Positions 1-64,000 of a stretch of 64,000 nucleotides of DNA are shown here, piece after piece. Source of the stretch: Cloeon dipterum. Its lineage: Eukaryota > Arthropoda > Insecta > Ephemeroptera > Baetidae. Positions within the stretch are counted from its first letter, which is position 1, and each line of letters begins with the position of its first letter. The DNA is taken from positions 27,638,335 through 27,702,334 of the forward strand of contig NC_088788.1 of assembly GCF_949628265.1 (NCBI RefSeq), read 5' to 3'. The translations under genes and the position numbers were made by a program. The notes below the pieces were generated by a model. That model was given only the letters and a program-made list of their open reading frames with translations, was not told the DNA's origin and made no database searches.

Positions 1-1042
1 AGTGAAATTATAACCCTTTTCAAAAATACCTTAGTTTGCACAAGCGAGATTTTTACGAAAAAATCTTTCTTTCAGGGCAGCTCTCATTTAAATGTTCTGA
101 AATAGTAGGTCTGTTCCTCTCGTTGCCTGCCCATTGTTAATATTACAGAAGCAACAATACATTAATAATTATACACCAGAGCGCGCAGAACTTTGTCTAG
201 AAGAAATTTGCATATTCCCTTTGAATCGCTCTCCCGCCCCATTTGCAACTGACATGCGGCACTCGATTTGCATTCGGCCTTGGACGCACGCCTTTTCCAG
301 ATGAGAGAATTAAAAATTCTGCAGCCTTCTCGTCTGCCTGTAATTTTATTATTTTGGTAATGAACCGCCAGAGCGAAAACACGGCGGCCACTGCCTCTCA
401 TAGGCTGTTTTATTTTTTCACTTCATTGTTATGCACCTCGAGAAAATGTTAATGTATGCGCTCGTTGGCCGCCGACACGCACGCTTGCGCCAAGGATCAC
501 TTGTGGGAATTGAATGTTATTAATTTTATTGTCTTGGAATAAAGCTCACCTTATCTGCCTTATAACCGCGAATTTTCGGAAGTGCATCGTAAAATGGAAA
601 TTTCAAATTCGCCACATAACCAGATAATTAGACACGTGCATGGTGTGCGGCTCTACTCAATAAATCGAATTGCTCAAAAAAAGACACTAACATTGCATTA
701 TTGGGTTTTCTTGCTCCTGCCATAGACCATGAATGTGTGTTATGTTATACAGCCAATCACATTTTAAAACATAATCATTATGCCAGCAGTTTTTAGCATT
801 TATTATTAAAACGCCAGGTCTTTTTTAAATATGATACCATTGAACAAAAATAAGATGAAACCAACTTTCAAAAATACTTAGTGCGATATTTATTTCGAAT
901 GGGCATGACAGAAAGAATGAAAAAATGCTATGAAAATTTTTCTGCGTTTTTGAAGTTTTCTGCTAGCATTTGTTTGCCCATTCTTACCATGTCTTAATTT
1001 TATGTATTTAAATTTTGTAACTATGACAGTAGGAATAAACAA
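1..1042. other. Gene-free left flank with possible retroposon tail
   Basis: I see no coding region with family resemblance here. It is AT-rich, with one GC-richer patch near 180-500. The last 80 bases (about 963-1042) read like the 3' tail of a retroposon: they end in AATAAACAAA and run straight into the (TAA)n tract. They loosely resemble two other tails in the window, near 12333-12410 and 36811-36882. That is inference from eye alignment. Confidence 0.4.
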
Positions 1043-1064
1043 ATAATAATAATAATAATAATAA
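1043..1064. repeat. (TAA)n microsatellite, target of retrotransposon insertion
   Basis: Seven and a third units of ATA/TAA precede the first Dong-like element. The same repeat reappears at the junction between the two elements (5145-5154) and after the second (9233-9245). This matches the known habit of the Bombyx Dong element of inserting in TAA repeats. Confidence 0.9.
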
Positions 1065-4000
1065 GATATTCTTGCTTGATTGTTGGAACTTGACTGTCGT
1101 CTTCTTGAGTGGCTCTTGCGAATTTGGCTTTTTCTATAGGAATCTGTAGTTTTTGGATCCCCCGCTTCCCCTTTTCTGAAAAGGTAGGAAATTCTTTTTC
1201 GTTTGAGCATAAGATCTCGCTCAGGGACCAATTTTATCATCAGATTTCCAGAATTAAAGTTTCTTTCAATTTGGCCATTATAGTTGTCGAATTCATTTCA
1301 ACAGTCAGTTAGCTTGTTTCTTTGTCGATAGCATTTTTGCGTTATTGTTGACAACAAACAAAGCGGTTGTAGCTCGAATTTTAGGCTAAATGCCCCGATT
1401 GAGAAAGAGAATTTCACCCATTGAGGGTGACTCACTGAATGATGGCACTAATTCAGTTGAGATTCAAGCGCCCGTGGTAAATAGTGGACCCTCGAACCAT
1501 CGGCGAGGGAGCGGCGCTGCACCACGTATGTCTACCGCTGCACCTTCAACATCTTCAGGTGCACCTGCGTCATCGGGTTTGGTGGAGCCTAGCGCACTAC
1601 TCACCCAGGCAGGGAGACCAAGACAACGCGTTAAATGGACTGATGAACTGAATGAGAACTTATTACGCGCATATTACAGAGCAACGAAGGTGGGAACTCA
1701 GGTGGAGGGCTTCCGTGTCAGGTTAGTGCAGGAATGGGAAAAAATCTATCCGTCTTCAATTCTTTCAGAGCAGAATGTTTGTGGCCAGTATAGGATTATT
1801 TGTTCTAGCAAAAGGGTTTCTGAAGACAGGGTTCATGAGTTGAGGGCTGAGATCCAGCAGGAATTGAATTTGACAGGTGCTGCCGAAATAGTTGAAAGAG
1901 TTTCACGAAGGAGAAGAGGAGAGTTAAATTTAGAAGCACAGGAAGAAACAAACGAGGCAAATGAAGAAGCAGGTTTGATGGGTCAAAACCAGCATGGAGA
2001 TGATGCAGAAGAAGAAGAAGAAGTGGTTGCTGGAGAAGAAAATCAGATAGATTTAAGACTTAATGTTGATTTTCAGAATTACAGGTCACGGTACGAGAAT
2101 GCAGTCATGAATGCTGTTCCGAGAATCCCAAAGATACCGTCAAACAGATCGGCTAATGAATGTGTTGCTAGAATGAATCGTATTTTGGATAGGGAACTAC
2201 ATGATGACTTAACTTTGGAAAGGCTTATAAATTTGGTCAAATGTGCAGCATTAGCAGTTTGTAGTGTGCTGGGTATTAGGGTGAATGAGGAGCCAACAGT
2301 GCCAAGGGAGGAAGCTGAAACAACGTCTATACCAAGATGGGTTAGGAAAATTGAGAAGAGAATCAATGGTTTTAGGAAAGACATTTCTCATGTCCAGGCC
2401 TTCTTGAGGTACAGGTTTTCTTCGGGAAGGAGGGTGATAAGAAATGTGAAAAGAATTCTGCTGACTATGCAGCTGTCTTTGAGTTCTCCAACAGCAAATA
2501 GGAGGTTGATGGGGAAGTGCGAATACTTGAAACAGAGAATTGCAGCTTTGGGGAGCAGAATACGTAGGTTCAACGAATCTTCGAAGAGAAGGAGAGAAGA
2601 GAAGATGTTTAGGGAAAATAGAAAGCAGTTTTTCAGGAAACTAGAGGGGCAAAAGCAGGTGGAAGGAGAAATGCCATCGAAGGAAAGTTTGCAGGAATTC
2701 TGGGCAGGAATTTGGTCGGATCCAAAAGAGCATGATGAAGGTTCTTCGTGGATAGGAGATGTGAAGGGGAAATGTGAAGATTTGACACAGATGGAGAAGG
2801 TCGTTATTGGAGTAGATGATGTGTCAAGAGTAATCAAGAAATCTCACAACTGGAAGGCGCCTGGGCATGACGGTGTGCAGAATTTTTGGTGGAAGAAATT
2901 TCCTGCAACTCACAGAATTCTTCAGAGTAGATTTTCAGATTTCATTGATGACCCTGACAGCATTCCTCAATTTCTGACTCTAGGCAACACTTTCATGCTT
3001 TACAAGAGTGGGGAGTCCAATCAGGCGAAAAACTATAGGCCCATAACATGTCTTCCAACTTTGTACAAGTTCTTCACTTCTATTATTGCAGCGAAAATAG
3101 AAGCTCATGTTAGTGCTCTCAACATTGTTGCTCCAGAGCAAAATGGTTGTAGGAAAGGGTCCCGAGGTTGCAAGGAGCTTTTGGTGGTAGACTCTGCAGT
3201 TGCTTCCCAGGTCAAAAAAGACAAAAAAGACTTTTCAACTTGTTGGATAGATTACAAAAAGGCTTTCGATTCTGTTCCTCATTCTTGGCTTGTTGAGGTT
3301 CTTCGACTATATAAGGTAGATGGCGCTGTTATTACCCTTTTACAGACTTGTATGCAGAGTTGGAGAACGCAACTGATTGTAGGAAGAGGACCAAATGCTA
3401 CAAGAACTGATGAGATCCAGATTCGACGAGGAATTTTTCAGGGGGATAGTCTTAGCCCTCTTTGGTTTATATTAGCGATGAATCCTCTGAGCATGCTGAT
3501 CAACGATCTGAAGTGCGGTTATAAAATGTCTGAAGTGCCAGCAGGTCTAATATCTCACCAGTTATATTTAGATGATTTGAAGCTCTACGCAGGCAACAAA
3601 AGGCAGCTGAAGAAAATGTTGGAAGTGGTAGAAAAGTTTAGTGACACGATCAAAATGGAATTTGGTTTAGAGAAGTGCGCTGCTGTTCATGTTAAGAAAG
3701 GGAAAGTGGTTGAAGGAGCAGAAGTTTTAGAGTTGCTGAATGGAGAGGTCATTGATTCTTTGGAAGAAGGGGGTAGCTACAAGTATTTGGGTATGCAGCA
3801 GCTTTTGCAGATCAATAGCAGTGATGTCAGAAAGTTGGTGGAGAAGAGGGTATTGGCTAGAGTTCGAAAGGTCTGCAAGACATATTTGTCAGGGAGGAGC
3901 AAGATCGCAGCGATTAATTCATGGGCGATTCCAGTTGCTGTGTACAGTTTTGGAGTCTTGAAATGGTCAAAGTCTTCATTGCAGGCATTAGATAGGAAGA

Positions 4001-5144
4001 TTCGAGTCACCTTAACCAAGTTTAGGCTTCATCATCCACGAAGTTCAATCCAGCGATTGTACATCCCGAGGAAAGAAGGAGGACGAGGTCTTCTATGTTT
4101 AGAGGTCATGTGTGCTAGGCAATGTGAACAGTTGAGGCACTATTTTGTGCAAAACAGGTCAGAGTTTGTCGAAGTGATTCAAGAAAAGAACTTGGCATTT
4201 GGTGCGCTTGATCTCGTCTCGGTGGATCCCGTTGAGTTTCCCCTGATGAGTTTGGAAGACAGGAAGCAGGAATGGCGAGGAAAGGAGTTGCATGGTCGTT
4301 TTCTTCGGGTGCTGGAATCTCAGAATGTAGACAAGGAATGGTCAACTGAGTGGCTTAGAACTTCGGGTATTTTTGGTGAGACTGAAGGTTTTATTCTTAG
4401 CATTCAAGATGAGGTGATTAGCACTCGAGGTTACCAGAGGCATGTCATGCGCCAGGATGTCTCTGATAGGTGTCGATTATGTAGGGTACAGAACGAATCG
4501 ATTCAACATGTTTGCGGAGGATGCAGTGTCCTGGCTCCCAGGGAGTATCTTGAGCGGCATAACAATGTCGCGAAGGTGGTGCATCAAGCGCTCGCTAAAA
4601 GCCTCAAATTACAGGAGGAAGAGCAGCCCTATTACAGATGCAAGCCACCGCAGGTCATGGAAGCTGGAGGAGTGCGTCTTCTTTGGGACTCGGAGATGGT
4701 GACTGACCGAGCAGTCGAGGCCAACAGACCGGACATCGTCGTCATTGACCAACGGAAGAAAGAAGGCCTGATCATCGACATCGCCGTGCCTTTGGATGCC
4801 AATGTGGAGAGAACCGTCGTCGAAAAAAAGAGAAAGTATCAGCCGCTTGCAGTGGAGTTGAAGGAAATCTACAACCTGGGGAAAATCAACGTGGTTCCTG
4901 TTGTCATTTCTACAAATGGAGTTGTGCTCAAAGACTGGAAGAAGCTGATGGAGACATTGCCGCTGACAACAAACCACCTCAAGCTGATGCAGAAAGCTGC
5001 AGTACTTGGAACTGCCAACATCGTCAGGAAGACTCTCGCACTTTAATTTCCACACTGTTTGTTTGCTCGCCATTTCCCGGCTTGGCCTCTTCTTGTAGGC
5101 CCGCCGGGTTATGTGTATCACTGTTGAACCAGAATAAATCCAAG
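1065..5144 (+). mobile_element. Dong/R4-clade non-LTR retrotransposon, copy 1 (full length)
   Basis: This is a full-length, non-LTR element: about 325 nt of 5' UTR, one 1218-codon ORF, about 98 nt of 3' UTR ending in AATAAATCCAAG, then TAA repeats in place of poly(A). It has no long terminal repeats. The 5' edge reads GATATTCTTGC, against GATTCTTGC in copy 2, so the copies differ by two bases exactly at the 5' junction. The single ORF with a C-terminal endonuclease, together with TAA target repeats, points to the R4/Dong clade. The 5' UTR has the palindrome TTGTTGACAACAA just upstream of the ORF. Start and end are certain to within a few bases because the flanking repeats are ambiguous. Confidence 0.92.
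1390..5046 (+). CDS. Retrotransposon polyprotein: Myb-like + reverse transcriptase + REL endonuclease (copy 1)
   Basis: This 1218-residue protein carries out target-primed reverse transcription of the element. The N-terminus is Ser/Pro/Ala-rich and is followed by a Myb-like DNA-binding region from about residue 80 (W83, later W115). An acidic Glu-rich stretch lies near 185-215. The reverse transcriptase occupies about 540-820: motif A has D621 in WIDYKKAFDS, the GIFQGDSLSP box is at 681-690, and the catalytic YLDD is at 726-729 (D728, D729). A zinc knuckle C1028-x2-C1031-x8-H1040-x4-C1045 precedes the restriction-enzyme-like endonuclease core RPD (1113-1115)...D1130 with a following Lys-rich helix. 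This order is that of R2/R4-type elements, and YLDDLKLY is like Dong/R4 relatives. There is no stop or frameshift, so the element could be active. The start codon is the first ATG of the long frame. Confidence 0.93.
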   Translation: MPRLRKRISPIEGDSLNDGTNSVEIQAPVVNSGPSNHRRGSGAAPRMSTAAPSTSSGAPASSGLVEPSALLTQAGRPRQRVKWTDELNENLLRAYYRATKVGTQVEGFRVRLVQEWEKIYPSSILSEQNVCGQYRIICSSKRVSEDRVHELRAEIQQELNLTGAAEIVERVSRRRRGELNLEAQEETNEANEEAGLMGQNQHGDDAEEEEEVVAGEENQIDLRLNVDFQNYRSRYENAVMNAVPRIPKIPSNRSANECVARMNRILDRELHDDLTLERLINLVKCAALAVCSVLGIRVNEEPTVPREEAETTSIPRWVRKIEKRINGFRKDISHVQAFLRYRFSSGRRVIRNVKRILLTMQLSLSSPTANRRLMGKCEYLKQRIAALGSRIRRFNESSKRRREEKMFRENRKQFFRKLEGQKQVEGEMPSKESLQEFWAGIWSDPKEHDEGSSWIGDVKGKCEDLTQMEKVVIGVDDVSRVIKKSHNWKAPGHDGVQNFWWKKFPATHRILQSRFSDFIDDPDSIPQFLTLGNTFMLYKSGESNQAKNYRPITCLPTLYKFFTSIIAAKIEAHVSALNIVAPEQNGCRKGSRGCKELLVVDSAVASQVKKDKKDFSTCWIDYKKAFDSVPHSWLVEVLRLYKVDGAVITLLQTCMQSWRTQLIVGRGPNATRTDEIQIRRGIFQGDSLSPLWFILAMNPLSMLINDLKCGYKMSEVPAGLISHQLYLDDLKLYAGNKRQLKKMLEVVEKFSDTIKMEFGLEKCAAVHVKKGKVVEGAEVLELLNGEVIDSLEEGGSYKYLGMQQLLQINSSDVRKLVEKRVLARVRKVCKTYLSGRSKIAAINSWAIPVAVYSFGVLKWSKSSLQALDRKIRVTLTKFRLHHPRSSIQRLYIPRKEGGRGLLCLEVMCARQCEQLRHYFVQNRSEFVEVIQEKNLAFGALDLVSVDPVEFPLMSLEDRKQEWRGKELHGRFLRVLESQNVDKEWSTEWLRTSGIFGETEGFILSIQDEVISTRGYQRHVMRQDVSDRCRLCRVQNESIQHVCGGCSVLAPREYLERHNNVAKVVHQALAKSLKLQEEEQPYYRCKPPQVMEAGGVRLLWDSEMVTDRAVEANRPDIVVIDQRKKEGLIIDIAVPLDANVERTVVEKKRKYQPLAVELKEIYNLGKINVVPVVISTNGVVLKDWKKLMETLPLTTNHLKLMQKAAVLGTANIVRKTLAL

Positions 5145-5154
5145 ATAATAATAA
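5145..5154. repeat. (TAA)n junction between tandem elements
   Basis: The ten bases ATAATAATAA separate the 3' end of copy 1 (ending CCAAG) from the first base shared by copy 2 (GATTCTTGC). No host sequence other than TAA units is present. This is expected if copy 2 landed in the TAA tail of copy 1, or copy 1 upstream of copy 2 in one TAA tract. Confidence 0.85.
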
Positions 5155-8100
5155 GATTCTTGCTTGATTGTTGGAACTTGACTGTCGTCTTCTTGAGTGG
5201 CTCTTGCGAATTTGGCTTTTTCTATAGGAATCTGTAGTTTTTGGATCCCCCGCTTCCCCTTTTCTGAAAAGGTAGGAAATTCTTTTTCGTTTGAGCATAA
5301 GATCTCGCTCAGGGACCAATTTTATCATCAGATTTCCAGAATTAAAGTTTCTTTCAATTTGGCCATTATAGTTGTCGAATTCATTTCAACAGTCAGTTAG
5401 CTTGTTTCTTTGTCGATAGCATTTTTGCGTTATTGTTGACAACAAACAAAGCGGTTGTAGCTCGAATTTTAGGCTAAATGCCCCGATTGAGAAAGAGAAT
5501 TTCACCCATTGAGGGTGACTCACTGAATGATGGCACTAATTCAGTTGAGATTCAAGCGCCCGTGGTAAATAGTGGACCCTCGAACCATCGGCGAGGGAGC
5601 GGCGCTGCACCACGTATGTCTACCGCTGCACCTTCAACATCTTCAGGTGCACCTGCGTCATCGGGTTTGGTGGAGCCTAGCGCACTACTCACCCAGGCAG
5701 GGAGACCAAGACAACGCGTTAAATGGACTGATGAACTGAATGAGAACTTATTACGCGCATATTACAGAGCAACGAAGGTGGGAACTCAGGTGGAGGGCTT
5801 CCGTGTCAGGTTGTTGCAGGAATGGGAAAAAATCTATCCGTCTTCAATTCTTTCAGAGCAGAATGTTTGTGGCCAGTATAGGATTATTTGTTCTAGCAAA
5901 AGGGTTTCTGAAGACAGGGTTCATGAGTTGAGGGCTGAGATCCAGCAGGAATTGAATTTGACAGGTGCTGCCGAAATAGTTGAAAGAGTTTCACGAAGGA
6001 GAAGAGGAGAGTTAAATTTAGAAGCACAGGAAGAAACAAACGAGGCAAATGAAGAAGCAGGTTTGATGGGTCAAAACCAGCATGGAGATGATGCAGAAGA
6101 AGAAGAAGAAGTGGTTGCTGGAGAAGAAAATCAGATAGATTTAAGACTTAATGTTGATTTTCAGAATTACAGGTCACGGTACGAGAATGCAGTCATGAAT
6201 GCTGTTCCGAGAATCCCAAAGATACCGTCAAACAGATCGGCTAATGAATGTGTTGCTAGAATGAATCGTATTTTGGATAGGGAACTACATGATGACTTAA
6301 CTTTGGAAAGGCTTATAAATTTGGTCAAATGTGCAGCATTAGCAGTTTGTAGTGTGCTGGGTATTAGGGTGAATGAGGAGCCAACAGTGCCAAGGGAGGA
6401 AGCTGAAACAACGTCTATACCAAGATGGGTTAGGAAAATTGAGAAGAGAATCAATGGTTTTAGGAAAGACATTTCTCATGTCCAGGCCTTCTTGAGGTAC
6501 AGGTTTTCTTCGGGAAGGAGGGTGATAAGAAATGTGAAAAGAATTCTGCTGACTATGCAGCTGTCTTTGAGTTCTCCAACAGCAAATAGGAGGTTGATGG
6601 GGAAGTGCGAATACTTGAAACAGAGAATTGCAGCTTTGGGGAGCAGAATACGTAGGTTCAACGAATCTTCGAAGAGAAGGAGAGAAGAGAAGATGTTTAG
6701 GGAAAATAGAAAGCAGTTTTTCAGGAAACTAGAGGGGCAAAAGCAGGTGGAAGGAGAAATGCCATCGAAGGAAAGTTTGCAGGAATTCTGGGCAGGAATT
6801 TGGTCGGATCCAAAAGAGCATGATGAAGGTTCTTCGTGGATAGGAGATGTGAAGGGGAAATGTGAAGATTTGACACAGATGGAGAAGGTCGTTATTGGAG
6901 TAGATGATGTGTCAAGAGTAATCAAGAAATCTCACAACTGGAAGGCGCCTGGGCATGACGGTGTGCAGAATTTTTGGTGGAAGAAATTTCCTGCAACTCA
7001 CAGAATTCTTCAGAGTAGATTTTCAGATTTCATTGATGACCCTGACAGCATTCCTCAATTTCTGACTCTAGGCAACACTTTCATGCTTTACAAGAGTGGG
7101 GAGTCCAATCAGGCGAAAAACTATAGGCCCATAACATGTCTTCCAACTTTGTACAAGTTCTTCACTTCTATTATTGCAGCGAAAATAGAAGCTCATGTTA
7201 GTGCTCTCAACATTGTTGCTCCAGAGCAAAATGGTTGTAGGAAAGGGTCCCGAGGTTGCAAGGAGCTTTTGGTGGTAGACTCTGCAGTTGCTTCCCAGGT
7301 CAAAAAAGACAAAAAAGACTTTTCAACTTGTTGGATAGATTACAAAAAGGCTTTCGATTCTGTTCCTCATTCTTGGCTTGTTGAGGTTCTTCGACTATAT
7401 AAGGTAGATGGCGCTGTTATTACCCTTTTACAGACTTGTATGCAGAGTTGGAGAACGCAACTGATTGTAGGAAGAGGACCAAATGCTACAAGAACTGATG
7501 AGATCCAGATTCGACGAGGAATTTTTCAGGGGGATAGTCTTAGCCCTCTTTGGTTTATATTAGCGATGAATCCTCTGAGCATGCTGATCAACGATCTGAA
7601 GTGCGGTTATAAAATGTCTGAAGTGCCAGCAGGTCTAATATCTCACCAGTTATATTTAGATGATTTGAAGCTCTACGCAGGCAACAAAAGGCAGCTGAAG
7701 AAAATGTTGGAAGTGGTAGAAAAGTTTAGTGACACGATCAAAATGGAATTTGGTTTAGAGAAGTGCGCTGCTGTTCATGTTAAGAAAGGGAAAGTGGTTG
7801 AAGGAGCAGAAGTTTTAGAGTTGCTGAATGGAGAGGTCATTGATTCTTTGGAAGAAGGGGGTAGCTACAAGTATTTGGGTATGCAGCAGCTTTTGCAGAT
7901 CAATAGCAGTGATGTCAGAAAGTTGGTGGAGAAGAGGGTATTGGCTAGAGTTCGAAAGGTCTGCAAGACATATTTGTCAGGGAGGAGCAAGATCGCAGCG
8001 ATTAATTCATGGGCGATTCCAGTTGCTGTGTACAGTTTTGGAGTCTTGAAATGGTCAAAGTCTTCATTGCAGGCATTAGATAGGAAGATTCGAGTCACCT

Positions 8101-9232
8101 TAACCAAGTTTAGGCTTCATCATCCACGAAGTTCAATCCAGCGATTGTACATCCCGAGGAAAGAAGGAGGACGAGGTCTTCTATGTTTAGAGGTCATGTG
8201 TGCTAGGCAATGTGAACAGTTGAGGCACTATTTTGTGCAAAACAGGTCAGAGTTTGTCGAAGTGATTCAAGAAAAGAACTTGGCATTTGGTGCGCTTGAT
8301 CTCGTCTCGGTGGATCCCGTTGAGTTTCCCCTGATGAGTTTGGAAGACAGGAAGCAGGAATGGCGAGGAAAGGAGTTGCATGGTCGTTTTCTTCGGGTGC
8401 TGGAATCTCAGAATGTAGACAAGGAATGGTCAACTGAGTGGCTTAGAACTTCGGGTATTTTTGGTGAGACTGAAGGTTTTATTCTTAGCATTCAAGATGA
8501 GGTGATTAGCACTCGAGGTTACCAGAGGCATGTCATGCGCCAGGATGTCTCTGATAGGTGTCGATTATGTAGGGTACAGAACGAATCGATTCAACATGTT
8601 TGCGGAGGATGCAGTGTCCTGGCTCCCAGGGAGTATCTTGAGCGGCATAACAATGTCGCGAAGGTGGTGCATCAAGCGCTCGCTAAAAGCCTCAAATTAC
8701 AGGAGGAAGAGCAGCCCTATTACAGATGCAAGCCACCGCAGGTCATGGAAGCTGGAGGAGTGCGTCTTCTTTGGGACTCGGAGATGGTGACTGACCGAGC
8801 AGTCGAGGCCAACAGACCGGACATCGTCGTCATTGACCAACGGAAGAAAGAAGGCCTGATCATCGACATCGCCGTGCCTTTGGATGCCAATGTGGAGAGA
8901 ACCGTCGTCGAAAAAAAGAGAAAGTATCAGCCGCTTGCAGTGGAGTTGAAGGAAATCTACAACCTGGGGAAAATCAACGTGGTTCCTGTTGTCATTTCTA
9001 CAAATGGAGTTGTGCTCAAAGACTGGAAGAAGCTGATGGAGACATTGCCGCTGACAACAAACCACCTCAAGCTGATGCAGAAAGCTGCAGTACTTGGAAC
9101 TGCCAACATCGTCAGGAAGACTCTCGCACTTTAATTTCCACACTGTTTGTTTGCTCGCCATTTCCCGGCTTGGCCTCTTCTTGTAGGCCCGCCGGGTTAT
9201 GTGTATCACTGTTGAACCAGAATAAATCCAAG
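5155..9232 (+). mobile_element. Dong/R4-clade non-LTR retrotransposon, copy 2 (full length)
   Basis: This is a second full-length element in the same orientation, offset by exactly 4088 bases from copy 1. The 5' UTR, ORF and 3' UTR appear the same by eye. I noticed one dinucleotide difference in the ORF (AG at 1725-1726 against GT here) and a 2-nt difference at the 5' edge. I did not compare every base. The near identity implies very recent duplication or insertion, or an assembly duplication. Confidence 0.92.
5478..9134 (+). CDS. Retrotransposon polyprotein: Myb-like + reverse transcriptase + REL endonuclease (copy 2)
   Basis: This 1218-residue protein is identical to that of copy 1 except residue 113, Val in copy 1 and Leu here (GTG to TTG, next to a silent TTA to TTG change at codon 112). 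The site lies in the Myb-like region, not in a catalytic motif. All motifs are retained: D621, D728-D729, the C1028/C1031/H1040/C1045 knuckle and the RPD...D endonuclease core. Having two intact copies, not one intact and one decayed, argues that the family is young. No promoter is evident beyond the 5' UTR itself. Confidence 0.93.
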   Translation: MPRLRKRISPIEGDSLNDGTNSVEIQAPVVNSGPSNHRRGSGAAPRMSTAAPSTSSGAPASSGLVEPSALLTQAGRPRQRVKWTDELNENLLRAYYRATKVGTQVEGFRVRLLQEWEKIYPSSILSEQNVCGQYRIICSSKRVSEDRVHELRAEIQQELNLTGAAEIVERVSRRRRGELNLEAQEETNEANEEAGLMGQNQHGDDAEEEEEVVAGEENQIDLRLNVDFQNYRSRYENAVMNAVPRIPKIPSNRSANECVARMNRILDRELHDDLTLERLINLVKCAALAVCSVLGIRVNEEPTVPREEAETTSIPRWVRKIEKRINGFRKDISHVQAFLRYRFSSGRRVIRNVKRILLTMQLSLSSPTANRRLMGKCEYLKQRIAALGSRIRRFNESSKRRREEKMFRENRKQFFRKLEGQKQVEGEMPSKESLQEFWAGIWSDPKEHDEGSSWIGDVKGKCEDLTQMEKVVIGVDDVSRVIKKSHNWKAPGHDGVQNFWWKKFPATHRILQSRFSDFIDDPDSIPQFLTLGNTFMLYKSGESNQAKNYRPITCLPTLYKFFTSIIAAKIEAHVSALNIVAPEQNGCRKGSRGCKELLVVDSAVASQVKKDKKDFSTCWIDYKKAFDSVPHSWLVEVLRLYKVDGAVITLLQTCMQSWRTQLIVGRGPNATRTDEIQIRRGIFQGDSLSPLWFILAMNPLSMLINDLKCGYKMSEVPAGLISHQLYLDDLKLYAGNKRQLKKMLEVVEKFSDTIKMEFGLEKCAAVHVKKGKVVEGAEVLELLNGEVIDSLEEGGSYKYLGMQQLLQINSSDVRKLVEKRVLARVRKVCKTYLSGRSKIAAINSWAIPVAVYSFGVLKWSKSSLQALDRKIRVTLTKFRLHHPRSSIQRLYIPRKEGGRGLLCLEVMCARQCEQLRHYFVQNRSEFVEVIQEKNLAFGALDLVSVDPVEFPLMSLEDRKQEWRGKELHGRFLRVLESQNVDKEWSTEWLRTSGIFGETEGFILSIQDEVISTRGYQRHVMRQDVSDRCRLCRVQNESIQHVCGGCSVLAPREYLERHNNVAKVVHQALAKSLKLQEEEQPYYRCKPPQVMEAGGVRLLWDSEMVTDRAVEANRPDIVVIDQRKKEGLIIDIAVPLDANVERTVVEKKRKYQPLAVELKEIYNLGKINVVPVVISTNGVVLKDWKKLMETLPLTTNHLKLMQKAAVLGTANIVRKTLAL

Positions 9233-9245
9233 ATAATAATAATAA
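9233..9245. repeat. (TAA)n tail of copy 2
   Basis: Thirteen bases ATAATAATAATAA follow the CCAAG 3' end of copy 2 and pass into AT-rich host DNA. They are the counterpart of the 22-bp tract upstream of copy 1. Confidence 0.85.
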
Positions 9246-10342
9246 AATTTAAATTATGGTAGGGTAAGGTCATTGTGTAAAAGATAATTTAACTCTTGTC
9301 TTGTTTTTTTTCTAATTCACGTCCTGCATAATTTTTGTTGAACATTGCAACGGTATATGTTAATATTTAAAATTGCTTTCTTAGAGACATCGTTAGCAAA
9401 CAAAAATATTTCATACCACTTATATCCATAATCTGGTCATCAAGTCAAGAACCCCATGAGACAATTAAGCGCGCCTAATGAGGATCGGCAGTGTTTCACT
9501 TGCGGCGTGTGCCGTAAGCAAATAATCATTAGGAAAGAGAGCGGGCCAAGCTTAAATAAACACACGAGTTCACGTACCATATAATATCAGATCGGTTGCG
9601 GTGGCGTGTGCGGTATCTCGCAGGGGTCGAGTCCATAATTCCGCAGACCAAGGTGGGTCGTTTAATTTTTCTTTTGCGCTCTCTTTATTTTTGCCGCGGC
9701 CACCATTCTGTTCGAGATTAGTTCTGCTGTTTTCTGCTGCTGCTGTTGAACGATCGCATTTTTCATTCTTTGCGGGTCGCGTCGCGCGAATAAATCACCT
9801 CGCAGTGTCAGCAGCGCTTGTCATAAATTCACGCGGCTTAACTTTTGCACACGAATTACGTGCGAAAAACCGTGTGTAGCTACAACGGTGATAACTTTCA
9901 CGTTAAAATATTCATAAATACCTGAAGCAGTATAATTTTGTTCATTTCAAGTGCACTTTTAAAATGCAAATCTGAAATTTTTTAGGAATATTTTATTGCG
10001 AGATAACGACAAATCCGGGAAATTGCGAATGAGCTAGTTAACGGTTCCAGGTAGTCCAAAGAAAATTTCTTAACTGAATATCGGGTAACTTTTCCCCAAT
10101 TTTTGTCATTGGATAAATAACAAAAATTAAATTCATTCCAATTTTATAAATTCAATAAACCCAAATTTTAACTTAAATTTCTTTTGGAAATATAAAAGTG
10201 CAGGAACATTTTTTTATCAACATGCATCAAATTTAGGAAATTTTTACAGATTTCAAACGCTGTGCAAATTTCAAAGCTTAGTACAAACCCACTTTGAAAA
10301 TGTTTCAGTTAAAAAAGCCTAGTTATAGCATGCAGATTTGTC
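9246..10342. other. Gene-free region with GC-richer block
   Basis: I see no gene. A GC-richer block spans about 9590-9870, flanked by AT-rich DNA. A short inverted pair CCTAATGA (9474-9481) and TCATTAGG (9526-9533) contains TAAT homeodomain cores. Open frames in the block look incidental: no conserved motif and no consistent splice signals. Confidence 0.4.
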
Positions 10343-10440
10343 CGCATTTCTTTAGAAATGACCTACTCAAGTTTCAGCTGCTAGTTTTCATAGCCCTAAT
10401 TCATGAGTTCCCTTTCCCATCTGAGAGTCGAGGATAACAT
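10343..10440 (-). mobile_element. Fragment of foldback/MITE-like repeat (copy C)
   Basis: About 100 bases match the right arm and central spacer of the foldback element at 41098-41361, in opposite orientation. The best block is AGCCCTAATTCATGAG at 10391-10406, the exact complement of 41244-41259. The match extends to GATAACAT at 10433-10440. The element's outer ends are missing or too diverged to follow. No coding capacity. Confidence 0.6.
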
Positions 10441-12332
10441 TTGAAAAAAGTTTGATTTTTTCGGGATGGTTAAAAATGACCTAATTGGTTGATTAGTCTC
10501 ATAAAGTTTTCGTTTAAAAGGCAATAAACTCACACAATTGTATAATATTGCTTTTAAATTGATTCTGAAATATTTGGTTGTTTTTTTAACTCCACAAGTC
10601 GCTGAAATTGTCGAATCAAAAAATTCTACCATTGAACATCACGACAGGAAGCACGAAGTCGATTACAAATCTAAACAGAATTAAAAGAGCGTCTCTTTAA
10701 GAATATCTTACAAGAACAAAATATTGTTATTCCGTCACTGCAGATGAGCGTAAAAGTAACGTCCAGTAGATGATAATTGTTAAACGTGAATCATAAGAAG
10801 AAGCAGATTAAAAATGCTATCAATTAATAGAAATTTGTTTCAACTAAATGAGCCGTGAGCATTTTTACTATGAAACTATCCTTCATCAGGTATCCTCGTT
10901 AAAAGCGAGTCGAAATATTGATCCAGTTTTTGAACGGAAGCAAAAGCTCTGCCTTTTTTAGCCAAAACCTAACCCTTTAACCTTGAATTTCTACCCGTAA
11001 CGAAGCACTGTCAATGGGGAGAAAAACGAGTAACAAATCACATTGCGACGTACGCATCCACTACTCTAAAAAAAAAACGATTCCGCCCTCTTTCACACCC
11101 TTGCCAGCGCCGTGTGTTGCAGACTATATAGAGAGTACGGGCGAGCGGTGGCGAGTTTGTGAGCGAGAGGGCGGAGGAGTCGTCATATTGATGTTCCCCG
11201 TGCGAGCGAGAGCAGCTTCCTATCCATCCATCCCTCCCGGACCAGACTTCGATCTTAATGTGCATGTGGTGTGCGTAATTCAGCGCCCCGCACGTCCACC
11301 CTCCCGCCCCGCTGCCCCAATATGTACGTAAGAGGATTTGCACAATCAGGCAGCGTGTTTCGCGCTCGATGGACAAACTTGAGGGCTGACGCCGAGACGT
11401 GACCAGAATTTCCGCCTCTCGCAACACACACAAAGACGAAGTCTTCTCCCTTTGCAACGTCAGCGAGTGCATGTGTACTTTATTCCCCGTCTGGCCAACC
11501 CTTTTGTTGCCGGCCGGCACGTGACAACGCAAATTTCGGAATGATTTGTTAGCAGGTAGGCAACGGCGCCGTGACTTTATGCAAGAATTGATCCGATGCA
11601 ACAGTAACTCTATATAAATATTGTGTTGTTCGAAAGTCCGAGGAAACCTGCAATCTTGATTATTTTGTAACGAGTAGTTACAGTCTTATTAGTTGGTTCT
11701 CTCAACTGCTTTATTTCACTAACTGAATATGTGAATGAGAAATATTTGTGAATGTCTTTGTTACTCGAGAATTTTTGTAAGCCATCAGGAGCGAGTATTC
11801 AGCCAGGTTAGAAAAGAGAACGTAGCTAGGCCACAATGGACCAAGACCACGAATGCCGCTTCGCATTATTTGCAGATTTAAGCGAATTTAGACAGGATTG
11901 TCAATCCGCAGATTTTTTTAAAATTGCAGAATTGTACTACAAGAATATTTCCGTTGTGAATTTGTGTATTACGAACTGAATTTTGACTGTGGCCAAAATG
12001 TATGTTCTAATTGGGAACGTGACCGGATGGCTGTAGGTTGCTCCTGACCTTTTACTAAAATTAACGTGTAATCGACACTTCAAATTGGATATTAGGATTT
12101 GCACGAGCCACCGAAGACACCGTTCCAACAAGTATAAAGTCAAAAAAGTAATATATCACAACAAACTCCAACCCTGATTAGAACATTTAATCTCTATAAT
12201 TTACCTACCACTGTCTAAATAATAATAGATGATCCAGCCATTGAAGATAATTTAAAACATAAAAATTATTGACCTATAACGGCACATGACGACGACGAAT
12301 CAATTTATTGTTTCGGGCGTTTATGCAGATAC
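10441..12332. other. Gene-free region with TATA-like motifs
   Basis: I see no supportable gene. About 11040-11600 is GC-richer and contains TATA-like sequences (CTATATAGAG near 11124 and TATATAAATA near 11611), each followed by GC-rich DNA. These could be promoters of noncoding transcripts, but nothing downstream looks like an exon with a recognisable product. Confidence 0.3.
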
Positions 12333-12410
12333 TGCTTGTCATTTTTTTGCCATTGTTCATTAATCTCAATAATTTATGCATGTAAATATTTGAAATGAGC
12401 AATAAACACA
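12333..12410 (+). repeat. Dispersed repeat, possible retroposon 3' tail (member 1)
   Basis: The sequence from GCTTGTCATTTTT to GCAATAAACAC is similar along its length to 36811-36882: shared GCTTGTCATTTTT, GCCATTGTT, AATATTT and CAATAAACAC blocks. The AATAAA near the end and AT-rich following bases suggest the 3' end of a polyadenylated retroposon. No coding sequence is attached. Confidence 0.5.
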
Positions 12411-14513
12411 GTAATTAAAAAATAACGTATGGCAATTTTTTTTGCACCAAAGAAACCTACTTTAAAGTGCGGTTTGCATCACTTTAAAGTTGATCATTAT
12501 ACCCCTTGAAAAAAACAAATAAAAATGATTTCAGTTAAATGCATTCTCTCATTTGGTCAATGCATTTTATGTTATAAACAAACCGAGCAATTTGTTCCAA
12601 AATTGCCATTTTTACTCCTGGAAAAGTTAAGAAATAAAACGCACACCGCTTAATGAATGTTTTAGAAAAAAATATTACCATAAAGAGTCGGTCAATTTTT
12701 CATTGCAAGGTCATAAAAAAGTAATCAAACATCTGGATCTTTATCGTAAATTCTCGAGATATCAAGATTTTCAATTCAGCGGGCATATAATTAGTAAAAA
12801 GAGCCAATTTCACGTCAGGTAATCTTCTCCAGGCTCTAGCAAGTAGAGCGAAAATATGTTTTTGTTGGCTCCATTCCAACTGCAGAGACCCATGATCTAA
12901 TCGGCGTGACACCCAATGCCACCAACTGTTGATTGGAGTAGCATTCAAACCTACTGCAGTGCTTTAATCACCTTAACAGCTTCACAAAAAACTAACAATA
13001 TGAAAAATTTCCAGATACAGATTACACACAATTCTAACAGTTGAAACTTAAATCTCTTGCATTTTGGTGATCGCAAATTGCAAGAAAAAAATTCAACGGT
13101 TCATTTTGGTCCACGTTAATTTGTTAAACTGAGTCCGCCTTTAAGGGCACGCGAGTAAATGACTTTTTTATTTGATAAGCACAGAGGCGTTATGAGCTCT
13201 CTCACAAGCATTGAAATTTTCAAGAGGAATATAGGCTTAAATTATTGCAATAAGTAAGATGTAAAACTTACAATCAGGTCATAAAATAAATCTGGTTCAG
13301 CAAAATTCCCGCATTTGTGTTTAAATCATCATTAAAAATTCTGACAGTTATTTTTTTTCTGTGAAGTAGATAGATTGATTTTTATAATGTAGGGACCCAT
13401 TGGTATCGACTAGTTATTTGGGTTGCAAATATAATTAAATTGTGCATTAAAAAGTTATACCAAGAACGTAAATTTTAGTTGAAGCATTGTTTTTATTTGA
13501 AATAGGGAAGTTAGGTACATCTTAAGCATGGTATTTTCCTTGGACACAGTTCGCAGATCCTCGGGGAAGAGCCAATGGATGAGCTGAATTTTAACCATTT
13601 AATATGAGTTAGTAGTGTGGAAATTAAATATCATTATCTTCATTGCATTTTTAATTGTCTTGATTACATTATGATTTGAAAACAGTGTCCTGTTAACCCT
13701 CGTAAATATGTTGTGCAAATTATCTTACAAATTCTGACTGAGACATGTATGATTTAAGTTACAAATTTACTGTCCACATTAATCACAGAACGTGCATAAA
13801 AGCGGGGGTGTCTGCGACACGCCTAGTTCCGCCACTGCTTGTAGGCCACATGCCACCCTCTAATTCGCTCCCTCCGTGAGTGGTGGTTATTAATTTTTTT
13901 TTGTCCAGCCGCCAACACACCGCCGGGGGTTTATGGACGGTGCGAATGACGCATTACTTTGTGCTCGGCGTGCGTTTCGTCGCACGACACAGCAAAAGGA
14001 GGTTGGACGTGTTCCTCAAATCCAGCGGCGTTTAGATTAGCAAAAAGTCCACCGCGCTCAGTTCGTTGGCTATTATTACTCGCTCCATTTGGTGCTGCCA
14101 CTGGCTAGCGTGACATTATTTCCACAAATACTGCCCCATGGGTGGCCCCTCGTTTCTTTCTTTCGTATGGAGACCATTAATTTGAATGCTAAATAGCGGA
14201 AAACAAGCCACTTGTCATTAAGCGTCACGCGAAATTAAACTGTTAAGTGAAATGTTTGATTTCAACCTTAAGGTCCCACTGAGAATAATTAATTCCTTAT
14301 CTTGGAAATTTTATCAGAAAATTTGTCAACAACATTTTTTATATTCCGATAGTATTAATTTAGCATAATTAAGAACGACAGCAAATACCAAAACCCACAA
14401 GAAAATATAATTTTAATGCAAAAAAATTGACAAAAAATATTTACCAAATCGACCAAGAATGAGCTTTATCTAGGAATCTTTCAATGGAAAAAAGAATTTG
14501 ATGTAATCTCAGA
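12411..14513. other. Gene-free region
   Basis: Mostly AT-rich with no recognisable gene. A GC-richer block at about 13795-14150 contains many CG dinucleotides. The frame at 12700-12948 (minus) was considered and set aside for lack of family resemblance. Confidence 0.3.
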
Positions 14514-14550
14514 AAATGTCAGGGTCGACATTTCTGTGACCCTGATATTT
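14514..14550. other. Perfect 13-bp-stem hairpin
   Basis: AAATGTCAGGGTC (14514-14526) pairs with GACCCTGATATTT (14538-14550) across an 11-nt loop, with one G-T wobble. The GC core of the stem stands out in AT-rich flanks. It could be a small structured RNA element, a cruciform or a transposon relic; the sequence does not decide. Confidence 0.5.
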
Positions 14551-24134
<9,584 letters not shown>

Positions 24135-27100
24135 TCAATTTTTTGTGTATGAATTTAAAATCAAATCCACAGCTTTCTCAGCAATCATATAAACAGGTGC
24201 CATAGTGTTGCCACTGACAATATCTGGCATGATAGAAGCGTCAACCACCCTTAGTCCTTTCACTCCGTGCACCCTGAGCTCAGCGTCCACCACAGCCAAC
24301 GCGTCCTCGGCAGGCCCCATTTTGCAGGTGCCAGCGGGGTGGTAGGTGGTGGCAGCAGTGTGTCTGACGGCACATTTCCAGTAGGTGAAAGATAGCGAAG
24401 GAAACTGGCTACAACCCGGTAGCTTCGCAGTGTTCAACCTGGCACCCTGGGTTCTCAAAGGTTTGGCCTGGCTCATTGCCAAACTCCATATAGCACCTCT
24501 TGCCAGGGTTTCCACATCCTCTTCATGTTCGAAGAAATTGGCAAATATTTTTGGTGCCGCTGTAGGGTTGGAAGACTGAAGTTGAATCCAGCCTCTGCTC
24601 TTAGGACGCAAGAGGATTGGCTCCATGATGTAAACGTCGCGATTTTCTTTAAATAATGGTCTAGAACAAACAAGTGAAAAATTATTAAAATTTAAATATA
24701 ATTTTTTCGTAAGTGTAACAACTATACCTGAAAAGCGTTTCTTTTGACTCTTGTGTCAGTCCATAGATTTTCGAACCCACGTCTACATTTCTTGCGTCAC
24801 TAAAAGGTCCTTCAAAATGCATCTGAACGTCTGGGTAATTTCTAGATTTAAAATTTGTGCTGATGAAACCTGTCAGGCTCAAAGCGCCGGTCGTCGACAG
24901 TCGTCCTGAGCGACTTTGAAAATATTGGAAAACTGGATCCACTGAATTGTTTTCTTTTGGAACACTAAATGTTGCTCCCATGAACCTCGAGTGATCTTGC
25001 AAGTTGCGGCCTACGCCAGGCAGGTCGTGAACTACACTGATGTTCAGGTCATTCAGGTGGTCTGCAGGTCCAACGCCGGAGAGCATCAAAAGTTGCGGAG
25101 AATTGATCGCACCAGCAGATAAAATCACTTCCTGTCGCGCTCTCAGAGTCCGCACTTGTCCATTTCTCACGAATTCCACGCCGACGGCTCTTGTTCCCTC
25201 AAATATCACTTTGGTCGCTTGAGCATGTTTGAAGACGTGCAGATTCTCCCTGGCTTTGGCGCCCTTCAAAAATGCCTTGGCTGCGTTGAATCTGACGCTA
25301 TGGGAGGCGGTTACCTGCGCCTTGTTGAAGCCGGCCTGCTGCGCGCCGTTCACGTCGGTTAATCTCGATCCAGTCTGAACGGCCGACTGGAGCATAGCCT
25401 GAAATATAGCAGCATAAGAGAAACTTTTTTATCAGCCCATTAATTCCGTTGGGCCTCACTTGAAATATCGGCGGCCATTCTTCAAAGTTCGACACAGGGA
25501 GCGGTCCACCGCTTGCGTGGTACGTCGAATTCTGCAAGCCGGCTACCTTTATGTCCTCGGAGCGCTTGAAGTAGGGCAAGACGGAGGCGTAGTCCCAGCC
25601 AGGGTTGCCTTTAGCGACCCAGTTGTCGTAATCGTTTTTATGGCCGCGAACGTAAATCATCGCGTTCAGAACCGTCGAGCCCCCGAGTGCCTTCCCCCGT
25701 GGCCAAAGGCATCTGCGAAAATAAAAAGGGTAGTATAAAAATGCCGAATAGCGTTTCGTCATTGCGCTGTTATTACCTGTTTCCCTCCAGCCCTTGGAAT
25801 GCGTTTGTTTGTGGCTCGGTTTTGTATTGCCAATCAGCATCTGTCATCTGGAATTCCGCAACTTCTATTAAGGTTCTTATATTACAACAAACATCAAGCT
25901 AGAAGTAGATAAATAGAAAGAAGCAGTAATTTTTGTGGTAATAAAATTTCTTTGGTGTCTTACAGTCAGGATTAAGGCATATAGCAAGGTATTTATGTTT
26001 TTATGAATTAACAGAATGATTATATTTGCCAGATTTCATTTCAAGAAAAGATTAGTTTGAAATTATTCCATTGAAGAAAATATTGTTAAAATTATTTTTA
26101 AAAAAATGACATGAATATATAAGTATCTAAAATATTCAAAGCTAACATAATATTTTTTTAAATTAAATAAAACGTAGAGCTATTAAGTAACGGTGAAAGT
26201 AAGCTAGCAGTAACTGCCGCTACCTTGAATAGCACTTGTTAAAATCCGAGTAATTGACAAGGTGGTAGGTGTGAAAGAGGATTATGATGTAGAGCTATAA
26301 TTGCGGCGGAGCCCAGCAGTGCTCTAGACGAGTTCACTCATGTTCGACGCCCTGGGGTTAAGCACGGTGAATTAATTGTCTGGCGATTGGAATCTTTGTA
26401 AACGCGCTTAATTACTTCGTGTCATGTCAGTGGGGGCAACAAAGTTGCGTGACCCGGCCGCCCGGCACACTGCGGTGAAATTCGGCGGTGCCGGGCCCAC
26501 CTGCATCGGTTTGTTCGTACACACGCCCTGTTATTATGCAGCCACCACCAATCTCTTTCTCATCATTGATTCCAACTCTCATCCTGTTGTGGCGGCGCTC
26601 AAGGGCGCTCAAGCCTACGCCCTCGAGGCTTGACACGCACTTAAATGAGCACACAATCAATTTATCGCCTGTCGTTCTCTTCCGCCCCGCAGTTCCTCAT
26701 TTGTACAACACCGAATTCTTTTGCGTGCGATTGGAAAATTCTCTGCCGATCGATATTCATGACAACTCTCAAATTAGAATTTTTACTATAAATTATACAA
26801 GCACACTGATAGCGAATTTTTTATAGGAGATAATTTGGAATCTACGGAAGTCTTAAAGTTCAGTGAAAAATCAGTGTTTTCGTTTAAATACATCTCTATA
26901 AATTATTGTTGTCTAATTTAGTTTGAATATAGCATTATAAATACACCCCACGATTTATGTATTTTTTAAGAAATGCTTCTAAGAGAAAATTTGTCTCTTA
27001 AACTTATACCTCTTGAGCCATTTTTGTGTGTACTCTCGCAAAGTTAAATTTTTCTATCCATTAAAAACTTGAGAAAAAAATTAAAGTTTTACCTGCAAAG

Positions 27101-27987
27101 TATGGGAGAGTCCCGGCACATCCGAGTCAGGTGGAGGATTGCCGCCAGCTTCGAGCAGCGCAACAGTAAAATTCGCCGACGTCGACTCGGTGAGCCTGGT
27201 GGCCAGGACAGAGCCAGCAGCGCCGGCTCCGACTATCACGAAGTCAAACTCGCTCATTTGGGTGCTATTGTTAATTTATTATATATTAGCTGCGGTTAAA
27301 TTTGACGGGATTTCGAGCATTGCGTCGCTTTTGCTTGCTTGCTCGTCCACTGTTTCACTTATTATCTAACAATAAGAGACCAAGGGAGAGGCGCCTGCAG
27401 CAGACTCGAGTTATGCAATCTGTGTGGCACGCAAGGCACGCGGGCCAACACAAACGAAAGGCGAACTCTCCCTTTCTCTCATTGCTCCTCAAGGGCGAGG
27501 CGAAAAGATTTATTGAGAAAACGGTATTGACATAGAAACGAAACCACCTTATCTTATCGCAAGTCACCATAGAAAGAGGTATTGAAAAGAAATGCAATCA
27601 ATTGGAAATAATGATAGCTGTGGAAAATTTATGTTATATCGTTTATTTTAACATAATTCGGTAGTATTTTGGTGACTTTATTGTTATTTTTACAAAACAG
27701 TTTTCTTTGGCAGTTTTTAAAATTGATAAATGGTAAATCCGGAATTTAAAATAATTTGCAAGAAACGTGAAATAAAAACTGAACATGAAAATTCCTAAGT
27801 CTAATGCATTATTGAAAAATAGTTTATGGGTAATGTATTACTTAGTGTCAAGAGGATAGTCATCTGGGTTGCCAATATCACAAGCACCGCTCAGCAGGGA
27901 GCCAATTAAACTGGTCAGCAATGCTCCAGACACTCCAGACATGCCTGGCGCCGTTCCGCTTGGACACACACTCCCGTTGATGGACAT
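24135..27987 (-). CDS. GMC oxidoreductase (glucose dehydrogenase-like, FAD)
   Basis: Six coding exons (minus): 27987-27842, 27264-27093, 25847-25777, 25712-25460, 25398-24728, 24660-24135. All introns are GT-AG and the phases join without error to give 612 residues, the usual size for insect GMC enzymes. The family oxidises alcohols or sugars with FAD; the substrate cannot be told. Residues 1-49 are the insect-type Cys/hydrophobic leader (C9, C36; hydrophobic about 17-35), suggesting secretion or membrane association. The Rossmann GAGAAG motif is at 61-66. Then come the [10 protein letters not shown] block, the GMC signature [14 protein letters not shown] from about 133, [16 protein letters not shown] at about 310-325, the catalytic HPAGTCKMG (H545) and SGN N589. 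The tiny first exon lies 577 bp upstream and is easy to miss; without it the protein would start at M52. The start is the ATG at 27987. A T-rich tract and AG just upstream hint at a further 5' UTR exon. It is a paralogue of the Gld/ninaG/ecdysone-oxidase type; which one is not decided. Confidence 0.93.
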
Positions 27988-29049
27988 TGCTGATGCTCAG
28001 TTTCTACTTGAAGAGAAAATAAAAAGCACGAGTTCAGATAGATATAATTAAAAAGGAAGCTCGACCCTAAATCAAAACATGATTTAAGATAGGGCGGAAT
28101 GTAGCATCAAGTTATGTCGTTAAAACGTGTTGCACTGCGATAATGGCCGCATTCGCACACGGAAGATTAAAAGACGCGGAATGACTTTTAACAACGAAGT
28201 CCCTCTGGAAGCAATCATCAACATTTCGCCCAGACTGCGCGCGGCCTTAAAAAGTTTCACACACAAAACGTGGCTGCTCGTCTCGCAGCTCCTCGATCGA
28301 TCCCTCGTAAGTCGTACGAGAGGAAAATAATAGTGGAACGAGCGCAAGGAGAGCTGCCGGCTATATTGAAAAAGTACGCAACGCCGACAGGGCTGCTGAG
28401 CGATATCGTACGTACGTCTTGCAAACAGCTCTTGCTACCTTCCAGTGCGCGCCGACGACACAAAACTTTCCAAATGGTGTGCAGAACACACACACACGTA
28501 TATAGCAGAATGAGGGATGGCAATGTAAAACAAAAGGGAAAAGGATGTACATTGCTGGCATCTGCAAAAATTAAAAGTGCTGTCTATGCGGCGAACAGAT
28601 AAAGCAATCTTTCAGCAGGAAGCGAAAAGTTTTCATAGAGTACATTTATTGAAAAAGAACAATAGAGAAAAGTTTAGTATTACCGTTCCGCTTGCAAAGC
28701 TCTACAACAGACTCGTGCACTAGGGCGACTGAGCTGTTGAGTTAAATACGAGCTATTATTACGAGATACGTAAGCTGCAAACTTCGTGATATCATATCAC
28801 ACTAATTGTCAAACAAATCGCACTTAGCACATCAAGCTTGCACATTGGTGAATGTTTGAAATTTGCTGTCAGGTTTACCTTCCAGGAAGCAAAGATTACG
28901 CCAATCTCACAAGCACAAGCTTTGACCGTGGGTTTTTAAACAAAATTAGATTGATTCATAAATATTTATTAAAAAATTGTTATTTATATGCGCCAATGTA
29001 AGGCATAGCGATGCACTCAAGGTCTCTTTCTTCAATTAAAATTACATGC
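27988..29049. other. Upstream region of the GMC gene
   Basis: No coding exon recognised. It probably carries the 5' UTR and promoter of the minus-strand GMC gene. A GC-richer block spans about 28240-28500 and a short (CA)n is near 28485-28497. I cannot place the transcription start. Confidence 0.3.
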
Positions 29050-29165
29050 CTTAAATGCATAGCCTTGGTGTATAACGAGCTATTCAATTTCTTTTGTGAG
29101 GCAGAAAAATGCGTAAAATAAACAGCTGTGACTGAACTGCAAACAAAGAGGTAGCTGCATCAAAT
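29050..29165. mobile_element. Degenerate foldback/MITE-like repeat (copy B)
   Basis: The left part, from TTAAATGCAT through GGTGTATAACGAGCT, resembles the outer left arm of the foldback at 41098-41361. The right part (about 29113-29165), read in complement, resembles the same arm again: ATGCAGCTACCTC and AGCTGTTTATTTTACGCATTT. So it is a shorter, decayed inverted repeat of the same family, without the central spacer. Confidence 0.55.
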
Positions 29166-29551
29166 TTCGCTAATTTCAATGATATAACAAATATAAGCAC
29201 AAATAAGAAAAAAAGTCATTGAAAACTTTTTGCGTTTAATTTCAGCCTCCATAAAGTTCGGAAATTTATCTCCGTTTATTGATCGCTTTCTTTTATTTAA
29301 CAAAAACTGAAAATCTGAATAATTTTTATTTGAAAAATATGTTTGACTCTTCTCTTCCCATTTCCCATCCAAATTTCACTTTACTCATGGAGACTGGAAA
29401 CTGGAAAGCTGCTGGAAAGATAAGGATTATAGCATTGCTATTGACACGTGTCTTTACCGCCTCATGGAGCACCAGCCCATTTAAAATCCCCTGTTTGCGG
29501 TTAAAAATATTTGGTGGCAGCACAATCGAATATCCTGTCTCCGGTAGCAAG
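29166..29551 (+). other. Presumed 5' UTR and promoter of ATPsynF
   Basis: No coding exon fits. The sequence becomes GC-richer towards the ATPsynF start at 29552. The ATG there follows AGCAAG, giving a purine (A) at -3 and G at +4, a good initiation context. Confidence 0.35.
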
Positions 29552-30351
29552 ATGGCGTTCGGTGACTACCCGGCCGAATATAATCCAAAGGTTCACGGGC
29601 CCTACGACCCTGCCCGTTATTATGGCAAAAGTAAGTTATCTTGAATTTGTTCCTTATATATTTTCCTTCAAAATGAGCCCTGTATCTTCAAAATCGGTTG
29701 TGCACTTCTGTTGCAAAATCAATTTTCTTGATCAGGGATTTTTTTACTGGCTTACATAGCAACTTATCTTTTCAAATCAATATTGCTGTCATATTTGCGT
29801 GTATGAGCCGATTTTAACTACTTCTAATAATTTCAGTCGACACCCCTTTCACTCAAGTGAAGGTCGGTGAGATTGGAGGTTGGCTAGCCCGCAGGAATAA
29901 GTCTCCAAATGCCATCGCTGGAGCTTTCAGCCGAGGTATGTTTTCTTTGTTCCTGCCTAATGGATGGATAAATTACACTTTTCGCCGCGACTTATTCAGT
30001 TTTTGCCACCCACAATCCTAAATAAGAATCTCATAAGAACTGGAGAGATGTGTAACCCGGTGGAAACTGTAACTTTTCCATATTATGTGAAATTAAATTT
30101 TCGGTTTTTTATTTTGATAACATTATTTTTAACAATGTTTTCAGCTTTCTGGCGCTGGCAACATAAGTACGTGCAGCCAAAGAGGACCGGAATTGCTCCT
30201 TTCTTCCAGGTCACCTTCGCTGGAATGCTTTTCTTCTACGTGATGAACTACGGAAAACTGAGTAAGCCATTTTACTATAAGATTTTTCCATCAGTTTCTT
30301 AATTTATCCTAAATTGCAGAGCACCACCGCAACTACAAGTACCACTGGTGA
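29552..30351 (+). CDS. ATPsynF: ATP synthase subunit f, mitochondrial
   Basis: Four exons: 29552-29630, 29837-29935, 30145-30261, 30320-30351, all GT-AG, giving 108 residues. The protein is a small single-pass subunit of the membrane Fo part of mitochondrial F1Fo-ATP synthase, involved in dimer and peripheral stalk assembly. The N-terminal MAFGDYPAEYNPKVHGPYDP, the middle SRAFWRWQHKYVQPKRTGIA and the C-terminal KHHRNYKYHW match the insect orthologue almost residue for residue. The single hydrophobic segment (about FFQVTFAGMLFFYVMNY) is the transmembrane helix. Intron phases are 1, 1 and 1. An AATAAA poly(A) signal lies at 30446-30451. The gene converges on the tRNase Z gene, whose stop codon is only 176 bp away. 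Confidence 0.97.
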
Positions 30352-30445
30352 ACTACCTGCATTGAATATGTCGCCGGATTCCTTCATCTGAAGAAAATCC
30401 ACAAGTAGATTTCCATTATGTACAGAAGCTCGAATTGAGGTGAAA

Positions 30446-30451
30446 AATAAA
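30446..30451 (+). terminator. Poly(A) signal of ATPsynF
   Basis: AATAAA, 95 bp after the stop codon. Confidence 0.75.
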
Positions 30452-30502
30452 GATTTGTTATTAGAGGAAAACGCTTAGCTTTTTAAACGCATGATCAACA
30501 TG

Positions 30503-30508
30503 TTTATT
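30503..30508 (-). terminator. Poly(A) signal of tRNase Z gene
   Basis: TTTATT on the plus strand, that is AATAAA in the minus-strand transcript, about 20 nt after the tRNase Z stop codon. It leaves a very short 3' UTR and puts the two convergent cleavage sites almost face to face. Confidence 0.65.
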
Positions 30509-30527
30509 TGCACAGCGACACTCGCTC

Positions 30528-33500
30528 TCACTTTGTAAACGCGGTCGCAAGTTTTTTCTTTTCGATTTTCTGAAGAATTTGCTCTCTCTTTTCTTTCCTT
30601 TGTTGGATCTTAATCATCTTAGTCTCCATCTCTTCATGGTATTTGCTGAACATTATCTTCATGGCAGGCATCATTACCGGCAGCAAATGCAGTTGACTTA
30701 GAGACACCTAACAATTACTTATATATAACTTCTCGCAAATAAATTATCGCTTATCAATTACCTGCATGTTATCAAATGCAATTCCAACCGATTCAGAAAA
30801 CTTCTCATTGAAAATAGGGATTTTGGCATAGCGCTGGCTGAAGTGGGTCAAAAGGGTAAACTTTGCAGCCATTTTCTGGCCTACTTGGATGGCCTCCGAA
30901 GTGGTTGAGTGCCTCTTCTTCCTCGCCTCGTCTTCCAGTCCATCCTCCATGGTTGCTTCGTGGATTAAAAGATCACAGCCGTAACCTGCAGAAAAAATCT
31001 AACTTAATGCCAGCCACTCCAGTTTCAAAGACTCATTTACCCATTTCGGTCAGTTTATCGCAGGGCTCGGTGTCGCCAGAATAAACAATTTTCCAACCCG
31101 TTTCGTGTTCGCACAAAATTCCATAAGCGTGGCTGCAATGCCTCACAAGGCAGGTTGTGGTTTCTTTCAAACCAATTGCTCTGTTGAACTCACTGTAGTC
31201 GACACCCTCGGTCAGTTGAAATACTTCAACTTGGTCAGCAATATTTTCAAAGGTTGAGCTATATTCCTAAAAAAAGGTGTCAAGCTGGGTGTCTAACTGA
31301 TTATTAAGTAGTTAACTTACGGAGACAAATGACACAACGTGATAAGGAAGAAGCAGAATAAGCTTTGACGGCACAACGTCTCTCAGTTCAAATGCCTTCT
31401 TCCTCGCTAGAATGACACCGACCAAACCGATGTGGTGGTCAGCATGGAGGTGCGACACAAATATGCCTTTCAGTTTGCGTAAAATATCATTGGCCCCTGG
31501 CAGACCAAACAGTCTTATCAGCTGACCAGCAGTTGCCTCCCCACAGTCCATTAAAAAGCAGGAGTCTTTGCTGCAAATTAATTAGAAATTAAATATACAA
31601 ATCTCAGACTGTTTGAATTAAAATTAATGAAGTGAAATTCCAATTTAACCCGCAAGGGTATTTATCGAATAAAGGTTACCTGATGTGACCTCAGATTGAC
31701 AAAAATTGTCATAAATATTGGATCAATATTGTTAATTTATTATCTCTAATTCATGGTTAAATTTTTAAATACTTTAATTCCTGGTCATACTATTTTGGGA
31801 AAATTTGTTTTCACGGCAACTTAAAAATATTATTTTTACCAATCCATTTGAGATGGATAATCTTTGTGAATTAGTTTAGGACAGTTAGGTATTTTACCTT
31901 GTCTCCACCAAGATTCCACTTGTATTTCTGGTTTTGTTTGGAATGCAAGATCCAGTGCCTAAAAATGTAACTCTCGGGTACACCGCCCCTTTAACGTCTG
32001 CAATTTGAAGTTTCCTGCTGAGACTCTTTAGTTCCTCCTCAAAACCAGCTTCTACCAAGCATTCTTCGACATACAACTGAGGGTCAATTAACAGTCGAGA
32101 GGATCTAGAACTTACTAATATGAGTATTTTTTGAGAAAAAGATACCAATATTTCTCACAAATCAATTCCGGGTTTTGGCTGGACATTGCACTTAACAAGT
32201 GTATTTCCTTGGACAACATTGCTGACAGCTGAAGCTATTTGAGGCCGCTCTTTCATCAGTGGAAATATGTCCTGATGCAGAAGGTGGAGTTTGTGCTGCA
32301 GTCGATGGACAGCAGTTGTGCCCTGACAGTAGTTGTCTGAATTCAAGGCCACGTGGGTTGTAGAGGGAGAAAAGAGCTTAATCCACTTCTGGTATTCCGG
32401 GAGGCACATCACTTCTGGAGGAGTGAAGTGGATCACAAATTTGACTAAGTCAGATTTGCTGCTAGAATCTGAGACTTGGTGCTTCTTCAGTTCTTGGTGA
32501 TCCAACAAGGAAGTGAGGTACGATTTGTCTGGGCATTCAACAACTGCAAAAATAATTTAGGGTTAAATTTATTTTTCAAAGAAACAAGTCATGATTTTTA
32601 TATAAATTAACTTCCTTATTGTAGCCGTCTCTCATCAATACATCCAGAACGTTAAGTGCGCTGATTAAGTTTGGGCAAAAACTAGGACATTGTTTCCAAA
32701 AATTATTTTCTTTAACAATAAGTGAATTGCATAATTATTGAGGTCCTTATAAGGGATATAAATATCATTTGTCCGAGATGGGTGATTCAAAACTTTTCCA
32801 AGCGATTCAGAATAATCTTCGGAATTCATCCTAAAGTATATTTTGTTTTTAGGGAGAATCGCCCCATAATTTTGAGTTTTTGGTGACTGTGAAGTGTGCA
32901 CAATGGCTTCCAAGTATGTCGTATCAACAATTAGTCAAAATATTTTTGGACAAATTCTCTTTGAACAAAGTATGAGCTTGCTTAATCAATATTTGTTTAT
33001 GACCAGTCAGCCATTTATTTGCAATTTTATTATAATGATCTTTATAATTATTATTATTTTGTTTTATAGTTAAAACAAATTGAAACGTTTTGCATGTTGA
33101 AGAAAACACGAAAAAGTGCTGGGTAAAATATTTTTTTGGGACCATTTCCCAAGAACCCTCAGCGTACCCAAAATTTGTTGATTAACTAACAGCTGCTTGA
33201 CTCACCAATAAAGACCGACCCAGGGTCATCTGGACTGGTGACATCTTGCGATCTGACCACAGTTCCGTCCTGCAGGATGATATCCTCCCCTGCTTTGAGT
33301 TTTCCCAGCAGAGGGCCTAACGGAACTTTGAATTTTTCACACTGATCTAGCAGCAGGGTGCCTTTTCTAGGGTGCAATGTGCAGATGAAGCAGAGGCTTT
33401 TGTTGCTATCTACAGATCTCACGCAAATTCTTTTCTCCTGCAATATTCAAAATTAATGGTTTCATGGCAAGAAAACAATTTAAAACTGAAACCTTTATTG

Positions 33501-34211
33501 GATTCTCGTCATCCCCAGAGCTTTCATCAGCTAATTTGTCAGTGTCGCTTGAATTTTCACCCTCTATCAAGACGTAATTCACTTTCATCACCGAATCTTC
33601 AAAAGGTTTGATCACTGCAGCCAGTTTTACATTCAGGTCTCCGAGAGTCACAAATCTCTTGCTGGCATGAAATATTTCATCCTGAAATTATTTTATTACT
33701 TTTATGTAATTAAGTTGTGAATTAATTTTCTTAACATACCACTTTAGCAGGCCCATGGATTGTCAAATCAGTCACACCAGCGTCTCTAACAGTCATGCAC
33801 AAGCCAGGTAACCCTCCAAAGTTTTTCCAACTGGACCCAGTGATGAAGATATGCTCCAACTTGGACAGTTTCATTTTGTGTTCATGTGCCAACCTTTGTG
33901 TGCCTTCGCCACAGTTAAATAAATACCTAGGGAGGAAAATAGCAGCAATTAAGCGTCTCTAACATTAAAATTAGAGGGACAAATTACCTTGTCTGGTCAG
34001 ATACAACATAGAGAGAAGCCGGCGTTCCGTGGGCACCACTGCCCATAACCTGTAGGGACAAATTTGAGGAGGCGTATTTCTTCTTAGGAGCAGCGCCCTT
34101 TTTAGATTTAAACGAGTTCATGCTCGCGACGAGATTATTCAAATCTATCTTGGTGGATGCACTACGTGCAATATTGAAATGCGGCACGATTCTCCGAAAA
34201 AATCTACTCAT
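30528..34211 (-). CDS. ELAC2: tRNase Z, long form (zinc phosphodiesterase ELAC2)
   Basis: Ten exons (minus): 34211-33988, 33926-33740, 33681-33493, 33437-33206, 32543-32159, 32104-31898, 31570-31321, 31266-31041, 30985-30762, 30707-30528. All are GT-AG and in phase, giving 767 residues, close to the Drosophila RNaseZ length. The enzyme cleaves 3' trailers from nuclear and mitochondrial tRNA precursors. Residues 1-20 are Arg-rich without acids, a likely mitochondrial targeting peptide. The N-terminal half is the degenerate lactamase fold with the exosite-like [14 protein letters not shown] segment. The C-terminal half holds FLGTGS, the zinc motif HLHADH (515-520), H604 in RHCSHAYG, D623 in GDTEPCD, H642 in HEA, H659 and H681 in HFSQRY. 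The shortest intron is 54 bp (32105-32158); the longest (32544-33205) holds nothing I recognise. The start is the first ATG of the targeting sequence. Confidence 0.96.
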
Positions 34212-34323
34212 GCCTCATGCCAGAGAAGGATTTTGTTTACTATACGGCAGGAGCCGAGCCGCACACATGTGGGCACGACTCGGATGCTCTGAAACAGATG
34301 ATGCAACATCAAGAGTAAAGCGC

Positions 34324-34445
34324 TGATTGGTCTTAAGCAGACTCTTGTGACGATTCTTATTGGCTAGATTACAAACAAGCAGCCAATCTGGTTACAGAGC
34401 ATTTTCGAAAAGAAATCGCTACTGAGTGTGCGGTTCTCTCAGGGT
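34324..34445. promoter_or_regulatory. CCAAT-rich promoter of the tRNase Z gene, possibly bidirectional
   Basis: Three CCAAT pentamers lie within 62 bp: minus strand at 34326-34330 and 34359-34363, plus strand at 34383-34387. They are 115-176 bp upstream of the tRNase Z start. No TATA box is seen. On the plus strand a good splice donor, CAGG|GTAAGA, sits at 34443/34444, which could end a short noncoding first exon pointing right. That last part is inference only. Confidence 0.4.
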
Positions 34446-36810
34446 AAGATCTCGTCTCAACCTCTCAACTCTGCTGTATGCTCACATCTGCTTTAATTAT
34501 GCTGTTACTGATATGGTTAACTCTTTTTGCGTTGTATGCGTTGTATTAATTATTGTGTTATTCCCAGTTTTTCCTTCAAACCTTGTTGCGTCAAATTTAT
34601 AACTTACACAAAACAAATCATTAATGCATTACAAAATGTTGAAAAATAATTAATTATATTAAAATTATTTTACGTTTTGATATTTAAACAACTTATGTAT
34701 GTCATCGTTATTATATACTTAAATATCAGCATACATAACGAATATTTGAACGCAGTTGAAATAATAAAACATCTAGAACGGAAAGAAAAAAAGATTTTTT
34801 ATAACACTTTTAAATTTGCTTTTATCTCAGAACAGTATGATTTTATTATAGTTTTTTTTTGCAAAATAGAAGGCGCCTTTCAACGAGATAACCAATTTAC
34901 TTCAAACCTTTTAACATGAGTGGCACTGGAGCATTATTGTTGCTAATAATTCCTTTTAAAAGCAATAATGCAATATTTTCTCTTAATCACATTTTTTATA
35001 AATTACTTACAACAAACTATCAAAACAAAACAAAAAATGCTGTGTTATATCTTTTTGTTGTGTTCTGGATGTGGATGTATGGGGCATAGTTGCCCTGCTG
35101 ATCTGCAGTAATCAATTTCTGAATCTAAAACCAAATATTCCATTTTTCCATGCAGATTAGTTTTTACTTCGCAATGAAACTTTTTTGGTTACGTTAAAAT
35201 AGCAAAATGGCATTATCTCGTAAGTCCGATTTTTAAGCAACCTTTTTATAATAGGCCAAACAAGTTATTTAAACTTTATATGGGAGCAATGATGTGAATG
35301 TTTGATCAAATTGTTTTTGTTTTGAGTTTATTGGCCCGGTGGGTGGAAGCATAGCGTCGTAATAATACTCTCTTGCCAGTGTGTGTTATAATCTCTCTAG
35401 CTGCTCTTTCTTGTACTGTGTGTGTCCTCCTTCCCACGCACCTTTTTTACTCTCTAAAAACCGCTTGGTATGTGTGTTTTTAATTCTGTGTGAGCAGAGA
35501 AACAAGTCGTCATAAATGCCTTTTCGCGCCCCCACGTATGCACGCAGACCACCCCTGAGATAAAAAGGGTTTAAATTGTCCTGATTGCGGACCCCTCGCG
35601 CCGAGACGAGCACAAGCGGGCCAAATGAATCGCCGTCTCTCCATTCATAAAGTATGGCGGTTCGTGTTGTCAGTTTTTTCTTCGGCACAAATGAGAAATG
35701 AAGAAAATAAGAGCAGCTACGGGTTCACGGGGTGTTTTATTACCTGGCCTACATAACTATATCCTAAATCCTAAAATCAGATTGTAAGCGAACTGAAAGC
35801 TAGTTCACTTTTTCCACCATGAAATTAAACGTGATTACGTGGTCTCAAATATTCTTAATTTCAGCTAATTAGGTGCCAAACACCAATCAAATTTTGTAGA
35901 AGGAACCATTATTAAGTGAAACTTTGGAAAATATTTACATCGTGAAAACATTAGTTTGATTGCTCTCTAATTAAAGAGAAACTATAGTGCTCACTTTATT
36001 AGGAGCTTTCCTCGCATGAGTAGAAGGGAGTACATTTATATTTGGTCTGATCTCCACCCCCAACCTGGACCTGAGTGTTATTGCTGCTGCACTTTACGAC
36101 TTCCAAAGGGCGGGTGTGTGTGTGTGTGTAACAACAGGTAGAAGCAGCGGTCGTATCACAGAAATATCACAACACAACACACTTCTAGCTGCTTCCTTTT
36201 ATTCCGTGTGGATGCATTAATAAAACTGCTTGATGTGAGCGGCGGCGCCTTTGATCTTTTTATTGTTATTATTTAATTCCAGCCGCACACATCTCTCTCA
36301 ACCAGCGCCCACGACCTTTGCTGGTGGCGCACAAAAAAAGGCAACTGCAAGATAACTCAATTAAAATTTGCCGAGCCCATTGCTGCCGAGAGTGCATTTA
36401 AACATAAAACTCGTGGAGTCTGCTTTTCGAATAAAAATTTAATCTTACTTTCAGATTCAAAATGTTCTATAAAGAAAATCGAGTTTTGCTAAAATGTTAC
36501 AGCTGTCTTTGACAAATTTAAAATTACGTTACAATTTGATCAAATTTTGATAAAAAAAAATGGTTTGAATGCTCTATTGAGATTTTTTTGAATACTTGAA
36601 AGATAATATAAATTATATAGACATATACTGACGGAGTTCAACTCAGTGAACATTATTTATTTTCGCGAATTTCTTTTTTAAGCAGTTTGAGATAGAATAT
36701 GAATGATCGACAAGAGAGATTTTCTAAGTATGTATATTTGGTGTATTTGTATATGATTAAACCCGAATATTGTAAATAATCAATATGTACCAATTATATG
36801 CTGATAATTG
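34446..36810. other. Gene-free region
   Basis: No gene supported. AT-rich to about 35330, then a GC-richer block at about 35330-35690 and another at 36020-36420. The second includes a short (GT)n near 36114-36129. Confidence 0.3.
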
Positions 36811-36882
36811 CTTCTTGCTTGTCATTTTTGCCATTGTTAATGAAGCTCATGAATGTTAATATTTAACATGAACAATAAACAC
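36811..36882 (+). repeat. Dispersed repeat, possible retroposon 3' tail (member 2)
   Basis: Similar along its length to 12333-12410, and same orientation, ending in GAACAATAAACAC. It has the same terminal AATAAA and AT-rich downstream sequence. No coding part is attached. Confidence 0.5.
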
Positions 36883-39800
36883 TACATATACATTTAAATT
36901 ATTTCATATTGAAAAAATTTAACAGTAGCAGATTGTGATACCATAAATAATATTTTGATAAATTTCTTTTGTTTCGACTTTCTTGCTCAGTTAGCAAAGA
37001 TAATCTGTAAATCAGAAAATTGAATAGATCGAACAAACCATTTTATCACTGTTTGCATACAGCGTTTATTGTGTATTTAATTAAATTCACCAAGGTTTGT
37101 GTTCAATTTGTATGCACTATCTTTTTAAAGAATCTGTCTGAAAATAGGGTATTAATAATTTTGCTACAGTATTGATGAGCGTGGAAATTTGAAATTTCAG
37201 CATATTTACAAAAATATAGGTAAGCTGGCAAATTTTCCAAATGCGGATTGTAACTATTCAAAGGATGACGCAAAAGGGAACTGAGCAATTCTCCAATCAA
37301 GAAATATTTGGATAAAGATGGGTGATATGATAATTAAAAGCAAAACAAATATGCAAGGAATGGGGCGAACAGAGCTAGAAAAATAATGAAAAAATGATAA
37401 GTATCATACGGTAATTATCTCTCACCACACTGAACTGCAATGATGATTTTTATATGAAAGTATACCACCATTTTAACAAAATAAATAGGCAATGCAAATG
37501 CACTGCCAGGAAGGACACAAACCGAAAATACTCAGACTTTTTGTATTAGTGTAGTTTTTGTAATAGTGTTTTGATCGATTTGAGTATATAATTTAATTAT
37601 GACGTGCAGCTCAAAGAACAAGTATAGAGAGCCTTAGTTTGCGAACTTGCTCTGCCATATAGCTTGTTATTAGAAATTTAAGCTCAGAGGATCAGCTGTG
37701 ATGATGGATATATGCCGGTAATCTACGTTTCGCACAGAGGGATTCAAACTTCTCTAATTTTCCACCCCACAAAACCTTCATAAGCATACACACGCATAAC
37801 CTTCATTTGCGTATTATCCAACGTTGCACGTATTAAATAAGGAAAACTTTTAACTATTTCAGTTGCAAAGCGCGTTATGTGCGTCAGTCTTGCAATAATG
37901 AGCAAAGTAACCTCAGGCACAAGTAAGTGTGTTTGTGATTGACTAGTTGTACAATCTACGGTACAATGCAGGTACAATGTAAGGTTTCGGGAAATAAACA
38001 ACCTTTGTTTGCAGCTCTTTAGTGCTCTGGAAGCGGTTTGCTGTGCTGGGTAAATGCAAAATCTTGAATTCAACAATTTCTTAATTAACGGCATCTATGA
38101 AAAATATTTCAGCTAACACTTAAAAGCATTAAACCGTTCCTATAACGAAATGAACAAAAAATGTCTGGTTCTTAGGAAATATGTATTATACCAAAATGCA
38201 ATGACGATCGACCACGTTGAAAACTATTAAAGATTTAGCTGGTGATCGATACAATAAAAATAACATCCAACCTTTGCAAGTGTGAAATAAAAATGCAACT
38301 ATAAAAGTAAAGCCAATTCGTAGCAGCTGCCTTTAAAATTTTTATTCAAGCAATGGCTCCGTTTGCAAGTTATGGAATTGAGGCAATTATTTGGCCATTC
38401 CTATAACCTGAAGTGATTTTCACAAGTTAGAAACCTTTAAAAGAGCTTTGTGCTTTTTCCGTTTTAAAATCGATGAAATGAAGGCTGACGTACAAACTAG
38501 CAGACACTGTGACTTATACGTTAGAGAGTTACTTAATAGACATTCACTGCAGGAGCCTAACGCATATTTATTAAATTAATTGGAAACCACCTTTTCAATG
38601 CCTCTCAGAATGATCCAAAGTTTTTCGACACCCCTGCTATGGTAAATCAAAATTGGAATGGAGCCTTATTTACGAGACACGATTGTCACGTTTTTCACTA
38701 CCTAGCTGATTTGAAAAAAGTGAGATAGGGCTGTGAGTACAAATTTTGTGATAAACTATAACACACTTCTACCTCATTTCCTCAACTGAGATTAAAACGA
38801 GCTAACTTAGCCAGAGCAAAATCTTATAGTAAAATTTGATCAATCCTAATAATTCATTTCGTCTGTTGTACAATACACGTTTTTTATGTAATATACATAG
38901 ATTCCATCCGAAAAAAAATTAAATTTAGGGGGGATAAAGAGTATGGTAATTTTTCAATATATTTGCGATCCTAAAAACCCTGTAGACATATATATTTATA
39001 GAAGGAGATAAGGGCCTATCTCTTTAGTTCGTCATCCAAAAGAGAATGTATTGCAAAACCATTTTCTCTGCGTGCTTACAAAATAAGCTCGACGCGCACA
39101 TTTCCTCCGTTCCTAAGTCAGGCGCTCTTTATAGAGCATCCTTTCCTCGGAATGTTTGCTGATAGAGAACACATATACATACACGTATAGGGTTTGTTTG
39201 CAGTGGAAATTAGCACCTCTGCTGGTGCGCGATCTGCCCCGCTAAGCGATGATGACCTTACTTTTTCAATCTCCTGCAAAGCACACAAGCACAAACCGCG
39301 GCTGCTCTGAGGGGAAAATACAAGCATAGTCTTTCCATTCCAATCCGACGCAAAGGGCTGTATAAATTAGTCAGGGAAGCAGAGATTTTTTTACTTCGAA
39401 ATGCATTCTGATCAATGAATGCGGCCTTTCCTTTGAGGCGTTTTATGATGGGCCAACACAGGAAGAACATCTCACGTACTCGGCTATGAGAGCAATAAAT
39501 ACATCCATCAGCGTTCATTCATGCTGGGTGCATTATTGTATCACTAAACTAGAACAGGTATATTTTACACGCGCCCCTTTTTTTGTTTTGTTTTGGAATC
39601 CCTTTGTGAGAAAGCCGAGGTGCGGCAGTAATTTTGGGCCAATAAAGCATTTCGCCGCGTGAGCCACGCACACCCGCTCCAAAATTTATCGATTAACACG
39701 TCTCTGGTTCATTTTCAATATAGACCGCAACAGAAGTGTCAAAAATCTAGTTTAGAATGAAGTACTCCCGTCAGTATATAGCTTCAAAATATGGAGAGAT

Positions 39801-41097
39801 TTTCTCATTTATTCCTTAATTCTAAATACAAAAATTGATGTATTTTTTTTAAATTTCAGAATGAGTGCAAAGTTTTGAAGTGCATTTTTATTTTAACCTA
39901 AAAAGATTCAGTTTGAGAATTTACCATACATCCACAGGCACATCATGCTCAACGAATAAACCTGCTGCGAGTTGACCAAAGAGAGTAAACACCACTTTGT
40001 ATGTACACGCATGCTGTGCATACATGTTTGCGTCTGTATACATATATATGTACTCTGTCCAACTGGATATTTTTCGTTTCGTAAAAATGGGATCTCGCGC
40101 GGTATGATGGCCGCCGCAGTCGGCTGCATGGGACGAGTGTGTGTCTTGCCAATTAACACCTCTCGTCTCGCACACAACTCACTCAGCAACGGTCTTTCAA
40201 ATCCCTCTACGTTTGTGCGACAGGGCAGTGTGCTTGCCAAGAGAGGCATTCCATTTCGAGAAAACATAAATTTCAAAGCCCACACAGAAGGAAGTGGAAA
40301 AATCCCACCTCTAACGCAATTGAAATGGCTCTGGCCATTGTTCTGCTGAAAGTCGCACAATTTTAAATTCTATTGTTGTGGTCCATAACAGTTCTTATTC
40401 TTAAAATCAGCACACTGGTGTTCTGTTCTGCGCAGTTTTTTTGTTTTGGAATCAAGGCCCAAAATGAAATCTCAAAACCGTTTTTTACAATAGACGTTAA
40501 TTGGATATTGAAAGAGCAAAGATTTAGGAAACAACCTGCGTCAAATACGCTTAGATTTTACTTGTCATAAGAATTGAATTTTCAGATTTTGATATTTTGT
40601 AATGGTTAATTTTTTTCAATAAGCATTTTCTGTCACTTTTTTCTTTCCATTATTGTGCTTAGTAATGAGTGCAGTCAATAGTTTTCAACGGCCGTGAAGA
40701 TTAAACAATTTTTTGAAACCAATACCGCGCTAAGCGTTAATTTTATTTGACATTGGTAAAAATTTGCTGCTGATAAGGCCTGACGGACTGAAACAGTAGC
40801 TGTTCAGTACAAGCACGTGCGAAAAATTTGTCTCTTTAAAATTTCATTATTGGCGGCAACCCATCATTTTTAATTAATCATCCACGCATTTTTTTCAATC
40901 AATGTCCTACGTGGGATATTTTTCTAATTTGCTGATCTTATTAAATATAATAATCTCACTGACAGCTATATGCCATATTTGTTTAAATATTGCGAAAAAT
41001 TGCTAGCAGGGATTAGCATATGATTGCGAAAATCAGTACAATTTAGAGCAGATATTCTTGATAGATGCCAATGAAGACGCGAGGTTGTCATAATTTT
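36883..41097. other. Gene-free region
   Basis: No gene supported. AT-rich, with GC-richer blocks near 39060-39320, 39560-39700 and 40100-40340. These blocks contain open frames on both strands but no recognisable protein. Confidence 0.3.
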
Positions 41098-41361
41098 CAG
41101 AAGAAATTAAATGCAGTTTCCTCGGTGTATAGTGAGCTGTTTATTTTTCCGTATTTCTACAGAAATGTCCTGCTCAACTACTGGTTACAGCCCTAATAGA
41201 TGAGGTTAACATGTTATCTTCAGCCCCCAGACGGGACAGAAAGCTCATGAATTAGGGCTTCAATCAGTAGCCCAAACTAGTCAAGCAGGATATTATATGT
41301 AGAAATACGAAAATATAAACGGCTCGCTACACACCGAGGGAGCTGCATTTAATTTCTTCTG
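41098..41361. mobile_element. Foldback / MITE-like element with long inverted repeats (copy A)
   Basis: A left arm of about 100 nt (41098-41197) is repeated in inverted orientation as a right arm of about 111 nt (41251-41361), separated by a 53-nt spacer. The outermost 19 bases, CAGAAGAAATTAAATGCAG, are perfectly complementary at the two ends. Inside, matches such as CCTCGGTGT and CGTATTTCTAC continue with scattered mismatches. The element has no coding capacity, as in nonautonomous foldback elements. I cannot define a target-site duplication. Related sequence occurs at 29050-29165 and 10343-10440, which supports a dispersed family. Confidence 0.8.
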
Positions 41362-44300
41362 GAAAGATATCTTTATAGTGCCTCTCACACATCACATTAA
41401 AAATTAATAAGTTGAAGGTTTAAAGTTAATGCGTGTTCAGCGGTGAAACAAGATATTCGCGGAATTCGCACTTGCATTTTTATTTGCGCAGAGCGTAGGC
41501 TTGCGGGCGCTCATTCTCTGCTCTATCAGCACCTCCGCCGGTCAGCAGTCATAAATCCGCAACCGCACTTCGAATTCGGTGGCACTCTCGTCGAATCGGC
41601 AAGTAGGTGTGAACCACGCCGCCGAGAGACCTGAATCAAGAGAGCATTACACATTTTATCGATTGCAGACGCAGCCACCTCAGGCGCTGCCTCGATGATC
41701 CGTGCGAGCGCCCAAAATTCAGATTACACGCGAACGAGAAAGACGTGTGGTCAATCAGGATGTATTACCAGACGCGAGCGAATGTGTGTGCCTATAGATA
41801 GATAAATGAAGACGTTTTTGGACCACAATCTCGAGCAGATCTCTCCGTGGAGCTGAAATGAATGTTATGAGGGAAGTGTCAAAATAGTTTTCGATCATTG
41901 AAACAGTTTTCACAACTTGTGGTAATTTTATTTCTGATGATTTTTTATTTGTAAAAAAATAAATGTTCAAATTTAAGTCACTGAATTTTAACAAAGACAA
42001 GCAAATGTTTTGATATTGAGGCAAACGGAGCTTGATTTCAAAGCAATAATATTCTGTTCAGGATGAATTTGTCAATCAATCAGACTATAAACCTAAAAAT
42101 TGCATTCCTTATACGGGTAATTATATTTGATGATTTGAAATCAGTCTTCATTTTTAACTTTGAAAATTATTTTTAAATAATCTAAATAGGAATTAAATAA
42201 TGTAAAATTAGGTGCTGGCATCTATGTTGGAATTATTTGGGAGTTGGAAGACACACGACATTTAATTCAAAAAATTATTTTATTAAAAAAATAACAATCG
42301 GTCTTAATTTGAACCAGCGAGAAGCGAACAGCAACACTGGTCTCAAATCGTAATTTTTCTGTTCAGAAAGGAGTGGACCATTTTCTTAATTTCGTCCACC
42401 TATATCAACTATTTTTCACGCCCCTCTGAGCATATTAATTCAATGTGCGTCGGTCAGGACGGGCGGATAGCTGGATGCAATATAAAAATCCATCATTTTA
42501 TTATCCAGATGTATCTGTGGCCATCTCATACTCTCTCAGCGGCTGCTCCAAGCACGTTTCCTTTGTGCGCGCGCTGGAAAATAAAATATTTATTACAGTC
42601 ATTAGTGCGCGCCGTGTGTTGTAAGCCGCGTTGCATATCACTTTATACAGCGTGTATGAGGCGCGGATAAAAAATCGCTTTATGGCCACGCGGTCGGCTG
42701 ACTGAGTGACATCATTGCAAAATCAAAATTTATGGGCCGCTCTCCTGCGCGCAAGAGGTGAAATTACCGGAGACTTTTGACGCACGACGGTAATAGAGAC
42801 ATATTCTTGATTCTTCTCACTTTTGTACAACCGTTCTGCGCGTGAACACAGCGATTCCCTCTCGCTGTGTGTCGTACGTCGTCGTTTTGCTATCTTATTG
42901 AGCGCACAGCCGATTTGCATATAGAGAACTCGGTGATGCGGTTTCATTGTTTGCGCTCGCTAAGCTTTAGTAAACAGATTTGATGGCTGCAGCTTTAAAA
43001 TGACGTGCTCACGTGTGTTTGGTTGTTTTATTGAATAATAAAACACGAATACGTCTGCGTCAAGATGAAAGCTTTAGTGCTTCCAAATTTCGTATTCATC
43101 ACATTAAACCAAGCTGAAGCACAGACAGACACTGTGTTTCAGTGTTTTTATATATGTATGTGTACGCGCGATTGCGTCAGTATCATTCAATTTATTTCAC
43201 CTGAAAACATCTCAAGGATCTCCGTTTTTTAAAAATCACTTTCTAACATCCCCTGGGGATTATTATTTCTTGGTATCAAGAACGCATTTTGCAGAAATCA
43301 TGGGTAAATTATTCCAAATCGATCGATACATTTTTGCCTTATTAAGAATTTAAAAAAATGAATTAAAACTAAGATGTCAGTCTTAAAAATCGAAAATTAC
43401 TAAACTGAATGCGGTTACACAATTAAAGAAAAATTAGAGAAATTTAGTATAGAAACCAGCTTAATTATTGAATCGTTTGTTTGCTGCGACTCATTGTCAA
43501 TGCGAAGAAACAATAAATCATATACATTATCAGGTTTTTCTTCTCGTGTAAGTTACCTTTTTGTCACTCCCTTTTAGTTTATGTTAGATTATTCTAATTT
43601 TACATCATGAAACGATTAAAAAATTTTTGCATTTGTCAAGCTGAATTGTCAATTAATGAATTCCTAAAAATTCTGCTAGACACATTTTCATTGCAATTCT
43701 TGTAAATCCACAAAGGTTTTTGCAGTTTTAAGTTAAATTGCAAAAATGGTCAGTAAATAACAACTTTGGCGAATCAAAAAATGGCTGATAATTCGTTTTA
43801 AAATTCTCTTTTTTCTCCAAATAACTAGCTATTTCGTTTTTATTTTAATAATTTTTTTAATTTTTGGTGTTTTTTTAATAATACAACCACGTCGTACTTA
43901 AATTGTAATAACAAATCTGCTTTGAGGACGTATATCTTTGGCTCATTACACCGCGCGATGTCGGCAAAAAGCAAACACGGGGAGGAGAAAATCCTTCTGG
44001 TGGCGCTCACCAAGCAGAGCGCACTTTATGTGTATATGTTTTCATTTAAAAAAGAGTTGCAGGCCGTGAGCTGACTGTCTAATTAGAGCACGCATGTTAA
44101 TTAAAACTTTTAATGTGTGCACCACGCCGCGTCCTGCAGACCGAACGCGTATGCTCACGTATCGATCCCTGCGACACAGTCACGCACCATTTGAAAGAAA
44201 AATATAAGGTCCTTATTTCACGTCAGACGCGTGCCGCTTTCCCATTTGGAGGGAAAATATTAAAATTCCCTATTGGTGAAAGCATTTTGTCTCTTTCGTG

Positions 44301-45906
44301 GCAGCACTAAATTCGAAACAAAACCTGCTGTCGTCGGCACACACGCTCGGAAAAAAAATCTCACGCTCGTCAAGAGGGAGGTTTGTTATCTTGCAAGAAA
44401 TCTCTTGCGTTGGAAACACAAGGCGCATAAAACTCCCCCGTAGCTGCACTTCAAAAGCTTAGGGCATGATGGGTGGAGGTTTTTCGCGAAACCCCGAGCA
44501 TTCCGTCCTTGATGCTTTTGCAACTTTGTATATTACGCGTTCGAGGCAGAAAAACATTGCCATCCGAGTGTGAATTTGAGAAGAATAAATATTGGCGTCT
44601 CGGCGGGATAACGAGGAGCTTCAAAATAATGAGTCTTCAAAATGAGGAACACACAATGCCGGGGTGCTAAATACGCGCCCGCCGTCCGAAAGCGCTCCAG
44701 CGCTCCGTGTTTGTGTTGAAAATTCTCCCGCGGCGGTCAGACAATGGTTCGCTATTCACGGGCACAAATTATATTGGTGCCTATTTGTCTACACGGGGTC
44801 AGTCACCAAGCGAAGTGAGCCACTGGCACGTGCCTCTCAGACACCGCCGTGTTGGCCACAAGGCTTGTTCTCATGTGTAACCGCAATGACAAAAGCTTCA
44901 ATGAAGTTCTAATATTAAAAGCATTTTCTGTCAGCAGAAGACCATGAATGAGTCTCGTCAGTTTTTAACAGGCGGAGGAGCCCCTGCCAAAAATTATTAT
45001 TTACGGAGTATGATTATTCGAAAGCCTTTGGAAGGAAATGTTTTAATTTTATCGACCAATTTATTAATTAAAAAATCCTAGTTTGCTCATAGAATTCGAT
45101 AAAAATTTATGAAACTGATTGATTTTTTGATAAGCTATTTGGTTTAACCGTTTCAACAACCTACTCGTAATTCATTTATTTGCTTCCATTTACTTGCAAG
45201 ATTACTTTTAAAAATTGTCCTCGTGAAACATTTGAGTTTTCAAACGAAAACAAAAAGTATTGCAACGCTATGAAAGATAAATTTCTGAAGAAGCTCGACG
45301 TGAGACGTATTTAAAATTAATAAAAATTATCAATTACATATAGGTGAGGGTAAAAGCAAGACCTGCAGGCAGTTACGCCATAAAGACATACAGCCACACA
45401 AAGCTATGCTAATTTTACATTTTTTACAGAGAAATTGACATTTTTAATCAAAAATAAATTAAAAATGCAAGCAATTACTATGGGGGCTAAACATATGTGC
45501 GCTGATGAAAACTATATTTTAATTCAGACAATTTTAGGAACATAAAAATTGATTTCATCCAAGCAAAATATGTTTTATTATCATCTATCTATCTATCTAT
45601 CCATCCCGCCATTGCCTTTTATGCTAAACAAAATTTAAAATCATGTTTCTCGCATTTTTTATTATTATTTTGGTTGACCTTTCAACCCGCGGTGCTGCGA
45701 CTCTCCATTCCGGACCTTTGCAGCGCGGGGAAGCTGTCACCTGAAATGATTACACACACGGCTCAGGCCAATGGGCACGTTCAGGTCGGTGTTCGTCTCA
45801 GGTGCGACCGCCTTGATTGGATCTCAGGCTGGCGAGACTCCTCCTTCGGGCTGCGGTTACCTCCGCAGGTGGCCTGGTGCAGGTGAACCCCTCAGTCGCG
45901 AGAACT
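41362..45906. other. Upstream intergenic region of Brachyury
   Basis: No coding exon recognised. GC-richer blocks lie near 41440-41760, 42420-42980, 43920-44480 and 44650-44890. AGGTGTGAA at 41605-41613 is an exact T-box half-site. A small (ATCT)n lies at about 45582-45600. Developmental enhancers would be expected here, but none can be proved from sequence. Confidence 0.35.
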
Positions 45907-48900
45907 ATGGTCCAGATGTCACACATCTTAACCGCTGCTGAGGCCGACCTGGGGATGGCCCGCCATGCCCTCGGCAGGCACCAGGTCCTCGAGGATGCTG
46001 ACCGGGACATTCACGTCAGCCTCGATGACCGCGACCTGTGGACAAAGTTTCAGTGCCTCACTAACGAGATGATTGTTACTAAAAACGGGAGGTGAGTAAA
46101 CTACATCTTTTTTATTTTATCTAGAGTAAGCTTACTTGATATATGATAATTTTTAACACACCGAAATCATGCATTTCAAAAGAAGTGATTTCTAATCTAA
46201 CATGCTGATTAATAGTTGGGCCAAAAGGAAAACTTTTCTTTCTGTGATAGTGAAATTAAAAAATCATAATACACGCTCCGTTTGGGTAACGTGTGTATAT
46301 TATTAAAATTAACAAGCTCTGCATGCGAGACAATATCGCATTCTTTAGAAATTTGTCATCCGAAAACCATTCCTATTTAAATCTATAGCGAAGCTAATTT
46401 TAATTTGTTTGAGAATATTTATGCTTTTTGTATGAGATAAAAGGCGCTTAATTTATCCAAACAGATGGATGGATGTGTTTCTGGAAACTAATTGATTGAT
46501 CAAGCTGAGTTTCAGCTATTTTTTTTCAACAATTACTTCTAGGTCAAAACAAGGCAAAATCCTCTATTTGTATCTATGTATCTATTGAAAGGCACTGAGC
46601 ATTTAAGTTCAGCGATATACGTCTGATATTTCCACTGCCATGCTGTTGTTTTTCCTAGAAGAGAAAGTGGGATTTCCAAATGAAGGGCCGCTGTTATTTT
46701 TTGAGAGGATTGCTTTGCAGTGCGAATATGTGTGTAGAGTTGCTTCTTTTCTAAAAATAATGCTTAACTTCATCCAATTTTATAGCGTTCAACGATTTCT
46801 CATCAAGTCATCGACAATGATATATTTTTAAGTACGCTATTCATTATATCATGCTATTTCTCTCCAATTTATTTTTTGCTCTCCCTGTACTTAATTTTAT
46901 TGATTATTGCTCTTTTCAACTCTGGCTTTAATGAAATTCTTGACTGCACATAAAATCGTAAAAAGAATAACATAATACGTTATTGTATCAGGCTTGTGAA
47001 ACAATATATTAGGAAGGAAAATTTAATCACATTTTAATTCAACAGAATTATTTGCGACTTGCTATTGGAGTCACATGAAATATATTTAGGCAACTAAAAA
47101 TCAGCCGAAGCCATGCAAATTATACAAACAATTTTTACAAATTACACAAAAGGAGCTGACACTTTACATGTATTTTTTAGAGTAATTTTACCATCTCCCC
47201 TAAGCAAAAAAGTCGTTCACTGTTAAAAAGGCCAACTTTTACCCTCTGCATTGCGACGGGGAGCAGGTAGCAGAAACCCTCCTTTAATCGTGCTCCAGGC
47301 TGCGGACGAAATTTATGGCAATTTCCTTTCTTTTCATATTCGCGGAGAAAAAGATCAAAGGGTATCTTTTGTCACGCAAGAATCAGGGCATTGGCAGATT
47401 TGCGAGCAAAAAGTGCTCCCCGGAATAGTTAGCAATTCCGTCCGTCTTTTGAATCAACTTTTTGCGAAAGGGTTTAGACGCGTTGATGTCGATATGCGAT
47501 GATAATGAATTGGCTTGCAGGAGATTGCTCGTGAGTTATTACGCGCACGCTGATTAATGGCACGTTTAGAGCAACCGCGCTACTATCAAAAATTATAGCA
47601 CGTCTGCTGAGTGTGTGTGAGTATAATTGCTGAATAAACTGTCAGACGCACACACACACACACACAACACCCACCGGTGTGGGATAAAATCAACGCGTGG
47701 CAGTAGTAAATTGATGCTTGATTGCTAATTGTCAGGTGAGAAATTCGGCGCCCTTTTATAAAAATGACAATCATGTGCTAAGGCTCGGCACACTTGGCAC
47801 CTGCTTGAGATATTTGGTCTCGACTCGCTCATTTACATTTTCGACAAATATTAACAGGCGCTCCCTCGCCACCTTAATCTGCTGCTGATCGGTCGCGCAA
47901 TTTGCATTTTGCGCTGTTTGACGTTTGTCAGCATTTAATCTGTTGGCGAACCGCTTGCGCAAATCAATATTTAAGTGATGTCACACCGTGAGTGACGCAT
48001 GCGATTCCACAAAGAGCAATCACTTTTTGGGAATTTCTTAAAAAATTTGAACAACGCGCGTGACTCACGCAGTCTGGAGTGAAGCATATTATGCTTGTTT
48101 GTTTGAATTATTTTTGAGAACAGTGCTAGGACATTGTCCTAAAAAGAAACTGGGTAACTGGAAACCACCACGTTTTTCTCAATAAGTCAAGGAGCTCAAG
48201 CTTCGTAACATGGAAAAGTGCGTGAGTCATTTTTTAACACCTCGGTGAAAAATGATCTACTTCTGCGTGCTTCTCCGTACGCGTGCGTTAGCAACGCTGT
48301 TTATCAAATGTATGATATATGAACACCTAAAATGAACACGGAGAGAATTTAAAGCGGATGTGTCCACTTTTCTAATTATTAACGTTTTTAATTTAGAGAC
48401 AAAAATATTGTGTGTTTGAAGGAATGGAATTCTCGGATGACATTTAATCAAATTAATAACAAAACTGAAGATGGAAGAAAATTTCTTATTAAATAATTGA
48501 ATTAATGCGTTTGATCTAATTTTTTTACAGGCGCATGTTTCCTGTAGTCAAAGTGAGCGTATCTGGTCTGGACGCCACTGCCATGTACTCAATTTTGCTC
48601 GAATTCGTGCAAATCGACTCACACAGGTGGAAGTACGTCAATGGCGAGTGGGTACCAGGTGGCAAAGCCGAGGTTCCTCCGTCAAACCCAATTTACATTC
48701 ACCCCGAATCTCCAAACTTTGGCGCACACTGGACGAGGGAGCCTGTCTCTTTTGCCAAAGTGAAACTCACCAATAAGACAAATGGCAGTGGACAAGTGAG
48801 CCCCTTAAACGAAAGTTTTATTTTTTATTAATAGTCGACATCTCCAGATTATGCTTAACTCGCTGCACAAGTACGAGCCGCGCGTCCACGTCGTTCGAGT

Positions 48901-50629
48901 GGGTTCAGAGCATCGGAGGGTAGTAACCTACCCCTTCCCGGAGACGCAATTCATCGCTGTCACTGCGTACCAAAATGAAGAAGTGACGTCCCTCAAGATT
49001 AAATACAATCCGTTTGCAAAGGCATTCCTGGACGCCAAGGAGCGACCCGAAGGCAGCAGCAATTCCAATCCAGCTGCGATTTTCCACCACCACTCGAGCC
49101 AGAGGACCGACCACGTTTCGCCTTATCAGCCCCAGCCACAGTATTCCCAATGTGAGTTTTAATTCCTTTGACGCACTTCACTTCAACCACCGTTCTGTTA
49201 ATTTAATTGCGGATTAAATGTGAAAGTTAAGTACTATTTATTCATGCTTTCATTTTCTATCATTTCTTTGCAGCAGATAATGATTTATTAACAAAATGAA
49301 CGTATGTATGAAAAATCGTAGATTTCGTTTTGCGGGAGGGAAGCTATGCAACATTTTCTACATGGTGTTCGTGCAGGTTGCCAACTTTTACATCTGCAGG
49401 CGCTTTTAAATGGTCAGTTTTTCCTCAATAAAATCAAGATTTGATTTTTTCAGACGCAAGTGCCTGGCTGCTTCCTCAAAGCTACATCCACAGCCCTTCT
49501 CACCACCCTGGGCTTGTATCCTCAGGACTCGGCTCACCAGGTCAGGAAAGGTACTCTCCTGGCTCACTGAGAAACCATCGCCATAGTCCTTACACCATGC
49601 CTCCCCGTGCTAATCGGCAGACATCACCACATTCTGGTAATTACAAGTTGCAGCTTTATAAAGACATTTAAAGAAAATTACACTAGCAAACTACGACAAC
49701 CTCTTGCCTGCTTCTGCCTGCTTTGGCACCAATCAAGAAAATAAAATTTATATCCTTGGGTGGATATTTAATTTTCCAAGCCAATTGACTTTTAACAAAT
49801 AAAAATTGCCAAAAAATATATTTCCGCTCATCATTTTAGCAAATAAATAAAATATTAATTGTTATAATTCTTGTAAGTAATTTACCTGACTGATGAAAAT
49901 AATTATACTAATATGTGGATCCCCATTAACGCACAGTTCGAAATTTCTAGAAAAAACAAAGTGTTTCGCAAATATTTTTTTTTTCTTTTGGAATTTTGTC
50001 TTTCTCATTTTAGACAAGACAAAAATTCTGCAGGCTTCTCATAAAATTAAAAAATTTTAGGTGCTTATGGCTCTGAAGGCGTGGAATGCGAGCCGGAGTC
50101 GGAGCCACTGCTGATGTCTGGTCCTACAGCCCACCCAATTTCCTGGTCCTCTACTGTTTCGCCGTTGCACGCACCCAACCCTCCAGAGGGGCCGAGCAGC
50201 GTAGCTGTCAGCTGGTCAAACCTATCTCCCATCCCTTGCAACACGTCACCCTCCCTCTACTGCAACGCCATGTCCCCTTCGGTTGTGTGGACCAGCCCGT
50301 CGGTGCCCTCCGAGGCGAGCACCAGCAGGGTCAGCCCCGCAGGACACCACCAGACCCCGTCCTATCCCCACCATTTTCCGATGGTCGAGTTTGGCTCGCA
50401 CCACCTGCACCACCACCCCGCCGCCATGATGGCGCCGCCTCTCATCTCTGTGGAGTACCCTTCCAATTCGAGTCCCTCCAACGCCCTACCCGTGGTGCCT
50501 TCGAGAACGCAGACCTCGCCCCACTACGAACCGATGGCCAAGTCAGAGGCCCTCTCAGAGCCGTACAGCGAAGACGAGAACAACTCCAGGAACGACTGGA
50601 GCCCCCTCACACCGCCTACAGGGATCTGA
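45907..50629 (+). CDS. byn: Brachyury / brachyenteron T-box transcription factor
   Basis: Five exons: 45907-46091, 48531-48795, 48848-49151, 49454-49636, 50061-50629. All are GT-AG with matching phases, giving 501 residues. This nuclear factor specifies hindgut and posterior mesoderm in insects. Residues 4-8 (MSHIL) keep the N-terminal SHIL block of insect Brachyury. The T-box runs from about 38 (SLDDRDLW) to 216 (AFLDAKER). It includes [16 protein letters not shown], the insect-typical [36 protein letters not shown], and [20 protein letters not shown]. After it come YASAWLLP and a Ser/Pro/His-rich C-terminus with [11 protein letters not shown] and the final SPLTPPTGI; this tail is less conserved. 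Intron 1 is 2.4 kb, the others short. The second ATG at 45916 is an equally possible start. An upstream frame (45674-45886) ends in a stop and is not joined. AATAAA at 50771-50776 probably ends the transcript. Confidence 0.96.
47352..47361 (+). promoter_or_regulatory. TCF/LEF consensus site in Brachyury intron 1
   Basis: AGATCAAAGG is a perfect match to the TCF/LEF binding consensus. It lies in the GC-richer block 47230-47960 of intron 1, beside a Caudal-like TTTATG at 47310-47315. Brachyury is a Wnt target in several animals; function here is inferred only. Confidence 0.35.
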
Positions 50630-50770
50630 CCAAACGTAATTGATAGTGTTCGTCCTTCTTGACGCGAGTGCTGTAGAAATGTGTGCAATTTGCCCTTCTT
50701 CTTGAGAGCAGTATTTTATTTTAGAGTGCAAAACGATTTGAACAAGAGAAATATTGTGTAGGAAATGTTA

Positions 50771-50776
50771 AATAAA
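50771..50776 (+). terminator. Poly(A) signal of Brachyury
   Basis: AATAAA in AT-rich sequence, 142 bp after the stop codon. Confidence 0.65.
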
Positions 50777-51761
50777 AACTAAAATATATCAAAGACCTCC
50801 CATATTATTCTTTTGGAGAAACAATATTATCATGAGCGTTTACATTCCGTTTAGTAGATTTAAATATAAAAGCTGGTTCAAAAAACCCTATTTAACAGGA
50901 TCATTAAAATAAAATTCACCTTTCATTTTGTCGAATAAATGGCTACAGCAATCAATACATTATTTACGAAATATTTTCTACGAACATTACGTCTTTAATG
51001 TACTGATGATTTGAAGTCTCAGCTGCGAGATTTATGGCTGGCGGGACCAGTTTAGCCGAATTTTTTGCCAGGCGGCGGCTGGTGGCTGGCGCGGTTGATA
51101 TATTTAAAGGGTAAAGTTAGATAGTGCGTAACGGGCCGGAAGACATTTTTTCTTCTGCACTTTTTAATTTTCGACCCTTTTCACCGGCGACTGGTGCGGC
51201 TGGCTGTGACCTCTAATATACTGATTAATTTTAATATACTAAACCTAAATATATAATCTCAGTTCTTATCAAAGCAATAAATAAAATCATGACCAACGCA
51301 AATGTTTTCAATTAATTTAATTGATTTTATTTTTTCTGTAAAAGTAAGAAAATAGTCGTCCGTAACATATTTTTTAATATTATTGTTATTATCACAAAAA
51401 TAATGTCATCAAGGCCATTTTCCAAAATACAAAATTTTGTTCTTACTTAGCCTAATTAAATAATTTTTTTATTAAATAGTTGAACTTGTTTTAATCGCTG
51501 CCCATTGAGCTATTTGAAAAGTTATCAAAATCGTAATGCAAAACTAATCAAAATATAAAATAGCTTTTAAACTTTTAAAGTATCGCGCTTTTCCCGCCTC
51601 TAGATGGGCGGACGCACTCGGTTTATTTATATTTACTTCTACAGCCCACTTCTCACAGCAGCAGCTGTCGAGTGCCATGCTTGGCCTTGCACTTGGCACG
51701 CAGCCGTGCCTCTAACCTCGAACAAGTTAAGGTTTTATTCTGGCAACTACACATACGTTTT
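50777..51761. other. Intergenic region between Brachyury and LYPLAL1-like gene
   Basis: No coding exon recognised. It is AT-rich with a GC-richer patch at 51020-51220. The promoter of the LYPLAL1-like gene should lie near 51590-51740, where composition rises again. Confidence 0.3.
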
Positions 51762-52885
51762 ATGGAATTTGCGAAGCTGTTTTATCAAAGGATGGCACAG
51801 TCCGTGGGACAGAGGGTCATTCAGACCCTTCAGACCACCGTCATCGGGCAGACGGGTGTCTCGCCAACTGGAGCTGTTATCTTCTTGCACGGCTCAGGTA
51901 TGTTACTTACATTATGCACAAGTTTAGTACATAATTGAATGACCAAACAAATAAATCTGGCCTTAATAAACGCAATTTTGTGGGAGAATACGTCCTTATC
52001 TGAGGAAAATGTCATCGTCAACCGCCTAAAATTAGCGTGGGTGAGTGTTAATGCGTCATCTAACTTCCAGGTGATAACGGACACGGTGTGCAAGACTGGG
52101 TGCAAGGGTTAATGAATCAACAATTTATGTTCAGTCATCTAAAAGTGATATTCCCGTCGGCCCCGTTCATGCCATACACCTTGTATGGCGGAGAAGTGAG
52201 TTACATTAATTTACTTCTAAAATTTGTATGATAATTACTTTTTCAACTTGTTTTTATTAGCCAAGTACTGTTTGGTTTGACCGACTCGATCTGTCCCCCA
52301 TGGCCCCTGAGCATTTGGAAAGTATCAACTCCATGGCTGAAAATTTAAAAGCTCTAGTGTTAAAAGAGGTTGATTCTGGAATTCCGCTCGAAAGGATAGC
52401 AGTAGGTAAGGCAAAACATTAGAATTAATTAAAAATTTAGAAATTGAAATATTATTTAATCTTTTGTTAACATTAGGTGGCTTTTCTATGGGAGGTGCGA
52501 TGAGCCTTCACCTGGCCTACAGGTACCTGCCCCAGGTTGCTGGCGTTTTTGGTCTCTCCTGCTTTTTGAATGAAAACTCTGAGGTTTACAAGGCAAGTTC
52601 ATTCTTTTAAAGTTTTATAATGCAGAAGCTAATAATTTTCTCTTAAACTTAAAACAGGCGCTTGGGGTGGGCCAGTTGCAAAATCAGACTGCTCCACCTC
52701 TGTTCCAGACGCACGGTGACAACGACACCCTGGTGCCATCCTCCTGGGGCAATGCCACGCACTTAAAACTCTCTAAACTCGGTGTGAATGCATCTTTTCG
52801 TTCTTTCCCACGCACAGAGCACGAACTACGTAAACCGGCTCTCAAAGCCCTTTACTCATGGCTGTTGGATCGAATTCCTGTGTAA
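51762..52885 (+). CDS. LYPLAL1-like acyl-protein thioesterase / lysophospholipase family hydrolase
   Basis: Five exons: 51762-51897, 52071-52195, 52261-52405, 52477-52592, 52658-52885, giving 249 residues. It is a cytosolic alpha/beta hydrolase of the APT/LYPLA family, which removes acyl groups from proteins or small esters. Motifs include the oxyanion block IFLHGSGDNGHG, VWFDR, the nucleophile elbow GFSMGG (S139), D197 in HGDNDTLVP and H229 in [18 protein letters not shown] and EHEL...W resemble LYPLAL1 more than APT1/APT2. Intron 4 starts with GC (AAG|GCAAGT), a recognised minor donor; the others are GT-AG. The start is uncertain: the in-frame ATG at 51792 has a better context (A at -3, G at +4), and another is at 51672. 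A candidate AATAAA lies at 53219-53224. Confidence 0.93.
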
Positions 52886-53719
52886 ATAGCACTGGCTGCA
52901 ACATCGGTATATCAATATCAAAGTGCCTTGTAAGATTGCTAAAAGTTTGATTTGACAAAGACAATTCTAAATTTTTAAAAATGGTTTACAATCATGGTGT
53001 TTGATACTAATGTGTTTTGGAAAGTGGCCTCCTGGTGAAGTCACTAAAAATATTGGTACCCAGGGTAGCATTATTTAAATGAAATAATCATTCAAATACA
53101 TTAAGTAGGTTTAAACACTAAGGTTTAGTGGTGCTACGATGCTAAAGCATTTTGCGAAGACTAGACGGCTACAAACAGAAATTTCCAAGCTCCTAGGAAA
53201 TGATTCAACATACTTATTAATAAATGGTGTTTGCATAGAAATGCAAAATTGGCTTTTACCATTTAGCTTTCATTAAAGATAATCACAGCACAAATGCCAT
53301 GCAAGTTCAATGGATTATCGCCAGCTCAATCTCAATCGATGTTTTAAGAAAATCGTGTTCAATTGTTTGTTTGAGCCATATAAGCTTCCTTTAGGTTAGT
53401 TAGGATTTGGCCAGTTCATGGGCATCAAATTGTTAACTTGTGTTCAAACATAATTAAAAAAAGCAATGAAAAAAACGAAAATGATTAACGTTTGTTTCAT
53501 TTAATATCAATCTGTCAAAAAAGTTGCAGTATTGGGAAAAATTAGTTGAAATAAATTCAGTGAGAAATTAAGTTATTTGTTTAAATAAAACATAATCAAA
53601 TCCGAAATCCAGAATTACATTGAGTGTTAACCTATTGCCATGTTCACTTTAGATTTTTAAATCAACCTGAAATTAAAATCAATTAATATTTTCACTCCTG
53701 AACATAACCCAAATTTTTT
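52886..53719. other. 3' UTR of LYPLAL1-like gene and AT-rich spacer
   Basis: No further coding exon. Possible poly(A) signals occur at 53219-53224 and in AT-rich sequence near 53550-53590. Nothing else recognised. Confidence 0.35.
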
Positions 53720-54037
53720 AGCTCCCACGACAGCTCGGAGCGAGAGTGCAGGCGCGCAACGCATGCGTCGAGTCGGAGGAGCCTGCCAGTCGCGCGAGTC
53801 TGCTGGTCTACGTCTACTCTCCGGCCTTCAACCAGCACTCACTGCGATTTCGGCGGCCGCTGCTGGAACATTGGTGCTTTACTGAGCTCTCCTCGCCACT
53901 GCAGACAGACGAGCATGTTTTTGTCTCGCGTGCAGGAGACGCGCGCCGATAGTTTGGCTCTTCGGCTAGTTGTTTCTTGAGTTGCCCCCTATTTGGAATA
54001 TGCCAAGCCGTAACTAGAAAGGATCGCCAGTAACTTG
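53720..54037 (+). promoter_or_regulatory. Possible promoter and noncoding first exon
   Basis: A sharply GC- and CpG-richer block (53720-53950) is followed by a strong splice donor, CTTG|GTAAGTG at 54037/54038. Open frames in it have no recognisable product. It may be the 5' UTR exon of a gene lying to the right, beyond the window. This is inference from composition and the donor only. Confidence 0.3.
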
Positions 54038-57000
54038 GTAAGTGTTGATTTTCGTAATATCATTAACTTCATATTTTTGTCGTGCGTCTTAATAATGAAT
54101 CAAAATGACAGAAGTAACACTTAGACGATTTTAATTTAAGTTTCAACTCAAGATAAGTTTCTAAATTTATTTACGCCTTTGGTTCTGAAATAATTGGGAA
54201 ATTTTCTTATCTTTTTCACAACAATGACAAAAATTATAGTTCAATTTTTCAACTTGCACTCTGCGATTTAATATCAAACTGACAATTATTATGCAAACAT
54301 AAATTTAATGTTTCAAAACTATTTTGAAATGAAAGTGGTTTTAATACATGTCAGGCAAAAAGTTTGCATTAAGTGTTGTTTTTAGTGAGAAGTGTGTGAG
54401 TTATCTTATTACTATTTTTAAGTTACTTAAAGTGAGCTTCCCATATTATGCTTATCCATTCAACTAAATAATTATTTATCTAAGTCTATATAATCTTTCA
54501 AACTAAATTATACTAAGATTGATTTCTGCAAGGATTAATTTATTTTGACTAATAGTTGCTGCAGTTTCTTAAATTTGATTTGCACCTTCAAATACACACG
54601 TACTCATCAATTCAGCGGGCAGACACAGGGAATTTTGGTGTCACGCTACTATGATGAATGAACGCGCGAAACTATTTGTGTGGCCCACTCGGACCATTGA
54701 TTCGGAGAGACTGAGCCAACACATCGCGCGCCAAGAAAGAGCTCCCACGCACATTTGCCTCGTGGTGCCAGTGCCTGCTCGCTCGCTCGCCCTGCTAATA
54801 TAATGAGACGCAGGCTATTTAGCCCCCGCCTGGCCCCGGGAGGAGCCCTCCCCAGGCGCAAACAAAACCGCCCTGCCCCTGCTGCCAGCAATATGTTTCT
54901 CACTGAGCAAAGCCAGGGGCAAGTGAATGAGAGACGAGTCGGAAGTTTTCAGCTTGCGCAGGAATACGAGACGTTATACATTATGCAGGCCTGGGTGTCC
55001 ATTGCAGCAGGGCAGCCTAAACAGGGGAGCAAGAAATATTTGATATATATATAAAATCATATTTATCAGAATTCTGCGGGATGTATAAAGAAGATTTTAT
55101 CCTGACACTCAATTAGATCTAAAAATTTGGGACCAGTTATTTTTCAGATTCAACTATTTCAACGAATCATTTGAAATTTATTGAGTTCGTTTTAGTGACA
55201 CCTTCGTTCTTTTAAAACCCTCTATCATTTGCAAACTAAAATCAATATGAGAAACACAAACTTCCTGCGAAAGTGAGAAAACTATGTCACTAGTCCAAGA
55301 TATCCGTTTTAAGAGCCGCTGTGTTGTGCGACCTCGCGCACATTAAAATCATTCCAGCACGTCTTCCTCACATGCTCAAACAGCATAACCCCGCAGCTTG
55401 TACTATCTGAAGTTTTAATCTCAAAAGGGTGCTGGCCTGTAGCTCAATGGCGCAGCACACGTGCACTTTTGCACTTTTCATCGTCCGTCTTTCGTGACCT
55501 AACTTCTCTGTGCACTCGAAAATTGAGCCGTGCATTTTAAATTTTTTCGCGACTCAGCATGCACAGTCTGTCAAGGCCTCCTTTTTGTTCGCTTTCAAGG
55601 CGCAGGAATCATAATTGAGTCTTGGAAAATCACTTTATAGGATGCGAAGGGTCCTGGCATTTTTCCACACTTGCGTTTTTTTTACTTTTTAACACGTTTG
55701 CTCATTCACAGGAGGCATACGGGTAGATAATTGCTGAATCCACGCAGTAAAATCTTGTCTACTATGACGTCATTTTTATGCATTGGAATGCCAAATTTGT
55801 CCTGTTTAGAACTTGTTAGACCATCAATACCAACCCGATTTAATTTACTAAGCAGTTGGGTACAGTGATTTCCTAAAAATTATTCAGGAACTTTGAACTA
55901 ATTAAAACAAGCTTTGAAGACGTGGGAAAGCATTAGTTAAAATAAATTAAACTATGTAAGTAATTATCATATCGGTTTTTGGTTTAGATAGAGGCATTTT
56001 GAGTCCTAATTTAATTAATTTTTTTTCCACCTCGGGAAAAGAGGGGCTTTGTGAGAATACTTAAAAGTTCGTGAAATAACCTCTGAACGTTGTTTCTGCC
56101 CTTTGCATAAAATTTAAAAAGTATATAAGAAGCTTAGCTGACCTCCACTCATTTTTTCCATCATGGAAAGCACAAGGGACGCACGTGGATGGCTATGATG
56201 GCGGACGTGTACATTTCACCTCATTATTATTTTTTCCGCCAAAGCAGCAATTAACTGAGGCTTAACAACAGTAGCACAGCCGAAACTGCGCCGCTCTTCT
56301 CGCGAATTCGAGATCCGCCCCTGCTTTCGGGGGCTCTAATTTGTGCGCGGCAGGCTTGAAACAAAGCCTCAAGGGTCGTGTGTTCTCCAGCACTGACACA
56401 GCCGCATAAAGGAGGCGCCGGGCTAGAAAGGGGAATAAAACGAAAAAGGAGAGAAAATACCCGACAGCAGAAGCTTTGAAGTCCGGTGGCTTTCAACCAA
56501 CTCTCCTGAGCGTTCTCTCGCTTAACGATAATTAAAAAGAATATACCGACGATCACAATCGAATCCATTTCCCTTTGTCATTTCTGCGTGCGAAGAGAAA
56601 AATTGCCTCACTTTTTAAAACTGCCTGGTGCCTGGATAAAACACAAACCAAAAAACGCTCTGAGCGATGGGGAAAATGGCTTCATTTTTTGCTGACAGCG
56701 AGATTTCATCTCTCACAAAAGCTTTAAAACAAGCGTCAAAAACATTTGTGCGTTTGGATTTATTCATGAATTAAATTACTATACAGATTCACAAAAAAAT
56801 TTTATTTGAAAATGTTGTGAGCCTTGTTTATAACCTTTTGCTTCCAAAAATCAACAAAATTCATTTTAAATTTAGTCAAAAACTTTGCACCAATGTAAAA
56901 AAATTTCTAACATTAGAAACGGATTCAAGCAAGCTGTTTATTTTGTTTGGCTCACAGCTGGCACGTAAACCAATTAAGGCAAAAAAGAGTTATCTCAGCG

Positions 57001-58000
57001 CCAGAAAAGGAGTTTTTACTTCGATATGGCAGGCAATTTTTCTCGCCCCCACTTGGCGCAAAAATGAGCCTGTATATGCATGCGTGCCGGCTTGTAATAA
57101 ATAGCAGTGAACGATATAATGCGAAAAGTGTAAGGGCAGGCGCCACACACACGAGGCGGCGGCGACCAGGAGTGCGGAGGAAAACGGTGGCGCGCATTTT
57201 GCGCAATATTGCATGCTAATAATAATGGTATGCGCGGCTGCCTGCCTTTCTTGCGCGCGCTCTCTGCGAAATTTCCCGACCCAGATGCTTGGCACAAAAT
57301 GAGGGGATTTTCTTTTTTTCCGCTCCCGTCTCCGCGTACAATGCAAGTGATTTTTCATGTTTTGATTTTTTTTTTCTAAATGACTCTTGCTGTAAGGCAA
57401 ATATCCGCTAAAAGCCTGCTTGCAAAACCGAACCATGCAGGTAAAAAAGCGATTTTTTTGTAACAACAATTTTCATCAATATCCTCCACCTAAAATTACA
57501 AGGTATATATAACAAGTTTCCATGTAAAAAAGTTAAAAACTTCATTTATCAACTGCTGCGTTGGTTAAAGTTGAACAATATATCTTACCCCTTTCGATTT
57601 CTCTCCAGGGAAGTGTGCGGCATTTTCTTTTCAAGCCTGCGGTGAAAAATCGCGGCTCCGATAACGAGCCTCTGAAAAGCAAGTTTGGCGCTGGGAGAAC
57701 TGCGCACCTCCGTGACAGTCGCAAAGGGGGGCTGTTAATTTTTAAGCGTCGTTGGAAGTAAATACCTCTCTCTACCTGTCCGCAAGCATTAAAACGTCAA
57801 GTGTTCGGCGGCGCTTTCTGATAAGCGTCCCGCGCGCACAATGACGTTGCGTGCAGCAGAGGCATCCATCCGCCGCCGCAGCTCTCGCTCGCAAGCACAC
57901 ATACACACATTTTCCGCTCGTTTATTGTTATTTGTCCTCGGTACCGACGACGTCGTCGTCGAGTCGAGACTGTCTCAAATGCGGGCCATGACATTGTAGC
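54038..58000. other. Gene-free region with GC-richer islands
   Basis: No gene supported. GC-richer islands lie near 54600-54990, 55320-55640, 56170-56570, 56940-57310 and 57600-58000. The spacing suggests cis-regulatory DNA or a long intron, but no exon is identifiable. Confidence 0.3.
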
Positions 58001-61000
58001 TCTGACGTTCTGCAGGCAAAGTGATATATTTGGTAAATTACGTTGCAGAATATTTTTAGCTATGGTCGGCAAGCCGGAACCATCGACCTTTCGTCATTAT
58101 AAAATTTTGTTAAAAGAACGCACAAAATCAACGTCGGAATAAACTTTTAAAAAGTTTCGTTCTAACTGAGCGATCACAAAATTTGTGTTTTTCAATCCCT
58201 ACAATTTTTATATATCGCCGCAATTGAAAAATTGTCAAATTTGTAAAAATTGTAGCATATATATCTTTTATTTTTTGTCTCCTTCTCTCTTGAATGAAAT
58301 CGGTTAGTTGGAAAATATTCCAGCCAATTCTAAAGCTAGGCGCAGTTTTGCTCAGTGTTTTTATTATTCATTATTAAGGAAACATCATGACTTCTAAAAA
58401 AAAATTCTTGTTCTAATTTTTGTTTATTGAACTGAAATAAACGTAAATATAACTTATTCTCATAAAAAGTGAACAAATTGAAATGCAGGCAACCTCTGAT
58501 GTTATTAATCATGATTATAAAATATTTCAGTGTAAGTATTTTTAAAATAACATGAACAATGATGAAAAATTCAAGCAGGACTGTGTGAAATAATTTCTGT
58601 TGAGCTTGTGAACAGATTTTTTCATTCTTGCAACAGTCAATGATAAAATACTGAGGTAGGTTTGTCTCCAATACCAAAAGATTAAGGGAAAAAACATGCA
58701 AGAATCGGGGAATAAAAGAAGCAAAAAAGTTTCAAAAATCATGTTAACGGGAAATTTATTTGATCTTCAATTACATTTAAAATAGATTTAAAATATAGGA
58801 TTCGTTACTTGGTTTATGATACAAATTAATTTTTATAGTAATTTACGTTCAATAATTGGTTCAAAATGCCTGAAAAACATAGTACACACCTGAGCGAATG
58901 GGATGTGATTTTTGCTTTATCTTACCCAGCGTATAATCAGGTTTAGCCTTCATCATCATCCTTAATGTCAATCTTTGATCTCAAATTGTCTTAATGCCAG
59001 ACCCTCTAACCCCTCACGCTCTGCATCCGAAATTTAGGCTGCTCGTTCAATTTGCGCAGGCCAAAGTTAGGCCCACGCAGTTTCAGGCGGTCTGGGGTGC
59101 GCGCAGCTTTGACAAAGCAGAGAGGCAAATGTCATTTCGGCGTGACAGGTGGCGGCATACGTGGTCTACGTCAGTGCGAATAGGTCCTGCGTGCGAAATG
59201 GCAGGATATATTCGATTTTTCCCTCAGGCTGTAGTCAGGAATCGAGTTACCTCTCGCCACCCACCCATTTGGCGACTCATTGGAAAATTGCCGTGATATA
59301 CGCACACAATGCGAGCCCCGCTTGTGACGCCATTAGTGCAAAAAGCCGTCGAGGGGGCGAGAACGAGCCCAGGTTAATGTGAGTTTGATGCTCGCGCGAT
59401 CGATCCCACGAGCGATGAAAACTTAATCCGATTTCATGCCAATTAACACTGTACTTGCACACTCACGCTGAACAAGCAAACGGTGCTGAGTGGAAAACAC
59501 GTACCCCCCAGCTCCATTATTGTAAATATTGTAAGCTGAAAATAATGTCATCATGTGTTCATAATTCTGACACGCAGGTGGCACAGAGCTTCAATTTTAC
59601 ATTAGTCTTTTTTGTCACCATTGACCCAATTTTTTTTCTTTAGGAGCCCGAAATACGTTCTCTAAACTTAGACGTCGAGTTGAAAAATTAGCTTGCGTAA
59701 GAGACACTGACTCTTTATCTCATTAAAAAGGTGATACATACTATACTAATGGTTGAATCTCAATTAATAGTTTAAAATCTAATTTGTTTAATTTTTATCT
59801 GGCATGGCTGGAGTAAAGTAGAATAAAATATAGAGTTATTTTTTTTAAACACTTTCAAACTAACTTTTTTGTGTAAATCACCAGAGATATACACAGGCCC
59901 TCACAAAACTGGACTCATCTTTAAGTAGACCAGGATAATTTTCGTTCAATAATTTATGAATTGAAAGCTTTATTCATTTTAACCGATCGCGTTTAATTTA
60001 TGATAGGTTTAAGCAAATAATACACTCAATGTTAGTTGAGACCTATAGTAATGTGTGCCCCTTTATTGCTTCTTCATAAACTAGTCCACTACACTAGTAT
60101 TATACACTATACACAACATGAAGATCATAATCATCAATAAACAGGAATGATTGCAATTAATATAATATAATTGTAATGATAATCTTTGTCTTTGTAGCAT
60201 TCATTTAAGTATTAAAACATTTGCATACTGCAGCGTTTTTTCCGTCATCCAAAGAGAAATGATTACTGTGTGATTTGAAAAGGTATGCAGCCTGTGCAAC
60301 AGCCCAGTTGTGGATTTGCCTACATGCAAATTTTTCATTCGTTTGATTTCTACCGTTTATTTCGCGACAGAAGAAAAACACAACTCTACTGATATGCAAA
60401 ATCCACCCAGTGCTGATTCCATATTTTACATTTTTGCAAACGTTTGCACATGAAGTCAGGCGGGCTATAAATTTTACTTTGTCAGCATGCTCACGGAAGG
60501 TAAAAAAATCCATGATAGGACGGCGCATTTCTCGTTGTGGGTTTTACAGGACTGCGAAAATCTTTCCATTTTATAACTGACGCTTTCAACGCTCGATTCG
60601 GCCGTTTTATTGAGCTTGCAACAGTCGCAGCCTGGCAGGTTGCATACGTGTGCGTGCCTGCCATAAATTCGCCCTGCCGCTCAGCGAATCTAGCTAAATT
60701 TATGGACGGCTGAAGCACCCTGCTCGCTCGTACTCGAAATAATTCATGCACACAAGAGCATCCCTTATAAATAAATGAATCGATGGAACACAAATACAGA
60801 GAAGTTGTATACAACGCGTGCTTCGCATTCCGCGTCTGCTGCATGCATGCAATCCACCCCTGCAGTTCAACTGATGCGCTGCCTGCACTTTGCAAAAATG
60901 CTGATGGAGAGCGTAGTTCAGCGAATATGTGGGACTTAGTTGGAATTTGACCTGAATTTTCAGCAAGCTAATTATTTAGGTTTATTGCTGGTATTGCGTT

Positions 61001-64000
61001 GGTGTCTGAAAAGCAACTTTTCTCATTAATTCTAAATTAAATTTTGAGTGGAGGAAACCGACAAGAAAAGTGAAAAATATGTAGTGAATAGATGCAATTA
61101 AAACTTTATAAATTATAATGCCTTGAAAACCTTTTCTTGAGAGCAAAAGACTTGTTAAAGTACAAAGTACTAAACTGTTTTGTTTTTTAAACTCATGTGC
61201 CAAGTAACTGAAAAGCTGTATTATTTATTGGCTGTTTAAGCATCATCAAACTACAAAATATATGGTTGCAAAAAAGCTATTTGTAAGATTAGGTGTCGGA
61301 TGATTGAGAGTAACTCAATTACTTCTTAAATTTATTTCACAAATTCAACACTCGAACATTCGAACTTCATGTCATGATTTGGAGTCATATTTATTGCTGT
61401 GTACAATTAATCGAACAGAAATTGGGTTTATCTTTATTGTCAGAATTTTCAGTACATATTATGTCAGCAATTAATTGGTAAGGTAACTTATTGTCGCTCA
61501 ATTAAAATAACTTATTAAAGGCAATTTTGAAAGAAGTAATTTGGAATCGAATGTTCTGGAACTTAAGAATTTGGAACGTACTTGGGAAACGCCTGGACTC
61601 TGGAGCATTCTAGGGAGAATCATAAATCACCACATGTTTGTCTTTGAGGTTAATAGAAAGGTAAAAAGGATATATCTCCTGACATAACGTAAGATGCGAC
61701 TTTTATAGCAAAACAGACAGATTCTGTCACCAGAACACGAATCTTTGTATGATAATTTCGAGGATGAGGCCGTTTGCATTGAAAATGTATTGAAATGCCG
61801 CTTATTTGAAATTCAAGATCAATAAGAGAACTTTTCCAATATTAGCAAAGTGAAGCCAAGAAAAAAATGGTATATACCAGATACCAGTAGAAGGAGCCAA
61901 GAAACGATGCCAAGGGTCCGGCAGTCATCCGACTCTTCCGCAACAACAAACGTGGAATAAATAAGGAAAGGTTGTGTACCAGGCTGAAATGATTTTACAG
62001 TGGCCGTGTTTATCCCCACTCGGGGTTGGCTTTTCATGAAAAGTATAATTTTTCCTTTTTATTGCTTCTTTATCGCGAGCACGTTCCAACTTTTCCGGGG
62101 TCACGTAATGCGGGGCGTGCATGCAGCCACGGCCAATTTTGTTTTTCATAATTCCGCTGGCTTCACTGAATGAAGGCAGAACAAGTTTTATGGCCAGCAG
62201 GCCCTGCAGTCGCCAAACAACCCAAACACCTCCCACAACGCGTGTATTGCGTTTTCTCACCTGCCACCCAAACACACCAGGGGCCGCCCTTATTGGTATT
62301 AAAAATTTAATAAATTATGAGTTTGAAGACGAAGATTTCTACCCACGAAATTTAAAGAAGAAAGCCCCTCGTTTTTTCCAGAGATGGTTGTGTATATTTT
62401 ACTGTTTAAATTGCAAAACAATGATGTCACGCAAAACCAAATTTAAATTACGGCATTGAATTAAATTGAAACCAGGAGAAAACCCCGTTCCATTTATTCC
62501 TATTGAATGGTGCATATCACATGATGATTAAAAACTGCTAATGCCTTATAAGAATTAAAATTATCAAATCTATCAATATAAACAAGGTCCGGATTTTATG
62601 GCGTGCAGTATAGCTACCCTGCGACAACCCAGAGCTGAGCAAGTTTCTGCACAGTTTCTAAATATGAAGTCTTGCATGTACACTATTGATGGTTCATGCC
62701 AAAACAAAGCTAAATTGCGAGTAACCAGCCGCCTGGCGCAAAGCGTTTGCATGGACCAGATCAGCAAGCAGAACGCTTAAATGACGGAGAGCTAATAGCT
62801 GTCGTGTTGCCAGGGGCTGGCCGAACTTATGTGGAGCAAAATTGCGTTTTTGTTCAAGGGCCTGGCGGACGTCGTTGTTGCCACAAGTGCTCGAGCGGGG
62901 AATGAAATGATTTCCCTGGTTTATTGTGGGAGACCGCGTAAAAATTCACTCCTTTGGCGCACTTTTGCTTAGCGCAAAAAGCCTCTGCTCTCGACCGCAG
63001 AGTCGAAAAAAAGGACTTGGATGCAGGTTTAATTCGGTCAGAAGAGCGAAACTATTTTCAAAAGGATGCGTGCCTTTCCGGTTTATACGGTTTTACTATT
63101 TTAGTCGCACTGCCAAGCATGTTAAAGGCTTAGCTGGAAAGCTCATTTTCAAACTAAATAACGAAAACTGGGTAGCTTTAATGCGGTTTCTAGTACGGTT
63201 TTTTTACTAGAGATAAGAAAATTTAGAATAGTCTTGAATGATGCTTTCAATCCCGAAATAATTAAAAAGACAGTAAAAGAGCAGCAGACTGCAATGTTAA
63301 TGAAAAGAAATGCCGCATTTGATCATTCCTATATGTACTATGTATTTTACTAATGTAAGAATTAATATGGTTATAGAGCCAACTCCTTCAGGATGTGGGT
63401 AGCTTTGAGCTTTTAAATGTATATAGTAAAAACAATTGGAAATGCAATCTGAGAGTTGAAAGGAGAAACAAAAAACTGAATTGCAAATATGGCACCGTAG
63501 AAAAGGCTGTGACACAGAAAGAATCCTGGGATGCACACGCGTATCACGTCGTCTCCGCGGCAGAAATTGAAGCAGGGGAGTAGGCGCGCCGACTGAGTGC
63601 CGGATAAAAGCGAGATAGACTCTCGATTGCTCGCCAAGCATGCAGGCAGTCAGCATCAGATTTGCGAAAGGGATCAAGACGAGAGGCAAAGCGTGATATA
63701 TTTCACTGCTCTCTACCAGACAAAGTCAATATTTAAGGTCGTCCCGAACGATTCTACTCTGCATATTCTGATACAAAAATTGTTATACACATTTTCGACT
63801 TTCTCCTTGTTCCTGCCATTTCCTACAACTTCGTGCTGCGCTAAATAAGAAATGACATCGGCGTTATTCATGCGTGCTATGCGCCTCCCAGTCATTCTGC
63901 GGTATTAAATTTATGAAAGGCGACCGCTCTTGCTGCCATCGATTGACCTCTGCCTACGCAGCACTGTACTTTTATGTCGCTCGGAATAAATGTATTTATT
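58001..64000. other. Gene-free right end
   Basis: No gene supported to the end of the window. AT-rich DNA alternates with GC-richer islands near 58990-59420, 60540-60910, 62080-62300, 62590-63020 and 63500-63680. A TTCTGGAAC heat-shock-element-like core is at 61554-61562 but is probably incidental. Confidence 0.3.

What the first reader, a model, noticed from the sequence alone, without database searches (positions are those of the whole stretch)
1043..9245. Two intact Dong/R4-clade retrotransposons in direct tandem
Both copies are full length, in the same orientation, joined only by TAA repeats, and each has an uninterrupted 1218-codon ORF with all catalytic motifs. Non-LTR elements are usually 5'-truncated and decayed, so two intact tandem copies suggest a currently active family with strong TAA target preference. 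It could also reflect read-through of a tandem template or unequal exchange.
Basis: partly seen in the sequence, partly recalled or inferred. Interest (0 to 1): 0.75.

Follow-up and report, generated by a model that had tools for sequence, protein, structure and literature searches.

The report
Self-chaining TAA-targeted retrotransposon and its partner
Two nearly identical, intact copies of a jumping gene sit head to tail because this family inserts into TAA repeats and also ends in TAA repeats, and elsewhere in the same genome it forms similar chains with a shorter element that seems to hitch-hike on it.

Summary
In detail: two direct 4,077-nt copies (spacing 4,088) differ at two adjacent bases, each with a 1,218-codon ORF bearing RT, CCHC and PD..D endonuclease motifs. 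The genome holds two more intact copies, identical to window copy 2. Of 21 LINE and 15 partner copies examined, all lie in sense (TAA)n. Not in the finding: a ~930-nt non-autonomous element shares only the last 75 nt, a stem-loop with one compensated pair. The two form same-strand chains: 14 junctions among 61 listed insertions, against 1.6 expected if all (TAA)4+ tracts are equal targets, 7.2 for (TAA)5+. In 4 of 5 fetched partner pairs the members are not each other's closest copies, and the window copies have different 5' junctions, so duplication is unlikely. Most likely an R4/Dong-like LINE inserts serially by target-primed reverse transcription into TAA tracts, its own tails included; template jumping is a live rival. 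The clade label rests on features, not a tree. Recent movement is well supported; transcription is untested.

The parts
1042..1064 (+). (TAA)n target tract left of copy 1
1065..5144 (+). copy 1 of the TAA-targeted LINE (variable GAT at 1065-1067, conserved core from 1068)
1390..5046 (+). 1218-aa ORF of copy 1
3025..3795 (+). reverse transcriptase domain (PF00078, E 1.3e-27), active-site motif YLDD
   Evidence: the region matches solved R2 proteins
4471..4524 (+). CCHC motif (CX2C..HX4C), aa 1028-1045
   Evidence: aligned with R2 in a weak second stretch (i-Evalue 0.031)
4726..4785 (+). RPD..D restriction-like endonuclease motif, from aa 1113
   Evidence: same weak stretch
5076..5108 (+). 3' UTR stem-loop shared with the partner element
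5145..5155 (+). junction: TAA tail of copy 1 plus one extra G before copy 2
5156..9232 (+). copy 2 core, identical over 4077 nt to copies L045 and L046
5478..9134 (+). 1218-aa ORF of copy 2
9164..9196 (+). 3' UTR stem-loop of copy 2
   Evidence: same letters as copy 1 at offset 4088
9233..9245 (+). TAA tail of copy 2

Best explanation
This is a recently active LINE of the restriction-like-endonuclease group, R4/Dong-like. Its protein nicks sense-strand (TAA)n and copies its own RNA there by target-primed reverse transcription, recognising a 3' UTR stem-loop followed by a (TAA)n tail. Each insertion leaves a new (TAA)n tract at its 3' end, oriented so that a later insertion there must lie head to tail. 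The window pair is most likely two successive insertions of nearly identical RNAs, the later one into a TAA tract of the earlier. A ~930-nt non-autonomous element with the same 3' stem-loop uses the same machinery and joins the chains. Shown: target, tail, orientation, chains, partner and recent identity. Inferred: endonuclease and RT activity, recognition of the stem-loop, mobilisation of the partner, and the order of events.
For: 5' flank in sense (TAA)2 or longer for 21 of 21 LINE copies (two of them segmental duplicates of one insertion) and 15 of 15 partner copies examined; antisense tracts of 3+ units in 0. Four open 1218-aa frames. Window copy 2, L045 and L046 are 100% identical over 4077 nt. 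14 adjacent same-strand junctions among 61 listed insertions, 24 of the 61 in arrays; simulated expectation 1.6 (maximum 6 in 4000 runs) for targets of 4+ units. 5' junctions vary between copies, including the two in the window. Partner pairs in L047 (94.8%) and L056 (94.2%) join different subfamilies; both L066 members are closer to L055, and both L067 members closer to L036, than to each other, though only by about 0.1-0.2%. Ages seem to differ inside two arrays: L058 has 0 of 293 versus 4 of 263 mismatches to window copy 2 (P about 0.012), and in L052 a LINE copy with 0 mismatches in 679 nt abuts a relative with two in-frame TGA. Stem-loop: 96.9% of cells paired, one pair changed on both sides in 8 of 18 sequences.
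Against: If only (TAA)5+ tracts count as targets, 7.2 junctions are expected (95% limit 11), so the excess is modest. Array-internal tracts (mean 4.2 units, n 13) are shorter than the tracts in front of leading or solitary copies (mean 4.9, n 22, P 0.049; mean 5.3, n 19, P 0.003 if three diverged copies are left out, a choice made after seeing the data), which simple preference for long TAA tracts would not predict. The L065 pair is identical with identical junctions, as duplication or template jumping would give. In the stem-loop test the number of compensated pairs (1) and of pair types (5) did not exceed shuffles (373 and 500 of 500 reached them). The 2-nt difference between the window 5' junctions could be a later mutation. 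No expression data.
Confidence: 0.58

Rival explanations
1. Template jumping: in one integration event the reverse transcriptase reaches the 5' end of one RNA and continues on the TAA tail of a second RNA, producing a head-to-tail chain at once.
For: Gives the same orientation and TAA joints. [quoted passage not shown] In vivo R2 template jumps are described in PMC3414825 (abstract and one section). Internal TAA tracts resemble tail length rather than target length. L065 members are identical.
Against: Members of L058 and L052 seem to have different ages. Strongly truncated LINE copies lie downstream of full-length partners in L052 and L055. Different partner subfamilies would have to be co-expressed.
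Confidence: 0.28
2. Unequal exchange or replication slippage between flanking TAA tracts duplicated a single insertion.
For: TAA tracts flank the copies. L065a and L065b are identical with identical 5' junctions. Segmental duplication of one copy does occur on C2 (L049 and L050 share flanks).
Against: The window copies have different 5' junctions (GAT versus G), and copy 2, not copy 1, matches copies elsewhere exactly. In 4 of 5 fetched pairs of full-length partners the two are not each other's closest copies, in two of the four only by about 0.1-0.2%. Heterotypic LINE-partner joints cannot arise this way from one copy.
Confidence: 0.07
3. Assembly duplication of a single copy.
For: The copies are 99.95% identical; no reads were available.
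Against: Distinct bases and junctions in the two copies; 13 further junctions of the same kind elsewhere.
Confidence: 0.04
4. The number of arrays needs no special cause: serial insertion happens, but the elements' own tails are simply a fair share of the long TAA tracts available.
For: Only about 496 tracts of 5+ units exist genome-wide, giving 7.2 expected junctions; in the simulation the 95% limit is 11 and the maximum of 4000 runs is 16.
Against: Tails and internal tracts are mostly 3-4 units; tracts of 4+ number about 2,248 (1.6 junctions expected) and of 3+ about 16,837.
Confidence: 0.25

Closest known systems
Dong (Bombyx mori) and R4/Dong-clade LINEs
   Same: RT plus restriction-like endonuclease, insertion in (TAA)n, no N-terminal zinc finger (clade description from PMC7998251, passages and section 3.3).
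   Different: No sequence comparison or tree was possible. Dong carries an HDV-like self-cleaving ribozyme at its 5' end (PMC3774820, passages); none was detected here. Chains with a non-autonomous partner were not in the passages I saw.
R2 SIDEs (short internally deleted elements)
   Same: Non-autonomous element carried by a restriction-like-endonuclease LINE through a shared 3' end; variable 5' junctions (PMC3414825, abstract).
   Different: R2 SIDEs keep the R2 5' ribozyme. Here the partner shares only the last 75 nt; nothing else in it matches the LINE significantly.
Utopia-1_NVit in U2 genes
   Same: Restriction-like-endonuclease LINE 'occasionally inserted in tandem' in its target (PMC4640811, insertion-site section).
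   Different: Target is U2 snRNA genes, not a repeat that the element itself ends in.
Zepp LINE clusters of Coccomyxa
   Same: Clusters of nested copies of one LINE (PMC3446292, passages).
   Different: [quoted passage not shown] here the arrays are short (2-4 members) and lie at 10 places.
LINE/SINE pairs sharing a 3' tail
   Same: A short element with the 3' tail of its partner LINE (general rule stated in the abstract of PMC7245038 as listed).
   Different: No tRNA head found (ARAGORN on L056 only) and no Rfam match (L056 and L047); at ~930 nt it is longer than a typical SINE (recalled).

Membership tests
R4/Dong clade | Single ORF with RT and C-terminal CCHC plus PD..D restriction-like endonuclease | tested here: met
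   C-terminal match to R2 weak (second stretch)
R4/Dong clade | Insertion in (TAA)n or rDNA | tested here: met
   21 of 21 examined five-prime flanks in sense (TAA)n
R4/Dong clade | No N-terminal zinc finger; divergent SANT/Myb-like domain | tested here: inconclusive
   No zinc-finger pattern before aa 1028, which fits. The SANT/Myb part is unconfirmed: no Pfam hit in aa 1-270; single-sequence fold poor, mean pLDDT 52.
R4/Dong clade | HDV-like ribozyme at the 5' end (shown for R4 and Dong, PMC3774820) | tested here: inconclusive
   No Rfam match to such a ribozyme at E up to 5 in 1000-9400. Own descriptor found none, but it had no positive control. The 5' end does not fold better than shuffles (z 0.89).
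R4/Dong clade | RT phylogeny with Dong, R4, Rex6 | not testable with these tools
   No reference sequence reachable; no relatives found in viral contigs or genome contigs
R2 clade | Insertion in 28S rDNA | tested here: not met
   The copies examined are in (TAA)n, although R2 proteins are the best matches among solved structures
HERO clade (some members microsatellite-specific, PMC4640811) | RT phylogeny | not testable with these tools
   No reference sequence reachable; not excluded
SIDE/SINE-like partner (the ~930-nt element) | 3' end shared with the mobilising LINE | tested here: met
   75 aligned columns at 87-91% identity with a shared stem-loop
SIDE (internal deletion of the LINE) | 5' end derived from the same LINE | tested here: not met
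   No other significant similarity to the LINE in DNA or translation (two partner copies tested)

The most novel reading that the evidence does not exclude
A LINE and its non-autonomous partner that build mixed head-to-tail chains by a dedicated route, either concatenating different RNAs by template jumping during one integration or being guided by element 3' ends as well as by TAA. The target microsatellite would then be manufactured and multiplied by the elements themselves.
Probability: 0.3. Interest if true: 0.65.

Novelty: new variant of a known kind. Interest (0 to 1): 0.48.

Why it matters
It is a natural system in which a site-specific LINE supplies its own target, with near-identical intact copies, a partner element sharing the presumed recognition stem-loop, and ten array loci whose junctions could separate serial insertion from template jumping. 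R2 enzymes, the nearest solved relatives, are being used for RNA-templated gene insertion, where template jumping and head-to-tail products have been seen (PMC11371274, passages).

Tried and rejected
Unequal exchange was considered and judged unlikely (different 5' junctions; neighbours mostly not closest relatives). An HDV-like ribozyme was sought by Rfam in the window and in L056 and L047, and by a home-made descriptor at both 5' ends; none was found, but the descriptor, written from recalled general architecture, had no positive control and also found nothing in 100 shuffles of each, so this is weak. The LINE's 5' end does not fold better than shuffles (z 0.89), nor clearly does the partner's (z -1.33). 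A tRNA head for the partner was sought in L056: none. Origin of the partner from this LINE by internal deletion was rejected. The N-terminal fold was too poor to use. Relatives for a tree were sought in viral contigs and genome contigs: none confirmed. Papers on R4/Dong tandem arrays or a non-autonomous R4/Dong partner: the answered searches showed none that I recognised. Several lists were cut (20 of 192, 10 of 16, 15 of 727, 10 of 17, 8 of 6,054), and mostly only titles and abstract starts were seen.

Rows dropped before the count (entered by hand). Of 42 hits, 23 were entered as LINE-type insertions, 15 are partner tails, and 4 short or diverged hits were left out. Of 52 hits, 36 rows were entered (as 35 insertions) and 16 were left out (2 are LINE tails, 14 lack the 3' end or are fragments). 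Two partner tails (L031, L034) were added, and the 5' part in L050. The 61 entries include 2 diverged relatives and one segmental duplicate (the simulation used 60). An extra 16-nt tail remnant in L049/L050 was not counted as a junction. state that counts of repeats are lower bounds. One search used 35 of the 36 rows (the segmental duplicate left out).
Full report
Observation. The window holds two direct copies with cores at 1068-5144 and 5156-9232, offset 4088, differing at two adjacent bases (1725-1726 AG, 5813-5814 GT). Each has a 1218-aa ORF. They are joined by ATAATAATAA plus one G, and TAA tracts lie on both outer sides. The genome in which the window lies (190.1 Mb, 10 contigs, unnamed) can be searched; the window is on its contig C3.

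The element. Pfam finds only RVT_1 (aa 546-802, E 1.3e-27). Among solved structures there are six matches, led by R2 retrotransposon proteins; the best one has a second, weak stretch (i-Evalue 0.031) over the C-terminal CCHC and PD..D region. The CCHC motif is at aa 1028-1045 and RPD at 1113; no zinc-finger pattern precedes aa 1028; the RT active site reads YLDD. The N-terminal 270 aa have no Pfam match and a single-sequence fold was poor. So the SANT/Myb-like domain reported for R4/Dong elements (PMC7998251, section 3.3) could not be confirmed here. No R4, Dong or Rex6 sequence was reachable for a tree, so the R4/Dong label is by features only, and HERO, which has some microsatellite-specific members (PMC4640811, passages), is not excluded.

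Copies. One search lists 25 matches to the ORF. Five are full length: the two in the window, L045 and L046 (both 100% identical to window copy 2 over 4077 nt) and L047 (99.2%). Four have an open 1218-aa frame; L047 is broken (two matched pieces with stops). The AG at 1725-1726 is private to copy 1 among six copies that span the site. Identity of three copies at separate places implies very recent movement. Transcription was not tested.

Target. For 21 LINE copies whose ends I could read (two are segmental duplicates of one insertion), all 21 have sense (TAA)2 or longer at the 5' junction, 19 of 21 have it 3', and none has an antisense tract of 3 or more units; for 15 partner copies it is 15 of 15 on both sides. 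The five full-length copies and the L050 5' part start at the same base with variable extra bases (GAT, G, GG, TGGG, G, G), as in 5' junctions of target-primed reverse transcription (general knowledge; compare PMC3414825).

A partner element. Searching the genome with the LINE's last 256 nt gave 42 hits, of which 15 match only the last ~87 nt. Most of these are tails of a ~930-nt element. A search with one copy gave 52 matches; 25 of the 37 partner insertions I listed are full length, against 5 of 24 LINE-type entries. The partner shares only 75 aligned columns at the 3' end with the LINE (87-91% identity; no other significant DNA or protein similarity, two copies tested). It has no tRNA head in L056 and no Rfam match in L056 or L047. 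One of its short reading frames has no Pfam match. The shared end folds into a stem-loop (z -2.6). On 18 aligned ends 96.9% of pair cells are standard, and one pair changes on both sides in 8 of 18 sequences, as LINE-type GC versus partner-type AU. The percentage paired and the covariation score exceed all 500 shuffles, but the number of compensated pairs (1) and of pair types (5) do not; five of the 11 pairs never vary. So the support is real but rests on few evolutionary events.

Chains. Entering 24 LINE-type and 37 partner insertions, I find 14 junctions with neighbours no more than 11 bases apart, all on the same strand, at 10 loci; 24 of 61 insertions are in arrays and 8 of the 10 loci include a partner. 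Examples: L047 is LINE-partner-partner; L056 is truncated LINE-partner-partner; L052 is partner-partner-truncated LINE-diverged relative; L058 is two truncated LINEs. Pattern counts, both strands together, were 19,791 for (TAA)3, 2,954 for (TAA)4, 706 for (TAA)5 and 210 for (TAA)6. Differences of successive counts give about 16,837 tracts of 3 or more units, 2,248 of 4 or more and 496 of 5 or more, in TAA phase only (the reversed control pattern, the AAT phase, gives higher counts, so the target pool is if anything larger). A simulation with equal choice among tracts gives 1.6 junctions (maximum 6 in 4000 runs) for 4+ and 7.2 (95% limit 11, maximum 16) for 5+. The excess is strong under the first null and modest under the second.

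How the chains arise. Duplication is unlikely: the window copies have different 5' junctions (though a later 2-nt change could mimic this), and copy 2 matches copies elsewhere better than it matches copy 1. Of five fetched pairs of full-length partners, L047 and L056 join different subfamilies (94-95%), L066 and L067 members are each closer to a copy elsewhere (by only about 0.1-0.2%), and L065 is an identical pair. Serial insertion is best suggested by unequal ages: in L058 one member has 0 of 293 and the other 4 of 263 mismatches to window copy 2 (P about 0.012, assuming equal rates and one source), and in L052 a LINE copy with no mismatch in 679 nt abuts a relative with two in-frame TGA. 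Against a purely length-driven serial model, array-internal TAA tracts (mean 4.2 units, n 13) are shorter than those before leading or solitary copies (mean 4.9, n 22; P 0.049; mean 5.3, n 19 and P 0.003 if three diverged copies are left out after the fact). This favours template jumping, or guidance by element ends, for some arrays. Template jumping by R2 enzymes is documented (PMC3414825, abstract and one section; PMC11371274, passages). For the window pair itself the two routes cannot be told apart.

Comparison with what is known. TAA-inserting Dong elements, R2 SIDEs, tandem Utopia insertions and Zepp clusters each show one side of this. In the eight answered literature searches, several with cut lists, I saw no report of a non-autonomous partner of an R4/Dong-like element or of mixed TAA-joined chains; subscription papers are mostly not held. 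I therefore rate it a new variant of a known kind.

Verdict. The finding is real and its reading largely right, but the two copies are one case of a family-wide habit. Serial target-primed insertion into self-made TAA tracts is the best single account (0.58); template jumping (0.28) is the main rival. The confidences overlap, since mixtures are possible and the 'fair share of tracts' account (0.25) is a quantitative version of serial insertion.

Noticed in passing
L056:1754-3618, L047:5184-7062, L065, L066, L067 (genome C1, C4, C2): A ~930-nt non-autonomous element with the LINE's 3' stem-loop, often in tandem; older internal fragments at 75-89% identity elsewhere suggest a long history.
   Followed up: yes
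L068 (G000 C5:1371900-1375300, minus strand): A distant restriction-like-endonuclease LINE (24% identity, active site FADD, CCHC and PD..D motifs) next to a stretch that reads N; looks R2-like.
   Followed up: partly
L049 and L050 (G000 C2:36121439 and C2:36579810): The same truncated insertion with identical flanks at two places about 458 kb apart: a segmental duplication. Each tail is followed by a further 16-nt remnant of the LINE 3' end.
   Followed up: partly
window 24135-25843, minus strand: GMC oxidoreductase gene: one piece matches PF05199 (E 4e-39); two neighbouring open frames look alike by eye and were not tested.
   Followed up: no
window 29547-30280, plus strand: Two Rfam 'Sphinx' conserved regions above gathering score; from memory these mark an ATP synthase subunit gene in insects.
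   Followed up: no
window 18217-18330: (AG)57 microsatellite.
   Followed up: no
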